From a virus, in IMG/VR virus record IMGVR_UViG_3300046460_000136, positions 1 through 55,671 of that record: 55,671 bases of DNA; one strand, written 5' to 3'. Of this stretch, positions 1-55,671 are shown piece by piece; the first letter of the stretch is position 1; the number at the start of each line of letters is the position of its first letter. A model generated the notes under the pieces. The model did no database searches. It saw nothing but the letters and a program-made list of their open reading frames with translations, and was not told the origin of the DNA. A program made the position numbers and the translations under genes.

Positions 1-2
1 TT

Positions 3-62
3 GTTATGACGGAGCAGTACATCCGCAACCGTAAAGGCAAAAAATTTTCGCCAACCAAGTGA
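3..62 (+). CDS. C-terminal stub of a second tyrosine integrase (partial, enters from left edge)
   Basis: The window opens inside a reading frame that ends MTEQYIRNRKGKKFSPTK and stops at 60-62. This basic tail resembles the extreme C-terminus of Pseudomonas phage and island tyrosine recombinases. Only 19 residues are visible, so the family call is from memory of such tails and is an inference. It reads rightward towards attL and is unrelated to the prophage integrase at the other end, implying that a different integrated element lies immediately to the left and shares this attachment locus. Confidence 0.55.
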   Translation, partial: VMTEQYIRNRKGKKFSPTK

Positions 63-101
63 ATTCCGGACCAACTCCAAAACTGCGGACCAGAAACAAA
101 A

Positions 102-141
102 AAGGGTTTGCATCAGCTTTCGCCCGCGAACCCTTGATTTT
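102..141 (+). terminator. Intrinsic terminator after the flanking integrase stub
   Basis: The arms aagggtttgc (102-111) and gcgaaccctt (126-135) form a 10-bp stem with one G-T pair and a 14-nt loop, followed by a short T-rich stretch (gatttt). It sits 40 bp after the stop of the integrase stub and just before attL, so it probably ends that transcript. Confidence 0.55.
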
Positions 142-164
142 AAATGGTGCCCGAAGCCGGAATC
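142..164. repeat. attL: attL core, 23-bp direct repeat
   Basis: This 23-bp sequence (starting aaatggtgcccg and ending ggaatc) is identical to 55553-55575, where it covers the last 20 nt of tRNA-Leu including the encoded CCA. Identity stops exactly at both edges (t/g before, t/g after). Here it is only a tRNA fragment, so the intact tRNA is kept at the other end, as expected for integration into a tRNA 3' end. Confidence 0.93.
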
Positions 165-220
165 TAATTTAAGCAATAAACACCAATATTCATTGAATGA
201 AATCCTTCAACGCGTAAACC

Positions 221-240
221 GATGTACTAACTGATGTACT
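221..240 (+). promoter_or_regulatory. Candidate integrase arm-type sites (two gatgtact repeats)
   Basis: Two direct copies of gatgtact (221-228 and 233-240) are spaced 12 bp apart, 57-77 bp inside attL. The same motif occurs inside the other end as agtacatc (55394-55401, inverted) and aatgtact (55434-55441). Short repeats on both arms near the cores are what tyrosine integrases bind; no direct evidence of binding is available. Confidence 0.45.
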
Positions 241-312
241 TTTTTGGCGCTGCTGGAGTCATCCGCCCACATTGACGACTGCTACGCTGAAGTCTCCACG
301 GAGGATTTCGCG

Positions 313-522
313 ATGCCCCACTCTGACCTGCTCCCTTCCCTGCTGTACAAGCTCAACGAAAACCAGCTTGCCCTGGAAGCAGCCATCATGGAGCTGTCGA
401 ACTGGGTCGAGCAGCGAGGGTCAGCCGATGTCGCCGACAACGTGCGCGGCGCCTTGGAAGCCATCGACCAGAACGAAGAATTCATCAAGATGACGCTCGC
501 GGTGATGATGGCGCCGGAGTGA
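313..522 (+). CDS. Small conserved Pseudomonas-type hypothetical protein (69 aa)
   Basis: The product is an acidic, mostly helical 69-residue protein with the pattern LLPSLLYKLNENQLALEAA followed by an LSNWVEQRGS segment, which I recognise as a recurrent small protein in Pseudomonas genomes and prophages with no assigned function. The ATG at 313 is preceded by a good ribosome site (ggagg, 300-304). An upstream in-frame TTG at 244 has no such site and lies in the arm-site region, so I prefer the shorter form. It is the first gene inside attL and stands alone. Confidence 0.7.
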   Translation: MPHSDLLPSLLYKLNENQLALEAAIMELSNWVEQRGSADVADNVRGALEAIDQNEEFIKMTLAVMMAPE

Positions 523-584
523 TGCATTCACGCTGAAATAACCGGCGCCTTGGCACAGTTTGCTGGTCCCATTTCTAAGGATTG

Positions 585-812
585 CTACGCCTCCAATCTC
601 AGATGCAAAAGAAGCACATCAACCACAATGTGGTGCTCGTAGTCGTCGAGTTTTTCGCCCGCTTTGAATTTTTCAGCAATCCTCTTCAGTAAGTCATCGT
701 CTGTCTCTCCGATGACTTCGTCGAGGGCAAACTCCAGCACCGTTCCTTCGAGAGGCTCACCCTTATTGAGCCGGCGTTTTACATGGCCGCACATAGCGCT
801 TATCGATTTCAT
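585..812 (-). CDS. Small acidic hypothetical protein (75 aa)
   Basis: The start is chosen at the ATG preceded by ggagatagga on the minus strand. A longer in-frame extension exists but lacks a ribosome site and has poor composition. The protein has no membrane segment. It begins MKSISAMCGHVKRR and has an acidic central block (EFALDEVIGETDDDLLKRIAEKF) ending in a YEHHIVVDVLLLHLRLE helix. I do not recognise a named domain. It lies alone between attL-proximal genes and the SOS-controlled gene and is convergent with the small gene to its left. Confidence 0.55.
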   Translation of the reverse strand: MKSISAMCGHVKRRLNKGEPLEGTVLEFALDEVIGETDDDLLKRIAEKFKAGEKLDDYEHHIVVDVLLLHLRLEA

Positions 813-1073
813 TTGTCCTATCTCCACAGTTGCCATTAGAAGCCTCAGCGACCCTAGCACGGGCGAACATGGAGGAAAAATTCTGACTGTAATAGGCCAG
901 ATGACACCAACTAAAAATAAATTTTGGCCGCCCAATAAAAAAATGTTTCAAACGGTTGCGTTATGGGGACGTTTTCACGCAGAAAAAACCATTTTCTGGC
1001 GTCCTACCGACCGTTCACCCATCCCCTAGATACAACTCATCGATTCCCTCTCGCGAGATTCACTCGCCTCGAT

Positions 1074-1093
1074 TACTGTATATCCAAACAGTA
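1074..1093 (+). promoter_or_regulatory. LexA box upstream of the 1110 gene
   Basis: The 20-bp dyad has the form TACTGT-N8-ACAGTA and contains CTG-N10-CAG (1076-1091), the LexA operator pattern of gamma-proteobacteria. It ends 16 bp before the GTG start of the next gene, where a promoter would lie. LexA control and SOS induction of that gene follow from established knowledge of this operator; repression here is inferred. Confidence 0.8.
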
Positions 1094-1109
1094 TCAGTAA
1101 GGCACGATC

Positions 1110-1430
1110 GTGGACCCCTACGAAATCGAAGATACGAGCGAATGGGTTGGCAGCCCGACCCGGCTCGAAACCGTCAAACACTACGCGAGCATGCTCGAGG
1201 AAGACATCCAAGAACTGAAGCGTAAGCTGGAGGCGGCAAAGGCGAACATTGCTAGCCTGGTGGAAATGAACGACCAGCTCACTGTCGAACTACAAAAGAA
1301 GCGGACATGGATGGCCAATCTGGAAGCGGAGACCACCGAAGAGCTGTCTGAAATCAACAGCCTCAGACTGGTCCTCGATCAAAAAGAACGGATCATTCGC
1401 CAGTTGGAAGCAGACAGAAAGAAAGGCTGA
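1110..1430 (+). CDS. SOS-controlled coiled-coil protein (106 aa)
   Basis: The GTG start is preceded by aagg at a usable distance and lies directly behind a LexA box, so the gene should be derepressed after DNA damage. From about residue 20 to the end the sequence is a continuous coiled coil rich in Glu, Lys and Leu (for example DIQELKRKLEAAKANIASLVEMN); there are no membrane segments. No family is recognised. Its position near attL and its own SOS operator suggest a role on induction, such as host takeover or regulation, but this is inference. Confidence 0.7.
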   Translation: MDPYEIEDTSEWVGSPTRLETVKHYASMLEEDIQELKRKLEAAKANIASLVEMNDQLTVELQKKRTWMANLEAETTEELSEINSLRLVLDQKERIIRQLEADRKKG

Positions 1431-1522
1431 GCAATGTGCGGGGCGATTTTCCCAATACCATGGCATCCACGACTTTGTAGCGGCACACAGCCTGCCCAAC
1501 GCCCTGGTCAATTCCCAGTGGT

Positions 1523-2647
1523 TTAGTTCGGTGCCTTTCCAACAAGTCTATGTTTTGCAGTTGACAGCAGGTTAGATATAAATCGCTTATTTTCAATCCA
1601 TCCACTTAACAACCAAGACGCGACCAAGCAAAAAACAATCGCCAAGACACTAATAAGCGCAGCATTTAACAAGGAGTTATATACGAGCTTCTGCGCAACC
1701 CCCAAAACGAACAGTAGAATCGGAAAATGAATAACGTACAGAGTGTATGAATAGCCCGAATGTCGGTAAAAACACTGCGGGAAAGATGTGCAACCACCCA
1801 TAATCAATGCAAGAAAGCAAGCAAACCACAAGCCGGACACTACCCTAAATGGATTTAGTGTGGCGTAGTCCACAGCATTTCCGGTCGGATTGTCATACAA
1901 AGCCAATACCACTATAACAACAAGAGCAAGACTCGCAATTACGAACAACGCCCCGAAAGCTAAATTATGCATCTGCTCTCTGCGCTGATGAATCATTGCC
2001 AGACCAAACCCAGAAAACCAAACAGGTGCTAATGTAAAAAACAATGTGTTTTTGTACGTTACAAAAATAGCTAACCCAAGAATAAGGCTCGAAACCACTT
2101 TCCTGCTTGGCCATAGAAATACTGACGCGATTATCACGTAGTACCAAACTTCAATTGAGAGACTCCAAAGCGGGCTATTCGCTGAGGGGGTTTCTGTTTT
2201 AAAACCGTTGAGAAACGCCAGAGCACCCCACATATCCGAAGGGCGTGATGCAAACTCTGTTCGTACAAAATCAATACCGGGCATAGCGAGTAGCGAGTTG
2301 GTCCCTGACGAAAACATGTAAGGCGCCACCAAAGAAAGTAGCACCACTAGAACCAGTGAAACCATCAGTGGCGGGTAGATTCTAATAGCTCGATCTCTTG
2401 CATATTGCTTAAGGCTAAAAATGGAATTTTTCGATATGTTATTGCAAACCGATTTCCCTATCAAAAAGCCACTCAGCACAAAAAACACCATAACAGCCAT
2501 TTGTGATAAGAGAACAACAACGGTGAACCAAGAGTTCATTACCGGCAGAAGGAGAGTTTGAAAGGTGTGCCCAAATAAAACCACAATCGCAGCAAGAGCG
2601 CGCATAGAGTCAAGCTGCTTTGACTGATCCGACGTCATTCGGGACAT
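1523..2647 (-). CDS. AT3-family membrane O-acyltransferase (374 aa), no SGNH domain
   Basis: Integral membrane acyltransferase of the OafA/YrhL (AT3) family, which moves acyl groups, usually acetyl, across the inner membrane onto surface sugars. The N-terminus shows the signature QLDSMRALAAIVVLFGHTF with the conserved His, then FFVLSGFLIG, a basic loop with RAIRIYPPL, and later SPLWSLSIEVWYYV. About ten hydrophobic helices fill the length, normal for a stand-alone AT3 protein. The sequence is visibly AT-richer than the tail genes, consistent with cargo. It is the first of three such enzymes here and is probably involved in lysogenic conversion of O-antigen or another glycan. The target sugar cannot be deduced. 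Confidence 0.88.
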   Translation of the reverse strand: MSRMTSDQSKQLDSMRALAAIVVLFGHTFQTLLLPVMNSWFTVVVLLSQMAVMVFFVLSGFLIGKSVCNNISKNSIFSLKQYARDRAIRIYPPLMVSLVLVVLLSLVAPYMFSSGTNSLLAMPGIDFVRTEFASRPSDMWGALAFLNGFKTETPSANSPLWSLSIEVWYYVIIASVFLWPSRKVVSSLILGLAIFVTYKNTLFFTLAPVWFSGFGLAMIHQRREQMHNLAFGALFVIASLALVVIVVLALYDNPTGNAVDYATLNPFRVVSGLWFACFLALIMGGCTSFPQCFYRHSGYSYTLYVIHFPILLFVLGVAQKLVYNSLLNAALISVLAIVFCLVASWLLSGWIENKRFISNLLSTAKHRLVGKAPN

Positions 2648-3285
2648 AAAATTATTATTAGCCTTTTATCAACATCAGTGCACATAAGACTCTAACGATT
2701 GCTTGGAGAGCCCTCTCTGTAGGCGTGAAGTATGCGGCAATCTCCCCCCAGTACAACAGTCAAATATTATGCATTTCGCCGTACCGCCATTCAATGGCAT
2801 AAGCAACCGCCGATTTCCTTCAGGTCGCTGAGCGTGAAGGTGTAGGTCGCCATCCCTGAGACACGAGCGTCGAACAAGGGGCGAAGCGGTGTAGCGTGCA
2901 GTGGCCTATACGTTCAGTTTGCTGCGACGTCGCTGGTCCGTTCAAAGGTTTGAACATTTCATTGCAGATCTTCACGTCGTCGCGGATAGGCACCGAATGG
3001 CGGATGTCCTTCCAAGGCAGGCAACGCCTATCTTTCTCATCGGGGGTAATCAGATGGCGCTCACGACTGTATAAACACACAGCCGCGAGAGCCAAAGCCT
3101 TTATTTTCCAAGGGCTCCAGACAAACGGCCTATCGCCGTACCCCCCCATGTAAAGCCTTATGCCACTGGTTGGTGTCGATCCCTGTTGAATTTACCGGTT
3201 TGTAGCTTTTGTATCGCACCCGATACGAGTAGCATGCCCGCGCGTTTCGCATGGAATATTCCGCATTCTGGAGCCGCTGCTAGTC
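2648..3285. other. Gap without a convincing gene (638 bp)
   Basis: No reading frame here has a ribosome site plus protein-like composition. Minus-strand 2791-2853 could encode a 20-residue peptide beginning MATYTFTLSDLKEIGG, preceded by aggg, which looks like the head of a gene that is then truncated. The stretch separates two divergently oriented acyltransferases and probably holds their promoters together with remnants of recombination; no clear terminator is seen. Confidence 0.4.
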
Positions 3286-5283
3286 ATGACATCTCTAAAA
3301 ACACAGAGCGTTTTAAGCGCCGACAGTCACCTCATTCATCCGAAATACCGACCAGACATTGACGGCATGCGCGCAATCGCAGTTTTGGCTGTCGTCGGAT
3401 TCCATGCGTTCCCTGAGTTGATCACTGGCGGCTTTATTGGCGTTGACATCTTCTTCGTCATTTCGGGCTTTCTGATATCCACGATTTTGATGCAAAGCGC
3501 GGCACGTGGAACATTTCATATCGGAGAGTTTTACTCAAAAAGGGTAAACAGGATTTTCCCAGCGCTGATCGTTGTAATGGTGAGCGCGTACGCTTTTGGG
3601 TGGATGGCGTTCTTCACCGATGAGTTCCAGCAACTTGGAAAGCACATTGCTGGTGGCGCCTCTTTTATATCTAACCTAGTTTTGTTCGATGAAAGTGGCT
3701 ATTTCGACACTTCTGCCGAAATAAAACCCTTTCTGCATTTGTGGTCGCTGGGTATCGAAGAGCAGTATTATATTTTTTGGCCGTTGATTATTTGGGCTGC
3801 ATGGAAGCGAAACATCAACCTGTTGTTCATTGCAGTTATTATGTTTGGCGCGTCATTTGTCGCCAACATTGAGAACGTTCGCGAAAGCCCGTCCTATACT
3901 TTTTACTTGCCGCACACCAGAGTATGGGAACTGCTCATTGGCTCAATGCTGGCTTATGTCCACTGCTTCCCGCTTAAGGGCTTTCGAAAGCCAGCATTTA
4001 TCAGCAACCTGATGTCGCTGTCCGGTTTGGCGCTTATTGGTTATGGGATGGCTACCATTACCAAGGCAGATCAATTCCCGGGATGGGTCGCCCTCTATCC
4101 TACCGTTGGCGCCGCGCTCGTTATCGGCGCGGGGCCATCCGCCCTTTTGAACAAGCACGTCTTGGGAAATCGCGTTTTTGTTTGGTTTGGTCTGATCAGC
4201 TTTCCACTCTACCTGTGGCACTGGCCGTTGCTCACCTTCGCACGCATTGTGGAAAACGGCACACCGCCAGAAGATACCCGCATCACCTTGGTGCTGGCGT
4301 CGATCGTGCTCGCTTGGGCCACCTATCAGTTTGTTGAAAAGCCATTTCGCAACAAGAGAAACTGGAAGACCACCACTGGTCTCGTTGCTGCGATGACAGT
4401 CATCGGAGTCACCGGCTTCCTGACCTATCAAAATGCAGGTCTTCCTTGGCGCCCGAGCATTCAGAAAACTATCGCAGTACAAGATCAATTCGTAGGTTCG
4501 TCGTGGAAATACGCTGTCAATGACATTTGCCTGAATCGCTACCCATTCGAAGAGCGCAAAGACTTCGGCTATTGGTTTTGCATCACGAACAAAGACGCGA
4601 GCCCGACCATATTGTTGTTTGGTAGTAGTTACGCGAACCACCTTTATCCAGGCTTTGCCACAAATAGCGACCTTAAAAACAATACTGTTTTGAGTATCGG
4701 CGCCTGCGGTGTTGGCTCTCCGAAGTACTCTGACAAAACAATTCTGGGCGGCAATGACCCTTGCACAGGCTATCGTCCGGAACACCAAGAAAATCTGATT
4801 TTTGACATCATTGAAAAATCAAAAACAGTTAAATACGCCATCATTGATGGGCTCATTAACACACCCTACGGTGAGTTTTATATCTCGGTTGTTGAAGAAA
4901 GAATCGCACGCCTTCTCGCTGACAACGTAAAGGTTATTGTTTTTGTACCTCACATGACCTTTAACACTGACATCAAAGGGTGCTTCACGCGGCCACTGTT
5001 TTCCGGTATGAACGAAGGCTGTTCTGTTTCGATTGATAAAAAGAAGGAAGTCGACGACAGGTTTAAGCCGATGAAGGATGCAATCCTTGCAAAACACCCT
5101 TCAGTTCAATTCTTTGATCAGAACGAGCTAATCTGCAATTCAAGCAAATGCTCAATGGTGCTAGACGGGATGCCGATGTACCGGGATCAGTTCTATCATT
5201 ACTCTGAATACGCCAGCCAAAAGATGAGCGAGCTGTTCGCTGATTGGGCAAAGGACCACGCACCAGACATATTCAATCCGTAA
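3286..5283 (+). CDS. AT3-SGNH fused O-acyltransferase (665 aa)
   Basis: Two-domain enzyme of the OafA type. Residues about 20-370 form the AT3 membrane domain: RPDIDGMRAIAVLAVVGFHAF with the catalytic-type His, FFVISGFLIS, SKRVNRIFPALIV, then HLWSLGIEEQYYIFWP and WHWPLL. Residues about 420-665 are the SGNH hydrolase-like periplasmic domain, starting at LLFGSSYANHL and ending in the late D-x-x-(x)-H block (YRDQFYHYSEYAS). In known members AT3 exports the acetyl group and SGNH places it on the glycan. ATG follows ggag at a slightly long spacing. It reads opposite to the late genes and converges on Rz, overlapping its end by 11 bp. AT-rich cargo, likely serotype conversion. Confidence 0.92.
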   Translation: MTSLKTQSVLSADSHLIHPKYRPDIDGMRAIAVLAVVGFHAFPELITGGFIGVDIFFVISGFLISTILMQSAARGTFHIGEFYSKRVNRIFPALIVVMVSAYAFGWMAFFTDEFQQLGKHIAGGASFISNLVLFDESGYFDTSAEIKPFLHLWSLGIEEQYYIFWPLIIWAAWKRNINLLFIAVIMFGASFVANIENVRESPSYTFYLPHTRVWELLIGSMLAYVHCFPLKGFRKPAFISNLMSLSGLALIGYGMATITKADQFPGWVALYPTVGAALVIGAGPSALLNKHVLGNRVFVWFGLISFPLYLWHWPLLTFARIVENGTPPEDTRITLVLASIVLAWATYQFVEKPFRNKRNWKTTTGLVAAMTVIGVTGFLTYQNAGLPWRPSIQKTIAVQDQFVGSSWKYAVNDICLNRYPFEERKDFGYWFCITNKDASPTILLFGSSYANHLYPGFATNSDLKNNTVLSIGACGVGSPKYSDKTILGGNDPCTGYRPEHQENLIFDIIEKSKTVKYAIIDGLINTPYGEFYISVVEERIARLLADNVKVIVFVPHMTFNTDIKGCFTRPLFSGMNEGCSVSIDKKKEVDDRFKPMKDAILAKHPSVQFFDQNELICNSSKCSMVLDGMPMYRDQFYHYSEYASQKMSELFADWAKDHAPDIFNP

Positions 5284-5797
5284 CTCCCTGAATAAGCGAG
5301 GTGTAAGCCACCTCGCATGTCACTCCCCGACTCCGGCTTTGATCAGCATCTGCCGCCAGGTCTCCCGCTCTTTGATCAATGCGCTTGAGCACGTCGGCAA
5401 GCACCATTGCGGCGCGGGAAGCTGCCTTGCTTGCGGCGGCATTGCAGGAATTGCCGCTGGCTTCACTGGCTGCGAGTCGAGCGGCAATGGCGTCGGCCGC
5501 TCCGCGCAGGCTGTCAGCAGAAGTGCGAGCGGCAACAGCATCAGCCGTCGCTTGATCGATGATGCGTTGGCCATCTTGAACCGCCTTATTGATTGATTGT
5601 TGGTACGCCTGTTCTTTGGTGCGCTCGGCGGCTTCGTTATTGGCCTTCGCTTGAGCGTCCCGAGTGTCGCGGGCGTTCCACTCGGCCTGCCATTTGGAGT
5701 CCGTAACGGTCACGCCATGGTGGTAGGCGCCGAACAGCGCGACGGCGACCAACAGGACCGCTGCTATATAGGGAAGGATTCGTAGCCAGATCGTCAT
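5273..5797 (-). CDS. Rz: Rz-like i-spanin (DUF2514 type)
   Basis: Inner-membrane spanin subunit (174 aa). Residues 6-25 form one N-terminal membrane anchor (LPYIAAVLLVAVALFGAYHH), followed by a long Ala/Gln/Asp-rich periplasmic helix typical of DUF2514 Rz proteins and a C-terminal segment with two cysteines. With the outer-membrane lipoprotein Rz1 it fuses the membranes in the last step of lysis. The start overlaps the endolysin stop by 4 bp (ATGA), so they are translationally coupled. A second gene, Rz1, is fully nested in another frame. Confidence 0.9.
   Translation of the reverse strand: MTIWLRILPYIAAVLLVAVALFGAYHHGVTVTDSKWQAEWNARDTRDAQAKANNEAAERTKEQAYQQSINKAVQDGQRIIDQATADAVAARTSADSLRGAADAIAARLAASEASGNSCNAAASKAASRAAMVLADVLKRIDQRAGDLAADADQSRSRGVTCEVAYTSLIQGVTD
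5320..5574 (-). CDS. Rz1: Rz1-like o-spanin lipoprotein nested inside Rz
   Basis: This 84-residue protein is encoded entirely within the Rz gene in a different frame, the classical embedded arrangement. It has a basic start (SIKRR), a hydrophobic stretch and a lipobox LLTAC, so Cys would be lipidated and the mature part anchored in the outer membrane. The mature part is proline-rich (about a dozen Pro), as in other Rz1 proteins. The pairing with Rz gives high confidence despite low sequence conservation in this family. Confidence 0.88.
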   Translation of the reverse strand: MANASSIKRRLMLLPLALLLTACAERPTPLPLDSQPVKPAAIPAMPPQARQLPAPQWCLPTCSSALIKERETWRQMLIKAGVGE

Positions 5798-6345
5798 GGC
5801 AATACCTTCAGTGCTGTGTCGTAGAAGGCTTGGCGCTCCGCCTGGCCGTTGGTGCCGCCATTGATACGCCGAGTGATTCCCAACAAGTCGCCCGTATCAG
5901 CCAGAGCATTCAGGTTGCGCGAATTCCAGAACCAAGCAGCCGACTTGCAGGCCCACTCGGCCTGCTCAAGCAACTCTGGGGTGCGCAGCAGTCGGTCATC
6001 GCCGAACAGCGCCTTACTGCATGCCAAGTAGTTGTCGTGCCCGGTGATCTGAATCAAGCCGCGCCCACAGTACTTCTGACCATCACCGTCTGCCTCGGGC
6101 GTGTTGCCTAGGCGCTTGGCCAGTGGGCCGGTATCGTACTTGCTCAGGTACTGGTCACCGCCGAGCTCTTTCACATACCGAAACTGGCCTGACTCATGGC
6201 CCACCTGGGCGACGAACGCTGCCATGCGTAAACGGGAGTTGATCTGGTAACGGTCCATGGCCAGGCTCAACGCGGAGGCAAAAACGCCGGCATGCTTGCC
6301 GGAGCTGGGAAGGATCTGCAGCAATTGCTGCGCGGTGATCGACAT
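5794..6345 (-). CDS. Endolysin, glycoside hydrolase family 19 (183 aa)
   Basis: Peptidoglycan hydrolase with a GH19 chitinase-like fold. Visible motifs are FVAQVGHESGQFRYVKE (catalytic Glu in HESG), KYCGRGLIQITGHDNY and RRINGGTNG, in the usual order and at the usual length. There is no signal or signal-anchor segment, so it should need a holin for release. The ATG is preceded by ggagaaaag. An upstream in-frame extension lacks this and runs into the terminator hairpin. It is followed directly by Rz/Rz1, but the holin-like genes are some 24 kb upstream in the late region. Confidence 0.93.
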   Translation of the reverse strand: MSITAQQLLQILPSSGKHAGVFASALSLAMDRYQINSRLRMAAFVAQVGHESGQFRYVKELGGDQYLSKYDTGPLAKRLGNTPEADGDGQKYCGRGLIQITGHDNYLACSKALFGDDRLLRTPELLEQAEWACKSAAWFWNSRNLNALADTGDLLGITRRINGGTNGQAERQAFYDTALKVLP

Positions 6346-6360
6346 ACTTTTCTCCAGACG

Positions 6361-6387
6361 AAAAAAAGCCGGCAACGGGGCCGGCCT
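6361..6387 (-). terminator. Intrinsic terminator before the endolysin
   Basis: The stem gccggc/gccggc (6368-6373, 6380-6385) is followed on the minus strand by seven T. It separates the acyltransferase at 6424 from the endolysin, so lysis genes need readthrough, antitermination or their own promoter. Confidence 0.7.
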
Positions 6388-6423
6388 AAAAGATTTTTTC
6401 AAAAGCTGCTGGGTAGAAGATCT

Positions 6424-7563
6424 TTACTTAATGACTTCTGTCGGCAGTGATGCAGGATTGGCGGTGGCTTGCCCCGCCTCCAACCTATCGATGAGTTTGC
6501 GACCAAGCGTGATCCCAGGCTTCTCGATGAGGTGATAAGTGACCCACGAAATGACTGCGGAAACGACCAGGACAACCAGAAAGAACAAAACACTTTCTTT
6601 GTTCCCGCCTCCAAACCATGCAGTCACACCAAGCATTCCGATCAGCTTGAGTACTGCTATGTGGATCAAATACATGCTGAAACTCAGCTTGCCAAATAAG
6701 ACGGTAACTCTATTTACGAGAACCTTAACCGGGTTATAGGCAAGGAAAATAGCAAACAAGGCAAATAGACATCCCGCTATCACATGATGTGAAATCAACG
6801 ACTGCGATTGATACCAAAACTCAGCGAGCAGCATCACGAATGCTGCTCCACCTATTGCAACGTATTTCTTGCCCAAGGACTTATACTGAGATAGAAACAG
6901 ATACGCCATGATTCCGATAATAAATACTGGCACTTGGCTTAAGAAATTGTAAAAAGAAAACACATCAGCAATCAAATATTTTTGATTTTCGCCATAATCA
7001 AAAACGTGTGAAAAAATCCAGCCATTATATTGTTGCAAGTAAAGGCAGATAATCAAAATCAGCGCAAGCCAGGAGAACCTTCTTACACACATCAGGGCAG
7101 GAAAAATAAGGTAAAACGTCATTTCGACGGCCACGGACCATCCACCCGGTACCACAGAGTTTATTGTCTCCGGATGAAAGCCATGCAGAAATAAGGCGGT
7201 AACAGGAACGAACCACCACTCTATTCCATTAGGTGCCCAATATGTCGGTAACGTCCCATTCAGATAAAGAAAACCGGCGATAGCCACATAGAACATCGGG
7301 GCAATGCGAAAGAACCTCCGAATGTAAAAATTACGTATCGGGTTGCATTCGTCGCTTTTTCTAGCTGTCCATGACATACAAAGGGTAATAGCGCTAGCTA
7401 TATAAAATAGCTGCACACCTCTTGCACCTTCGTTCATCAACCACGTAAGCAGCGAGCTATTTGGTTTCACACTCTGAGATGAATGAACCAGTACAACCAG
7501 AATAATCGCCAGCCCTCTGAGAGCGTCTATATAGGCATACTTATAAGTATCTTTCGCTACCAT
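6424..7563 (-). CDS. AT3-family membrane O-acyltransferase (379 aa), third copy
   Basis: Stand-alone AT3 acyltransferase. The N-terminal signature is YIDALRGLAIILVVLVHSS with the conserved His. It is followed by a basic loop NFYIRRFFRIAPMFY, a GGWSVAVEMTFYLIFP motif and a terminal VTYHLIEKPG segment, with about ten membrane helices. It differs clearly from the other two copies in the window, so they are not recent duplicates. It sits between the tail-fibre genes and the endolysin and is AT-rich compared with both, marking it as cargo in the late operon. Likely role: acetylation of a surface glycan, perhaps blocking further adsorption; the substrate is unknown. Confidence 0.88.
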   Translation of the reverse strand: MVAKDTYKYAYIDALRGLAIILVVLVHSSQSVKPNSSLLTWLMNEGARGVQLFYIASAITLCMSWTARKSDECNPIRNFYIRRFFRIAPMFYVAIAGFLYLNGTLPTYWAPNGIEWWFVPVTALFLHGFHPETINSVVPGGWSVAVEMTFYLIFPALMCVRRFSWLALILIICLYLQQYNGWIFSHVFDYGENQKYLIADVFSFYNFLSQVPVFIIGIMAYLFLSQYKSLGKKYVAIGGAAFVMLLAEFWYQSQSLISHHVIAGCLFALFAIFLAYNPVKVLVNRVTVLFGKLSFSMYLIHIAVLKLIGMLGVTAWFGGGNKESVLFFLVVLVVSAVISWVTYHLIEKPGITLGRKLIDRLEAGQATANPASLPTEVIK

Positions 7564-7750
7564 TCGAACCAGCTCACTTAACCGTTGCCAATGCCAGCAT
7601 TATCCGCAACGCACGAAATATTCGCTAGCCATCATCACCTGAAACTGACCATCACCCGAAAATCTGCGTTGGCGGCCATAGCTTGAGGGCCCAGCCAAAT
7701 TACTGGCCGGGCCTTTGGCACGCATGCGTAAGAGTTGATCTGGGCAGCGG

Positions 7751-7933
7751 TCAGTCACCCTCGATCATGTCCCCGGTATAGGGTGCACGAACCTGGTGAT
7801 CGATCATCCATTGCAGCACCTCGGGATCATCTGCGTCTTTTTCGACCCAGTCGATTGCGTTGATGGCGCTTTGTGGGCTTCCAGAAATGCCGACGATTTC
7901 GTCATTTACTCTGTAGACATAGACTGTGCTCAT
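7751..7933 (-). CDS. Small protein following the tail fibre (60 aa)
   Basis: A 60-residue acidic protein (MSTVYVYRVNDEIVGISGS at the N-terminus) whose ATG overlaps the tail-fibre stop by one base, so it is coupled to it. Small genes in this position often encode tail-fibre assembly or tip proteins, but the sequence shows no recognisable domain. The 187 bp after it hold an imperfect GC hairpin and no gene. Confidence 0.65.
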   Translation of the reverse strand: MSTVYVYRVNDEIVGISGSPQSAINAIDWVEKDADDPEVLQWMIDHQVRAPYTGDMIEGD

Positions 7934-9684
7934 CAGATTTTGTACCCGCCGATGTAATAGTTAAAGTTAGGCGTGCCTGCGGTAGAGGTAGCGCCGACGC
8001 CAACCTGCTGAGGAGTCGTCAACATCACGCCTGCAAAGTTGCAAATGTACACAGCAATTGTCGAGGAGATACCGACCGACTGGTTCTGCTGCGACAGAGG
8101 CGTGGCGTTGTCGCTGTTGACGGAGATACTAATATTGCTTACGGCGTTGCTTGCCGCCGATAACTCCCCCCAAATCTCAATAGCGTTTGGTGGAACAAAT
8201 GCCGCGATAGAGATGTTTTGGCCGGTGATGTTGGCTGCAAACGAGTAGAAGGTCCCAAGCAGAATGGAAACAGAACGGCCGCGGACTGCGCAGACCTTGA
8301 ATTGACTGCTGCCATTGGTTGGAACGATCGCGACCAATCCAGAAGCCGTGTAACCGGCAGGCATGTTTGCTCCGCCGTACACGTTCGGTGCTGCGCTGGC
8401 GGTAGCGTTCACTGCCAGCAGCGCACTGACTCCGGTGGTGGGGTTGTAAATCGCGTAAAGCGCCACATACCCGTTCACCGGCGCGGTGCCGGTATCCATG
8501 CCGCCAACACCGGTCGTTGCCAGGTTTATGGTCTTGCTGAAGGCGGACAGCAACCACGCTACCCCGCCGAGAGCAGACTTCACTGCCACCTCATCGGCGG
8601 TGAACGTGACGCTCGCGCTCGCTGTGGCCACAGTCATCTTGGCATTGACGGTGCCGCCCACCACCGCAGCCATCTGCGAGAGCTGTACGGCGTGCTGACT
8701 TTTGCTCGCAGGGGCAACCTGCATGCCGCCGCCGGTGCTGTCGATGAGAATCCAGGACCCGGCGCCAATGGAGCTGTTCCATTGCAGCCAGACGTCGCCG
8801 TTCGCGACGATTTCTCCGCCCTGAAGCGCAGCGTGCGCCCCGCCGACGATTGCAGAGGGGGCGATAACACCCGGTGCAGGCGTGAAAGTGCTGGCCGCGG
8901 TGTTGGCGTTCACTGCCTTGATGCAGAGCACCATCTTGTCGGTCAGCGTGGTGATCGCCGGCGTGAAGTTGGCAGCGTAGGCGTTTGCCGCCCCTACATC
9001 GGCGGCTCCAGTCGTAGCCGCGGTCTGCATTGCCTGGAGCAAACCGCTCGGCAGCAATGGTGCGCCGCTGTACTGCGAGATACTGGCCGAGGTGATGGTG
9101 GTCTGGCCGAAAGCTACCGTGACCACGTACAGGCCGATGTACCCCGCATCCGGCGCCGGAGTGGTCTGGCTGCCGGTGGTTGCCGACGCGCCCGCCTTTA
9201 CCTGGATCAACGCAACGCCGCGACGGGAAGTGTTCTGCGCCACGCCGTTGTTACCCGGCCCGCTGTAGGCCTGCGATGGGTTGCTGGCGTTGTAGTACGG
9301 CAGCACCACCGGGTTTGCATCGAGGTCCTGATAGGCGACTTCGACCAGGTAATTGATCGACTGGCCGGAAGTGGTCGGCGCCGGGCAGGTCAAAGTGGTC
9401 GGATCGAGCTGAATGCCCTGCTTCACGATCTGATGCGCAGTATCGGCGGCGATGCTGCTGTAAGCGGTTCCGTCGACGTTCTGAAGGCTATAGATCTCGC
9501 CGGGAGCCGCAACAACCTGAAGGGAAGCCGGGCCCGTCGGCGTCACCGCGAAGCCATTCGCGATGGTTCCCGTGCCAAGCATGGCGGCCGACAACTTGCT
9601 CAGCGCCACCATCACGTTCTTGTTCGTGGCGAGCAGGTCAGTTTCGAGAGGAATAGCCCCCGGGTAAATCGTGACTCGATCCAT
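7933..9684 (-). CDS. Tail fibre / receptor-binding protein (583 aa)
   Basis: Large Ala/Thr/Gly-rich, low-charge protein typical of tail fibres. The N-terminal part (MDRVTIYPGAIPLETDLL) is the kind that docks on Mu-like tails, and repeated short beta-type segments follow. The C-terminal 110 residues look globular and would contact the host. The ATG is chosen because ggag lies just upstream; an in-frame TTG 12 bp earlier overlaps that site. It follows the domain-inserted tail protein, from which it is separated by a hairpin terminator, and is followed by the small coupled gene. Confidence 0.85.
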   Translation of the reverse strand: MDRVTIYPGAIPLETDLLATNKNVMVALSKLSAAMLGTGTIANGFAVTPTGPASLQVVAAPGEIYSLQNVDGTAYSSIAADTAHQIVKQGIQLDPTTLTCPAPTTSGQSINYLVEVAYQDLDANPVVLPYYNASNPSQAYSGPGNNGVAQNTSRRGVALIQVKAGASATTGSQTTPAPDAGYIGLYVVTVAFGQTTITSASISQYSGAPLLPSGLLQAMQTAATTGAADVGAANAYAANFTPAITTLTDKMVLCIKAVNANTAASTFTPAPGVIAPSAIVGGAHAALQGGEIVANGDVWLQWNSSIGAGSWILIDSTGGGMQVAPASKSQHAVQLSQMAAVVGGTVNAKMTVATASASVTFTADEVAVKSALGGVAWLLSAFSKTINLATTGVGGMDTGTAPVNGYVALYAIYNPTTGVSALLAVNATASAAPNVYGGANMPAGYTASGLVAIVPTNGSSQFKVCAVRGRSVSILLGTFYSFAANITGQNISIAAFVPPNAIEIWGELSAASNAVSNISISVNSDNATPLSQQNQSVGISSTIAVYICNFAGVMLTTPQQVGVGATSTAGTPNFNYYIGGYKI

Positions 9685-9701
9685 TGTGTGCTCCAAAAAA
9701 A

Positions 9702-9721
9702 AGCCGCCAATGAAGGCGGCT
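9702..9721 (-). terminator. Intrinsic terminator upstream of the tail fibre
   Basis: A 7-bp stem agccgcc/ggcggct (9702-9708, 9715-9721) with a 6-nt loop is followed on the minus strand by eight T that run straight into the ribosome site of the tail-fibre gene. Confidence 0.75.
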
Positions 9722-9738
9722 ATAAAGTAGGGTTTCGA

Positions 9739-11127
9739 TCAGCTGGAAATGCGGGTCCATGCAACGGTGCCGATGGGCTTGGTCGCATCAATGGCGGCGT
9801 AGATGTCTGCGTCGGTGACGTCTCCGCCGGACAACTGACCGTAGGCGGACCGGCTTGGCGTCGAGTAGGCGCCCGTTGAGACGCCGTAGCCCGAGACGAA
9901 TGGCAGGCCTTGGCCCAAGGGGCGGAATGCTGTGATAAACGCCTGATACGGCAGCAGGACCGAACCGTAGGAGCCGGCCACGCCGTAACCGCCGATGGCA
10001 ACGGAGCCGGCAGGCATGTTGTTCAGCAGGATGTCGGCGGCGCGGGAGGCGGTGGCAGCGGTCGTCGGAATGTAACTAGTCGGGGTTGACCCGAGTTCAT
10101 ATTGGGCGCCCCAAATATAGAGTCCTGATACGCCATCACCGGTGTAGTTGATGTTGCCGAACGAGTCACACATATAGACTTGCGGCGCCAAGTTCGAAGT
10201 ACTGGACACCACCGTTACGGTGGTCGACACCTTGAACCAGCCATCAGCCAATTGCTGAACTTTTGATCGGCTTAAATCCGTTGCGGTAAAAGCGCCGGTA
10301 GTCAGATCTATATTGACGACGTTGGAAGCCACTTGCGCCGCGAACGATCCAATTTGAATTCGGGCGAATTTCCGCTCACCCGCTTTTACGAAGATCGACC
10401 ATGTGTAAGTGGTATCCGCGACGGACGATATGGAACGCTGAATGATGTGGTTGCCTGAAACGGCCGTATCTATCAATTTGTCAGCGGTCAGGCTCCCATC
10501 CGGTGCCAAAATCTGGTTGGTCGTAACTACCGCTGACGTTTTAGTCCAATAGCTGTTGTCGAATTCTTGAGATCGAAGCGCCAAATTTGTTCTGGCCTCC
10601 TCCACCAGCAATCGACCCACACCTGTTAATAGGTCTATGTCATAGCGCGCCACGTTTAAGTCAGCAGTAGCAAGCCGGCCACTTAGATCAACGAATGTTC
10701 CGGTGCTCGCCCGCGAAACCGCTACCGCAGCGCCGTAGCTCCCAACATCCGCAGGCCGAGCCGGCTCTACAATGATCGGCCAGCGGCCCGTCAGGTCAAA
10801 AAGCACCTGTTCCATTGCATGCCGCGTGGTTCGCTCCCTGAAGATGTTGATCAGGATTCGGTTGCGATAGCTGGCGTCCGACTGGTTGGCATAGCGGACC
10901 AGGTTGTCACCGAAGAAGTCCAGGCCGATCAGGTCGAGCCAACCGTCGGTGGCCGACTTGATCCGTGTCTGGTCCTTCGCATAGAGGTACAGGGTATATC
11001 CCCACGCCAGCCCATTGGCATAGCCCCAGAGAAGCGCATCGCGGATCGGGTTGTTGTCGCCAAACCAGCCGACTGGGAGCAGGTTTTTAAGCCGGCCCCA
11101 CATGTCCGTGTTATCGCCAATCGCCAT
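9739..11127 (-). CDS. Tail protein (gpI-like position) with inserted carbohydrate-binding-like domain (462 aa)
   Basis: The first 120 residues (MWGRLKNLLPVGWFGDN and onward) are a phage tail/baseplate-tip protein, in the place of gpI next to gpJ. Residues about 135-370 read like a phage head-spike/fibre jelly-roll module (TNLALRSQEFDNSYWTK, ADGWFKVSTTVTV, YIWGAQYELGS). The rest (from about 380, AGSVAIGGYGVAGSYGSVLLPYQAF) returns to tail-protein sequence rich in Gly and Tyr. A GSYG motif appears at both edges of the middle part, suggesting insertion between them. The function of the inserted domain is inferred to be sugar binding. Confidence 0.82.
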   Translation of the reverse strand: MAIGDNTDMWGRLKNLLPVGWFGDNNPIRDALLWGYANGLAWGYTLYLYAKDQTRIKSATDGWLDLIGLDFFGDNLVRYANQSDASYRNRILINIFRERTTRHAMEQVLFDLTGRWPIIVEPARPADVGSYGAAVAVSRASTGTFVDLSGRLATADLNVARYDIDLLTGVGRLLVEEARTNLALRSQEFDNSYWTKTSAVVTTNQILAPDGSLTADKLIDTAVSGNHIIQRSISSVADTTYTWSIFVKAGERKFARIQIGSFAAQVASNVVNIDLTTGAFTATDLSRSKVQQLADGWFKVSTTVTVVSSTSNLAPQVYMCDSFGNINYTGDGVSGLYIWGAQYELGSTPTSYIPTTAATASRAADILLNNMPAGSVAIGGYGVAGSYGSVLLPYQAFITAFRPLGQGLPFVSGYGVSTGAYSTPSRSAYGQLSGGDVTDADIYAAIDATKPIGTVAWTRISS

Positions 11128-12255
11128 TTAAGCCACCGTGATTGTGCCCGGTCGGATGACCTGCTTGTTGGTTGCGGCGAGATCCGCGGTGCTGCCGTTG
11201 AGCAAGATTGCCGAGACGTTGGTGATCGCCGGGCTGACTGCGTAGGCGACCGAGGCCAGTTGCGTGTATGGCAAGATCTGTCCAAGGCTCAGGCTTGAGA
11301 TGTAGGCCTGAAGTGCCGCTACGACCTGCGCGACCACGACGCTATGGGAGACTGAGGCGTCCGTGGTGATGGTCATTCCGACGTTTGCGGTGACCAGCAC
11401 CGGGCCGAAAATGCCGTAGCGGCTGGTGAACGGCCGCACCGCCTCGACGGCATTGGCCGCCGAGGTCAGGAACGTGCTCGAAGGTGCTCCGCTGCCATCA
11501 TCGACCACCGCATAGAAGTAGCCGTAGTTGAGCCCTCCCGCGTAATCCTGGTTCTCGGTCAGCGTGTAGGTGACGCCCTGCTGCATGGAGGCCAGCGCGT
11601 AACCGATGGCGGCCTTCGTGCCCTTGGACAGCGACTGCACCCACAGAATGAATCGCGCGCGGAAAGCAGAATCGCCTTCAGGATCCACGCCGTTGGTGAA
11701 AACAGCGGTGTTGGTCACCGTGTCGATGCCGCTGATGCTGCCGACGATCACCGTTACGGTGCCAACCAAGGCGTTGCCCGCAGCTCCCGCCGTACTCGCG
11801 ATGACCGGCACCGTCGCCGTCGCGGTGCCGGCCGGGACCAGGTAGCCGCCGAGCGTGGCGTTGTACAGTGGGTTGGCGGTATCGATCGTGACCGAATACT
11901 GCTGCGAACCATCGGTAGAGCCGACCAGAGAGCCAACCGGGATCAGCGCTGAATTGGTCGGGGTGAAACGCGAGTAAGTGACGCTCCCGGTCGCAAAGCT
12001 GGCCGAGAGGCGCAGAAAGCCGAAGTCAGCCATCCACGAGTCAAGGTCCGGTCCGGACGACGTAGAAGCGCGAGTGGTGGCGAGCAGCGTGACAATCAGC
12101 TGCTGAAGCCATTGCAGGATGCTGGCGTTGCTCTCGGTGATCGCCCTCAGCAGAGAGCCAATCGTGAAGTCAACGAGGCCCGCTGCCCGCCCCTGAATGG
12201 CCGTGACCTGGTCTCGTACAAGGTCGGTGAAGCTTTTGATATTGAGCGATGCCAT
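11128..12255 (-). CDS. Baseplate J-like protein
   Basis: A 375-residue wedge component of the contractile-tail baseplate, related to Mu gp47 and P2 gpJ. Features are the N-terminal helical part (LVRDQVTAIQGRAAGLVDFTIGS), a Gly/Ala/Thr-rich beta domain, and the signature around GNALVGTVTVIVGSISGIDTVTN followed by GVDPEGDSAFRARFILWVQ. It is packed between the gpW/gp25-like gene (1-bp gap) and the gpI-position gene (adjacent), the standard baseplate gene order. Confidence 0.92.
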   Translation of the reverse strand: MASLNIKSFTDLVRDQVTAIQGRAAGLVDFTIGSLLRAITESNASILQWLQQLIVTLLATTRASTSSGPDLDSWMADFGFLRLSASFATGSVTYSRFTPTNSALIPVGSLVGSTDGSQQYSVTIDTANPLYNATLGGYLVPAGTATATVPVIASTAGAAGNALVGTVTVIVGSISGIDTVTNTAVFTNGVDPEGDSAFRARFILWVQSLSKGTKAAIGYALASMQQGVTYTLTENQDYAGGLNYGYFYAVVDDGSGAPSSTFLTSAANAVEAVRPFTSRYGIFGPVLVTANVGMTITTDASVSHSVVVAQVVAALQAYISSLSLGQILPYTQLASVAYAVSPAITNVSAILLNGSTADLAATNKQVIRPGTITVA

Positions 12256-12256
12256 A

Positions 12257-12622
12257 TCAGCGATTTACCTCAAACGAGAGCGTCACCGGCTCACCCAGGG
12301 GCGAGTCGATGTAGCCGATATTGACGGAGAGTGAGTCGTTCGACGGCGTGACGGAGATCACTGGGGCCGGCGTTTTGGCGACACAGTCCTCGAGCAGGAT
12401 CTGGCCGCGAATCAGCGCGATAATTTCGGGGACATTGGTCAGCGCCCCGACGTACCGGCCAAGCCCGGCGCCGTATTCCGGGTGAAACAGGTAATCGCCC
12501 GGGTTGGTGATGAGTCGGCGCAGCACCCGCTGCTTGCCGCGCTCCATGCCTTCCACAGGCGAAAGGCTCCCGGTCGGTGACAACGAAAGGTCGTCGCCGA
12601 CGTAGTGGTTCAGGTCTTTCAT
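12257..12622 (-). CDS. Baseplate wedge protein, gpW/gp25-like (121 aa)
   Basis: Small baseplate subunit of the gp25/gpW lysozyme-like family. It shows the conserved core KQRVLRRLITNPGDYLFHPEYGAGLGRYVG, with the typical TNPGxxxxxPxxG pattern, then the IRGQILLEDCVA helix. Its ATG overlaps the stop of the spike gene by 4 bp. Position and length match the family. Confidence 0.93.
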   Translation of the reverse strand: MKDLNHYVGDDLSLSPTGSLSPVEGMERGKQRVLRRLITNPGDYLFHPEYGAGLGRYVGALTNVPEIIALIRGQILLEDCVAKTPAPVISVTPSNDSLSVNIGYIDSPLGEPVTLSFEVNR

Positions 12623-13206
12623 GGCACTGGCACTCCAGATGTTCCAGTGCCGGTCTGCACCTGGCTGGTTTTGTGAAGTTTCAGGCTGATCGTGTCGGCC
12701 TTGACGTCGCCGCCCACAACCTCGATTCCCGCCGCATCGGTAACTGTGAGCTTGTGGTCCATCGAGACCGGGCCGCCGGTGAAGTGGTGCTGCGGGGCGT
12801 CATAGTTGATGGCGACCCCTGAATGCAGCGACACAGTGCCGTCGTTGAGAAATTTGAGCAGTGACCCTGACTCATGGAGAACCCACGTCTCCCCCGCTGG
12901 AACAGCCGGCGGCGGCCGGACATCGTTGAAGTAACGTCCAGTCACCTTGCCCAGCTGCGGGTCGCCGCCATCGAAGGTGACGCACACCTCGTCGCCGATC
13001 TGCGGGCCAGTCAGCACGCCCCAGCCATTACCCACGCCCATGGCCGCGAGCTGAATCCAGCCTGTGTCGTATCCATCCGGCTGAATCGTGACCTTCACGC
13101 AGTGGCTTCCAGGGTCGTAGCCGGAAATAGTGCCGGAGCGCGAGTAAGTCGCGCCGGTATCCTGGTACTGGCGCTGCGCATTCAGTAGTTCTGCGGTCGC
13201 GCTCAC
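12619..13206 (-). CDS. Baseplate assembly protein V / central spike (195 aa)
   Basis: Protein of the gpV spike family that punctures the outer membrane. It has an N-terminal OB-like part (GTISGYDPGSHCVKVTIQPDG), the GPQIGDEVCVTFDGGDP motif, and a C-terminal triple-beta-helix-type repeat region ending in a short hydrophilic tail. The start is GTG, overlapping the stop of the hub gene (GTGA). No apex-type His cluster is obvious at the tip. Confidence 0.92.
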   Translation of the reverse strand: MSATAELLNAQRQYQDTGATYSRSGTISGYDPGSHCVKVTIQPDGYDTGWIQLAAMGVGNGWGVLTGPQIGDEVCVTFDGGDPQLGKVTGRYFNDVRPPPAVPAGETWVLHESGSLLKFLNDGTVSLHSGVAINYDAPQHHFTGGPVSMDHKLTVTDAAGIEVVGGDVKADTISLKLHKTSQVQTGTGTSGVPVP

Positions 13207-14309
13207 GGAAGCACCATTGAGTTTGGGTTATGGTTTTTGGCCGAGAAACTCATCGTGTAGCCCGACTCATAGCTGAGCGAGCGGCGGACGGAGTCGGCGT
13301 AATAGAGCTGGTCGAAGGCAGAACTGGTGCCCTCTACCCGAATGATCGTGCTCGGCGTCAGCGTGTTATCACCGGGCATCGAGCCGCTCATGCGCATTTC
13401 GTGATCGGTGATTTGCTTGTGGAGCTTCTGGGCCAGCTGCTGCGCCGCCTGCCGATCAAGGCCGCTGCGCACGATGCTGTAGACCTGACGCTTTGGCTCA
13501 GAATTACCGGGGGAAATACCCTTCGCGCTGCTGTTCGGGTAAGTCTCCGTGAATGCCTTGCCGCCATTCCACGACCGGACCGTCACCGTCACGCCCTTGG
13601 CCAGGGTCAGGTCCCGGTCAAAGCTCAGGTCGTCAGTGACGTTTGCCATCGGATACGCAAAGGTTCCCGGCGGTAACCAGCGGATCAGGTACTGGTCGGC
13701 GGCATCCGGATCAAGCGCGGGCTCGTAGTGCAATTCGTTGCCAGAAACGTAGACCTGAAACCCGTCGACGCCGGCGAAGTAGGACAGCAGGTCCCACTCC
13801 GACCGCTCATCGTTGCAGTGCGTATGGTCGTATTTGGTGATCCCGCCGACGCTAGTCGATGTCGCCGTCACGACCGGGGTCAGGCCGCGTCTATTCGCCA
13901 GTAACGTGGCCACCTGGCTGGTGGTGTAGTTCGAGAATTTCTCGCTGGTCTTGGTATCGATGAACTTGGCCGTGTAGTCCCGCCCCTCGACGTACACCTC
14001 GAACTTGCCAGGCCGGAAATTCCAGCGATCCACACCGCCGATGATGTGGGTCTTCCAGTCCGTGAGATTCTGGCCAATCAGGCCGACCGTGACTTCGAGC
14101 TGAATTTCCTTTTGCTCGCTCCACCATGCCAGTGTTCCTGTCTCCGCCGGCATCGCGCTCAGCGCAAACACGGCTGAAAAGGTGTCGGCCGAGTAGAAGT
14201 TGTTGCTGTCTACGTCGAGCGAAACAAACGGCACTTCCACCCCATTGAGCAACACGCGGCCGATTACATGCCGAGCGCCAGGAGTGACATCGGCTTGATT
14301 GACGTCCAA
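13203..14309 (-). CDS. Baseplate hub protein, gpD-like (368 aa)
   Basis: Late-control/hub family protein equivalent to P2 gpD and Mu gp44. Segments such as HIIGGVDRWNFRPGKFEVYVEGRDY and HTHCNDERSEWDLLSYFAGVDGFQVYVSGN match the hub fold, and the C-terminal VRRSLSYESGYTMSFSAK is typical. The likely start is a TTG, because ggtgag stands at the right distance and the upstream stop abuts it. No Met-initiated alternative exists nearby. It sits between the LysM-like tail protein and the spike. Confidence 0.88.
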   Translation of the reverse strand: MDVNQADVTPGARHVIGRVLLNGVEVPFVSLDVDSNNFYSADTFSAVFALSAMPAETGTLAWWSEQKEIQLEVTVGLIGQNLTDWKTHIIGGVDRWNFRPGKFEVYVEGRDYTAKFIDTKTSEKFSNYTTSQVATLLANRRGLTPVVTATSTSVGGITKYDHTHCNDERSEWDLLSYFAGVDGFQVYVSGNELHYEPALDPDAADQYLIRWLPPGTFAYPMANVTDDLSFDRDLTLAKGVTVTVRSWNGGKAFTETYPNSSAKGISPGNSEPKRQVYSIVRSGLDRQAAQQLAQKLHKQITDHEMRMSGSMPGDNTLTPSTIIRVEGTSSAFDQLYYADSVRRSLSYESGYTMSFSAKNHNPNSMVLP

Positions 14310-15293
14310 TTACTCACCTATCGGTATTTTTATCGTCTGAATGCCGTCGAGTTGTGGGTCGACGATGCTGTTCGCTGCGGCGATATCGGTCCAGCGCGAC
14401 TGGTCGCCGTATGCATCGGCGGCGATCTTCTGGAGGCTCGAGTTGCTGGTGGTCACGCTTGAGGTGCCATTGGCCAATGGGCCAGCAAGAACGTTTTTCT
14501 GCAATCGCTCGAGCACGCTTTGCATCTGGTACAGCGGAGCGAGTTGGGTCAGTGCATCGGCCTGGCGCAGCACGTTGTTGGCAGACGTCGACACGGGGTT
14601 ACCCGGGATCAGGCCGCCCAGCGTGGTGATGTCGTTGATGGACCCGGCGACCTGGGAAATAACCGATTGCACGATGGCCTGGGTGGCAACGAGCGGCCGG
14701 ATAACTGTCTGCACCGTATCGATTGTAGCGTTGGCGAAGCCCTGCACCTGCGAAACGGCGTCCTTCACTGCGTTGACACCGGTGCTGACTTCGCCTGAGT
14801 CGATCACGCTGGATAGGCCCAGCGCCTCGCCGACATCACTGTTGATCAGCGCATCCAGCGTGCCGGAGAGCGCGTTTCCAGTGATAGGCGAATCAAGACG
14901 TGCGATCACCAGAAGATCGATGGTGTAGTAGCGCCGATAGACGAAATCAAACCGTGCGCTGAAGTGCTGGATGACGACGCTGAAGTAGTAACCGTCCATG
15001 TTGAAGGTCAGCGGGTTGCCGAGGTCCCGCAGGGTTTCGAGCTCAGTGACTCGATCCCCCGCGGTAGCCCCGGTAAACCAGCCGGACCACGACATGTTGT
15101 CGTAGCCCACCCCCATCACATCCACTACCCGCTTGCCGCCGACCAGCTTGTGCACCACCAACTGCTGCTTGCCGCCGACGGTGACCGACTCCGGGACCTC
15201 AAGGCCGCTGAACTCGAAGTCGCCTACGATCAAACGCGTGGCGAACGGATCCCCGCCCGGAGCGAAGTTGTCCAGGAAGCTTGTAAAGCTCAT
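14310..15293 (-). CDS. Tail/baseplate protein with LysM-like C-terminus (327 aa)
   Basis: The first 130 residues contain a beta-rich domain (VPESVTVGGKQQLVVHKLVGG, SWSGWFTGATAGDRVTELETL). A long Ser/Ala/Val helical middle follows, and the end (LQKIAADAYGDQSRWTDIAAAN, IQTIKIP) resembles a LysM repeat. Proteins of this build lie between tape measure and hub in Mu-like myophages, where they join tail tube and baseplate. Start ATG; stop directly abuts the hub TTG. Confidence 0.8.
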   Translation of the reverse strand: MSFTSFLDNFAPGGDPFATRLIVGDFEFSGLEVPESVTVGGKQQLVVHKLVGGKRVVDVMGVGYDNMSWSGWFTGATAGDRVTELETLRDLGNPLTFNMDGYYFSVVIQHFSARFDFVYRRYYTIDLLVIARLDSPITGNALSGTLDALINSDVGEALGLSSVIDSGEVSTGVNAVKDAVSQVQGFANATIDTVQTVIRPLVATQAIVQSVISQVAGSINDITTLGGLIPGNPVSTSANNVLRQADALTQLAPLYQMQSVLERLQKNVLAGPLANGTSSVTTSNSSLQKIAADAYGDQSRWTDIAAANSIVDPQLDGIQTIKIPIGE

Positions 15294-15296
15294 CGG

Positions 15297-17402
15297 TTAT
15301 CCCCTTGGAACGACGAGACTCGGTGTTCCCGGCCTCAACATGCTACGTGTAGGGTCAAAGCCCTGGGTGCCAGTTTGTGGCCGGTTGGCTTCGCGTGCCT
15401 GATGGGTGGTGACGGCCTCCCCGACTTTCTTGCCGTCGAGAAGAATGCTGCTGTGCACCTGCAATGGCTGCGCCGACTTGGCCGGCACGGGTGCAACCAG
15501 TGGCGACCACTCATCCTTCGACTTCCCGCCGCCGCGGTAATCGTCGGCAAAGGTTGTCTTGGAGATCTGCAAGGAGGCAGGAAGAATCGTGTTTGCACCG
15601 GCGATAAGGGTGTTGAAGATCGTCTGCCAGCCAGTCAGGAAGACCAGTGCGAACGACTTGAAGGCCCCGCCGATGTCACCATTGAAAAGCTTCACGAACC
15701 CGGTCTTCATGTCGCTCCACATGAGCTTCAGCGCCCCACTGATTTCCTTCCAGTTGTTCCAGAGCAGGAAGCCGGCGGCGGCAATGGCTGCGATGGTCAG
15801 CCCAATCGGGTTCATGAGCAGAGCTCGACCGAGAAATAACAGCCCCTGGCCGAGAAGTTTCAATGGAGAGAGGAATGCCATGACGAGGCCGCGCAGGAAG
15901 CCGGACGTCAGAAACATGCCAATTGCTTTGAAAGCATCAATCACGAAGATCACGAGGTACGTGCCAAACCGAGCGAGCATTGGTAGCAATGGCGCTAGCG
16001 CGGTACCAGTAACGAAAATCAAGGCCTGACCGAGCAACCAGAAGCCCCTGCCGGCCGCAATGACCATATTGATCAATCCGCCGGTAACCAGGAATGCAGA
16101 TAGTCCCATGAGCGCATAGACGAAGGCCTTCACCTTGCCCTGGTTGTCATTCATCCAGAGCCCAAGGTCCTTCAATGCGGGATTCAGCTTGTCGAGCGCC
16201 CTTATCGCCAACGGCAGAACGATGGTGCCCAGGTTGAGCATCAAGTCCCGCCACTTGGCACCGAACTCGATTTGCTTGCCGGATAACGTGTTCTTGGCGT
16301 TCTTTTCGAGCTCGTCGATGCCAGCCGCGCCGGCGTTCAGCTTGATGTTTTTATCGATGTTGGCCATCTGCGTGTACATCGTCGAGTACAAATTCGACGC
16401 TGTGCGATTCGTGAAAATCGCTCCAATTTCGTTAAGAATCGCCTGCCTTTCTGTAATGCCTTTACTGGCGAAGGCAGGCAGCATCACGGTTTTCATCCAT
16501 TCATAGGGATTTTCAACCATCAGCTCTGTGCCTTTGACTGCGCCTGGCCTGACCTGCTTGATTCTCCCTGCCTTGTCGTAGTCGACCATTTTCGGATCAA
16601 GCATGCCAATGCGCATCAGCTCATTGGCTGCACGGGCAGTGGTGCGTCCCTGGACAAGGTTCTGGTAGCCAGACATCAGCCCCGTACCAACCCGGAAGCC
16701 ACCCATCTCCTGAACCAATGGCTCCATGTTGTAGTAGAAGTTCGCGTCTTTCATGCCTTTGGCTGCAACGCCTCCGGTCTTGATCAGGTTCAAATATTCG
16801 TTTGCGCCGACGCGCCCGCCCGTTGCGGTTTGAACCTGCTGGATCATGTTGGCTTGACTGTAGAAGGCCTCTTTGCTGGCCAGGCCGCCACGCATTTCGA
16901 TAACTTTGAGCATGTCCATGAACGCGCGATCTTTCATGGCGCCGCCTTCCTCCCCATATAGCGCGGCGTTGGCGAATTTCATTTTGGACAGCAGCGGCAC
17001 GACCATTTGTGCTTCGTGGAAGTCACCGAACACAGTCTGCGCATCACGCAGCAAACCGAGGTTTTCACGGATGCTCGTACCATATGTGTTCATGCCACTG
17101 GCGAATTTCACCGCGTCACTGGTTACCTTGTCGCCAAGGCCGAGGGAGCGAAAGCGCTCAACCTCGTTCTGGAATTTCTTCGCTTCTTCAATCGGAGTCT
17201 TGAACATGGCGGCAATGCCCAGCCCGCCGGCAACCATTAGGCCCCCAATGGCGCCTTGCTTACCAATCGATGCCAACTTAGCATTGAGCTTGTCGACATC
17301 TTGGCCCGCAGTGGCCAGGCTTTTGCTGATCATCAGCATGCCGGCGCTGACATGGTTGATGAGCGAGAGTTTGACGGCGACCGAATACGCCTCAAAAGCC
17401 AT
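15297..17402 (-). CDS. Tail tape-measure protein (701 aa)
   Basis: Long helical protein with TP901-type features. The N-terminus is amphipathic (SVAVKLSLINHVSAGMLMISKSLA), there is a Gly-rich hydrophobic hinge (GGLMVAGGLGIAAMFKTPIEEAKKF), and a run of hydrophobic segments lies between about residues 430 and 560 (LMGLSAFLVTGGLINMVIAAG and others). Length sets tail length in this family; 701 residues implies a tail of moderate length. Its ATG is 32 bp from the rightward cargo gene 17434, whose promoter must lie in or next to it. Confidence 0.93.
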   Translation of the reverse strand: MAFEAYSVAVKLSLINHVSAGMLMISKSLATAGQDVDKLNAKLASIGKQGAIGGLMVAGGLGIAAMFKTPIEEAKKFQNEVERFRSLGLGDKVTSDAVKFASGMNTYGTSIRENLGLLRDAQTVFGDFHEAQMVVPLLSKMKFANAALYGEEGGAMKDRAFMDMLKVIEMRGGLASKEAFYSQANMIQQVQTATGGRVGANEYLNLIKTGGVAAKGMKDANFYYNMEPLVQEMGGFRVGTGLMSGYQNLVQGRTTARAANELMRIGMLDPKMVDYDKAGRIKQVRPGAVKGTELMVENPYEWMKTVMLPAFASKGITERQAILNEIGAIFTNRTASNLYSTMYTQMANIDKNIKLNAGAAGIDELEKNAKNTLSGKQIEFGAKWRDLMLNLGTIVLPLAIRALDKLNPALKDLGLWMNDNQGKVKAFVYALMGLSAFLVTGGLINMVIAAGRGFWLLGQALIFVTGTALAPLLPMLARFGTYLVIFVIDAFKAIGMFLTSGFLRGLVMAFLSPLKLLGQGLLFLGRALLMNPIGLTIAAIAAAGFLLWNNWKEISGALKLMWSDMKTGFVKLFNGDIGGAFKSFALVFLTGWQTIFNTLIAGANTILPASLQISKTTFADDYRGGGKSKDEWSPLVAPVPAKSAQPLQVHSSILLDGKKVGEAVTTHQAREANRPQTGTQGFDPTRSMLRPGTPSLVVPRG

Positions 17403-17433
17403 AATGACTATTCCTATTCTGTGGGTGATTCAC

Positions 17434-17676
17434 ATGGCAACTGGGCATCGCACATATCAGTGGGTGAACGGCCGCATTCAAGATGTGGGTTCTATGCGAT
17501 CAATCGAGCCCAAAGAGGCGCTCCCGCCGCCAGAAAAGAAGGCGGAGCGGCGCAGGACAGGTTTGGATTTACAGACCGGGCTCCTTGTCTTCACCTGCAG
17601 TAGCTTGGTGATGGTCTTTGCCGGCGGCGCGCTATGCGCCCTTCTCTTCATCCTCTACGCAATCTTCGTTCGGTGA
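17434..17676 (+). CDS. Small single-span membrane protein on the opposite strand (80 aa)
   Basis: An 80-residue protein with a hydrophilic N-terminal half rich in Pro/Lys/Glu/Arg (EALPPPEKKAERRR) and one hydrophobic helix near the C-terminus (LLVFTCSSLVMVFAGGALCALLFILYAIF). ATG follows gggtga; an earlier in-frame ATG at 17404 is less well placed. It is read against the tail genes and is followed after 3 bp by a secreted protein, so the two form a cargo pair. No family recognised. Confidence 0.6.
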   Translation: MATGHRTYQWVNGRIQDVGSMRSIEPKEALPPPEKKAERRRTGLDLQTGLLVFTCSSLVMVFAGGALCALLFILYAIFVR

Positions 17677-17679
17677 TTT

Positions 17680-18147
17680 ATGAATAAATGGATTTTTCTG
17701 TTGGCTGCTACGGCGACCTCAGCGGCCAACGCCGTGGACATGAGCAAGTCGTGTACGGCTGTTGATTGCTCTGCGGGCTCCAAGGCCGTCACTTACGCGC
17801 AAAAGGACGACTCGTATTTTGCTTGCCCTACATTCGAGCTTTCCGACTATGTGAACGGCGTCATGGGCTTTGTCTCTATGACATACAGCATGACCGGGAA
17901 GCTGCCGAACGTGTCACCAAAGACGGGCGAACCTGAATACACAGGCCAAACCAAGGACATGATTGACAACTGGCGTAACGCAGCGAACGTCTCGACCCTT
18001 GATGAGGCCACTGCCAAGTGCCACGAAGGTAAAAACAAGGTCCAGGTGATAGTCATGAACTCACCTGAAGCAGGTCTATCAGTATGGGTCGCAGACCAAA
18101 AGCAGAACACGTTCTGGCTGCCGCGTGGACACCTATTCAAGCGCTAG
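17680..18147 (+). CDS. Exported protein of unknown function, cargo in the tail operon (155 aa)
   Basis: The first 18 residues are a clear signal peptide (MNKWIFLLAATATSAANA), so the mature protein is periplasmic or secreted. It contains four cysteines (CTAVDC, FACP, KCHEG), possibly two disulfides, a KTGEPEYTGQTKDMIDNWRN region, and ends near FWLPRGHLFKR. It lies between tape measure and the next late gene but on the other strand, overlapping that gene by 11 bp tail to tail. This is the usual layout of a moron expressed in the lysogen. Function unknown. Confidence 0.75.
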   Translation: MNKWIFLLAATATSAANAVDMSKSCTAVDCSAGSKAVTYAQKDDSYFACPTFELSDYVNGVMGFVSMTYSMTGKLPNVSPKTGEPEYTGQTKDMIDNWRNAANVSTLDEATAKCHEGKNKVQVIVMNSPEAGLSVWVADQKQNTFWLPRGHLFKR

Positions 18148-18622
18148 AGTCGTAACCCAGTGACTTGTGGATACCCACGCCGCCGATCATTCCTGACACG
18201 GTAGCCAGCCCCAGAACTCTCCGGATGTATTCCTTGCTCCGCAAGACTGCCGGCCCCATCACCGGGCGCGTCGGCATCTTCGGCGTGCCAAATTCGTGAT
18301 AAAACATTTTGACGTCAGTTGAGCCGATCACCGTTTCCAGCATGTGCGTCGTGTGCGTGATGCTGTCGCGCATTTCGCCGGTAGCCTCCAGCGGCGCATC
18401 GGCCGGGTATCCCATCTTGGCCTTTTGCGCCTCGGTGGAATCGGCCAGGTCGGCCCAAGCCGGGAACGGGCCAATACCTGACTGGTAGTGGCCGATTTCC
18501 GCCTTGGCGACCTGCTCCACCCGAACCGCGCACTGCTCAAGCCCTGCGTGCAGGCTGGCCAGCAGCGCGACTTCCTGAGAGGCCATGTGCAGCGCGAGGC
18601 TGCCAAGATCCTTGAACTCCAT
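18137..18622 (-). CDS. Minor tail / virion morphogenesis-like protein (161 aa)
   Basis: The protein has an N-terminal helical half (LASLHAGLEQCAVRVEQVAKAEIGHY) and a middle block with TGEMRDSITHTTHMLETVIGS and FHEFGTPKMPTRPVMG, the kind of pattern seen in HK97 gp10-type and phage virion morphogenesis proteins (a conserved PxRP near the end). ATG follows gagg; an in-frame TTG two codons earlier overlaps it. It lies directly after the frameshifted chaperone pair and before the tape measure. Confidence 0.65.
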   Translation of the reverse strand: MEFKDLGSLALHMASQEVALLASLHAGLEQCAVRVEQVAKAEIGHYQSGIGPFPAWADLADSTEAQKAKMGYPADAPLEATGEMRDSITHTTHMLETVIGSTDVKMFYHEFGTPKMPTRPVMGPAVLRSKEYIRRVLGLATVSGMIGGVGIHKSLGYDSSA

Positions 18623-18624
18623 GG

Positions 18625-19223
18625 TCAACCCTCTTTCGGCTTGTCGAACTGCATGCTCGACCAGTTCCAGACGCCCGAGCCTTCGAACTCAGAGAACAGA
18701 ATGGAAAAGGCGAAGCGCTCGTAGTCGTCCAGCGGCCCGCATTCAAAAAGCCTATCGAACGGAACCCCGTTTTTCACCAACCAACAATCCCGGCGAAACT
18801 CGGGGTTCGTTGCTAGTTTTTTGCTGCGGCCTGCTCGGCGCCGAGGCCTTCCTGAAGTGCCTTGGCGTCGGCTTCAGCCTTGGCGGCCTCGTACTTAGCC
18901 AGGAAGTGGGCATTGATCGCTGTCATGCCCTCCTCGCCCAGTTCGCTCAACACGGCATCGATCTGCTTCTGCGACTGCGGCAGACCGAAGGGGGTGTCAT
19001 CGATGTAGACGACCATCGCGGCCGGCAATGCGAAACCCGACATGTAAGTCTGGTTGCCCGCCGTTTCGCCGCCGACAGCCATCACAATCCGGCCCTGTTC
19101 CAGCGGCCCTAGCTTGCGCAGCTGGATGGTCCGGCCTTTCGAATCCTGGAGTGTCTCGAAACGCGGCTTTTGATCGACAACAGCCGGCGCCGCTACGCCT
19201 TCGCGTACGGTTACTTTGGTCAT
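18625..19223 (-). CDS. Tail assembly chaperone fusion (G-T type) made by -1 frameshift
   Basis: If ribosomes slip back one base on A AAA AAC at the end of the short chaperone frame, translation avoids the TAG and continues for 63 codons to the TGA at 18625-18627. This gives a 199-residue fusion. The extension (LATNPEFRRDCWLVKNGVPF and onward, ending NWSSMQFDKPKEG) has no start of its own and stays fully open, which is hard to explain otherwise. It sits between tube and tape measure, exactly where lambda gpG/gpGT and its equivalents lie. In those phages the fusion loads the tape measure during tail assembly. Confidence 0.88.
18813..19223 (-). CDS. Tail assembly chaperone, short form (G type, 136 aa)
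   Basis: Unshifted product of the chaperone gene. It is helical and Lys/Glu/Ala-rich, with ETLQDSKGRTIQLRKLGPLEQ in the first half, a central PAAMVVYIDDTPFGLPQSQ segment and a QEGLGAEQAAAKN end. The RKLGPLEQ-type segment is typical of phage tail assembly chaperones of myophages. The last codons carry the slippery heptamer for the longer form. Confidence 0.88.
   Translation of the reverse strand: MTKVTVREGVAAPAVVDQKPRFETLQDSKGRTIQLRKLGPLEQGRIVMAVGGETAGNQTYMSGFALPAAMVVYIDDTPFGLPQSQKQIDAVLSELGEEGMTAINAHFLAKYEAAKAEADAKALQEGLGAEQAAAKN
18816..18822 (-). promoter_or_regulatory. Programmed -1 frameshift site A AAA AAC
   Basis: On the minus strand the heptamer is in the X XXY YYZ register of the zero frame (GCA AAA AAC TAG). 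The stop follows at once and the -1 frame stays open for 63 codons. A short CCCG/CGGG hairpin about 15 nt downstream could stimulate slippage, but it is weak. Confidence 0.85.
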
Positions 19224-19313
19224 GGGTAAATCCTCTGGTCAGCCAGTCGTCAAGGGTGCATGGCGTGCGGGGTGACGAGTCCCGCGCCCTGCCGGGCTGC
19301 CATGCGAACAGGT

Positions 19314-19739
19314 TCAAACCTTGAGGCGGCGCCGAGCGGTGAAGGACATCGACTGGTGAATGGTCTTGTCACCTTCCTTCGGTCCTGCGTCCTCAAGCTT
19401 CAGGATCACGTGGGTGTAGCGCCAGGTGGTGATGCCGCCGCTGACTTCCTGAATGGTTTCAGTGATGGTCGCGGGCGCCTGGTTCACGCCGTTGTAGTAG
19501 TCGCTTTCGAACTGCGCCCACCAGTCATCGAGAGTGGAGTCGGTGCGCTCTGCCTCGAACGTGCCGGTCCAGCCCTTCGGAATCATCAATTCATCGGTCA
19601 GGCCGTTGAGCGGCGTGATTTCCTGGTTGGTGACTTTCGGCTTGGAGTCGAACTTCATGATCTTGCTGAGCCGGATCGGCCCGGTAGGGGTGTTGATGTC
19701 GATCGAGACATCCTTACCCGTGTTGTATCCACCTTGCAT
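19314..19739 (-). CDS. Tail tube protein (141 aa)
   Basis: Tube subunit of the contractile tail. It shows N-terminal MQGGYNTGKDVSIDINTP, the central MIPKGWTGTFEAERTDSTLDDWWAQFESDYY and the late TWRYTHVILKLEDAG segment typical of myophage tubes encoded after the sheath. ATG is preceded by ggag; an in-frame TTG 12 bp upstream is part of that ribosome site. Terminators stand between sheath and tube, which may help set their different amounts. Confidence 0.9.
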   Translation of the reverse strand: MQGGYNTGKDVSIDINTPTGPIRLSKIMKFDSKPKVTNQEITPLNGLTDELMIPKGWTGTFEAERTDSTLDDWWAQFESDYYNGVNQAPATITETIQEVSGGITTWRYTHVILKLEDAGPKEGDKTIHQSMSFTARRRLKV

Positions 19740-19759
19740 GGCGTTCTCCAAATGAAAAA

Positions 19760-19776
19760 CCCGGCGCTAGGCCGGG
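19760..19776 (-). terminator. Intrinsic terminator between sheath and tube
   Basis: Stem cccggc/gccggg (19760-19765, 19771-19776) with a 5-nt loop is followed on the minus strand by five T, after the sheath stop at 19797 and before the tube ribosome site. Confidence 0.65.
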
Positions 19777-19796
19777 CTGGGAAGTGGTTTCGGCGC

Positions 19797-21350
19797 TTAC
19801 TGGCGCGGGGTGGCGGATGCAACAATCGAGACGGACTGGCCCGCTTCGAGGTTCACCAGGAAGTAGCGGATCACGGACAGGTATTTGACCTGCACGTCTG
19901 CCTGCATGTAGCCCAGGGCAACGCGTGCATCGGGGTTGTTCGCCGCATCCAGTTGGACCGAGAACGCCGGGCCGCCATTGACGTCGCCGATCATCCCCTG
20001 CTGGACCAGCGTCTGCAGGAAGCTCTCCATGGTCGACTTGGTTTCGCGGCGAACATCCGGGGTCTGCAATCGGCCGATGGTGCCGCCGAAGCTCGCCGCG
20101 ATGGTCAGCGCGATGAAGTTCGTCATCCGGGTGTAGTTGTCACCGTTCACCGCGGCGTTGCTGGACACGTTCAGGCCGGATCGGCAGCCGAAGTAGCTGC
20201 CACCCGGGCAAGGGTTGGTGATCACGTCCAGGCGCGCCGTGTTGATCGCGCCAATCTCGGCGATGCTGTACGGCTGCTGCGCCAGATTGCGCTGCGTCGA
20301 TACCGCATTGGTGATCGGCTTGTTCAGCGGGCTCTGGTTCGGTGACAGTGCGGCGATCTTGGCGGCGGCGAACGTCGCCGGAGCAATCATGCGCTGCTGG
20401 CCGTTCACCTGGTCTTGCCAGTACACCCAGTCGCCGACCATGACCTTCAGCGCATAGCTATCACAGCCCGCAGTGGTCAGCGCGGTGGCGACGGTGGTGT
20501 AGGAGGCGCCCGCAACGCCCTGCGTGATCATGTAGCAGCCTTCCGACAGGCCGTAGGTCAGCATGGTCGGCCATTGGGTGCCGTCGGTGAGATCCACCAG
20601 GTTGGCCACTTGTGCACCGCTGCCGCGCAAGGCGTACATACCTTTGCGGGTTGCGCCAGTCACACCGTCGGTGCCTATCAGTACCGTGTCGGTGATAGTG
20701 GTATTGCCAGAGGTGCCAGTGGTGAAGGCGATGGTCTGCGTGGTGGCCGGCGCGAGAATAGTTGCTCCGGCCGACGCGATCACGAGCTGAGATGGCCCGC
20801 GAATACCGGACTGGCCGTTGTTCACCGCGCTGACGATATTGGCCCACAGCGCACCGGCGGAACCGGTGATGTTGTCGAACACCTCAGGCGCGACACCTGG
20901 CAGCGAGATGACCAGCTTCCAGCTGGATGCAGCAGAGCCGGCCGAGAGCGTGGCGCTCAGCGAGTTGCCCAGGGTGCCGGTGTAGAACGCGGTCAGCGTG
21001 ACGCCGGTAGCGGCCGCTGTGTCTTTCAGCAGGCCGACAGCCGCAGCGTCCGTGCCGTCAGTCACACGAACGGCACGGATGTTCGACGCACCGCCCTGAA
21101 TAGACACGGCAATCGCGGTACACAGGTCGTACTTGCGCACGGTCTGCGTGCCGAACTTCTGTGAAGCGTCCCCAGGCGAGCCGATCAGAGTGGACGCGCC
21201 AACTGGCCCCCAGTCAGCGATACCGACGATGCCCAGAATGTCCGTGGCCACGCCATTGATGAAACGGGTCTTCGGTGGGACGATCTGGATGTACAGATCC
21301 GGGGCCGTGAGTGCCGCCGTGTTCAAGCTGCCTGCCGGATAAATGGGCAT
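19797..21350 (-). CDS. Tail sheath protein (517 aa)
   Basis: Contractile sheath subunit; this is the strongest evidence that the phage is a myovirus. Recognisable segments are PDLYIQIVPPKTRFINGVATDI near the start, IVGIADWGPVG, a variable Ala/Thr/Gly-rich outer domain in the middle, and the conserved C-terminal handshake region (ARVALGYMQADVQVKYLSVIRYFLVNLEAGQ). Length is normal. The following gene is the tube. Confidence 0.95.
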   Translation of the reverse strand: MPIYPAGSLNTAALTAPDLYIQIVPPKTRFINGVATDILGIVGIADWGPVGASTLIGSPGDASQKFGTQTVRKYDLCTAIAVSIQGGASNIRAVRVTDGTDAAAVGLLKDTAAATGVTLTAFYTGTLGNSLSATLSAGSAASSWKLVISLPGVAPEVFDNITGSAGALWANIVSAVNNGQSGIRGPSQLVIASAGATILAPATTQTIAFTTGTSGNTTITDTVLIGTDGVTGATRKGMYALRGSGAQVANLVDLTDGTQWPTMLTYGLSEGCYMITQGVAGASYTTVATALTTAGCDSYALKVMVGDWVYWQDQVNGQQRMIAPATFAAAKIAALSPNQSPLNKPITNAVSTQRNLAQQPYSIAEIGAINTARLDVITNPCPGGSYFGCRSGLNVSSNAAVNGDNYTRMTNFIALTIAASFGGTIGRLQTPDVRRETKSTMESFLQTLVQQGMIGDVNGGPAFSVQLDAANNPDARVALGYMQADVQVKYLSVIRYFLVNLEAGQSVSIVASATPRQ

Positions 21351-21369
21351 GGCGTCCTCCTAATGAAAA

Positions 21370-21389
21370 AGCCGCCTCGATGGGCGGCT
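21370..21389. terminator. Bidirectional terminator upstream of the sheath
   Basis: Perfect stem agccgcc/ggcggct (21370-21376, 21383-21389) with A5 before and T5 after, so it can work on both strands. It lies between the 65-aa gene and the sheath. Confidence 0.78.
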
Positions 21390-21411
21390 TTTTGTGTGTG
21401 GGTTTCGCCTG

Positions 21412-21609
21412 TTAGGCGTTGGCGACTTTCAGGACATTGCCTGCGCATTCGCCGGCCAGAATCGAGGCGACCTCGTCGGCATCAGTGATCGCCTGGCCAA
21501 CCTGGTAGTCGGCGAAGGCGAACTTGACGGTCAGCTTGTAAGGCGATGCGGCGGCTTTGGCTTTTGGTGCCGGGGCAACCACGGGGCTATCTGGGGTATC
21601 GGAGTCCAT
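21412..21609 (-). CDS. Small protein between neck genes and sheath (65 aa)
   Basis: A 65-residue protein beginning with a Pro/Ala/Lys-rich disordered part (SPVVAPAPKAKAAASPYKL) and ending in a compact domain with VGQAITDADEVASILAGE. ATG is preceded by gagg. Small genes of this kind commonly precede myophage sheath genes; the function is unknown. Confidence 0.65.
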   Translation of the reverse strand: MDSDTPDSPVVAPAPKAKAAASPYKLTVKFAFADYQVGQAITDADEVASILAGECAGNVLKVANA

Positions 21610-21617
21610 GTCGGGCC

Positions 21618-22439
21618 TCAAGGATTCACAGTGATTACAGGAAGCCCGGACTGGGCGTTGACGATGTTCAGTACCGGAGCAATGACTTCGGTAGCTTGCA
21701 GCACTTGCGTGGTGGCGTAGTCGACGCTGTAGAACAGGTCGATCCGGTAAAGGTCAGCTTTTTGAAGGTGGTCAGTCATCAGCGACCCAGCAGAAGTGAT
21801 GATCCCGCTGGATCCGTCCGTAAAGGCTATGTTGTTGCTATCTGATAGCACCGAATCGAGCTGATCAGCGACGGCTGCCCTCGCCTCTGGAGAGTTGGCC
21901 CAGACGATGATCTGCACCACCTGCTCCTGGCGCTTTGTTTCCTTGAAGGCCGTACCGAATCCACCAACCCGCGTGAAGATGTTGTGCGCGCCCGTGAGCG
22001 TGATCACCGGCCCTACGTTGGAGGCGCCGGGGATCATCGAGGCAAGCGCGGTGGCGGCTGTCGTGAGCGTGTCCGTCACCTGCATGGCGTACACATAGTG
22101 GGTGCCGTTGAGGTTGATCAGCAGGTTCTGCTTGCTGACCGTGCCCGACAGGGTCACCACGGCTCCGGCGACCGTCATCACGACTGTGTGCACTGGCGAT
22201 GTCAGGATCTCCCAGCCTCGGCCCAGGTACCGCGTGGTTTTCCGATCCTTGCCGTGCGGGTAGACGCTGATATGCGCAACTCCTGCCTTTAGGTCGTCGT
22301 CCAGCACGTTCGGCACCGGCCAACCCGGATAAACCTTCACCGGAATGCCCGAGGCGCTCGGCTGACCGATGCCGTTCGGGTAGACAATGGCGGCGATTTG
22401 CGCGGAGAGCTGCTTCGTTACGTCGGTTAGGCTCGCCAT
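21618..22439 (-). CDS. Neck / tail-completion-type structural protein (273 aa)
   Basis: Soluble, beta-rich protein starting MASLTDVTKQLSAQIAAIVYPNG. It contains GIPVKVYPGWPVPNVLDDDLKAG, the GRGWEILTSPVHTVVMTV segment, a KETKRQEQVVQIIVWANSPEAR motif and a late LYRIDLFYSVDYATT. The position just before sheath and after the head genes fits a tail-terminator or neck protein, but no named domain is certain. The start is chosen by aggtg and by tight packing with the preceding stop. Confidence 0.65.
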   Translation of the reverse strand: MASLTDVTKQLSAQIAAIVYPNGIGQPSASGIPVKVYPGWPVPNVLDDDLKAGVAHISVYPHGKDRKTTRYLGRGWEILTSPVHTVVMTVAGAVVTLSGTVSKQNLLINLNGTHYVYAMQVTDTLTTAATALASMIPGASNVGPVITLTGAHNIFTRVGGFGTAFKETKRQEQVVQIIVWANSPEARAAVADQLDSVLSDSNNIAFTDGSSGIITSAGSLMTDHLQKADLYRIDLFYSVDYATTQVLQATEVIAPVLNIVNAQSGLPVITVNP

Positions 22440-22441
22440 CG

Positions 22442-23080
22442 TCACACCTGCGCTTGCATTGCGGTGATGCGCCAACCCATATCGGTCAGTTCAGCGCTGG
22501 AAATCATGTATTTGCGATCCAGCTCATCACGGATGATGTCGCTGGTGCGGAACACGACGCCCGGATAAGCCGGCATCAGGATTGCCCACCACGGTGTTTT
22601 TACGTCCTCAGGCAGCTTCACCTCGTTCGTCTCACCCTTCGTGCCCTGCAGAATGCTGGCAGGCCAGCCCTGCATGATCGGCACCTCGGTGTCTCTTCGT
22701 TCGCCGGCCCAGCCGCCCAGGCCAACGCCGGGATCCATGCCGACGCGCAGCACATCAACCGTCCGGTTCGCCTGCACGCAAAGAATCGGCAGCGTGTCCT
22801 GCATCGCGGCGATGAAGAACGTGCCCTGTCGGCCGACGATGAAGTCACCGACGGCAAACTGCCGGGCGTCGAACAGGCCCAGCCAATCGGCCTTGCCGTA
22901 CTTGTTTGGCGCGGAGTACTTGAAGTTGGTGGTGAACGAGACCGGCAGCGTCTGCAAAGCGGTTGACGACAGCGGGTTACTGGCGCTGGTAGCGCGAAAT
23001 TGCTGGTAGTCGAAACCGATTCGCTTGGCGGCCTTGCCGTAGCCGATGTAGATCTTTGACTGGAGCTTCGTGCCGTCCAT
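22442..23080 (-). CDS. Head-tail joining region protein (212 aa)
   Basis: Protein of unknown family in the head-to-tail junction block. The N-terminal IYIGYGKAAKRIGFDYQQFR, a hydrophobic beta-rich middle (FAVGDFIVGRQGTFFIAAMQ, PILCVQANRTVDVLRV) and a C-terminus with DIIRDELDRKYMISSAELTDMG suggest a structural protein whose tail interacts with others. It is not a match to any named domain I can recall; the call rests on location. Confidence 0.6.
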   Translation of the reverse strand: MDGTKLQSKIYIGYGKAAKRIGFDYQQFRATSASNPLSSTALQTLPVSFTTNFKYSAPNKYGKADWLGLFDARQFAVGDFIVGRQGTFFIAAMQDTLPILCVQANRTVDVLRVGMDPGVGLGGWAGERRDTEVPIMQGWPASILQGTKGETNEVKLPEDVKTPWWAILMPAYPGVVFRTSDIIRDELDRKYMISSAELTDMGWRITAMQAQV

Positions 23081-23081
23081 G

Positions 23082-23474
23082 TCAGCCCCTTGCCAGGCTG
23101 ATTCCGCCCGAGCCGAGAGAAGGACCGGGTGGGATGCCGATGAACCCGCACAATTCGCGGCGCCAGATCCGGTAAAGGTTCATGCGGTCGCGTACTTCGT
23201 CCTTGTTGTGCACCCAGACGGCAGCCTGATCCGTGTCGAGGTTCTCGGTCGAGGACAGGACATCCGTTTCAAGGCCCGCGATTTTGGTCAGGAACGAGGT
23301 CATGGTGACCTCTTCCTCCGGGCGCAGACTTTCCAGCCGGTGGTTCAGCGTTTGCCAGATCAATGGCGCAACCCAGCCCCACGCGGTATCGCGCCGGTCA
23401 TCCAGCGTCACATCACCCTGCATCGGATAACCGGCGTAACGTCTGGCATCCGACTTTTGCTGATCAGTAAGCAT
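23082..23474 (-). CDS. Head completion / adaptor-like protein (130 aa)
   Basis: Helical 130-residue protein starting MLTDQQKSDARRYAGYPMQGD, with tryptophans in WGWVAPLIWQTLNHRLESL and a KIAGLETDVLSSTENLDTD helix. The size, helical nature and place behind the coat gene fit a head-tail connector (gp6-like) protein; this is an inference from context. Confidence 0.6.
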   Translation of the reverse strand: MLTDQQKSDARRYAGYPMQGDVTLDDRRDTAWGWVAPLIWQTLNHRLESLRPEEEVTMTSFLTKIAGLETDVLSSTENLDTDQAAVWVHNKDEVRDRMNLYRIWRRELCGFIGIPPGPSLGSGGISLARG

Positions 23475-23515
23475 GTTCGGCTCCTGCTACCTGTCGTTGT
23501 CGCCGGTTTGGCGTG

Positions 23516-23776
23516 TTACTGAGCGGCATCCAGCAGGGCTTGCAGCGCGGCCTGGTCGGCGTTCTCGTCGAAGGTGATGCCCTTCTCGGTCAGAGCGGCC
23601 TTGGTTGCGTCGAGCTTGCCGGCGGCTTCATTCGCCGCATCCAGAGCCTTCTGCTCTTTGGCGGTCAGCTTCTTCGGTGCAAACAGCTCGTGCTCGCCTT
23701 CAACGAAGTCTTCTTCGTTGATCAGGACGTACTCGCCCTGGTCTTCGCCCCACGGCTTAACCTGAATAGTGCCCAT
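23516..23776 (-). CDS. Small protein with HeH/LEM-like C-terminal motif (86 aa)
   Basis: Residues about 55-85 (DATKAALTEKGITFDENADQ, then AALQALLDA) have the helix-turn-helix spacing of the HeH/LEM-like motif often found at the end of phage head proteins. The N-terminus (MGTIQVKPWGEDQGEYVLIN) is a separate small domain. It follows the coat gene. ATG is preceded by ggag. Possibly a head decoration or completion protein; not certain. Confidence 0.6.
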   Translation of the reverse strand: MGTIQVKPWGEDQGEYVLINEEDFVEGEHELFAPKKLTAKEQKALDAANEAAGKLDATKAALTEKGITFDENADQAALQALLDAAQ

Positions 23777-23827
23777 GCGTTTCTCCACAAAGAAATGAGC
23801 CCGGAGCCGAAGCCCCGGGCAATCCAG

Positions 23828-24982
23828 TTAACCGAGCAGAAGAGCCATGTGCTCGGTTTTGACGGCAGCAACGCCCCATGCCAGCGCGATTTCGTACTGG
23901 ATCTGGCGATATTGCTTGTACAGCGAGATCTCGAACGAGAGGCCGCTGACCGGGTCGGTGATGATCATGCGATCGGACGCGCTGTCGCCGCCTTCTGGCA
24001 GAGCCGGTGCGCGGGTGGCCACAGCCAGAGCCGAGCGGGCAAACGCCATGTTGCGGGTGGTCGCGGCGATCACAGTGATCAGGGTTGCGGCGGCGGGGAT
24101 CGCCTTGCGCAGACCAGGCGCGGCCAGAGTGATGGTGCCGCCGTTGGATACGTCAGCATCGCCGGATGCGATCACGTACTTGTTGGTGTCGCCAGCCAGG
24201 GTCACCACGTCACCAGCCAGAATCGAACCGGTACCGGCCGAGGCCAGGGTGAGCACAGTGGCGCCAACGGCGTAACCTGCGGCGTTGGTGGTGCCAGCAG
24301 CGCCGGTACCGACCACAGGGGTTTTGACCTGTGCCGATTCACGGATGGCGAAGCCGTGCACATCGAGCAGCACACCGCGGCGCAGCAAGCTGGTGTCAGC
24401 CGCTTCGTTGGCCTTGGTCAGTTGACCCAGGGTGCGCATGCTTGCGCCGGCGGTGGTGTCCAGCACCATCTGCAGGTCGCTCAATGGCGCGCCGTTGTCC
24501 GACAGGATTTTGCGCATCTGCGCAGCTTCTGCCAGGTTGGTGGCGAACGGCACGGTGCCGGCGGCGCCATAAGCACGCGAGGTCTTGGTGAAGAGGCTGG
24601 CAATGTCAGACTCGACCTCGTTGACCAGCGCACGCATGCCCTGAGCGAGTTGGTCGCGCAAGATGACGTTGTACGACGCGCCGTTGTTGTCCAGGCCGCG
24701 CTTCTCTTCACCGTTCCAACGCACCGGAACCCGGCGAGCCTTGGTAATGGTCATCGACACGGAGCCGATAGTCTGGTCGCCGTCGTTCGGCGGGGTCACG
24801 GCCGGGGTGATGTCGGATGCGGTTGCTGCCGGCGCCACAGGCGAGGTGACGGTCTGACCGACAGCCGCACGGTCGTAGGTCATGTCGGACGATACGGCAG
24901 GGATGAACCCGACCAGTTCGCGCGACACGACGTCCAGTGCGTTGTAGATCGTGGTGGTAAGGCCGGTGAGAGTGTTGCTCAT
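23828..24982 (-). CDS. Major capsid protein, P22 coat-like (384 aa)
   Basis: Coat protein of the P22 gp5-like branch of the HK97 fold. The N-terminal MSNTLTGLTTTIYNALDVVSRELVGFIPAV, the YDRAAVGQTVTSPVAPAATASDI segment, the QMVLDTTAGASMRTLGQLTK motif, a telokin-like inserted domain rich in Gly/Thr/Ala around residues 220-300, and the closing LSFEISLYKQYRQIQYEIALAWG match this family. It follows the scaffold by 16 bp. Confidence 0.92.
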   Translation of the reverse strand: MSNTLTGLTTTIYNALDVVSRELVGFIPAVSSDMTYDRAAVGQTVTSPVAPAATASDITPAVTPPNDGDQTIGSVSMTITKARRVPVRWNGEEKRGLDNNGASYNVILRDQLAQGMRALVNEVESDIASLFTKTSRAYGAAGTVPFATNLAEAAQMRKILSDNGAPLSDLQMVLDTTAGASMRTLGQLTKANEAADTSLLRRGVLLDVHGFAIRESAQVKTPVVGTGAAGTTNAAGYAVGATVLTLASAGTGSILAGDVVTLAGDTNKYVIASGDADVSNGGTITLAAPGLRKAIPAAATLITVIAATTRNMAFARSALAVATRAPALPEGGDSASDRMIITDPVSGLSFEISLYKQYRQIQYEIALAWGVAAVKTEHMALLLG

Positions 24983-24998
24983 GGATTGCTCCTAGGGA

Positions 24999-25757
24999 TC
25001 AGTCGGTAACTTCGCCGCCCGCAGTCACGTGTGCATGCTTGCCCATGGGGTCAAGTGCATCGAACTGGGATCGGGAGAGGGATTTTTTGCCGTTACCGCC
25101 ATTGCCACCGCCATTCGGAGCACCGGAGCCATTGGCCCCAGAACCTTTCAGGATGTGATCGCGGTGCGGGTATTGCTCAACAAGGGTTTCGATTGCTTCA
25201 TCGAAGTCAGCGATTTCGCCGGGACGCGTGCGGCTGTAGATCTTCTGGCCGTGCTGGTCGTAGGCGATGGTTTTGCCATCCTCGACTTTGAAGGCGGTGC
25301 CGAATTTGGACTGGACCAGGTCTGCGGGGATTGCCAGCTTCTCGCCGATGTACTTGGAACGGCTGAATGCACCGCCGATCTTTTCTTCGTAGAGTTGCTT
25401 TTCGAAGGTCTGCGCCTTGGTGGACCACTCATCAACCTGGCCTTGGAAGGCCTTGCTGATTTCGTTGCGCACCACGTCGATCTCACCGGCATCCACCAGT
25501 TTTTTCTGATCGAGCTTCGACACGAGCTCCAGGGCTTTCTTGGCGGCGGCGCCGTCCGTGATCCCGTCGAACGCTTTCAAGGCCGTTTCAGCAGCCTCTT
25601 TGCCTTCGCGATGGGTCTTGGCTTCAGCGTTCAGCCGGGTAATCGTGTTCACGGTGCCGGGAGCGTCGAAAGCGACCTCTTTGCCATCGTCGTACACGTA
25701 CACAGGCTTGCCGTCTTGCAGTACAACGTGGCCTTGGTCATCCAATTTCAGTTTCAT
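24999..25757 (-). CDS. Capsid scaffolding protein (252 aa)
   Basis: A highly charged, helical protein directly upstream of the coat gene. The N-terminal beta strands (MKLKLDDQGHVVLQDGKPVY) are followed by a long Lys/Glu/Ala coiled region, then the KYIGEKLAIPADLVQSKFG block and a Gly/Asn-rich linker (ANGSGAPNGGGNGGNGKKS) to a C-terminal hook. This architecture is typical of DUF6651-type phage scaffolds. ATG preceded by ggag. Confidence 0.85.
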   Translation of the reverse strand: MKLKLDDQGHVVLQDGKPVYVYDDGKEVAFDAPGTVNTITRLNAEAKTHREGKEAAETALKAFDGITDGAAAKKALELVSKLDQKKLVDAGEIDVVRNEISKAFQGQVDEWSTKAQTFEKQLYEEKIGGAFSRSKYIGEKLAIPADLVQSKFGTAFKVEDGKTIAYDQHGQKIYSRTRPGEIADFDEAIETLVEQYPHRDHILKGSGANGSGAPNGGGNGGNGKKSLSRSQFDALDPMGKHAHVTAGGEVTD

Positions 25758-25834
25758 TGATGCATCTCCGGGCATCCGCCCATTTGTTGAGCCATCCGGC
25801 CCGGCGCGGCGCTATCCATCCGGAATCGCGCCCA

Positions 25835-25860
25835 TAAAAAAACCCCGGCGGATGCCAGGG
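25835..25860 (-). terminator. Intrinsic terminator between portal and scaffold
   Basis: The imperfect GC stem ccccggc-ggat-gccaggg is followed on the minus strand by seven T (A run 25836-25842). It separates portal from the highly expressed scaffold and coat genes. Confidence 0.65.
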
Positions 25861-25877
25861 CTGTGTTCGGTGTTCAG

Positions 25878-27266
25878 TTACTGCTGATCGAGAGGCCGAG
25901 CGCTCGGTTTGACGGGTTGAGCTTTGATTTTCACCAACTCTTCTTCCCAGTCGAGCTCGTCGCTGAGCAAGCCTCGGCGCTGGACCTCTTCGAATAGGCT
26001 TTGATCTGATAGGACGCCATTGATGTTCATGTTCAGCAGGAACGGCATGGTCGTTTCAGGGCTGAAATCGACGTCGAAATTGCCTTTGACCTTGACGTGT
26101 CCTCCGTCCTCGATGTTCATCCAAAGCGCGAAGAACTGGAGCACCTGGTCAAGCGCGTCCTCAAGCTGTCCGGCCATGGTCTGGAGCGGGCTCATCTCCT
26201 GCGCGGCCTCTTCCTCGGATTGGGAAGCGGTTTTTACGGTCTGTTTTTCCTTCTGGAGCAGCTTCGCTCCAGCCAGGCGCATGTCCTCGACGAGGTCAAT
26301 GAGCGACTGCCGGCCCGCCTCGATGGCTTTGCCCGAGTGCTCCACCCACTTCATGTCGCAGTCTTTCGGCAGCGAGGTGGCCGACCCGGCGCCGACGGTG
26401 ATGGTTTGCCCATCGTCGAGGCCGGTAACCGCCAGCATCGGCACCCGGGCGACGTGCAGGATGTTGTCCTGATCGCTTTGGGACTGCCAGTGCTTGATGT
26501 TCATGTTCGCCAACTCAAGGAGCGGCGGAGTCGCGGTCAGGAAGCCAGTGCGCTTGGTGTAGAACGTGGTCAGCGGGATGACGGTGAGACTGGTCAGGCC
26601 CTCGTCGAATATCTGCCAGGTCTTCTGGCCTTTGCCGTCGTCGGTTTCACGATAAGTCGCCCAACCACCCGGCACCAGCACCCGGATCTGATCAACGCTC
26701 TTCGTACCGAACGCGCCGTCGTCGACCTCGACGCACTCCTTGTACCGGAACTGCGTCAGGACCTGCTCGCCACCCTTGTTCTCTGACCGCCAGCCGAGAA
26801 CCTGGCCCGGCTTGATCATCACCGTGTAGGGGCGCACGCCTGCCGACTTCTCTTCGGCCTTGGTTTTGATGCCTTCAGACTTCGGATGGTCGACCAGGAC
26901 ATGGAAGAGACCATGGGACAGGCCGCCACTGAATAGCGACTGCGCCCAGACCTGTAGGTTGTTCCCCTGAAGGTCGAAGTCCTCGGCCATCTCCTTGATC
27001 TGGTCCGGCACGTCGTCGGTGAGCGTGATCGGGTCAGCGAATACGCGCCCGGTCATGTTCTGCACCGTCTCGCTCAAGGCTGGCAACAACGTCGAGGTCT
27101 TGAGTCGGGCCTGATAGGCGTCGCTCTCCTCCTTCGGCCACTGCGGCAAAAACTTGGTGCCTGCCTTGCGCATGGCTCTCGTGCCGCCCATGAGCGCGTC
27201 GATGATGGCCCAGTCTTCGCCCATGTCATCCACGACCGGCAGCGTCTTGCTTGGGTCATCACTCAT
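25878..27266 (-). CDS. Portal protein, DUF4055 family (462 aa)
   Basis: Portal ring subunit through which DNA is packaged. Segments seen: DDMGEDWAIIDALMGGTRAM, QARLKTSTLLPALSETVQN near the start, the NLQVWAQSLFSGGLSHGLFHVLV region, and the long helical C-terminus with DLVEDMRLAGAKLLQKEKQTVK. It follows TerL with 2 bp between stop and ATG. A GTG six bases upstream is an alternative start inside the TerL stop. The family is established as a portal type in many temperate phages. Confidence 0.9.
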   Translation of the reverse strand: MSDDPSKTLPVVDDMGEDWAIIDALMGGTRAMRKAGTKFLPQWPKEESDAYQARLKTSTLLPALSETVQNMTGRVFADPITLTDDVPDQIKEMAEDFDLQGNNLQVWAQSLFSGGLSHGLFHVLVDHPKSEGIKTKAEEKSAGVRPYTVMIKPGQVLGWRSENKGGEQVLTQFRYKECVEVDDGAFGTKSVDQIRVLVPGGWATYRETDDGKGQKTWQIFDEGLTSLTVIPLTTFYTKRTGFLTATPPLLELANMNIKHWQSQSDQDNILHVARVPMLAVTGLDDGQTITVGAGSATSLPKDCDMKWVEHSGKAIEAGRQSLIDLVEDMRLAGAKLLQKEKQTVKTASQSEEEAAQEMSPLQTMAGQLEDALDQVLQFFALWMNIEDGGHVKVKGNFDVDFSPETTMPFLLNMNINGVLSDQSLFEEVQRRGLLSDELDWEEELVKIKAQPVKPSARPLDQQ

Positions 27267-27268
27267 AT

Positions 27269-28567
27269 TCACATTCTCAGAGGTTCGCTTTTCGCGATAC
27301 GTTTGACGATCGGGAAGTCTTTGTAGATGAAGTAACCGCCAGCGTCGTTCGCATGGTCATTGCCTTGGCTCTTGTCGGGCTCCCCGTTAGGCGCCCAAAT
27401 CTGCTGCTCCAGGCCATCCGCGTAGGTCGGACAGGTGAACGGGTTGACCAAGTAGCGACGCTCACCAGCCGCATTGCAGAACATCGCGTTCATGGCGTTG
27501 ATCCGATCCTTCACAGGCGGGTTCGCCGCGGGCGCGATCACTGCGAAACCGGCCTGTTTCAGCATTGCGATATCGGTGACGCTGGCGTTGACCGACTTTC
27601 GTGAGTCGCCAGAGGCGTCCGGATAGATCCGGATTTCGCAGGTCTTGTCGAAGTCGTTGCCGTTATAGCGCCAGTAGCGCTCCTTGATGCGCTTGATCAT
27701 GTCTGGCGTGTCGTAGCCTTCCACCAGCTCATCCACCGCGCGCGGCAGTCCCTGGTCACGCTTGACGTGGGTGATCGCGGCCATCTTGCCGACGTTGAAG
27801 TCCATGCCGATGAACAGCGGCTCGCCGGGCTGCACGGTGTCGAAACACTGGTTCAGCTTGCGGTCGTATGCGTGGTAGATCGACCCGGACGTCAGGTTGA
27901 CGAACTGGCCATTCAGGTAGGCAAGAATCAGCTGAGGCGGATACGACTCCATCAGCGATTGGATGTAGTCATCCGGCAGGTTCAACTCGTTGTCGAACGT
28001 GCTGGCCTGCACCAGGCCGTACATGTCCTTCAGCGAAGGCTTGTCGCGCAACTGCTTCACGAACTGCAAAAAGACGAACTTGAAGCCTTCCGGTGTTGTT
28101 GTCACGTCGACGCCGTTCTTCAGCCCCGGCAGGTTGTAACGCATCCGGGCAATGATCTTGCGCCAGGCCTGCTGAGCCTTGATCGACGTCAGCACGTCCA
28201 GCTCATCCACCAGCGCGTGGCCGATCTTGAAGCCAACGATGGTCTGCGGCTTCTCCATCGACCGGCAAATCACCGTGCCGCGATACTGCCGCCCGCTGTA
28301 GATGTGAACCTCATGGTTCGCCTGGTTGATCTTGGTCTTCAGCCCCCAGTCGTAGGCCACTTCATCCATGGTCGGATAGAAGATGTCGCGGATCTGCGGG
28401 TAAGTTGGGGCGAAGTAGCCCGCGTTGACGCTAGGCCACTCCATGAAGTGCTTGCTCAGCGCCGAGCAGCCGACCCAGGTCTTTCCCGAGCCGAACCCGG
28501 CAACGAATGCGCGGAACTTGTGCGGCAGCGTGAGGAACTGAGCCTGCGGAACATTAAGGCTCGGCAT
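27269..28567 (-). CDS. terL: Terminase large subunit (432 aa)
   Basis: DNA-packaging motor and nuclease. Walker A is GFGSGKT at residues 24-30, Walker B is HALVDELD near residue 120, and the C-terminal nuclease domain shows acidic positions in GMDFNVGK, DASGDSR and NDHANDAGGY. Length is normal. The gene overlaps terS by 14 bp and is followed by portal. Confidence 0.95.
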   Translation of the reverse strand: MPSLNVPQAQFLTLPHKFRAFVAGFGSGKTWVGCSALSKHFMEWPSVNAGYFAPTYPQIRDIFYPTMDEVAYDWGLKTKINQANHEVHIYSGRQYRGTVICRSMEKPQTIVGFKIGHALVDELDVLTSIKAQQAWRKIIARMRYNLPGLKNGVDVTTTPEGFKFVFLQFVKQLRDKPSLKDMYGLVQASTFDNELNLPDDYIQSLMESYPPQLILAYLNGQFVNLTSGSIYHAYDRKLNQCFDTVQPGEPLFIGMDFNVGKMAAITHVKRDQGLPRAVDELVEGYDTPDMIKRIKERYWRYNGNDFDKTCEIRIYPDASGDSRKSVNASVTDIAMLKQAGFAVIAPAANPPVKDRINAMNAMFCNAAGERRYLVNPFTCPTYADGLEQQIWAPNGEPDKSQGNDHANDAGGYFIYKDFPIVKRIAKSEPLRM

Positions 28568-29015
28568 TTGGCTTCCTCGCGTCCACTACGCGCACCTCAA
28601 TGCTCGTCGGAACGGCGGGCTCGTCGTCTGGTTCGTCTTTGCGGTGGCGATTGACGTAGATATCGCCGACTTCCTTGGCGGCCTGCTCCAACAACTGGGC
28701 AGTCAGCGCCATGTTCTTCATGTTCTCGGCTTTTTCAGCCATCCGGCCAAGCGCCCGAAGTCGATACGCTCGGTTGGCGATTGGGATATCAACCGTCTCT
28801 TCACGAAAGCGCTTGCGGGCTGCATGAAATAGCTCTGCCCACTTGGCGCCCAACTGCTTGCCGGCGAACTTTGTTGGGTCATGTGATTCGCACTGCTGCC
28901 GGCTGATCTCTATGCCGAATTCCTTCTTGACCGACTCAACCACTTGAGATGGCGTATCGAAGCAGGCCAGAGCCTGAACGATGAAGGCTTTGACCTCGCT
29001 TCGTAGTACTGCCAT
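28554..29015 (-). CDS. terS: Terminase small subunit, DUF2280 family (153 aa)
   Basis: DNA-recognition subunit of the packaging enzyme. The N-terminal part (MAVLRSEVKAFIVQALACFD and TPSQVVESVKKEFGIEISRQ) forms a helix-turn-helix type domain characteristic of DUF2280, followed by a long helix and an acidic C-terminal tail (DEPDDEPAVPTS). The start is the ATG giving the usual family N-terminus; an upstream TTG adds six acidic residues. Directly precedes terL. Confidence 0.9.
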   Translation of the reverse strand: MAVLRSEVKAFIVQALACFDTPSQVVESVKKEFGIEISRQQCESHDPTKFAGKQLGAKWAELFHAARKRFREETVDIPIANRAYRLRALGRMAEKAENMKNMALTAQLLEQAAKEVGDIYVNRHRKDEPDDEPAVPTSIEVRVVDARKPNAEP

Positions 29016-29048
29016 AGGGTCGTCATCCGTCAAAACCTGTCATGGGAG

Positions 29049-29672
29049 TCAGGCCGACTTGAGTAGACAGGTACCGCAGGCCCTCGCGATGTTCAATTTG
29101 CCTACCTCAGCAGGACTGTTTGCAGCGTCGACCAGAGCCTGAACGTCAGGGCTCGCGCCATAGCGGCGAACCACACCGACAAACTCTTCGACGTCATGGC
29201 CGCGCATCTTCAGCTTTGGAATGCCCTCTTCGGTGAAGGCGGGCTGGCCGTACTTATCCGTCGCCTGGGCAATGTGGTACAGCTCATGCTCGACCAGAGC
29301 GCAGAAGTCGGTGTCGCTGCATTGGGAGCAGTAATCGGCAGCCAAGGTGATGATGAATGCCGGCACCTCGCCGAACCAGTCGAACATCTGCTGCTCCATC
29401 CGGGCCTTCTGCCAACCACCAGCGCGGAACGCTACCTGTTCGGTCTGGCCGAGTACCGTTCTGCCCTGCTTCTCGAAGTGAGACGACGCCCACATGAACC
29501 GGACGTCAGCGTCGATCAGGTGAGCGTGGTCTTCGTTATGAATGCTACCCGTGTCGGCAAGGATCTCGGCTTGGAGCCACTCCCATACATCAGGCGCTGG
29601 AGTAAGCCGGATGCCGAAGTCGGATAGTCCTGACAACTCCACGATCGAGGTAGGCGGCATCGGTCTGCTCAC
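29049..29672 (-). CDS. Putative phage metallopeptidase (207 aa)
   Basis: The zinc-binding motif HELYH lies in CALVEHELYHIAQATDKYG, preceded by a hydrophobic FIITLAADYCSQ stretch, as in the putative phage metallopeptidase family. Two CxxC-type pairs (CSQCSD and CGTC near the end) are also present. The start is GTG preceded by gtagg. It is followed by terS and preceded by a second, unrelated HExxH protein. Substrate unknown; it may process virion or host proteins. Confidence 0.75.
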   Translation of the reverse strand: MSRPMPPTSIVELSGLSDFGIRLTPAPDVWEWLQAEILADTGSIHNEDHAHLIDADVRFMWASSHFEKQGRTVLGQTEQVAFRAGGWQKARMEQQMFDWFGEVPAFIITLAADYCSQCSDTDFCALVEHELYHIAQATDKYGQPAFTEEGIPKLKMRGHDVEEFVGVVRRYGASPDVQALVDAANSPAEVGKLNIARACGTCLLKSA

Positions 29673-29679
29673 GAATTAC

Positions 29680-30081
29680 CTACCTCTTGCCGAACAGGTT
29701 GAATCGCGTATCGCAGAATGCGGTCGTTACCTGCTGAGTGATCGCCTGCATCGAGTAGGCCTCGAACTCACTGCTGGGCACATCCTCGCCAATGGCGTTC
29801 AGGATGTAGCGCCAAGCATGCGTGCACTCATGGACGATTAGCCCAACGATGCCGTGACGGCAACTGTCTGCCTTCAACCGCTCATGGATGCAGACGATGA
29901 TGCAATCCTTGCCTGCGCACGTCTTGAAGCGAGTGGTGCAGCCATCCGCCCTCGGGTAAGGCTCATCTACGTTCATCCGCTTCATTTCACGGTTCCAGGC
30001 CTTCTCGCTTGGGCAGAAGCCGATAAAGACCGGCTGCCAGCCCCTGTCGAGCCAGACAACCTTGTGCTTGGCCTTCGTCAT
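29680..30081 (-). CDS. Small HExxH-type metallopeptidase-like protein (133 aa)
   Basis: Contains VHECTHAWRYIL (HECTH, a minimal zinc-protease motif) with a downstream acidic residue in SSEFEAYSMQAITQQV. The first half is basic and Cys-containing (FKTCAGKDCIIVCIHE). This is a common unnamed phage family. It overlaps the preceding small membrane gene by 4 bp and lies 7 bp before the larger metallopeptidase, so the two would be co-expressed. Confidence 0.65.
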   Translation of the reverse strand: MTKAKHKVVWLDRGWQPVFIGFCPSEKAWNREMKRMNVDEPYPRADGCTTRFKTCAGKDCIIVCIHERLKADSCRHGIVGLIVHECTHAWRYILNAIGEDVPSSEFEAYSMQAITQQVTTAFCDTRFNLFGKR

Positions 30082-30257
30082 GGCTTGCCCTCATCACTCA
30101 CTTCCAGCTTACGGAACCGGATGGACTTCTTGGCCTGCTGGCCGAGTTTGTTGTCGTCCGCCTCCATGCCGATCACCCAGGCGACGATGTACACCGCCCT
30201 CAGATAAAGCACGAACCACCACGGCAAATAGGCCTGCAATTGGAAAGTCTTGGCCAT
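30078..30257 (-). CDS. Small membrane protein (59 aa)
   Basis: One central hydrophobic helix (YLPWWFVLYLRAVYIVAWVIG) followed by a basic tail. ATG preceded by ggtga; overlaps the next gene by ATGA. It belongs to the block of small late membrane genes around the holins and could modulate lysis, but no family is recognised. Confidence 0.6.
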   Translation of the reverse strand: MAKTFQLQAYLPWWFVLYLRAVYIVAWVIGMEADDNKLGQQAKKSIRFRKLEVSDEGKP

Positions 30258-30371
30258 GTCGTTCACCGTGATGGGCTGCAATCAATTGCCAATATTCCGA
30301 GCGTTCCCGGCCTATCCGCGCAATTTATTACGTGTGGAGTGGCGCCCGCACGAAGCCAGGCACCCTTTGGT

Positions 30372-30620
30372 TTAAAGGTTTGCTGCGCCGTTGAAGGCTT
30401 CTTTGACCCTGGCGCGCCATTGGTCTTTCGGGAAGCTGCGGGCATACAGGAAGGCAATCAGTTCGCCAGTGCTGAAGCCGCCACGGCATCCACCAGTCAC
30501 CAACGCCTCTTGCGGCGAATACACATGGCAGTAGACCTCATAGGCGAGCAACGTCACTACCTTGGGGCAAACTCCCCTGCCAGTGCGGCTGGTTTGGACT
30601 GGATGTACTTCTACGGTCAT
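30372..30620 (-). CDS. Hypothetical protein between holin block and metallopeptidases (82 aa)
   Basis: Starts MTVEVHPVQTSRTGRGVCPK and is soluble, with three cysteines and a C-terminal KDQWRARVKEAFNG. ATG preceded by gggag; a longer in-frame start lacks a site. No known domain. The 114 bp that follow carry no gene. Confidence 0.55.
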   Translation of the reverse strand: MTVEVHPVQTSRTGRGVCPKVVTLLAYEVYCHVYSPQEALVTGGCRGGFSTGELIAFLYARSFPKDQWRARVKEAFNGAANL

Positions 30621-30636
30621 CGCATAGCTCCCGGAG

Positions 30637-30864
30637 TTAAGCGGCAGGCTTGTCGGCTCCGGGAGCGTCCAGGTTCTGCGGGATCGCACGGACAAGGGCG
30701 ATAGCTGCAGCGAGCAACGCATTCACCGAGGCGAATAGCTCAGGGCTGACCAGAGCCTGTAACGCCGGCCAGAAGTAGGCGGCAGTGTTAAGCGCAGCCA
30801 GCAAAGCAGCCAGTTGAACGCTGTACATCTTCCAGAGCTGTTGCCATTGGGGAATCAGGTTCAT
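30637..30864 (-). CDS. Holin-like membrane protein (75 aa)
   Basis: A short protein with two hydrophobic segments (YSVQLAALLAALNTAAYFWP and LFASVNALLAAAIALVRAI) separated by a turn and ending in an acidic/basic tail (DAPGADKPAA). The N-terminus MNLIPQWQQLWKMYSVQLA is typical of small holins annotated in Pseudomonas phages. It overlaps the preceding membrane gene by 4 bp. Best single candidate for the holin that releases the endolysin. Confidence 0.7.
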   Translation of the reverse strand: MNLIPQWQQLWKMYSVQLAALLAALNTAAYFWPALQALVSPELFASVNALLAAAIALVRAIPQNLDAPGADKPAA

Positions 30865-31190
30865 GTCTTGTCCGCCTTGGTGGGGTTGTTCAGGCATTGC
30901 TCGCAGTGCAGGTATCGGCACAGCCAGGCTTTGACGCGGGTCCAGTGATTGGCGACGAACCAGTGCCTCAGGCCAGCCAAGGCAAGCGCGCCATGAAAGG
31001 TGACGCCGGCCGCGCTGGGAGTGAAGAACACCGTCTCGCCTCGGGTTGCGATGGCGAACCCTGATACCGCGATTGCCGCATAAATGACTTTCCCGACAAT
31101 GCCGTCTCTCACCCTGTGACTCAGAACGCACCACATGGCCCATAGGGCGATCATGGCGATAAAGGTCGTGCTCAGCGTTTGAAGGTTCAT
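30861..31190 (-). CDS. Membrane protein of the holin block (109 aa)
   Basis: Three hydrophobic helices (FIAMIALWAMWCVLS, VIYAAIAVSGFAI, VTFHGALALAGL) followed by a charged tail with CRYLHCEQC. Start set by ggagg. It overlaps both neighbours by ATGA, so the three membrane genes are translated as a unit. Could be a holin, antiholin or pinholin component. Confidence 0.65.
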   Translation of the reverse strand: MNLQTLSTTFIAMIALWAMWCVLSHRVRDGIVGKVIYAAIAVSGFAIATRGETVFFTPSAAGVTFHGALALAGLRHWFVANHWTRVKAWLCRYLHCEQCLNNPTKADKT

Positions 31191-31513
31191 GGGTTGCCTC
31201 CCCCGAACTTCGAGCGAACCAGCGCCCAAAGGTCAGCGGCTTTAATGGCGCGGTTGATAGCGGTCATCATCGACCCGCCAAAGGCACCCAAGAGGAAGCC
31301 GACGCCCGCCACGTTGTTGGGGTCGGTCACGTCGAGCTTGGTGCATACGATCCCGGTTAGGTAAAACGCACAGGCGATACCGGTGATGAGGAAAATCACC
31401 CAGGACCGCCAGTCCGTCAGATCGTCCTTGTGCCAGAGGCTGGCAACAACCGCTCCCACGATACCCGCGAGGATCAAGTCAGCTTTGTCGAGCAGGCGAT
31501 GAATGAATTCCAT
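31187..31513 (-). CDS. Holin-family-like membrane protein (108 aa)
   Basis: First gene of the three-gene membrane block. Hydrophobic helices at about residues 12-27 (LILAGIVGAVVASLW), 37-57 (SWVIFLITGIACAFYLTGIV) and 68-83 (VAGVGFLLGAFGGSMM) fit a three-span class I holin. ATG preceded by gagg. Together with the next two genes it forms the membrane part of the lysis system. Confidence 0.68.
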   Translation of the reverse strand: MEFIHRLLDKADLILAGIVGAVVASLWHKDDLTDWRSWVIFLITGIACAFYLTGIVCTKLDVTDPNNVAGVGFLLGAFGGSMMTAINRAIKAADLWALVRSKFGGGNP

Positions 31514-31639
31514 GCGCTCGACCTCTCAGTTGCATGTGGAAAATAAAAAATGGGCTGTCATGGGGCGATCAAGTGCACCGGTAGCCGCCAATGGACTACG
31601 TCGCTATGATGGCGTTTTGAAACCGCGCAGGAAGCCAGT

Positions 31640-31882
31640 ATGGGAATAGTGATAGTCGTATTGCTGTTGGTCGGAGTTAGCTATTACCTGATACACGGGA
31701 TCGGGAAGCTCAGTCCTCCGCTAGGAAACTTTGTATTCAAGTACAGTAAATTGCTCGGCCCGCTTCTGATCGCGTTGTGGTTCTACTACCTGTTGCACAA
31801 GGAGTCTGTATCGTCGGCCATTTTTCTGTTGGCCCTAGGAATCGTCCTAACGCTTATGCCGAACAAAAAACGTTTTTCCTAA
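31640..31882 (+). CDS. Small membrane protein transcribed against the late operon (80 aa)
   Basis: Mostly hydrophobic with three probable helices (MGIVIVVLLLVGVSYYLIHG, LLGPLLIALWFYYLL, SSAIFLLALGIVLTLM) and a basic end (NKKRFS). Ribosome site aggaag. Its sequence is AT-rich next to its neighbours and reads rightward between leftward genes, so it is likely an independently expressed cargo gene. A role in immunity to other phages is a possibility only. Confidence 0.6.
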   Translation: MGIVIVVLLLVGVSYYLIHGIGKLSPPLGNFVFKYSKLLGPLLIALWFYYLLHKESVSSAIFLLALGIVLTLMPNKKRFS

Positions 31883-31892
31883 GCGTAAAAAA

Positions 31893-31909
31893 GCCCGCGC
31901 TGAGCGGGC
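31893..31909 (-). terminator. Intrinsic terminator for the acidic-protein gene
   Basis: Stem gcccgc/gcgggc (31893-31898, 31904-31909) followed on the minus strand by six T. It also lies just behind the rightward gene 31640 but lacks T on that side. Confidence 0.7.
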
Positions 31910-31931
31910 ATCGATAACCATACAAGCTGAT

Positions 31932-32240
31932 TCAGGCACCTGATTCAGGATCACTCGCAGGCATGTCGCGAGCCTCCTTGTCATTTTCGTCCTGGTCGTT
32001 CATCTGTGGGTCGGTATCGGGGCTGTCGTCATGGCTATTCGTGCCAGCTTCTGGGTGCTCACTCGATACAGAGTTTGTTGCTTCCACATCCGTCATGTCT
32101 CCCTCGACAGGCGCTTCATCGTCCGGCGGCAACGGGACTTCGTACTGGTTCCAGCTCGGGTCATGGCCGGTTTCGTTGTCTGTCGTGCGCGTTTCGCGCT
32201 GCTGGGATTTGTTGCCTGGTGCACTCTCGTCAATTTCCAT
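31932..32240 (-). CDS. Very acidic, disordered protein (102 aa)
   Basis: By my count about 29 Asp/Glu against 5 Lys/Arg, no hydrophobic core, and long runs of Pro/Ser/Asn/Asp (VPLPPDDEAPVEGD, SHDDSPDTDPQMNDQDENDK). Start set by ggag. It has a terminator on each side, so it looks like a separate unit. Extreme acidity is seen in DNA-mimic proteins, but also in structural linkers; nothing decides between them. Confidence 0.6.
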   Translation of the reverse strand: MEIDESAPGNKSQQRETRTTDNETGHDPSWNQYEVPLPPDDEAPVEGDMTDVEATNSVSSEHPEAGTNSHDDSPDTDPQMNDQDENDKEARDMPASDPESGA

Positions 32241-32339
32241 GCTGGCTCTCCGATCTAATGCGCGGGATTTCCGCGCTTAAACATGAGAATCGGCTGCGCG
32301 TTGCGAGTGCCTACCATTGGACAGACGGCAGATACAAAA

Positions 32340-32361
32340 AACCCGGCTCGATGGCCGGGTT
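32340..32361 (-). terminator. Intrinsic terminator after the 32438 gene
   Basis: Stem aacccggc/gccgggtt (32340-32347, 32354-32361) followed on the minus strand by a T run (A run 32336-32341). It ends the transcript of the 181-aa gene, so the genes to the left need a new start or antitermination. Confidence 0.7.
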
Positions 32362-32437
32362 CTGTTTGTCGCTTGCATCACCTACATGCGCAAGTACGAC
32401 AGGATGGAGAGATAATGGCTCATTGGCTCAATCGGTG

Positions 32438-32983
32438 TCAAGCAGCTTCTGTGCCAATTAAGCATTCATGGTCGAGAATTTCTTGAGCAGCCTGCAAAGC
32501 CTCATCTACTGCTGACTCCAGACTCTTGCGAATGTCCCGGCGCCACCGCTCCTGGGTTTTGATCGGGTGCGGCTCGTCCGTCCAGTTGTCCATCTCGTAC
32601 CAACCAGCCGGCAGCACATTCGTCGAGCGCTTGCCCTCCACGCCTGCCAGCTTCGGCAACGCCCAGGTGACGACGGCGCAATGGCGGAAACGCTCAGGCG
32701 CAGGCGAGCGGACAGCGCGTGTGAGCTCGGCAATGGCCGCATGCTTACGATCGGTGTGCGTGGAGAACTTCGCCACCAGCGCGCGCCACTGCGAAGTCTC
32801 CAGCCCCCTGTGCAGTCGGCCGAACACCCAGCAGTCAGTCAGGAAAGCAGCCTCCTTCCCGACGATCTCCCCTTTCTGCTTGGCGCACTGCACCTTCGGC
32901 TCAAAGTCACAGCCGCCGGCCGAGTTGATGGTTTCGGCGGCCAGAGCGCGCACCACTGCGGATACCACATTGCGATAGGTCAT
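32438..32983 (-). CDS. Phage protein of unknown function, candidate late regulator by position (181 aa)
   Basis: Soluble, basic protein starting MTYRNVVSAVVRALAAETIN with a CDFEPKVQCAKQ segment, FRHCAVVTWALPKLAGVEGK in the middle, and a long C-terminal helix. I recall similar proteins in Pseudomonas prophages without function. It is the last gene of the leftward early side and is followed by a terminator, the place where lambdoid phages keep the Q antiterminator, but I see no domain that supports that role. Confidence 0.6.
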   Translation of the reverse strand: MTYRNVVSAVVRALAAETINSAGGCDFEPKVQCAKQKGEIVGKEAAFLTDCWVFGRLHRGLETSQWRALVAKFSTHTDRKHAAIAELTRAVRSPAPERFRHCAVVTWALPKLAGVEGKRSTNVLPAGWYEMDNWTDEPHPIKTQERWRRDIRKSLESAVDEALQAAQEILDHECLIGTEAA

Positions 32984-32995
32984 GATGTTTCCCCC

Positions 32996-34189
32996 TTAAA
33001 CCGAATACACAGCGCGACGTTTCGAAGCTTCAGCACCTGGTATGGCGTTCGAGATGATGTCCTTCACCTCTTCGGCGCTGATGGTGATGCGGCCCTTCTC
33101 GCCGTATGTCTTGGAGCGCAATACCGCGGTGAGGCATGCCCGGGATCGCCAGCCGCCGTCATGGGCGTATTTGTCGCCTGGGGCGAGCTGGTTCCACGAC
33201 TCGACCGTCACACCGGCGGATTCCTTCGACTGCATGCGGTGGTGGATATGGCCGATGTCGATGTAGCGGTAGGTCGCCTCGCCCCAGTCCACCGAGAAGT
33301 CGGTGGCCATCACGTCGATCAGGCGATCCGGCTTGCACTTGTCGCTGTGGTGACACATGACGAAAGTGTTGCCCATGCGGTATGGGATGAACACGCTCGA
33401 GTTATCGAGAACGTGGAGGCGCGGGTTTTCCTGATAAACGTGGTTCAGGAAGATCCGCATCCAAACGTCATTCGATCGAGAGTGGTTGCCCTGGTTGACG
33501 ATCACGTCGACGAACTGGAACTTGGCAAGGGCCTTGTCGACGATCGAGCGCATGATCCGCGCGCAGACCTCGATCATCTTGGGGTAGCGGCTGTCGAAGT
33601 CGAAGTCGTGGCCGGATTCACTCTTCGCGGTGAAGTCCTGGTAGTGCGACATGTCCCCCAGATCCTGAATGACGCAGCGCTCGCAACTCGGCGCCCGGTC
33701 AATCAGCTTGTGCATGGCGACGATCAACTCGCGCTCGGCAATCTTCAAGTCGAAGTTGTGGCCAACTTCATGGGAGTGGGCAAGCATCCCGACGTGGGCG
33801 TCCCCGATTTGGAACCACGGGATAATGTCAGTATCCAGTGCCTCAATAGGCCCTGCAATTTCAGGTAGCGGGCTGACTTCCTCCATGAAGGCATTCGCGA
33901 AGGCTTCGTTAAGCTCGCGCTGACGCTCAAGGTCGGCCGAGGTCTTCACCCACTGAAGTACCGGAGCTTTCACCCCTTCCTTGTACAAGCTCGACGTTCC
34001 TTTCAAGCGGTACCCGTCCGGCACGATGTGTGTCATGTCGTGCTCGGGGCTCCATCCCTTCCTGACGAGGTTCGCCTTGCGCTTCTCAATGCTGCGCACG
34101 TTCATGCCGAACTGCTTTGCAGCTTTCGCCACGCTCATTGTGCTCAGCGCCTCGACGATCTGCTCGTCCGTGACTTTGCGTTCGGCCAT
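32996..34189 (-). CDS. Calcineurin-like metallophosphoesterase with N-terminal helix-turn-helix (397 aa)
   Basis: Two parts. Residues 1-45 (TDEQIVEALSTMSVAKAAKQ, FGMNVRSIEKRKANL) form a helix-turn-helix. From about 120 the metallophosphoesterase motifs follow in order: GDAHVGM, DLGDMSHYQ, NQGNHSRSND, VMCHHSDK and GHIHHR, giving all metal ligands. Such phage proteins are related to OxrB-type phosphoesterases. Probably a DNA- or nucleotide-directed phosphodiesterase. Overlaps the upstream DUF6378 gene by one base. Confidence 0.85.
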   Translation of the reverse strand: MAERKVTDEQIVEALSTMSVAKAAKQFGMNVRSIEKRKANLVRKGWSPEHDMTHIVPDGYRLKGTSSLYKEGVKAPVLQWVKTSADLERQRELNEAFANAFMEEVSPLPEIAGPIEALDTDIIPWFQIGDAHVGMLAHSHEVGHNFDLKIAERELIVAMHKLIDRAPSCERCVIQDLGDMSHYQDFTAKSESGHDFDFDSRYPKMIEVCARIMRSIVDKALAKFQFVDVIVNQGNHSRSNDVWMRIFLNHVYQENPRLHVLDNSSVFIPYRMGNTFVMCHHSDKCKPDRLIDVMATDFSVDWGEATYRYIDIGHIHHRMQSKESAGVTVESWNQLAPGDKYAHDGGWRSRACLTAVLRSKTYGEKGRITISAEEVKDIISNAIPGAEASKRRAVYSV

Positions 34190-34464
34190 TACTTAGCTCC
34201 TGCGAGCGCTTCGGCCTTGAGGGCCGCGTAGGCCACGCAATCCTCAGCGGAGTCAGCGTGGAACTCCGGTCGCTGCCATTGGCGGACGTCTTTCAGGATC
34301 TGGAGCAGCAGCCAGCCTTCCGCCTCGCTGATCAACTGCCCGGTGATGGTGTTGAACGCGGAGACGGCAGCCCCCATGCTGCGCTCACCCTCCGGCTTGT
34401 CGTACTGCTCGCCGCGCTCCAGCATGAGTGCCTGGGCCTTACCGAGAAATTCGTGCGCCTTCAT
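34189..34464 (-). CDS. DUF6378-type small phage protein (91 aa)
   Basis: Recognised by the pattern LERGEQYDKPEGERSMGAAV followed by SAFNTITGQLISEAEGWLLL and HADSAEDCVAYAALKAEA. This family is widespread in phage early or nucleotide-metabolism regions; its biochemical role is unknown to me. Overlaps its neighbours by 4 bp and 1 bp. Confidence 0.8.
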   Translation of the reverse strand: MKAHEFLGKAQALMLERGEQYDKPEGERSMGAAVSAFNTITGQLISEAEGWLLLQILKDVRQWQRPEFHADSAEDCVAYAALKAEALAGAK

Positions 34465-34664
34465 GCTGCCTTCCCCTTGGTCAATTCAAAATGGTCGATA
34501 CATGCCGCCTTGGCCTTCTCCAAATCCTTACCCGAGTGCAGGATCTTTCCCGCCGTCGCGGGCGACCGGGCGACATAGGCGTGTCCGACCTCCAGCGCGT
34601 ACTTGCTGATCAGGTAACCTTCATCGGACGTGATGCAGTGTTTGGTGGATTGGGTCCAGTTCAT
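34461..34664 (-). CDS. Small early phage protein (67 aa)
   Basis: Soluble basic protein with the frequent phage pattern ITSDEGYLISKYALEVGHAYVAR and a KAKAACIDHFEL end, often found in early operons. ATG with ggtg upstream and ATGA overlaps on both sides. Function unknown. Confidence 0.68.
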   Translation of the reverse strand: MNWTQSTKHCITSDEGYLISKYALEVGHAYVARSPATAGKILHSGKDLEKAKAACIDHFELTKGKAA

Positions 34665-34813
34665 GGGTGCACCGCCGGCAGTCCGGAAACACATGCATTT
34701 TCACGCGACAAGTACACACCGCCCCGAGCCTCACACTTGGCTTGTGCCTCCGAATTCACATAGCCGAAGAACACGAATACCGACGCAATGACCAAACACC
34801 CGAACCACTTCAT
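34661..34813 (-). CDS. Tiny exported or membrane protein (50 aa)
   Basis: N-terminal hydrophobic segment MKWFGCLVIASVFVFFGYVNS acts as signal or anchor, followed by a short Cys-containing tail (CEARGGVYLSRENACVSG) typical of phage periplasmic mini-proteins. ATGA overlaps with both neighbours. Function unknown. Confidence 0.6.
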   Translation of the reverse strand: MKWFGCLVIASVFVFFGYVNSEAQAKCEARGGVYLSRENACVSGLPAVHP

Positions 34814-34941
34814 GGCCGAATCCCCCGTGCGACCAGGTCCCGGCGCAGCAGTCTGCGAATCGCCTCGATGCAGCCACCGAAAGAAACCAGAAGGAAGGCA
34901 AGCCACAGGTGGAGCAGGATGTCGCTGTGGATGGTGATCAT
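34810..34941 (-). CDS. Tiny single-span membrane protein (43 aa)
   Basis: ATG preceded by gagg. Starts MITIHSDILLHLWLAFLLVS and ends in an Arg-rich stretch (RRLLRRDLVARGIRP), so one membrane helix with a positive inside tail. It overlaps ninG at its start (ATGA) and the 50-aa gene at its end (ATGA), which supports that it is translated. Confidence 0.6.
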   Translation of the reverse strand: MITIHSDILLHLWLAFLLVSFGGCIEAIRRLLRRDLVARGIRP

Positions 34942-35534
34942 GCTGCGGTCCTCTTGAGTTCGCGGGTCTTGGCGCGGTAATCGGCGGTTATGGCCTTGAG
35001 GTCTTCGATGGTGTACTTGCGCACCGACTGGTCGGCTTCGAGCTGTTCCACCGCATCGCGACCGATGCGCTTGATCAGGCCAATCCGGTAGTCGATTGCA
35101 TTGCCAGACAGATAGCGGTTGTCCTGCTTGCTTTGGGCGTGGCAGTTGCGCTCATCGAAGCGCAGGTGCGGTGCGGCGCCGACGGACCTGTAATGCCCCG
35201 CATCCACTGCGTTGCAGGCCCAGTCGAGTGGGCGGCCGCTGGAGATGCAGGTGTACCCGGCGAGCTGGTCACGAACGCGAATGAACTCGTTGAACGACTT
35301 CTGCGCGTCACGCATGTAGTCGCCGCGACTTTTCAGGGCCTCTTTGCGCACCTTGATCTCGCGGCGTTCTACCTGGGCTAGCTCCGTGCGCTTTTTCTCC
35401 TGCTTGGCGCGCGCGATCACCACGGCGCAGTCGGGAGAGCACCAGGTCTGAAAGCTCTCCTTCGGGACGAATGAGGCCCTGCATGCAACGACACGGCATT
35501 TCTTGGGTCGGGGTTGTTTGGCTGGGAGTGTCAT
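34938..35534 (-). CDS. ninG: NinG-like recombination protein (198 aa)
   Basis: Homologue of lambda NinG (Rap), a structure-specific nuclease for recombination intermediates. Zinc-type cysteines lie at the N-terminus (KCRVVACRASFVPKES, TWCSPDCAVV), followed by a basic coiled region and the conserved core CISSGRPLDWACNAVDAGHYRS, HLRFDERNCHAQSKQDNRYL. It is followed and preceded by overlapping small genes. ninB is just upstream, as in lambdoid phages. Confidence 0.9.
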   Translation of the reverse strand: MTLPAKQPRPKKCRVVACRASFVPKESFQTWCSPDCAVVIARAKQEKKRTELAQVERREIKVRKEALKSRGDYMRDAQKSFNEFIRVRDQLAGYTCISSGRPLDWACNAVDAGHYRSVGAAPHLRFDERNCHAQSKQDNRYLSGNAIDYRIGLIKRIGRDAVEQLEADQSVRKYTIEDLKAITADYRAKTRELKRTAA

Positions 35535-35800
35535 GCAACCACCTCCCGCGACTCTTGATGCTCTGGGGTGAAGTCTCCGCGCAGAGGCATCAGGTCCTGA
35601 GTCCGATAGAACTCAGCCCTATCGTCATCGTCGCGATAAGTAACCCAGCCATCGAAAGGAGCAGTCCATATCACGCCATCTGGCTCGATTGCTTTGCCGC
35701 CTTTGAGCAGAAACACATCCAGCGCCACCTGGGTCATGGGCGGCCACTTGAGTCCAGCTGTGAGGGTCAGCGCCAGATCACCCGGCTTAAACTGGCTCAT
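35531..35800 (-). CDS. Small early protein between ninB and ninG (89 aa)
   Basis: Short beta-rich protein (MSQFKPGDLALTLTAGLKWP, WVTYRDDDDRAEFYRTQDLMPL) with the look of an SH3-like barrel. ATG preceded by ggagg, ATGA overlaps on both sides. Commonly seen near nin genes in Pseudomonas phages; function unknown. Confidence 0.68.
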   Translation of the reverse strand: MSQFKPGDLALTLTAGLKWPPMTQVALDVFLLKGGKAIEPDGVIWTAPFDGWVTYRDDDDRAEFYRTQDLMPLRGDFTPEHQESREVVA

Positions 35801-36264
35801 GCTGCCGCCTCCCACGTTTCTGGCATCTGCCCCTTCGGCTCGCTCCAGGTGACGCCCTTCTCGGCACCGAAGACGTACATGCACTCAATCACATCGCCCA
35901 GCTCGGCCACGGTCATGCGCTTGGTGCTTTCGCCGAGCATGACAACGCCGCCGTTGATGCCTTGGGCCATGCGGATCTCTTGGCGGGCTGCGGCGGTCAT
36001 CAGCGCCTTCCAGTCTTCGCTGTCGAGTTTCTGCATCACACCGTTGACCGGCCACTCCACTTGGCGGGAGATGTCGCCGAGCATTGCCCACAGCTTGGCG
36101 TTCTGCTCCAGGGTGCGACGGGACTTCACCGGGCGGACGATGATCTCGACGGCGCCGGATACCGACAGGTCGAAGGCGAACTGATAGGCCAGCTTGAACA
36201 CGTCGCGGATACGATTGGCGCCGGCGGACCAGAAGTGGCGAGGCTTTACGATGACGTTACTCAT
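35797..36264 (-). CDS. ninB: NinB-like recombination mediator (155 aa)
   Basis: Homologue of lambda NinB (Orf), which loads recombinase on SSB-coated DNA. Core segments: RPVKSRRTLEQNAKLWAMLG, DISRQVEWPVNGVMQKLDSE, DWKALMTAAARQE and the TKRMTVAELGDVIECMYVFG region. Length normal. Part of the overlapping early operon with ninG. Confidence 0.9.
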   Translation of the reverse strand: MSNVIVKPRHFWSAGANRIRDVFKLAYQFAFDLSVSGAVEIIVRPVKSRRTLEQNAKLWAMLGDISRQVEWPVNGVMQKLDSEDWKALMTAAARQEIRMAQGINGGVVMLGESTKRMTVAELGDVIECMYVFGAEKGVTWSEPKGQMPETWEAAA

Positions 36265-36533
36265 GGGCTCACCTTCCGGATGCCAGCAGTCTTCACCCAG
36301 CGACGGACGTACAGCTCGCAGCCGCTGGTTAAGCAAACGCCATTGGCCATGCCGAGATGCGTTTTCGGTGTCTCGCATCCGCAGTGGCATTTCGGTTTGC
36401 GTCCCTGACGCTTTGGTCGCAACTCCATGTACCGGACGTGCTCAGGAAGCCCACCAACCTGAGCCCAGCCAGAAGTACCTCCGCGCATCGCTGCAGAGCG
36501 AGCTGCTTGAGAAAGATCGTTCAGATCAACCAC
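36261..36533 (-). CDS. Small Cys-containing protein upstream of ninB (90 aa)
   Basis: The GTG start overlaps the previous stop and is preceded by gggggtg, giving a protein that begins VVDLNDLSQAARSAAMRGG; an ATG nine codons upstream is a less likely start. The motif KCHCGCETPKTHLGMANGVC suggests one zinc-binding knuckle. Such genes usually stand next to ninB in Pseudomonas phages. No function assigned. Confidence 0.6.
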   Translation of the reverse strand: MVDLNDLSQAARSAAMRGGTSGWAQVGGLPEHVRYMELRPKRQGRKPKCHCGCETPKTHLGMANGVCLTSGCELYVRRWVKTAGIRKVSP

Positions 36534-36741
36534 GGCGCACCCCCAGCTTCCGCACGTCATCCAGGTTCTGACACGCAGCGCATAACCTCACCCCCGGTAT
36601 AGCCAGGCGGCGGCCTTCCGGGATCTCATCGCCGCACTCGCACTCAGTGGCGCTGATGCCTGTGTAGACCGTACGCGTGGCGATGCGGTGAGCCATGTCT
36701 GCCTCAATGCGGTCTTGGGCGATATCGATTTCATCGGCCAT
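36526..36741 (-). CDS. TraR/DksA-type zinc-finger protein (71 aa)
   Basis: Short TraR-like protein. The N-terminal helix (ADEIDIAQDRIEADMAHRIA) leads into a four-Cys zinc finger: CECGDEIPEGRRLAIPGVRLCAAC in shape, with the pairs at CEC and CAAC. TraR-like phage proteins bind the RNA polymerase secondary channel and change promoter use; this role is known for the family and inferred here. ATG preceded by ggagg, overlapping the P-like gene. Confidence 0.85.
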   Translation of the reverse strand: MADEIDIAQDRIEADMAHRIATRTVYTGISATECECGDEIPEGRRLAIPGVRLCAACQNLDDVRKLGVRRG

Positions 36742-37453
36742 TGGAAACCTCCTGATCCTTGTTCTTGCCGAACTTCGCGAGCAGCAGCGCACGAGCAGAC
36801 TTGCCGTCGGCCGGGATGCCTTGCTGAAGGATTCGTGATTGGGTTTGTTGGTCGGCGATCTCGTTGGCCAGTTCGAAGGCAGTCTTCTGACTGTCGTGGC
36901 CGATGCCGGTGAGGATCTTCCCGTCGAGCGGCTGGCCTGCCAGGGCCCGGCGAAGGACGATCTCGTAGCTGCGGTTGAAGCGCTCCTGCAAACCCTTGTC
37001 GCTTTGCTTGGCCGAGCGCAGATCAAAGATCCCTGTTTCGTTGGCAGCGATCTGCACGGCTTCATGGCTGTAGGCACCCATTAGCGCTTCCATCCATGCA
37101 TCCGCTGCGATGGGCATGCCGAAGTCTTCAGGACCTGGTGTGCACATGGCGATGAACTCGCCAACGCTCGGCGCGAAGGGCTTCTTGAGTTTCCGACAGT
37201 GCTGGACACCGAACTCGATTTGCTCGAGCGAACGGATACCGACGGCCGCGAACTCCTTGATCCATTCGGCCTTGGCAGCGTCCAGCGCCTCAGTCGAAGG
37301 CCACGCCTGACGCCATGCAGGAAAGATACCTCGCAGACGGCGAAACAGATCGTTCACGACTTCCGCTGTCTGCGGAGTGACTGGCTGCGGCTGGGAATCA
37401 CCGATTGCCGGCAGGTTGCCCATGCTTGCCATTACCTGGTTGACTGGCTTCAT
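36731..37453 (-). CDS. Lambda P-like replication protein (240 aa)
   Basis: Helicase-loader type protein. Features are LRGIFPAWRQAWPSTEALDA and EQIEFGVQHCRKLKKPFAPS, then VGEFIAMCTPGPEDFGMP, and the helical end with SYEIVLRRALAGQPLDGKI. This set is typical of replication protein P in Pseudomonas phages. The ATG overlaps the stop of the O-like gene (ATGA). Its job is to recruit the host DnaB helicase to the origin bound by the O-like protein. Confidence 0.85.
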   Translation of the reverse strand: MKPVNQVMASMGNLPAIGDSQPQPVTPQTAEVVNDLFRRLRGIFPAWRQAWPSTEALDAAKAEWIKEFAAVGIRSLEQIEFGVQHCRKLKKPFAPSVGEFIAMCTPGPEDFGMPIAADAWMEALMGAYSHEAVQIAANETGIFDLRSAKQSDKGLQERFNRSYEIVLRRALAGQPLDGKILTGIGHDSQKTAFELANEIADQQTQSRILQQGIPADGKSARALLLAKFGKNKDQEVSNGR

Positions 37454-38214
37454 GGGCTCACCACAAGCCCTTCGGCCCAAGCGCTGCTGTCGAAGTCAGG
37501 CTCGGTGGTCTGGCGGCGATTTGGGAATGGGTGAACATTGCTGGTGATTTTGTCCGGGAAGATCCCGGTCCAGCCATTGGAGATCGATGCGAACAGGACT
37601 TGATCGGGGCAGCTGTGCCCGACAAGGGCTTTGGCTTGTTGCTCGCAGCTCTTGGTGGTCAGCGGCTTACGGATTTCCTTGCGGTGCTGGCACCAGTCGG
37701 CCCAAGCCTTGTCGGACACGTTTTCAGGCTTAGCCGTCAACGGGTCGAACTTTGCAACCTTCACCGGAGCGGACGCGACAGGCTTTTGATCTTCCTCTTC
37801 TCTTCTCTTCTCTTCTCTGGTCCGCAAACTGTCCGCTTCCGATGCGGACAAATTGCGGACAGGCTTGTTTTTTCTATCGTTGCGTTTGCGTTCACTGTCG
37901 TTGGCACGGCGTTTTGCGCTGGCCCCGTTATGCTCCTCAAAGCGAGGCATGATCAGGCAATGGTCGTCAGTGATTGATGCCCACTGAACATCGACCATGG
38001 CTTGCGTGAAGCCTGGCCACCCGATGACGGCGTCCATTGCGTCGACGGTATACCCGTGCAGAACGCCGTCATCGGAGTGGGTGTCGAAAATGCTCCAGGC
38101 CACATGCAGTCCGCCGATTACCCGCAATCTGTCCGCTTGCAATGCGGACACCATGCGGAAAACTTTTGGATGTGTTTGCAGGTCAACGCGCATTTTTATC
38201 CAGTCTCCAGCCAT
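37450..38214 (-). CDS. Lambda O-like replication initiator (254 aa)
   Basis: N-terminal winged-helix domain with MAGDWIKMRVDLQTHPKVFR and LRVIGGLHVAWSIFDTHSDDG, then ITDDHCLIMPRFEEHNGASA. A charged linker (ERKRNDRKNKPV, EEKRREEEDQKP) leads to a C-terminal domain with DPLTAKPENVSDKAWADWCQ and QAKALVGHSC, the part that binds P. As in lambda, repeats inside the gene look like the origin. ATG preceded by gagggg. Confidence 0.85.
   Translation of the reverse strand: MAGDWIKMRVDLQTHPKVFRMVSALQADRLRVIGGLHVAWSIFDTHSDDGVLHGYTVDAMDAVIGWPGFTQAMVDVQWASITDDHCLIMPRFEEHNGASAKRRANDSERKRNDRKNKPVRNLSASEADSLRTREEKRREEEDQKPVASAPVKVAKFDPLTAKPENVSDKAWADWCQHRKEIRKPLTTKSCEQQAKALVGHSCPDQVLFASISNGWTGIFPDKITSNVHPFPNRRQTTEPDFDSSAWAEGLVVSP
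37821..38161. repeat. Origin-like duplicated palindromic element inside the O gene
   Basis: Two 40-bp copies (37822-37861 and 38122-38161) match at 33 of 40 positions and are spaced exactly 300 bp apart. Each contains TGTCCGC followed by inverted GCGGACA and a further GCGGA, so several copies of one 7-bp word in alternating orientation. A run of tcttc repeats lies just before the first copy (37788-37818). Arrays of initiator sites inside the O gene define the lambda origin, so this is a candidate ori; the 300-bp spacing is odd. Confidence 0.5.
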
Positions 38215-38311
38215 GTCATTTCCCCTCTTGAGCAAGAGCGGGAAGTGGCTTGTGCATCCGATAATCTGTTGGCATAATCGAGCCCAGAATGTTGTGCACA
38301 GCAATGAAAGA

Positions 38312-38338
38312 AACCGGGATTGCGCCCCGGTTTTTTTT
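38312..38338 (+). terminator. Strong intrinsic terminator between RHH genes and O
   Basis: Stem aaccggg/cccggtt (38312-38318, 38326-38332) with T8 on the plus strand. On the minus strand the stem is followed by a broken T run (TTTCTTTC), so leftward transcripts from the Cro-like gene would meet it before the replication genes, like lambda tR1. Confidence 0.7.
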
Positions 38339-38394
38339 CGCCTTCAAATCGGTGATTCTTTTCATCGAGTCCTCAATAGTCCCTCGGGGACTTA

Positions 38395-38583
38395 TCAGCC
38401 CTTACGCCCCAGTGACGCGACATTGCTTCGGCTTTTTGGTGGCCGTGTCATGCGGTCGAGCGCTTTATTGATGATTCTTGCCGCGAGCTCTTCGGGTGGA
38501 ATGCCTTCATGCCTGGCTAGTTGCTCCAGTTCGGCAAGTCCTCTCCGGTCAAGCTGGATTTCCAGCTCTTTTGTTTCGGGCAC
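38395..38583 (-). CDS. Small ribbon-helix-helix-like protein (62 aa)
   Basis: GTG start with ggagg just upstream. The sequence KELEIQLDRRGLAELEQLAR, HEGIPPEELAARIINKALDR has the strand-helix-helix pattern of Arc/MetJ-type DNA-binding proteins. It lies downstream of another such protein and the Cro-like gene, so it may be a further regulator of the early operon. Confidence 0.7.
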   Translation of the reverse strand: MPETKELEIQLDRRGLAELEQLARHEGIPPEELAARIINKALDRMTRPPKSRSNVASLGRKG

Positions 38584-38601
38584 AGGTCCTCCTTAGGCAC
38601 T

Positions 38602-38790
38602 TCAGGCCACATCGGTCTTCGAGGTAAGCTCTTCCATCATCTGGTTCAGCCCCCGCTCAAGAATTTCGCGGGCCAGTACGGCTTTTTGGGTGCGTTGATA
38701 CCTGGCCATTGCGGTCAGCAAATCGTCAGCAGCGTCATCAAGGCGAACCTTGGTGGGCTTGTCATGCAGGTGGGTCGGGTCTGTGTACAT
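38602..38790 (-). CDS. Ribbon-helix-helix-like regulator (62 aa)
   Basis: Segment TKVRLDDAADDLLTAMARYQ followed by RTQKAVLAREILERGLNQMM is a typical ribbon-helix-helix. ATG preceded by aagga. Follows the Cro-like gene in the leftward operon and is followed by a second protein of the same fold; not similar enough to call them duplicates. Confidence 0.72.
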   Translation of the reverse strand: MYTDPTHLHDKPTKVRLDDAADDLLTAMARYQRTQKAVLAREILERGLNQMMEELTSKTDVA

Positions 38791-38820
38791 AGGTCGATTC
38801 CTTGCGTGGTTGAAATTTGG

Positions 38821-39060
38821 TTAGGCGGCAGATTTCTTTGGGTGCGCTTCGGCAAGCAGCCACGCGCAATCGAACGGCTTTCCATGAAGGGCAGCCAGCT
38901 CAGCAATTTTCTTGGCGTATTGGGTTTCGCCTGTGTACTCGGTGCGCGGTAGTGCATCGGCAACAAGCCACTTGTAGATAGCTCTCGGGGTCTTTCCGCA
39001 GGCCAAAGCCACAGCAGAAACACCACCGGCATCGTCAATCGATTTCTTGAGCGGCCGCAT
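38821..39060 (-). CDS. Cro/YdaS-like regulator (79 aa)
   Basis: Short helix-turn-helix protein: KKSIDDAGGVSAVALACGKT with PRAIYKWLVADALPRTEYTG as the recognition part and a conserved ETQYAKKIAELA end, as in YdaS/Cro proteins. It is the first gene of the leftward early operon, divergent from the repressor, the position of Cro. ATG preceded by ggagg. It should compete with the repressor for the operators between the genes. Confidence 0.85.
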   Translation of the reverse strand: MRPLKKSIDDAGGVSAVALACGKTPRAIYKWLVADALPRTEYTGETQYAKKIAELAALHGKPFDCAWLLAEAHPKKSAA

Positions 39061-39083
39061 AAGGCCTCCGAGTCAATTATGAA

Positions 39084-39124
39084 CTTGCAGTACATATTAT
39101 GTCGGAACTGAAAGTACATGCAAG
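39084..39124. promoter_or_regulatory. Early promoter and operator region between Cro-like and repressor genes
   Basis: On the minus strand TTGCAT (39118-39123) and TAATAT (39094-39099) are 18 bp apart, a good promoter for the leftward operon. Around it lies an inverted pair cttgcagtac (39084-39093) and gtacatgcaag (39114-39124). The word agtacat occurs in both arms. This fits overlapping operators, so bound repressor would block the leftward promoter. The rightward repressor promoter is not clear. Confidence 0.65.
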
Positions 39125-39143
39125 GGCATGCGATGCTGAACCA

Positions 39144-40004
39144 ATGGTTCAGATAGAAGATATTCGCGCAGCATTCGTCGCCCGGCTTAAAAAAGCCTTG
39201 TCCGCACACGGCATTGACCAGTGGGGCGCAGGCGCTCGCCTAGCAGAAATCGCCAAGGTCACGCCAAAGGCTTCGAGTAAATGGCTTAACGGCGAGACGA
39301 TGCCTGGTCCTGCGAAGATGCAGACTATTGCGGATGCGCTCGGCGTGAAGATTGAGTGGCTTCAGCACGGATCAGGAGAAGCTCCGGCGCTCTCGCGCAT
39401 GTCAGATGCCGACACAGTTGGCACCGAGGCGCAGTCTGCCGCTGACATCGTGCGTGAGATGCTCTCAAAACAAGGGAAAGGACTTTCTGAAGACGCACGC
39501 AGGCGGCTGCTTGCGGTGGCCGAAGCTGATGACGGCGGAGGTTCGATTGAGATCGATTTCTCCCGGCCCGGCCAGGTGGGTGACGAGGTGTGGATTGCGC
39601 ATTACGACGTGCGTGCCGCAATGGGCGGTGGGCAGATCCCGCACGAGTACCCCGAAATGCTCCAGGACATCAGGGTGAGCCCCAAGCATCTGCGCGAGAT
39701 GGGCGTCACGTTCAAGGAGCACTTCCACCTCAAGATGATCACTGGTTGGGGCCAGTCGATGGCCCCGACGATCAAGGACCGCGACCCCTTGCTGGTTGAC
39801 GTCACGATCCGAGAGTTCACGGGAGACGGCATCTACCTCTTCTCCCACGACGAAATGCTCTACGTGAAGCGGCTCCAGAAGAAGGGAAAAGCCCAGTTCA
39901 AGATGATCTCGGACAACAAGCACCATGATCCAGAAGATATCCGGGTAGACGACACACACATCCTTGCTCGCGTGTTGTACGTGTGGAATGGGCAGCCGGT
40001 GTGA
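39144..40004 (+). CDS. Prophage repressor, HTH plus S24 peptidase-like domain (286 aa)
   Basis: CI-type repressor. Residues 1-72 form the DNA-binding domain (RLAEIAKVTPKASSKWLNGE). The C-terminal LexA/S24 domain carries Ser205 in GWGQSMAPTI and Lys242 in YVKRLQ, the catalytic pair. At the expected cleavage region (about 158-163, RAAMGGG) there is no Ala-Gly pair. An in-frame ATG at 39099 would add 15 residues and could be a leaderless start. I prefer 39144, because it gives the usual family N-terminus and leaves the operators outside the gene. Confidence 0.9.
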   Translation: MVQIEDIRAAFVARLKKALSAHGIDQWGAGARLAEIAKVTPKASSKWLNGETMPGPAKMQTIADALGVKIEWLQHGSGEAPALSRMSDADTVGTEAQSAADIVREMLSKQGKGLSEDARRRLLAVAEADDGGGSIEIDFSRPGQVGDEVWIAHYDVRAAMGGGQIPHEYPEMLQDIRVSPKHLREMGVTFKEHFHLKMITGWGQSMAPTIKDRDPLLVDVTIREFTGDGIYLFSHDEMLYVKRLQKKGKAQFKMISDNKHHDPEDIRVDDTHILARVLYVWNGQPV

Positions 40005-40066
40005 TTTTCAGATATTTGGCTTAGATTTCCGCCGAAATTTTATAACGACGCAATCAAGGATGTGCA

Positions 40067-40975
40067 ATGGTCGGCTGGAATGAGATGACTGGCGTAACCG
40101 GTCATATGAACATGAAATACGAAGGACTGGACGCCAACCGTCATTTGCTCGATGCCAGCCAGTACGCGAAGTCGGTGGATGGCGCATCTCGCCTCTATCG
40201 GCTAATCAGCCACTACTGCATTTATGGAGAGGTTCTGGCTTCACGACAACAGTCCGACATAAGGTGCTTCTCAGCTCCCCCCAAAGAAGGATCTTTTGAG
40301 CAAACACTGGTTATACTTACAGGCATCACACACCAGATGCCGGCTTTTGCGGATGTCTATAAGAAGGCATTCGACTGGTTGACCTCACAGGTGCTGGCCT
40401 ACGTCAAAAAAGCACTATCGGGAAACTCGGACGTGAAAGAGCTGATTGAGGTTATCAGGGAGCAAGCTAAGCAGTCTTCGGACCTCAATCACGTCATGGT
40501 AAACGGCTTGATCCAGGCCAACAGTGACGCCCACCTATACGCCGATAGGCTCGCTGAGAAATTGCTCGCGACGCTTCCAATATTGGTTGAGGCGGCAAGG
40601 ACTCCCATGCGAAATACCTTGGCCCCAATTGGGAAATCGTGCGATCAAATCACGCAGTTCGCTGACTCTGATCACCCAGTTGAGATTACCGAGCCAGAGG
40701 CTTTAGCAATACGATCAAATGGCGAAGTTTCCGTTGGCGCGCCTGGCGATTATGTTATTTCTCGGATTTACGCCCTCAGCGTGGACACCGGCGTGTGCCG
40801 CGTCCAGATTGAGGGTTATTCAGGCTCGGTGCACGGAAAGATCACTGACGTCGCCCTGTCCTTTCCGAACAACGCATACACCCAAGCCATGGGGAGTCAC
40901 GCTAGCCTCAACGTGCGAGCGCGGCCAGTCTTCAAGGATGGAGAGCTGCACAGGTTGTTCATTACAGAGACATGA
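40067..40975 (+). CDS. Protein of unknown function co-oriented with the repressor (302 aa)
   Basis: It begins MVGWNEMTGVTGHMNMKYEG with aagga upstream. The first half has a HLLDASQYAKSVDGASRLYR pattern and a beta-rich stretch to residue 90. A long helical part follows (KKALSGNSDVKELIEVIREQ), and the C-terminal 100 residues are beta-rich (CRVQIEGYSGSVHGKITDVA). No membrane segment or catalytic motif is evident. It follows the repressor by 62 bp in the same direction and ends in a strong terminator, so it should be expressed in the lysogen. A superinfection or defence role is plausible but unproven. Confidence 0.75.
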   Translation: MVGWNEMTGVTGHMNMKYEGLDANRHLLDASQYAKSVDGASRLYRLISHYCIYGEVLASRQQSDIRCFSAPPKEGSFEQTLVILTGITHQMPAFADVYKKAFDWLTSQVLAYVKKALSGNSDVKELIEVIREQAKQSSDLNHVMVNGLIQANSDAHLYADRLAEKLLATLPILVEAARTPMRNTLAPIGKSCDQITQFADSDHPVEITEPEALAIRSNGEVSVGAPGDYVISRIYALSVDTGVCRVQIEGYSGSVHGKITDVALSFPNNAYTQAMGSHASLNVRARPVFKDGELHRLFITET

Positions 40976-40992
40976 TTCTGTCTACTAAAAAA

Positions 40993-41016
40993 GCCCGGTC
41001 GAATGCCGGGCTTTTT
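40993..41016. terminator. Bidirectional terminator between convergent genes
   Basis: Stem gcccgg/ccgggc (40993-40998, 41006-41011) with A6 before and T5 after serves both the rightward lysogeny gene and the leftward DUF1654 gene. Confidence 0.82.
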
Positions 41017-41024
41017 CATGCTTA

Positions 41025-41336
41025 TTAGAAAGGCGCCAGCTCTTCTACTGGCTCGAAAACCTCTTTTGGCCGATCTTCCTCGGCGCTCGCCTCCCACTTC
41101 AGCGTCACCGATTCGTCGTCGTGGAACGTCATGTCGATGCCGTCCGTCTCGGAAAGCAGCCCCATCACCTCTTCCCACTCCCTCTCCCCGTCCGTGTCCA
41201 GGCGATGAATCGTTACCCAGCGCTGAGTCTGCGCAACCGGGTGATTGATCATCGACGAGACGCGTAGGCCAAGCCTTTCAATACCGCTCATTTGTCGCCG
41301 CTCGCTCTGCTTTTCTTGTTTTTTCGCCTTCGCCAT
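41025..41336 (-). CDS. DUF1654 family protein under LexA control (103 aa)
   Basis: Recognised by MSGIERLGLRVSSMINHPVA, QTQRWVTIHRLDTDGEREWE and GIDMTFHDDESVTLKWEA, the DUF1654 pattern found mainly in Pseudomonas and its phages. The first 18 residues are Lys/Gln-rich. ATG is preceded by ggagg; a TTG four codons earlier is part of that site. A LexA box lies 15 bp upstream of the start. Function unknown; SOS control is common for this family as I recall it. Confidence 0.85.
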   Translation of the reverse strand: MAKAKKQEKQSERRQMSGIERLGLRVSSMINHPVAQTQRWVTIHRLDTDGEREWEEVMGLLSETDGIDMTFHDDESVTLKWEASAEEDRPKEVFEPVEELAPF

Positions 41337-41351
41337 TTCCGCCTCCAATTA

Positions 41352-41367
41352 CTGTACATGCATCCAG
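41352..41367 (-). promoter_or_regulatory. LexA box upstream of the DUF1654 gene
   Basis: CTG-N10-CAG with TAC before (41350-41352) and GTG after, close to the consensus TACTGT...ACAGTA (one arm imperfect, CCAG). It covers the expected promoter of the leftward DUF1654 gene, so the gene should be switched on by DNA damage. Confidence 0.75.
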
Positions 41368-41435
41368 TGATGAAGATCATAGCCTGACCAAATCCGAAAC
41401 GTAAACAGCGAAACGAGGTTCATCTTTTTTGAATT

Positions 41436-41480
41436 TATGTACTTTTGGTACTTGACCAATATGAACCACTGGTACATATT
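41436..41480 (+). promoter_or_regulatory. Possible rightward promoter with GTAC operator words
   Basis: TTGACC (41452-41457) and CATATT (41475-41480) are spaced 17 bp. Around them stand atgtacttttggtac and ggtacatattt. The word gtacatatt also occurs in the Cro/repressor control region (39090-39098), so the same regulators may bind here. This is a weak promoter match and remains a suggestion. Confidence 0.35.
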
Positions 41481-41733
41481 TGCTTCAGCGCCCCAGAACA
41501 ACGAGGCGCCAGGGCCTAAACAGACCCGACACACGACTGGTGAAGCCGCCAGATAGCCCGGGATCAGCGAAGTGATCTCTCAGCCCTCTCCCCGAGGACC
41601 GACTGAAACCAAGTTCTTTGACATAGAGATTCAAGCCAGTGACTGGCGCCAGTAGCGGGTCATTGGAGGGAGTATCAGAAGATTTCACATCGGCGCCTGT
41701 ATCGGGCGCCTTTGGAAGCCAACTGGACGTAAG
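41481..41733. other. Stretch without a convincing gene upstream of 41734
   Basis: Contains short hairpins (gatca/tgatc at 41572-41587, and a ggcgcc pair near 41694-41712) and an open frame on the minus strand (41485-41688) whose product looks unprotein-like. I see no ribosome site or clear promoter that makes it a gene. It may be part of the control region of the rightward early operon. Confidence 0.4.
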
Positions 41734-42162
41734 TTATCGGCGCTTACCTGATCCCGGAGCGCCCCCACTTACGATATGAATCCAGCCTGTGGGTGGTAAT
41801 CGATCGGGTCCAGAAGGGAGGTAGGTCTCATCCAAATCCTTCGCGCAGGCCTTGCACATGCTCGGTGGATTGACCCAGTGGGAATGTATGACGAATTTAG
41901 AATTACATCGCCAGCAGAGCTTTTTGACCCACTCGCCAGTGGCCTTGATTGACTTCGGAGCCGGGGTGACTTTTTTGGATTTTTTCGCCTCCTTCATCGC
42001 AGCTTTCGCAGCCTTGCGATTGAGCTTCTTCTTGGTGTTATCGCGAGCAATCTCGCGAAGCTCAAAGATCTTGTTAAGCAACGCAAACTCATTCCTCAAC
42101 TCTATCGTCAAAGCGTCTTCGTCGGATTGTGGCTTCGGATGCTTCGACTCTTTCAATTCCAT
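41734..42162 (-). CDS. Basic zinc-ribbon protein (142 aa)
   Basis: After an acidic N-terminal helix comes a very Lys/Ala-rich part (KKKLNRKAAKAAMKEAKKSK) and a four-Cys zinc ribbon: LCWRCNSKFVIHSHW and PSMCKACAKDL. The C-terminus is Pro/Gly-rich. ATG preceded by gaggcg. Binding of nucleic acid is likely from composition. It lies in the control area, read away from the hairpin-rich block; no family name recognised. Confidence 0.65.
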   Translation of the reverse strand: MELKESKHPKPQSDEDALTIELRNEFALLNKIFELREIARDNTKKKLNRKAAKAAMKEAKKSKKVTPAPKSIKATGEWVKKLCWRCNSKFVIHSHWVNPPSMCKACAKDLDETYLPSGPDRLPPTGWIHIVSGGAPGSGKRR

Positions 42163-42187
42163 GGCGCTCGCCTCTGAGTTCACCTAC

Positions 42188-42772
42188 TGCCGAGATTAGC
42201 AGCGGCACAACGCCAGTACCACCTAGATAACCAGCGCCACGTCAGCCTGACGATAACTGCCCTATACCGGTGATGGTTGAGGAAGTGGGTGGTCACTTCG
42301 AATCCGGTTAACCCACCCGATGCCCTGGTACTCCCCAGCACCAGGCCGCATCGGCCTGACACTTTGCACGGAGCCTGCCGCAACTCAGCAGCGTAGCCGT
42401 GATAACGGAGTGTCAGACCGATGCGGACGACCAGACAGCACCGCGCAACGCGGCCCCTGCATTAAATCGTCCTGTTCGACTGGGCTTCGGCCCCACAGAG
42501 CGCAGGAGCCGGACAGCGTAACCGGCACCAAACTCAATAGGTGGCCACTGCCTGCCCAGTGAGCGAGCAATAGGAGTCACGGCCATGAAGTAGACGAATG
42601 ATCCACCTGCGTGGCGCAGCAAGCCTGAAGGCTGCGCCCAACACCTGACAGGCAGCGGACAGTGGGGCCGAGGATGTGACCGCGCATCAACCGGGGACCG
42701 GTAGGCCCAACCTAAAGTCGACGGACATTGCTGATGCTGCACACCCAGGCCGTCGCCAGTAGCGGGCCTGGG
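42188..42772 (+). ncRNA. Hairpin-dense non-coding block, candidate large structured RNA
   Basis: No gene is visible in about 0.7 kb, but stems follow each other: a 13-bp stem with a 2-nt bulge (42317-42329 with 42340-42354); nested stems 42357-42363/42409-42415 with 42367-42371/42397-42401 and 42375-42378/42388-42391; 42425-42430/42467-42472 around ccgcg/cgcgg; a C(UUCG)G tetraloop hairpin at 42482-42493; perfect 8-bp stems 42613-42620/42631-42638 and 42744-42751/42765-42772; others at 42285-42316, 42508-42526, 42546-42561 and 42690-42702. The UUCG loop favours the plus strand. It may be the leader of the early operon or a stand-alone RNA. Confidence 0.42.
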
Positions 42773-42888
42773 CAACCCCTCCCCCGACACCACCCGCATG
42801 CACTCCCCTCCGCGCCCAACGGCAACCAGCGGAAAGGATGAGTGCAGCTGAGTTTTGTTGGATCAACACCGCCAATCTGGAGGCGACC

Positions 42889-43326
42889 ATGAACGCAGCA
42901 CTGAAGATTTGTCAGTTCAACTACGACGCGCAGCTGCCTCCGGCGGTGAGCGAGCAGGACGAACAGCGCGAGTGGCTGGAAAGCGCCGCCGAGCAGCTGG
43001 TGTGCGGCTCGGATGTGACGTGGAAGCGCCGGTTCGGACTGGTGCAGAAGGTGACCGCGGCGGAGTACGCCACTCACCTGCAACTGCATCTGAACGAGCG
43101 GCAGATTGACGGGCTGGATGATCGCGATTCATTCGCCCGACTCGTCATCAGCTCTGCCGTCGGCAGTGGCAGCGACTGCCGCACCCACGCCAAATACCTG
43201 CTTGGCAGTGACCGATTGATCGAGCGGTTGGAGGAAATCGCTGCTGATCTTCTCCGACCACACGCAGCAGATGCTGCAGCCGCCCAGCGTGAAGAGGTTG
43301 AGGACGATGTTGGTGGGGATTTGTGA
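42889..43326 (+). CDS. First protein of the rightward early operon (145 aa)
   Basis: ATG preceded by ggaggcg. Soluble, with the start MNAALKICQFNYDAQLPPAV, a WLESAAEQLVCGSDVTWKRR middle and an acidic end (EEVEDDVGGDL). It stands at the head of the recombination operon after the hairpin-rich block and overlaps the next, broken gene (GTGA). I do not recognise the family. Confidence 0.68.
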   Translation: MNAALKICQFNYDAQLPPAVSEQDEQREWLESAAEQLVCGSDVTWKRRFGLVQKVTAAEYATHLQLHLNERQIDGLDDRDSFARLVISSAVGSGSDCRTHAKYLLGSDRLIERLEEIAADLLRPHAADAAAAQREEVEDDVGGDL

Positions 43327-43512
43327 GCCCACACATCGCAATTGATCAGGCGCTTGAAGCCCTAGCACCCCGGCACCCGAGACATCGACGACAGCCTCGC
43401 CGATGGGCTGCTCGTGAGGTTCTTCACCGCCGGCGAGATCACCGCAGAAGAATTCCACCACTACAGCGCTCGTCTGCTGAAGATCAGCCGGAAGCGCAAG
43501 GAGTTGTCATGA
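43323..43512 (+). pseudogene. Small early gene broken by a one-base frameshift
   Basis: The GTG start overlaps the previous stop (GTGA) and has gtgggg upstream, giving VSPHIAIDQALEALA. The frame then decays, while the next frame continues as RDIDDSLADGLLVRFFTAGE, ITAEEFHHYSARLLKISRKR and ends with a TGA overlapping the next ATG. Removing one C from the cccc run near 43369 would join both parts into one 62-residue protein. So it is either a natural frameshift, a sequencing error, or (less likely) recoding. Confidence 0.65.
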
Positions 43513-43703
43513 GTACAGCACCGGTAAAAACGCTGATCGACGAGCAGCTCGAAGATATCGAGCGGCGCATCGCCATTCTGGGTTTCGGCCTGCCCTTCAA
43601 CGAGGTGATCGGCCGCAAGCGTGAAGAGCTGGTCGCTAACCTCCCGCAGCGCCTGGCTGCGACCATGAAAGGCGGTCGGATCGCGGTGAGGGTTCGGCCA
43701 TGA
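43509..43703 (+). CDS. Small early protein (64 aa)
   Basis: ATG preceded by aaggag and coupled to the broken gene by ATGA. The product MSTAPVKTLIDEQLEDIERR, IAILGFGLPFNEVIGRKREE is helical and soluble, ending in a basic tail. It overlaps the next gene by 4 bp. Function unknown. Confidence 0.65.
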   Translation: MSTAPVKTLIDEQLEDIERRIAILGFGLPFNEVIGRKREELVANLPQRLAATMKGGRIAVRVRP

Positions 43704-44008
43704 GCGACATGCTGAACATGGAGCTGATCAACTCATTGCCTCAACCGCTTTGGGTTAAGGAATCTGGCCACTGGTGGCCAGTACAGGATATCGATGTTCA
43801 GTCGGGCCTCCTCCGGATCGATGTGTGCGGAATGCTCCAGTCCCTGCATATCGGTGGAGCTATGCAGTTGCGCGATGATTCAGGCGCCGTGCACGACTCC
43901 GATGACCTCTATTTGGAAGAGGTTGAGTGCGGGTGCGGACGAAAGCATGGGATTCCAAACTTTGATGACGGCCGGTTCTACTGCGGCAGTCAGTGGTGCA
44001 TGCCATAA
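43700..44008 (+). CDS. Small Cys-rich early protein (102 aa)
   Basis: Beta-rich N-terminal part (LPQPLWVKESGHWWPVQDID), then an acidic region and a C-terminal cysteine cluster ECGCGRKHG and YCGSQWC that could bind zinc. ATG preceded by gaggg, ATGA overlap with the preceding gene. No named domain. Confidence 0.62.
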   Translation: MSDMLNMELINSLPQPLWVKESGHWWPVQDIDVQSGLLRIDVCGMLQSLHIGGAMQLRDDSGAVHDSDDLYLEEVECGCGRKHGIPNFDDGRFYCGSQWCMP

Positions 44009-44121
44009 CCTCCTACCAGCGCGCCAAGCGCATCCACACCTGGCGCGGCTCAGCCATCGCCCTCCTGTTCTTCACTGCCTGGATGCTGGCAAGCGCCTAC
44101 TCCGGCCAGCTCACTCAATAA
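43996..44121 (+). CDS. Tiny single-span membrane protein (41 aa)
   Basis: GTG-initiated frame overlapping the end of the previous gene. The sequence begins VHAITSYQRAKRIHTWRGSA and then has one hydrophobic helix (IALLFFTAWMLASAY). The ribosome site is weak, but the frame is protein-like and ends just before the coiled-coil gene. Moderate confidence. Confidence 0.5.
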   Translation: MHAITSYQRAKRIHTWRGSAIALLFFTAWMLASAYSGQLTQ

Positions 44122-44165
44122 CCAGCCACCTTCAAACGCTGCGAGCATCGCGGCAAGGATTCCCC

Positions 44166-45320
44166 ATGTCCGCAAATACCGAACTGGCCGTAGTGCCGCC
44201 AAAAGAAACCGCCCTGGCCGTTTACTCCGCCGAAAAAGGCCTGGAGCCTTGGCTGCAGGTGATCCGCAACAAGATTGACGGCTTCACGCCGGACATCAGT
44301 ACCCGGAAAGGTCGCGAAGCAATTGCCTCAATGGCCTACGCAGTCGCCCGCTCCAAAACGGCGCTGGACGACGTCGGCAAGAAGCTGGTAGCCGACCTCA
44401 AGGAAGTCCCGAAGAAGATCGACGCCGAGCGCAAGCGCGTCCGGGACACGCTGGACACATGGCAGGAAGAGGTTCGCCGCCCGCTGAATGAATGGCAGGC
44501 CGCCGAGGACGCCCGGGTCGACAAGCACAACGACGCAATCGAGCGCATCCGGTTGCTGGCCGTGGATCTGGACGGCATCACCGCCGAAGACCTGGCCGAC
44601 CGAGTCGCACAGCTTCAAGCAATTGCCATGGGTGATGACTGGGAAGAGTTCGAGCCGGAAGCAGCACGCGCCAAAGATAAAGCGCTCGGCGTGCTTCGTG
44701 CTGCCCTCGCCGCCCGCCAGAAGTACGAAGCAGAGCAAGCGGAGCTGGCCAGGCTGCGCGCTGAAGCAGAGGCGCGGGCCAAGGCTGACCATGAAGCCGC
44801 AATCGCCCGGGAAGCGGCAGAGAAAGCCCAGCGCGAAGCCGAAGAAAAAGCCCAGGCTGAGCGTGATGCAGCCGCCAAACGTGAACAGGCGCTGATTGAT
44901 CAGGCTGCACAGGCTCAGCGCGACGCCGAGCGCAAAGTCCGCGAGGCCGAGGCTGCCGCTGCTAACCAAGCCCTGCAGCTGAAACTGGCCGCTGAACAGT
45001 CCGAGCGCCAGAAGCTGCAAGCCGAGGCGGATCGTGTCGAGTCCATTCGCCGCGCCGAGCAGGACCGCATTGCCGCCGAGCAGCGTCAAGCCGCAGCGGT
45101 TGAGCAAGCTCGACTGGACGAGATCGCCCGCCAGAACGCCGCGGCCGACGAAATCCTACGCCAAGAAAAGCTGCGCGAGGCAGATCGGGCCCACAAAGGC
45201 GCCATCTACAAGGCAGCGAAAGAGGCATTCATCGCCAACGGCATGAACGAAGAATGCGCCCGCCTGGCTGTCAAGCTGATCGCCAGCGGCTTCATCCCCG
45301 CCATTTCCATCAAGTATTGA
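44166..45320 (+). CDS. Long coiled-coil protein upstream of ERF (384 aa)
   Basis: Residues 1-130 form a helical domain with LEPWLQVIRNKIDGFTPDIS and TRKGREAIASMAYAVARSKT. Residues about 175-330 are an uninterrupted Glu/Ala/Lys/Arg coiled coil, and the last 50 residues (KAAKEAFIANGMNEECARLA) are compact. Proteins of this build stand directly before ERF or RecT genes in many temperate phages, so a role in recombination is suggested by context. ATG preceded by aagga. Confidence 0.75.
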   Translation: MSANTELAVVPPKETALAVYSAEKGLEPWLQVIRNKIDGFTPDISTRKGREAIASMAYAVARSKTALDDVGKKLVADLKEVPKKIDAERKRVRDTLDTWQEEVRRPLNEWQAAEDARVDKHNDAIERIRLLAVDLDGITAEDLADRVAQLQAIAMGDDWEEFEPEAARAKDKALGVLRAALAARQKYEAEQAELARLRAEAEARAKADHEAAIAREAAEKAQREAEEKAQAERDAAAKREQALIDQAAQAQRDAERKVREAEAAAANQALQLKLAAEQSERQKLQAEADRVESIRRAEQDRIAAEQRQAAAVEQARLDEIARQNAAADEILRQEKLREADRAHKGAIYKAAKEAFIANGMNEECARLAVKLIASGFIPAISIKY

Positions 45321-45327
45321 GGTCGTC

Positions 45328-46110
45328 ATGAGTAATCTCGCAGTGAAAGACCAGGTCGAGCGCGTGCCGGCCATTCAAACCGAATCGGCGACCATCATGT
45401 CGATCATCCAGCAGGTGGCCATGAGCCCAGACGCTGACATCGACAAGATGGAACGCTTGATGGCGATGCATGAGCGGTTCCAGGCGCAGCAGGCCAAGCA
45501 GCAGTACGACGATGCGCTGGCCCAGATGCAGGAAGAAATGCCGGTAATCGGCGAGCGCGGCGGTATCAAGGACAAAAGCGGCCGGATCCAGAGCACCTAC
45601 GCGCTCTGGGAAGACATCAACGAAATGATCAAGCCGGTGATGGCGAAGTATGGCTTCGCCCTCACCTTCCGCACCCCGCGCAACGAGCGAGGCATCGAGG
45701 TTGAAGGCGTGCTGAGCCATCGCGCCGGGCACCGGGAAATCACCTCGATCGTCCTGCCTGTCGATGCATCGGGCAGCAAAAACGGCGTGCAGGCCGTGGC
45801 CTCCAGCGTCAGCTACGGCAAGCGGTACACCGCGGGCCTGCTGCTGAACATCACCACCACCGGCGAAGACGACGACGGCAACGGCCCGGCCGCCAAGATC
45901 ACCCCGCGTGTCACCTCGGCCCAGGCCGCGCAGCTCGCCATCCTGCTGGAGAAATGCAGCGACAAGGCGAAAGAGGTTTTCAAGAAGATGCACGGCACGC
46001 CGGCATCAGTTGAGAAGTCACTGTTCGACCAGGTGCTGGCCATGCTCACCAAGTCAGCCACCCAAAACAGCAAAACCACCGAAGGGAAAGACGATGAAAA
46101 TCATCAGTAA
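45328..46110 (+). CDS. erf: ERF-family single-strand annealing protein (260 aa)
   Basis: Homologue of P22 Erf. Conserved parts are AQMQEEMPVIGERGGIKDKS, STYALWEDINEMIKPVMAKY and FALTFRTPRNERG, then HREITSIVLPVDASGSKNGV and SSVSYGKRYTAGLLLNI. The C-terminal tail is Lys/Ser-rich. It anneals complementary strands during phage recombination and circularisation. It overlaps the exonuclease gene by 17 bp, making a Red-like pair. ATG preceded by gaggt. Confidence 0.93.
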   Translation: MSNLAVKDQVERVPAIQTESATIMSIIQQVAMSPDADIDKMERLMAMHERFQAQQAKQQYDDALAQMQEEMPVIGERGGIKDKSGRIQSTYALWEDINEMIKPVMAKYGFALTFRTPRNERGIEVEGVLSHRAGHREITSIVLPVDASGSKNGVQAVASSVSYGKRYTAGLLLNITTTGEDDDGNGPAAKITPRVTSAQAAQLAILLEKCSDKAKEVFKKMHGTPASVEKSLFDQVLAMLTKSATQNSKTTEGKDDENHQ

Positions 46111-46711
46111 CGTTGAGCAAGGGACTCAAGAGTGGCTGGATCTACGCCTGGGCATCGTGACCTGCTCCGAGCTGGACACCCTGCTGGTCAACGGCAAGGG
46201 TGAGGCAGGTTTCGGCGCCGGCGCCTTCACCTACATGAACACGCTGATCGGCGAGCGCATCACCGGTGAAGCTGCCGATCCGTTCCAGGGTAACCGCCAC
46301 ACCGAGCGCGGCCATGAATACGAAGGCATCGCCCGCGGCCTGTACCAGTCGCAACTGGACGTCACCACCGAGCAGGTCGGCATCATCCTGAATCACGGTA
46401 TCGGCTACTCGCCAGACTCGCTGATCGGCGAAGACGGCCTGTGCGAGATCAAGACCAAGCTGCCGAAATTTCAGGTGGAAGTGATCCTGTCCGGCGAGAT
46501 CCCCAAGGAGCATGTCGCGCAGTGCCAGGGCGGCTTGTGGGTGTCGGATCGCGAGTGGATCGACTTCGTCAGCTACTGGCCGGGCATGAAGCTGTTCGTG
46601 AAGCGTGCCTACCGTGACGAAGTGATAATTCGCAAGATGAGCGAACGCGTCAAAACCTTCTACGAAATCCTCGACGAGCGCATGAACCGCGTGCTCGGCA
46701 TCGCCGCTTAA
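46094..46711 (+). CDS. Lambda-type exonuclease, YqaJ family (205 aa)
   Basis: 5'-3' exonuclease of the YqaJ/lambda Exo fold. The N-terminal EQGTQEWLDLRLGIVTCSEL, the ERGHEYEGIARGLY motif, the active-site pair YSPDSLIGEDGLCEIKTKLP (D, E-x-K) and a later HVAQCQGGLWVSDREWIDF are all present and in order. It makes single strands for ERF. ATG preceded by gaaggg. Confidence 0.94.
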   Translation: MKIISNVEQGTQEWLDLRLGIVTCSELDTLLVNGKGEAGFGAGAFTYMNTLIGERITGEAADPFQGNRHTERGHEYEGIARGLYQSQLDVTTEQVGIILNHGIGYSPDSLIGEDGLCEIKTKLPKFQVEVILSGEIPKEHVAQCQGGLWVSDREWIDFVSYWPGMKLFVKRAYRDEVIIRKMSERVKTFYEILDERMNRVLGIAA

Positions 46712-46720
46712 GGAAACCCA

Positions 46721-47194
46721 ATGCCAACACTTACCGACGTCGGCCGCATTGGCCGTGATGCTGAACTGCGCTACACCCCGGGCGGTGACGCTGTGGTCAA
46801 TCTGGCCCTCGCCTGCGACTACGGTCGCAAGGGTCAGGATGGCAAGCGCCCGACTCAGTGGGTCGATGCCACCCTCTGGGGCAAGCAGGCCGAAGCCATG
46901 GCGCCCTATCTGCTCAAAGGCCAGCAGATCTACTTCACCATGGACGACGCCCACATCGAAACGTACGCCAAGACCGGCGGCGGTGAGGGCTTCAAGCTGA
47001 CGGGCAAGATCATCCTGATCAAGTTCGTCGGCTCTCCGCCTCAGGCGGCCAATCAACCGCAGCAGCAGTCCAGGCCGCAGCAACCCCGGCAGCAGGCGGC
47101 GGCACGGCCAGCGCAAAACCAGCAGGCCGCCCCGCCCGACAGCTTCGACGACGACATCCCCTTCGCGCCCCTCCACCATTTGAACGGTGCCTGA
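46721..47194 (+). CDS. ssb: Single-stranded DNA-binding protein (157 aa)
   Basis: OB-fold SSB: LTDVGRIGRDAELRYTPGGD, VVNLALACDYGRKG, TQWVDATLWGKQAEAMAPYL, KGQQIYFTMDDAHIETY, followed by a Gln/Pro/Ala-rich linker. The acidic tip motif DDDIPF is present but is followed by ten further residues (APLHHLNGA), unlike cellular SSB where it is terminal. It completes the recombination cassette. Confidence 0.9.
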   Translation: MPTLTDVGRIGRDAELRYTPGGDAVVNLALACDYGRKGQDGKRPTQWVDATLWGKQAEAMAPYLLKGQQIYFTMDDAHIETYAKTGGGEGFKLTGKIILIKFVGSPPQAANQPQQQSRPQQPRQQAAARPAQNQQAAPPDSFDDDIPFAPLHHLNGA

Positions 47195-47195
47195 C

Positions 47196-47552
47196 ATGGG
47201 CCAAGCAATTGAAGAAGCCGCAAAGCGGCAATGTGGACTGGAGGCGGCGAAAGCTGCCTTCTTTGCATCCGGGGGTCAGGCGCAACTGATCCCAACAGGC
47301 CTCGGCAAGGACAGTCCTGGTGTCGATCAGATCCCGAAGCCGGCCTACGGCTATCGGAACATCGAGGCGCCAAAGAGCAAGCGCGGAAGACTCATCAGCG
47401 CCGACGAAAAAGCCGTCCTGGCTGCTCAATTGCTGGAGTGCAAAGCGGCCGGCATGACGCGATATAAGGCCAGCAAGCACCTCGGCATCAGCGAAACGCT
47501 GTGCCGCCGGCTGATCGCCGATTACTCACTCGACTTCCCGGCATCAGCCTGA
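47196..47552 (+). CDS. Helix-turn-helix early protein (118 aa)
   Basis: The C-terminal half contains ADEKAVLAAQLLECKAAGMT followed by RYKASKHLGISETLCRRLIA, a helix-turn-helix that recalls transposase/repressor-type DNA binding. The N-terminal half starts MGQAIEEAAKRQCGLEAAKA. ATG preceded by ggtg. Probably a regulator or accessory recombination protein. Confidence 0.65.
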   Translation: MGQAIEEAAKRQCGLEAAKAAFFASGGQAQLIPTGLGKDSPGVDQIPKPAYGYRNIEAPKSKRGRLISADEKAVLAAQLLECKAAGMTRYKASKHLGISETLCRRLIADYSLDFPASA

Positions 47553-47633
47553 TGCGCAGGATGGCGCGCGTGCAACAACGCAAACGACAAGCCTGGCTGG
47601 CACTGCCGGCCAGCGGCATCGAAGAGGTATCAC

Positions 47634-48035
47634 ATGGCAGCCGCGCAGAAAGATCGATCGGCAAAGACTGCGGCGAAGCGAAAGGCTCGCGGCGAGGAAG
47701 AGATCCGGCTCCATTGCATGGCCGGCACCCGCCAGGCCCTGGCTGAGCTGATGGCCTGGAACGGCATCGAGGAACAGGGCGAAGCCATCACGCTGATGAT
47801 TCATCATCTTCATGCGTTAGGGCCTCAAAAGTCCGCCCCGCTCCTGGCGCCTCCGCGACACGTTTACGAGATACCCGAAAACGTGTCGCTGGCTTTTCAC
47901 AGAAAAAGCATGCTGATGATTCAACAGGATTCGGGGGACGAGGTGCTTATGCCCGAAATAAAGCCTCAGTCCTGCCAGTATTTGGCGACAAACTTGTCAG
48001 CGATCTCTTTGCCAGCCTCAACCGCCTCGTCGTAG
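47634..48035 (+). CDS. Ribbon-helix-helix-like early protein (133 aa)
   Basis: After a basic start (AAAQKDRSAKTAAKRKARGE) the segment IRLHCMAGTRQALAELMAWN, GIEEQGEAITLMIHHLHALG has strand-helix-helix form. The protein continues with a conserved PPRHVYEIPENVSLAFHRKS part and ends in a low-complexity tail overlapping the opposite gene by 70 bp. ATG preceded by gaggt. Likely DNA-binding. Confidence 0.65.
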   Translation: MAAAQKDRSAKTAAKRKARGEEEIRLHCMAGTRQALAELMAWNGIEEQGEAITLMIHHLHALGPQKSAPLLAPPRHVYEIPENVSLAFHRKSMLMIQQDSGDEVLMPEIKPQSCQYLATNLSAISLPASTASS

Positions 48036-48217
48036 GAATTCCAATCCTTCTTGCGAGTGCCGGCCACCAGTACGTCGCCTTTGTATTTGTACAAGGCAAC
48101 GACTTCTGTTGGGACGGGATCGGAAATTTCTCCCCAGTGGAATGTGATGACGAATTGTTCCCCGTGAAGACGATCGTCGTAATCGACTGAAGGCATGCGA
48201 TCAACTAACAACTGCAT
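47966..48217 (-). CDS. Small protein read against the early operon (83 aa)
   Basis: ATG preceded by aaggag. The product MQLLVDRMPSVDYDDRLHGE, FVITFHWGEISDPVPTEVVA, LYKYKGDVLVAGTRKKDWNS, YDEAVEAGKEIADKFVAKYW is well folded in appearance (beta strands, then a C-terminal helix). It overlaps the end of the rightward gene tail to tail. The first of three leftward islands in this operon; function unknown. Confidence 0.65.
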   Translation of the reverse strand: MQLLVDRMPSVDYDDRLHGEQFVITFHWGEISDPVPTEVVALYKYKGDVLVAGTRKKDWNSYDEAVEAGKEIADKFVAKYWQD

Positions 48218-48328
48218 TCGTTTCTCCTTGATCCGGCCCGATGCCGGTCGCCTGTATTACTCCAACACAACCAAAATTACCACTGTCGCATCCGGTCACG
48301 GAGGGCGGCGCCTGACTGGAGATAATCC

Positions 48329-48730
48329 ATGAGCTACAACTGCGCATACGTCCGGCAGCACTATCAGGTGCCCGCCGAAATCGGCCGTCGCGTCATCGCC
48401 TACGGGAAGCCCGGCGTCATCCTGGCGGATCGTGGCCATTACATCGGCGTGGTGCTGGACGAAGACCCGAAGAAACGGATCAGCAACTACCACCCTACCC
48501 ACGAAATGCAGTACGGCGAGATGGCCGAGAGGCTACCGCTCAAAGAGTGGGTGGTCCTGCCGTTCAAGCATGACTGGGAAGATCTCGACTGGAACCGGGA
48601 AGCCCGCGAAGATCTGGTCAGGGTGTGGGCAGCTACTCGAGGCCAGGCCAAATACAAGGCCTATGAGCGGCTTCAAGATTACTGCCACAGCATCAAGGCG
48701 ATGCTGCACTTCAAAGTGCGGCGCGCCTGA
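48329..48730 (+). CDS. Phage protein of unknown function (133 aa)
   Basis: A basic soluble protein with N-terminal YNCAYVRQHYQVPAEIGRRV, a beta-rich GVILADRGHYIGVVLDEDPK, and a WVVLPFKHDWEDLDWNREAR part. Such proteins are frequent in early regions of Pseudomonas phages; no name or activity is known to me. ATG preceded by ggag. Confidence 0.68.
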   Translation: MSYNCAYVRQHYQVPAEIGRRVIAYGKPGVILADRGHYIGVVLDEDPKKRISNYHPTHEMQYGEMAERLPLKEWVVLPFKHDWEDLDWNREAREDLVRVWAATRGQAKYKAYERLQDYCHSIKAMLHFKVRRA

Positions 48731-48776
48731 CCCACCCTCACCTATGGCACTAAATGTCAGTTTACCCAGCAGGGGT

Positions 48777-49124
48777 TTAGAACTTGCTCGGGCACTTGAA
48801 GAGCTGAATGCTCGCGCTGCTCAGTTTTGGATAGCTACCCAACACATACAGCGTCTGCACATTCTTTTTCTGAGCTATGAACCCTTCACAGCTATATCCG
48901 CATGACGCACTTGTCGTGAAGCAAACATTTTCACCAGTCAGCTCATAGAGATCGTGAGGCCACGACAGGCAGTCGTATTTCCCGCCAACTGGACAGGTTA
49001 CCTGTTGAATGTCGCCAGCGGCCAGTATTTGGGACCCTGGAAGGCTTTGCATTTCGCCGTAGGCAAATGCGTGGGCACTGGATGCAACGAAACACGTCGC
49101 GAGTATCAGCTTCAAAAATTTCAA
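48777..49124 (-). CDS. Exported Cys-containing protein (115 aa), cargo
   Basis: TTG start with ggagctgcg upstream gives a signal peptide KFLKLILATCFVASSAHAFA and a mature protein with seven cysteines (for example CPVGGKYDC, SASCGYSCEG, FKCPSKF). It is read against the early genes, so it probably has its own promoter and is made in the lysogen. It shares the signal-peptide and disulfide features with the 17680 gene but is not related in sequence. Function unknown. Confidence 0.68.
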   Translation of the reverse strand: MKFLKLILATCFVASSAHAFAYGEMQSLPGSQILAAGDIQQVTCPVGGKYDCLSWPHDLYELTGENVCFTTSASCGYSCEGFIAQKKNVQTLYVLGSYPKLSSASIQLFKCPSKF

Positions 49125-49207
49125 CGCAGCTCCTTTATCCGGCTCCGTGCCGGGCCGAACACAAATACCCCACTTCAACGAATCACGCCAGCCGGCGAGG
49201 ATCCACA

Positions 49208-50131
49208 ATGCCTACAGCAATCGATTTGTTCGCCGGTCTCGGCGGATGGTCAACCGGTGCCCGCAATGCCGGTATCGACGTAATCTGGGCCGCCAATCAC
49301 TGGCCTGTCGCCGTCGAGTGGCACAGCGCTAACCACCCGAATGCAATTCACATCTGCCAGGACCTGCACCAGGCGGATTGGTCGAAGGTTCCTGCCCACG
49401 ACATCATGCTCGCCTCGCCTTGTTGCCAGGGGCATTCGAAGGCACGCGGCAAGAAGTCTGGGAACGCTCAGCACGACGCATCACGGTCAACAGCCTGGGC
49501 GGTTGTGTCGGCTGCCGAGTTCCACCGGCCGGAAGTGGTGCTGGTCGAGAACGTCGAAGAATTCACGGCCTGGGCCCTGTACCCCGCGTGGTCGCAGGCA
49601 ATGGCAGCGCTCGGCTACATGATCGCGCCCCATGTGGTCGATTGCGCGGATCTCGGCGTGCCGCAGCACCGGGTTCGCCTGTTTCTGGTCTGCACCAGGA
49701 GTAAAGCACCGCTGAACCTTCAGCTTCACCAGCGTCGGCATGTCCCAGCCTCATCCTTCATCGATTTCGACGCGGGCAAGTGGAGCAAGGTAGTGAAGCC
49801 TGGCCGCGCCGAGTCGACGCTGATCCGCGTGAATAATGGCCGGGAGCGCTTCGGTGATCGATTCATCATGCCCTATTACGGATCAGGCTCGGGTTTGACC
49901 GGCCGCAGCCTGGATAGGCCGATCGGCACCATCACCACGCTCGATCGGTGGGCCTTGGTGCGCGGTGATGAGATGCGAATGCTCTCGGCCAATGAGGCTC
50001 TTGCAGCCATGTCGTTCCCGGCTGACACAAAGCGCCCGGACAATCATAGGTTGACCATGCACATGGCCGGCAATGCGGTACCGCCGCTGGCGGGTCAGAG
50101 GATAATTGAAGCGCTACAAGCCGCTGCCTGA
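49208..50131 (+). CDS. C5-cytosine DNA methyltransferase (307 aa)
   Basis: DNA cytosine methyltransferase. Motif I DLFAGLGGWSTG (AdoMet), motif IV ASPCCQGHS with the catalytic Cys, motif VI VLVENVEEF, motif VIII QHRVRLFLVC and motif X MAGNAVPP are all present. The usual Pro of PCQ is replaced by Cys (CCQ), which I recall from other phage members. The variable region is short. No restriction enzyme is next to it, so it likely protects phage DNA. Target site cannot be read from sequence. ATG preceded by gagga. Confidence 0.9.
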   Translation: MPTAIDLFAGLGGWSTGARNAGIDVIWAANHWPVAVEWHSANHPNAIHICQDLHQADWSKVPAHDIMLASPCCQGHSKARGKKSGNAQHDASRSTAWAVVSAAEFHRPEVVLVENVEEFTAWALYPAWSQAMAALGYMIAPHVVDCADLGVPQHRVRLFLVCTRSKAPLNLQLHQRRHVPASSFIDFDAGKWSKVVKPGRAESTLIRVNNGRERFGDRFIMPYYGSGSGLTGRSLDRPIGTITTLDRWALVRGDEMRMLSANEALAAMSFPADTKRPDNHRLTMHMAGNAVPPLAGQRIIEALQAAA

Positions 50132-50136
50132 CACCT

Positions 50137-50289
50137 TCACCCGGTCTTCTTTTCGCCTTGCGGCTTCGGTGGTGGTGAGCTTGGTGGACTTTTCGGAAGT
50201 ACGCTTTGGATGTTGGTTGGATTGATGCCATCCCGAACGTGAATCCGCTGCCCACCTAAAACACTCGAACTGTTTTTGTCATTACTCAT
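50137..50289 (-). CDS. Tiny Pro/Ser/Lys-rich protein, partner of the DUF6338-like protein (50 aa)
   Basis: ATG with ggggagcg upstream. Its second half DGINPTNIQSVLPKSPPSSP, followed by PPKPQGEKKTG, is very similar in style to the next gene (LPKNPPKSPPSSSSKKP), so they look like a divergent tandem pair. No hydrophobic segment. It is the last of a three-gene leftward island of AT-rich DNA. Confidence 0.65.
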   Translation of the reverse strand: MSNDKNSSSVLGGQRIHVRDGINPTNIQSVLPKSPPSSPPPKPQGEKKTG

Positions 50290-50322
50290 TTTTTCGCTCC
50301 CCAGTGCATTTATCAGCTTAAT

Positions 50323-50472
50323 TTATTCAGCTGGCTTCTTTGATGAAGATGATGGCGGACTCTTGGGAGGATTCTTTGGAAGTATGTTACGAGGCATGAT
50401 CGGGTTAACATTCAAACCCTCATTTATGCTTTTTCGAAGCACCTCTTCAACAACTTTTTGCCTATCAGACAT
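50323..50472 (-). CDS. Tiny Pro/Ser/Lys-rich protein overlapping the DUF6338-like gene (49 aa)
   Basis: The ATG lies inside the end of the membrane-protein gene (8-bp overlap), so it is translationally coupled. Sequence: an N-terminal helix (MSDRQKVVEEVLRKSINEGL) and a disordered tail with ILPKNPPKSPPSSSSKKPAE. The tail resembles that of the following gene. The Pro-rich tails could bind a shared partner, perhaps the membrane protein. Confidence 0.68.
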   Translation of the reverse strand: MSDRQKVVEEVLRKSINEGLNVNPIMPRNILPKNPPKSPPSSSSKKPAE

Positions 50473-51076
50473 CTGAATCATCCTCTACTGGGTCAAGAAA
50501 CTCTGTCCACAAAACGTCTACCGAGGAAATTAACATAAATTCGATCCCCGTTGCTGGATCGAATTCATCATCCACAATCCAAGTCGGAAACTGCATCAAG
50601 TAATGACCTTTTTCTGGGTCGGTAGGCCACGACCTGGGGTACCCAGCAAGACGGCGCCCATCCAGAAATTGCAGGACGATCGCTCTGTCTTTCAGCGTTC
50701 GATGAGCAAACCTCCAGTCAGAGCCATCGGAAGACCTATGCGTAAGATTAAGCTTGCGACAAGCGGCGTATAGAATGTCATTGTTTGCAGCATGGGCCAA
50801 TGCGAGCCCCATAAGCACCGCCAACCCTGTGCTCCATAACGATAGGGTCTCGCTATTCCACTCGCCAAATGAATACCATTTGCCTACCCACAGCGCGACT
50901 GGCTCAATATATCTAACGATAAATTGAATTATAGCTGTCCCAATTAACGCCTGAATAATTCGCTCAAATTGTCCAGGCTTTGGTGAATCAGATAACCAAT
51001 AAAAAACAAAGGTAGCTAAAAAACCCGGCAAAACCAATTCTAAAAATGGGATTGCCTTTCCAAATAAATCTTCCAT
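50465..51076 (-). CDS. DUF6338-like membrane protein (203 aa), first gene of a cargo island
   Basis: Three N-terminal membrane helices (FLELVLPGFLATFVFYWLS, IIQALIGTAIIQFIVRYIE, LWSTGLAVLMGLALAHA) followed by a cytosolic domain of about 110 residues with DRAIVLQFLDGRRLAGYPRS and a WIVDDEFDPATGIEFMLISS part. The layout matches DUF6338 as I know it, a family without assigned function. The gene is AT-rich and reads against the early operon, with two small coupled genes behind it. Role in superinfection exclusion is a guess from position. Confidence 0.72.
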   Translation of the reverse strand: MEDLFGKAIPFLELVLPGFLATFVFYWLSDSPKPGQFERIIQALIGTAIIQFIVRYIEPVALWVGKWYSFGEWNSETLSLWSTGLAVLMGLALAHAANNDILYAACRKLNLTHRSSDGSDWRFAHRTLKDRAIVLQFLDGRRLAGYPRSWPTDPEKGHYLMQFPTWIVDDEFDPATGIEFMLISSVDVLWTEFLDPVEDDSDV

Positions 51077-51201
51077 TCGCAAAAATTCCCATTCTAAAAA
51101 TCAGCGCGTTGGCGCTAACACCAAGCGCGTCTGCGAGCTTAACTCGCCAAGATCAATAACCTCCAGTCAAACCTATAGCGCCATATCGGCGAGGTAATTC
51201 C

Positions 51202-51990
51202 ATGCCCACAGAAAACGAACCGGTAGGCACGTTCATTGTGCTTAGCCTGAAGCATACGCACCGCCGCCACAAAGCAATCACCCTCTGGCGGTCAGATGAC
51301 AGCGGCTACTGCTGGATGCTGAGCAGCGCCGGCCACTACGAAGAAGATCGAGTGCTCGAGCACCTTGGCTACTACAACAGCGGCTGCGCAAACGTCGCGG
51401 TACCTGCTGACCTAGTGGAACGGCTTTCCTGTGAGATTGAGTACGACACCAAGGAGTTTGGAATTTGCCTGCCAAACAACGCCAACACCTGGGCGCAACT
51501 GCTGGCCTGCGTGATCCGCCCCACCGATTACGAGCCAAAACCGGAGTATCGCGGCTGCCGCTATTCGGAAAACAGCATGTGGATGAAGTGCAAACGTTGC
51601 GAGCACGTCAACCTGGCGATCCGCATCATCGCCGATCACGGCCGCCGGTTCTTCTACAGCCAGACAGTGAATCGCTACGCCAGCATGGAGGTCGACGCCC
51701 GCGGCAAGGTCTGGTTTATCGACGATTACAGCGGCAAGCGCATATTCACGCATGACACGGTATGGGGTGGCCGGTGGCGCGGTTTCACTCATGGCGGCAC
51801 TCTGAAGGATGTGGTCAAAGCATTCCGTGATTACATCTGCACCGGCAAGCAGTTGCATCCTGGCTATCTCGGTCCGGAACGGTTCAACGACAGCAACATC
51901 TGGGGTTACGACGAAGAAGGCATGCGCGCGGTGCGTGAGCAGGCCAGCGCCCTGCCCCTCTTCCATCAGCCCGCAGCGGAGGTAGCATGA
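51202..51990 (+). CDS. Phage protein of unknown function (262 aa)
   Basis: Soluble protein with conserved-looking aromatic segments: FIVLSLKHTHRRHKAITLWR, SGYCWMLSSAGHYEEDRVLE, a CxxC pair in MKCKRCEHVN, and VWGGRWRGFTHGGTLKDVVK near the end. Not assigned to any family by me, but common in Pseudomonas phages. ATG preceded by gagg; overlaps the next gene by ATGA. Confidence 0.7.
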   Translation: MPTENEPVGTFIVLSLKHTHRRHKAITLWRSDDSGYCWMLSSAGHYEEDRVLEHLGYYNSGCANVAVPADLVERLSCEIEYDTKEFGICLPNNANTWAQLLACVIRPTDYEPKPEYRGCRYSENSMWMKCKRCEHVNLAIRIIADHGRRFFYSQTVNRYASMEVDARGKVWFIDDYSGKRIFTHDTVWGGRWRGFTHGGTLKDVVKAFRDYICTGKQLHPGYLGPERFNDSNIWGYDEEGMRAVREQASALPLFHQPAAEVA

Positions 51991-52166
51991 AACGCCTCAT
52001 CCGCCGCAAGTTCGAGGCCTGCCTGATACTGCTGGCAGCTAAGATCCTGATCGACCGCAACGTTCAGCGCGCCGCAGTCGTATCGCGCCGCGACAATAAC
52101 GACATGTGGGGCATGGCCGAGCGCCTCGAAGCCATCGCCAAGCGCATCAGCAAGAACTACCCGTAA
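51987..52166 (+). CDS. Small basic protein (59 aa)
   Basis: ATG overlaps the previous stop (ATGA) and has ggagg nearby. The product MKRLIRRKFEACLILLAAKI, LIDRNVQRAAVVSRRDNNDM is basic with a short amphipathic or weakly hydrophobic helix. The next 158 bp hold two copies of aaaatcttaa but no gene. Confidence 0.6.
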   Translation: MKRLIRRKFEACLILLAAKILIDRNVQRAAVVSRRDNNDMWGMAERLEAIAKRISKNYP

Positions 52167-52324
52167 CTCCCTCCCCCTTCAAAGTCGGCCGCATTCCCGG
52201 AAGGAGCACTTTTGTACTCCACGCCTAGAAAATCTTAACTCCGCAGCGAAAATCTTAATTTTCGGCGCCTTCCCTCAATTTTTGTTAACTCAAAGTCAGC
52301 CGCTATAGCGACAAGGACGAAGTC

Positions 52325-52675
52325 ATGCCTGAAGAAACTGTTTTGATCCAGACGCTGCCGGTCGAACGCGACACCGATGGCTGGTGGTCCCACCCTGACT
52401 ACCTGTCCGAGTTCGACGACGAGATCACCGAGGCGCAGTTCCAAGAGTGGTGTCTGCGCCACCAGGTGGAGACCAAAGTCACGTACATGGAAAGCGACGT
52501 TCCCGGCGAAGTGTTCGATGCCTATATGGATGACGGCCAGTGTGATTGCTCCGCGTGGGCAATCCAGCACCCAGCAGAACCGGACTGGTTCATCCTGTCG
52601 ATTCATGACGCCGAAGATGGGCCGGTCTGCGTCTGGGGGCGTCGAGCTATGCCGGTGCCAAAGGTGACGCCATGA
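52325..52675 (+). CDS. Acidic early phage protein (116 aa)
   Basis: A soluble, acidic, Trp-rich protein: DGWWSHPDYLSEFDDEITEA, FQEWCLRHQVETKVTYMESD, DWFILSIHDAEDGPVCVWGR. This type is frequent near the right end of Pseudomonas prophages. ATG preceded by aagga. Overlaps a micro-frame at its end. Function unknown. Confidence 0.68.
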   Translation: MPEETVLIQTLPVERDTDGWWSHPDYLSEFDDEITEAQFQEWCLRHQVETKVTYMESDVPGEVFDAYMDDGQCDCSAWAIQHPAEPDWFILSIHDAEDGPVCVWGRRAMPVPKVTP

Positions 52676-52728
52676 TCTTCGCCCCGCTCTACATGCTCTG
52701 GCTTATCTACAAGGGGCCGCAGCGATGA
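52672..52728 (+). CDS. Possible micro-gene bridging two coupled genes (18 aa)
   Basis: MIFAPLYMLWLIYKGPQR is fully hydrophobic at first and ends basic. Its ATG overlaps the preceding stop and its stop overlaps the next ATG (ATGA on both sides), so ribosomes could pass from one gene to the next through it. It could be a small membrane peptide or only a coupling device. Confidence 0.35.
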   Translation: MIFAPLYMLWLIYKGPQR

Positions 52729-52970
52729 ACATTTACCGGCACACCTTTGCGGCTGTCTGCCCGTCCGACGGCGAACTGATCATCTATCAGTTGGAAGTTC
52801 GGTCGCCGGCAATGATCCGCGTCGAACACATCAAGGCCGCGACCGCGATCATCAAGAAAGGCTGGCACGAACACATTGCCGACCGCCTGGCCGAGGACAT
52901 CGGCGGCGATCAAACGATCATCGCCACTCACCAAGGCGTCGAAATCGAAACAGTGAGGCTTAGCGGATGA
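52725..52970 (+). CDS. Small early protein (81 aa)
   Basis: Beta-alpha protein MNIYRHTFAAVCPSDGELII, YQLEVRSPAMIRVEHIKAAT with an acidic helix GWHEHIADRLAEDIGG. ATG preceded by aagggg. Overlaps the TGT-like gene by 4 bp. No known function. Confidence 0.65.
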   Translation: MNIYRHTFAAVCPSDGELIIYQLEVRSPAMIRVEHIKAATAIIKKGWHEHIADRLAEDIGGDQTIIATHQGVEIETVRLSG

Positions 52971-53713
52971 TCCATTACCACGGCTTGCCGATCACACCAG
53001 AGACAGCGGCAGCCGCGGCAATCGGCGGCGGCCACGCCTTTGTGAGCTTCAGCGACCCTCGACAACTCGCCCTGGCGGCCCAAGTCTGCCAGTCGTTTGC
53101 CATCGACAACGGGGCGTTCTCCGCCTGGAAACAAGGCAAGCCCGTCTCCGACTGGAAACCTTTCTACCGCTGGGCGGCGGACGCCAAGCTGATTCCGGCG
53201 TGCGACTTCGCGGTGATACCTGACGTGATTGATGGCGATGAAAAGGCCAACGACGCATTGCTCGAAGAGTGGCCGCTGCCTCGATGGTTTGGTGCTCCGG
53301 TTTGGCACATGCACGAAAGCCTCGAACGGTTGGAGCGATTGGCGAGTGGATGGCCAAGAGTCTGCATCGGCAGCTCGGGTGACTTCTCACAGCCAGGCAG
53401 CGCCGCCTGGTGGGTGCAGATGGGAAAGGCTATGCGGGTGGTTTGCGATGATGACGGTCGCCCAATGTGCAAGCTTCACGGCTTGCGAATGCTCGACCCT
53501 GCAATCTTCGGCCATCTGCCGCTCTCGAGCGCCGACAGCACGAACATCGGTCGGAACATCGGCATCGATCAGGCTTGGCGTGGCACGTATTCGCCACCGA
53601 CCAAGGAAGCCAGGGCATCAGTGATGCGCAGTCGCATCGAGTCGCACAACTCGCCACCACGCTGGACCTACAACATCCCGGAAGTCGCGCCAACCCAAGG
53701 TGCACTGCTTTAA
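52967..53713 (+). CDS. TGT/DpdA-like protein, candidate DNA 7-deazaguanine transglycosylase (248 aa)
   Basis: Motifs recall tRNA-guanine transglycosylase and the phage DpdA group: FAIDNGAFSAWK (in the place of the catalytic-type D-S/N-G-G-F), FAVIPDVIDG with an Asp, VCIGSSGDFSQ, CKLHGLRMLDP (as HxxGxG-type) and SADSTNIGRNIG. The length is shorter than full TGT. No queuosine-precursor genes are next to it, so the host would have to supply preQ0. The call rests on motif resemblance only. Confidence 0.5.
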   Translation: MIHYHGLPITPETAAAAAIGGGHAFVSFSDPRQLALAAQVCQSFAIDNGAFSAWKQGKPVSDWKPFYRWAADAKLIPACDFAVIPDVIDGDEKANDALLEEWPLPRWFGAPVWHMHESLERLERLASGWPRVCIGSSGDFSQPGSAAWWVQMGKAMRVVCDDDGRPMCKLHGLRMLDPAIFGHLPLSSADSTNIGRNIGIDQAWRGTYSPPTKEARASVMRSRIESHNSPPRWTYNIPEVAPTQGALL

Positions 53714-53759
53714 ACCCTATCCCCACCTTCTGCCGCCACGCGCGGCATGGAGTATCGCA

Positions 53760-53972
53760 ATGCCCACCTACGACATCCATGAGCGTCGGCCTGACGGCGG
53801 AGTTGGCCGCCTGCTTGATGTGATCGACCGCCAGCCCGAACAACGCAAGACCGGCCAATTCGTCGAGTTCGACGGCGAAATGCACAAGGTCCTGACCGGT
53901 ATCCGCAACTTCATCATCGTCACCACTGAGCGCTGGACGCGGGTGTCGGCTGCTACTTGGAGAAAACAATGA
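53760..53972 (+). CDS. Small protein before the excisionase (70 aa)
   Basis: ATG preceded by ggag. Beta-rich acidic protein (TYDIHERRPDGGVGRLLDVI, GQFVEFDGEMHKVLTGIRNF, IIVTTERWTRVS) of a type common next to AlpA genes in Pseudomonas phages. Coupled by ATGA to the next gene. Function unknown. Confidence 0.65.
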   Translation: MPTYDIHERRPDGGVGRLLDVIDRQPEQRKTGQFVEFDGEMHKVLTGIRNFIIVTTERWTRVSAATWRKQ

Positions 53973-54193
53973 ACGACCAGATTGAGTTCATCCGCCTGCC
54001 TGAGGTCAAGAAACTGGTAGGTCTGGGGACGACCAAAATTTACACCATGGCCAGCCAGGGCCTTTTCCCGAAACAGGTCCCACTGGGAGGCCGAGCTGTG
54101 GCGTGGATCAAGTCAGAGGTCCTGCAATGGAACAACGACCAGATCGCAGCGGCCCGCGGCGATCAGGGTTCGGAGGTCAATCGGTCCAAGTAG
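53969..54193 (+). CDS. AlpA-like DNA-binding protein, probable excisionase (74 aa)
   Basis: A MerR/AlpA-like helix-turn-helix: FIRLPEVKKLVGLGTTKIYT, MASQGLFPKQVPLGGRAVAW, IKSEVLQWNNDQ. Such proteins serve as recombination directionality factors. It is the last gene of the rightward operon and converges on the integrase, overlapping its 3' end by 31 bp, so strong early transcription would both make it and run against the integrase message. Confidence 0.83.
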   Translation: MNDQIEFIRLPEVKKLVGLGTTKIYTMASQGLFPKQVPLGGRAVAWIKSEVLQWNNDQIAAARGDQGSEVNRSK

Positions 54194-55392
54194 TCCGCCC
54201 AGTCCTGCATCATCCCCCGCCGCTGCTCCACGTACTCCGCGTGGTTGTAAGTCTTTCGGATCTTGCTTGACCCCGCATGCGAAAGCTGCGCCTCGATCCA
54301 GTCCTCGTTGTAACCCATCTCGTTCAAGGCCGTTGAAATCGTGGCACGGATCCCATGCCCGGTCAGCCTGCCTTCATATCCCATGCGTCTTAATGCAACA
54401 TTGACTGTGCCGTCGCTGATTGGCTTGCTCGGATCACTCCGGCCAGCGATCAGCAGCTTGTAGCGGCCAGTCAACTGGTGCACTTTGCGCACTTCCTCGA
54501 CCGCCTGCCGCGACAGTGGCACCAGATAAGGCGGCACTTTGCCCTCTCCTTTTATCCTGATCACCTTTTGCAACTGCTTCACCGCTGATGCTGGAATGGT
54601 CCATAGCGCGCCGTCCAGGTCGAACTGTGACCATGCCGCGTTGCGCAGTTCACCCGTACGCACGGCAGTCAGTAATAGAAGACGGATCGCGCTCTTGGTG
54701 TACTCCGTGACATCGGCGCCCTTCAGCGCGTGCAGGAAGTCCTTCAACTCATGCTGCCTGAGCATCGGATTGTGTTTTTCGGGCGGTTCTTTGGCCGCGA
54801 CGATATCCAGGTCAGCGGCCGGGTTGATCTCCAAATAGTCCGAAGCGATGCCAAAACGAAAAATCTCGTTCAGCCAAGTGCGGCACTTGCGGGCGACATT
54901 GAGCGCCCCCCGCTTCTCTATTACACGCAGCGTCGCCAGTACATCGGCGCGCTTTACGTCAGCGATGGGAATTTTCCCCAGCGCCGGCACCAGATCCTTG
55001 TCTAGATAGAGTTGGGCCTGCGCAGCAGCACCCTTCTTGGCCTGGGCCCACCGTGGCAGCTTGAAGGCATACCACTCGTTGGCCACGACTTCGAACGTTT
55101 TGACTGCGCTTGAGACGGCCGCCCGCTTCTCTTCGCGACGAGCGGTACGGGGATCAGTGCCTTTGGCAACGAGTGTCCGGGCCTGATCGCGAAGCTCCCG
55201 GGCTTCGTTAAGGGTGATTTCGGGGTAGGTGCCCAGCGACATGCGCGGCTGCTTGCCGTGCCAGGAGAACCTGAAGTGCCAGGACTTTGTACCGTTGGGC
55301 GCAACGTACAGCGATAGGCCGCTGCCGTCAGTGAGGGTGAATTCCTTTTCGGCAGGCTTGGCCTGGCGCACAGCGGTATCAGTGAGGGGCAT
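54163..55392 (-). CDS. int: Tyrosine integrase (409 aa)
   Basis: Integrase with DUF4102-type N-terminal domain (MPLTDTAVRQAKPAEKEFTL, YVAPNGTKSWHFRFSWHGKQ), a core-binding part and a catalytic domain with R in LLTAVRTGELRNA, HxxR in GHGIRATIS, LSHAGSSKIRKT and the final Tyr in YNHAEYVEQRR. Length normal. It starts 160 bp inside attR next to tRNA-Leu, the standard place, and ends in the AlpA-like gene. Confidence 0.95.
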   Translation of the reverse strand: MPLTDTAVRQAKPAEKEFTLTDGSGLSLYVAPNGTKSWHFRFSWHGKQPRMSLGTYPEITLNEARELRDQARTLVAKGTDPRTARREEKRAAVSSAVKTFEVVANEWYAFKLPRWAQAKKGAAAQAQLYLDKDLVPALGKIPIADVKRADVLATLRVIEKRGALNVARKCRTWLNEIFRFGIASDYLEINPAADLDIVAAKEPPEKHNPMLRQHELKDFLHALKGADVTEYTKSAIRLLLLTAVRTGELRNAAWSQFDLDGALWTIPASAVKQLQKVIRIKGEGKVPPYLVPLSRQAVEEVRKVHQLTGRYKLLIAGRSDPSKPISDGTVNVALRRMGYEGRLTGHGIRATISTALNEMGYNEDWIEAQLSHAGSSKIRKTYNHAEYVEQRRGMMQDWADYLDRLTSEP

Positions 55393-55393
55393 T

Positions 55394-55441
55394 AGTACAT
55401 CACCAAGTCAGTCGAACTGAGGAAGTGCTAAACAATGTACT
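55394..55441. promoter_or_regulatory. Candidate integrase arm-type sites at the right end
   Basis: agtacatc (55394-55401) is the inverted copy of gatgtact and directly touches the integrase start; aatgtact (55434-55441) is a direct variant. They mirror the two copies inside attL. They could also let integrase regulate its own promoter. Confidence 0.45.
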
Positions 55442-55491
55442 AAAAATTTGCGGTAGGGGGTGAAAGAGCGCGAAACTCGACGCAATAAAAA

Positions 55492-55508
55492 AGCCGCTCT
55501 GGGCGGCT
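55492..55508 (-). terminator. Terminator downstream of tRNA-Leu
   Basis: Stem agccgc/gcggct (55492-55497, 55503-55508) followed on the minus strand by six T. It is inside the prophage, so the tRNA transcript now ends on phage DNA. A weaker T run on the other side allows some use in both directions. Confidence 0.72.
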
Positions 55509-55552
55509 ATTTTCGGGGTTTCGTGAAGCTTGGCGAAACCCTGTGAAACTGG

Positions 55553-55575
55553 AAATGGTGCCCGAAGCCGGAATC
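55553..55575. repeat. attR: attR core, 23-bp direct repeat
   Basis: Identical to 142-164. It covers the last 20 nt of tRNA-Leu (3' half of the T arm, acceptor end and CCA) plus 3 bp beyond. Because the phage copy restores this end, the tRNA remains intact after integration. Confidence 0.93.
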
Positions 55576-55642
55576 GAACCGGCACGCCCTTACGAGCGGG
55601 GGATTTTAAGTCCCATGCGTCTACCAGTTTCGCCATTCGGGC
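55556..55642 (-). tRNA. tRNA-Leu (anticodon TAA)
   Basis: Class II tRNA with acceptor stem GCCCGAA/TTCGGGC, D-arm with GGTAGACGC, anticodon loop CTTAAAA giving anticodon TAA, a long variable arm, and T arm GCCGGTTCGATTCCGGC. The encoded CCA occupies 55556-55558. It is the integration target of the prophage. Confidence 0.95.
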
Positions 55643-55671
55643 GGTAGCGCGGTGAAGCCGTCTAAAACTTG

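Follow-up and report, generated by a model that had tools for sequence, protein, structure and literature searches.

The closest described counterpart of the locus studied here comes from proteomics. In P. stutzeri ATCC 14405, mass spectrometry identified three Pro-rich proteins of fewer than 50 amino acids in a predicted DUF6338 operon, with 44 to 114 spectra per protein (Meier-Credo et al. 2023, PMC10433244). The authors regarded these proteins as restricted to P. stutzeri and possibly encoded by de novo genes. The mini-proteins were well detected while DUF6338 itself was undetected, in an analysis that left out membranes (PMC10433244). At least one species does produce such mini-proteins. 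That report gave no function, fold or pattern of heads and tails for these proteins. The survey presented here reveals that the pairing is widespread and under selection. The other relevant precedent is the defence hotspot that lies between gpA and gpQ in P2-like phages (PMC9122126). No other pertinent paper emerged from full-text searches on related systems.

The island that we analysed resembles the P. stutzeri operon (PMC10433244) in having a DUF6338 gene followed by genes for several Pro-rich mini-proteins. It sits in a Pseudomonas prophage, within a stretch of 55,671 nucleotides (IMG/VR record IMGVR_UViG_3300046460_000136) that was analysed at its full length and is called here the window. 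Its three ORFs are all on the minus strand and are flanked by rightward genes:

50465 to 51076, minus strand: DUF6338 membrane protein of 203 aa (PF19865, E 2.2e-10; hydropathy; models of homologues and Foldseek)
50323 to 50472, minus strand: mini-gene 1, 49 aa, MSDRQKVVEEVLRKSINEGLNVNPIMPRNILPKNPPKSPPSSSSKKPAE, with an 8-nt overlap with the DUF6338 stop and orthologues in loci L002 and L004
50137 to 50289, minus strand: mini-gene 2, 50 aa, MSNDKNSSSVLGGQRIHVRDGINPTNIQSVLPKSPPSSPPPKPQGEKKTG, with an orthologue in locus L002
50132 to 51183, no strand assigned: cargo slot, from the methylase stop to the ribosome site that serves the following rightward gene
49067 to 50131, plus strand: cytosine methylase, left flank of the island
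51202 to 51990, plus strand: phrog_23101 gene, right flank of the island

An earlier note, made from the letters of the window, had described three leftward, AT-rich genes within a rightward region, encoding a DUF6338-like membrane protein with three spans and two tiny proteins with LPK-type Pro-rich tails. This description was borne out. The coordinates were confirmed. With a GC content of 45.6% the island falls below the window as a whole (57.4%), and it ranks 30th lowest among 1095 windows of the same size. The membrane protein scores 40.9 bits against PF19865 (cut-off 26.5) over profile positions 11-203 of 205, and hydropathy gives three spans at about residues 2-32, 35-66 and 75-106. The tails carry the motifs LPKNPPKSPP in mini-protein 1 and LPKSPPSSPP in mini-protein 2. 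An alternative start for DUF6338, an upstream TTG at 51082, would add two residues. Both mini-genes are preceded by Shine-Dalgarno-like sites, one of GAGGA type for mini-gene 1 (about 50481-50485) and a GGGGAG for mini-gene 2 (about 50297-50302), the latter gene starting 33 nt past the former. The earlier note had inferred expression in the lysogen, which is putative: a promoter scan of the island region found no match to a sigma-70-like promoter. The interval that separates the DUF6338 start from the following rightward gene contains an imperfect palindrome, GCGCGTTGGCGCTAACACCAAGCGCG, at 51103-51131, where the same scan gave no match either; it is possibly an operator or a terminator.

The association between the two components extends far beyond this prophage. 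DUF6338 genes were gathered by profile or by DUF6338 similarity alone, ignoring the mini-genes, and the survey also took in plasmids, phages and 64 viral contigs. The distribution of DUF6338 is patchy: it was found in 61 of 399 Pseudomonas genomes and in 26 of 398 Pseudomonadota genomes, 20 of the latter being above the cut-off. The non-redundant set, whose members are more than about 10% apart in DUF6338, comprises 128 loci. When a mini-gene is defined as a Pro-rich ORF of 30-90 aa starting between -60 and +40 nt of the DUF6338 stop, 105 of these 128 loci have one overlapping or adjoining DUF6338, against 70 of 1819 other ORFs of the same loci (3.8%) that are followed by a Pro-rich tiny ORF. 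Of the remaining 23 loci, most have either an evident mini-gene whose tail fails the rule or a DUF6338 gene that is broken. In the most frequent arrangement, the mini-gene begins at position -1 as counted from the DUF6338 stop (23 cases). The reverse search gave the same picture: a mini-protein profile run against 249 Pseudomonas genomes gave 27 matches, 25 of them behind DUF6338. The idea that the mini-genes also occur independently was discarded, since the two other matches both looked spurious. One of the 25 mini-genes exposed a DUF6338 gene missed by the Pfam model (L196, 912-1499), adjoining phage tail genes of NlpC/P60 type. The earlier note had made its proposal depend on conserved co-occurrence of the small genes with DUF6338, and the co-occurrence is conserved.

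The pairing spans Pseudomonadota, Planctomycetota and Actinomycetota. It is found in Paludisphaera (Planctomycetota), where the mini-gene is absent from the gene table of the record, in Curtobacterium and Streptomyces among Actinomycetota, and further in Acinetobacter, Proteus, Mesorhizobium, Fluviibacter, E. coli and the Klebsiella phage pJN2-26. The DUF6338 subfamily of the window and the canonical one are homologous, as judged from a profile-profile probability of 97.4 (E 1.6e-11). No natural fusion of DUF6338 with a mini-protein tail was found among the loci surveyed. DUF6338 with one to six tiny Pro-rich partners looks like a widespread system, undescribed in the sources searched apart from the single-strain report (PMC10433244). 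The DUF6338 model also matched Haloferax volcanii, the archaeal control genome, in every control run.

Are these short ORFs genes, or by-products of Pro-rich reading frames? Pro-rich tails are not rare by themselves: 16 of the 228 short ORFs in the window (7%) have one, which is what the by-product reading has in its favor. Yet pN was lower than pS in 139 of 141 pairs of orthologous mini-genes (pooled pN/pS 0.20), a mark of purifying selection that is also visible in the window itself, where comparisons with the L002 orthologues gave pS 0.65 and pN 0.24 for mini-gene 1, and pS 0.51 and pN 0.24 for mini-gene 2. Together with the position conserved behind DUF6338, this selection means that the pairing goes beyond chance. 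That position is conserved across phyla, the P. stutzeri proteins were detected by proteomics (PMC10433244), and plasmid and E. coli records list mini-genes among their annotated genes. As a general explanation the by-product reading is refuted by these observations, and we find it hardly credible in any form. Our survey also corrects the published view of the Pro-rich proteins as de novo genes of one species (PMC10433244).

The mini-genes form arrays in which one end of the protein is constant and the other is variable. There are one to six copies per locus, with six in L153; the array totals are approximate and include a few chance ORFs (e.g., the last in L044 and L158, the second in L175 and L181). 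When paralogues of the same locus were compared using composition-preserving shuffles, the tails were related (z >3) in 43 of 53 pairs and the heads in only 6 of 53. The two mini-proteins of the window follow this pattern, and their relatedness, put forward in the earlier note, accordingly holds for the tails and fails for the heads. Tail style differs between subfamilies: that of the window has RPxxPPxxPPP..K, and the canonical one has GY[QT]P repeats that finish in a PPPKKP-like motif. The same note had suggested a switch or dosage function for the two related mini-proteins. Either is putative, and dosage fits poorly, because copy number ranges from one to six and the heads differ between paralogues.

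What could the membrane partner look like? In two viral homologues (L135 and L175), DUF6338 and the mini-gene lie in one frame, and we modelled them as stop read-through products joined to the mini-protein, with the stop replaced by Gly. These homologues are 33-40% identical to the window protein. Both models show, at high confidence, three long helices, followed by a short link that is also helical and by a barrel of six strands. The features that define the Sm fold, an N-terminal helix and a five-stranded barrel, are both present in these predictions. Among the 50 best PDB matches listed by Foldseek, nearly all were Sm/LSm proteins for both models (best E 4.6e-5 and 2.1e-4), and the target-normalised TM-scores of the first model reach about 0.87. 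DUF6338 is thereby predicted to consist of three membrane helices and a cytosolic domain of Sm/LSm fold, the fold of archaeal SmAP1, the spliceosomal Sm proteins and the LSm domain of Edc3. It differs from these proteins in that the domain stands behind three membrane helices and lacks a significant sequence match: searches with two profiles found no Sm protein of known structure at E up to 10, and no significant match to solved structures. The predicted order of the parts recalls MscS-type channels, where three membrane helices are likewise followed by an Sm-like beta domain. However, DUF6338 has no alpha/beta cage domain, and no MscS is among the 50 best structural matches listed. An SH3-like barrel binding PxxP ligands was also considered and set aside, the best Foldseek matches listed being Sm/LSm and not SH3; the DUF6338 barrel may bind peptides in an SH3-like manner. 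In both models the mini-protein part is predicted to be disordered save for the conserved tail: most of the rest has pLDDT 39-55, while the tail block reaches 70 (KAPPAAPDRN, L135) and 81 (APPPPKRQ, L175). This predicted ordering is consistent with docking of the tail on DUF6338 but does not prove it, as Pro-rich ends can score moderately in pLDDT anyway.

These elements suggest a mechanism in which tail-docked mini-proteins would act as adaptors on a membrane-anchored LSm-domain protein in conflicts between phages, a reading to which we give a probability of about 45%. DUF6338 would be anchored by its three helices, with the N terminus probably outside and the Sm/LSm-like domain facing the cytosol, and it could form a ring, as LSm proteins often do. 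The mini-proteins, mostly disordered, would each dock by their conserved Pro-rich tail on the cytosolic part of DUF6338, leaving the variable heads to serve as interchangeable sensors, baits or regulators of a shared membrane-side effector or scaffold. Upon infection by a competing phage, a head could be bound, modified or cleaved, which would change the state of DUF6338 and affect either the membrane or the incoming phage, resulting in abortive infection or exclusion. The system is probably meant for phage-phage conflict, since the pairing is conserved across distant bacteria, plasmids and phages, is often mobile cargo and sometimes stands beside anti-phage genes. The earlier note had proposed a complex with a possible defence role; the pairing that such a complex presupposes is observed, while the complex itself and its function are what we infer from it.

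The island is cargo, as the earlier note had proposed. In a related phage, Pseudomonas phage PseuP_224 (L202), the methylase is homologous to that of the window (75% identity) and ends at the same point, and the sequence before the next gene matches window positions 51183-51220. The space between these flanks is taken by a leftward ORF of about 110 aa (L202, about 4100-4430, starting MGEWSELASG), which is unrelated and possibly another cargo gene. The slot thus exchanges leftward cargo. In this it resembles the moron cargo of prophages and the hotspots of P2-like phages (PMC9122126), where short swappable loci also lie between conserved phage genes, but the window slot is in the early region, outside the hotspots described. 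The copy in a P2-like prophage of E. coli is also placed differently, on the integrase/repressor side and not between gpA and gpQ (PMC9122126). The pair was found in prophages, plasmids and Tn7-like cargo. In the E. coli prophages of ECONIH2 and BCE049, DUF6338 and a mini-gene, which in ECONIH2 encodes 47 aa, are likewise reversed, within a replication-gene region. Both prophages also encode a TIR protein, which in ECONIH2 matches the PADLOC candidate PDC-S35, and the ECONIH2 prophage encodes a SIR2 protein matching the candidate PDC-S25 (TIR/SIR2 region, L238 7323-11792). In BCE049, a 209-aa ORF of no known kind replaces the SIR2 gene.

Small prophage-encoded membrane proteins are classical exclusion factors, e.g., T4 Imm, P22 SieA and HK97 gp15. 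Hence, DUF6338 alone could block DNA entry by related phages, with the mini-proteins aiding its folding or stability, and a cargo unit reversed within the early region, a layout shared with E. coli prophages, would suit this function. However, helpers alone would not account for so constant a pairing, nor for mini-genes of such copy number and head diversity. Moreover, plasmids carry the pair as well, and some copies have CBASS, IetAS or E1/JAB genes as neighbours, settings in which the theme is not exclusion of DNA entry. We therefore consider single-protein exclusion quite improbable, and we favor the adaptor mechanism.

The neighbours of the pair bear on its role. Many DUF6338 loci are solitary. 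At others, the pair or the DUF6338 gene has neighbours associated with defence: IetA and IetS beside the pair in Paludisphaera, TIR and caspase genes with it on a Tn7-like element in Proteus, a CBASS cyclase and a 2TM effector preceding the DUF6338 gene in Mesorhizobium, E1/JAB genes in Acinetobacter and a CHAT gene in Streptomyces. DUF6338 has some likeness to the SLATT-type 2TM effectors of CBASS, which are small membrane proteins without enzymatic domain and, at some loci, with a signalling enzyme beside them. It differs from them in fold, in usually having no cyclase near and in its constant Pro-rich partners; no cyclase gene is present in an operon around the window island, and one was found only in L114. 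Searches of PADLOC gave no match for DUF6338 (window, L013, L003 and L043) or for the two window mini-proteins, neither PADLOC nor NCBIfam has a model for either component, and PHROGs did not match DUF6338 and matched mini-protein 1 at chance level only. Searches of phage DNA and proteins with the window island gave no matches.

In several of these neighbour systems one component is a protease (IetS, caspase, CHAT, JAB) by which an inhibitor could be removed, which brings to mind toxin-antitoxin systems: DUF6338 would be a membrane-damaging toxin, held inactive by abundant mini-proteins until their loss. The tight gene overlap, with -1 as the commonest start, agrees with this, and so does the good detection of the mini-proteins in P. 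stutzeri next to an undetected DUF6338, although that analysis left out membranes (PMC10433244). Yet antitoxins do not usually come as arrays of up to six partners with unrelated heads, a protease neighbour is lacking at most loci, and the toxicity is only putative. We rejected the notion of a constant partner system with a protease, as most loci stand alone. We thus hold a toxin-antitoxin arrangement to be unlikely relative to docked adaptors acting in inter-phage conflict.

Other loci lie beside ordinary genes. At two of them (L210 and L214), the pair is placed after grpE and ahead of dnaK, as an insertion into a heat-shock operon; in L210, dnaK and dnaJ are the genes that come after it. These two loci in grpE-dnaK operons call for caution on a defence role. 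They could indicate an accessory of the membrane or of proteostasis, in which a membrane-bound LSm protein would hold RNA or chaperone clients and act as a mobile fitness gene, not in defence. The best matches of the predicted domain are to RNA-binding Sm proteins, in line with this. Against it are the patchy distribution among Pseudomonas genomes, the frequent location in prophages, plasmids and transposons, and the defence neighbours in several unrelated hosts, so that we deem such an accessory role unlikely. The suggestion of defence or exclusion made in the earlier note therefore has circumstantial backing, from the mobile locations and from the CBASS, IetAS, E1/JAB and caspase/TIR neighbours, and is weakened by the loci beside ordinary genes. 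These defence neighbours are observations at individual loci, and the role could also be a general one in the envelope or in stress.

If the adaptor model is true, it would amount to a new route to diversity of recognition, in which disordered proteins of very small size are combined with a membrane component that they share. One could go further and imagine a modular system, whose arrays would plug into one LSm-domain membrane complex by the constant tail, each head detecting or engaging a different phage trigger, with the mobile element adapting by gaining, losing and diversifying adaptors of 50 residues; this extension is speculative and we think it rather doubtful. Arrays with variable heads and constant tails make the adaptor model testable by head swaps, and the unit to clone is the whole array rather than DUF6338 alone. 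In any case, a Pfam family without function gains constant partners, a predicted fold and an architecture.

Finally, the surroundings of the island include a further gene with a recognizable match. At 52967-53713 of the window, the plus strand matches phrog_887 (E 8e-73), whose annotation is queuine tRNA-ribosyltransferase. Together with the cytosine methylase at 49067, this gene hints at DNA modification by the phage.
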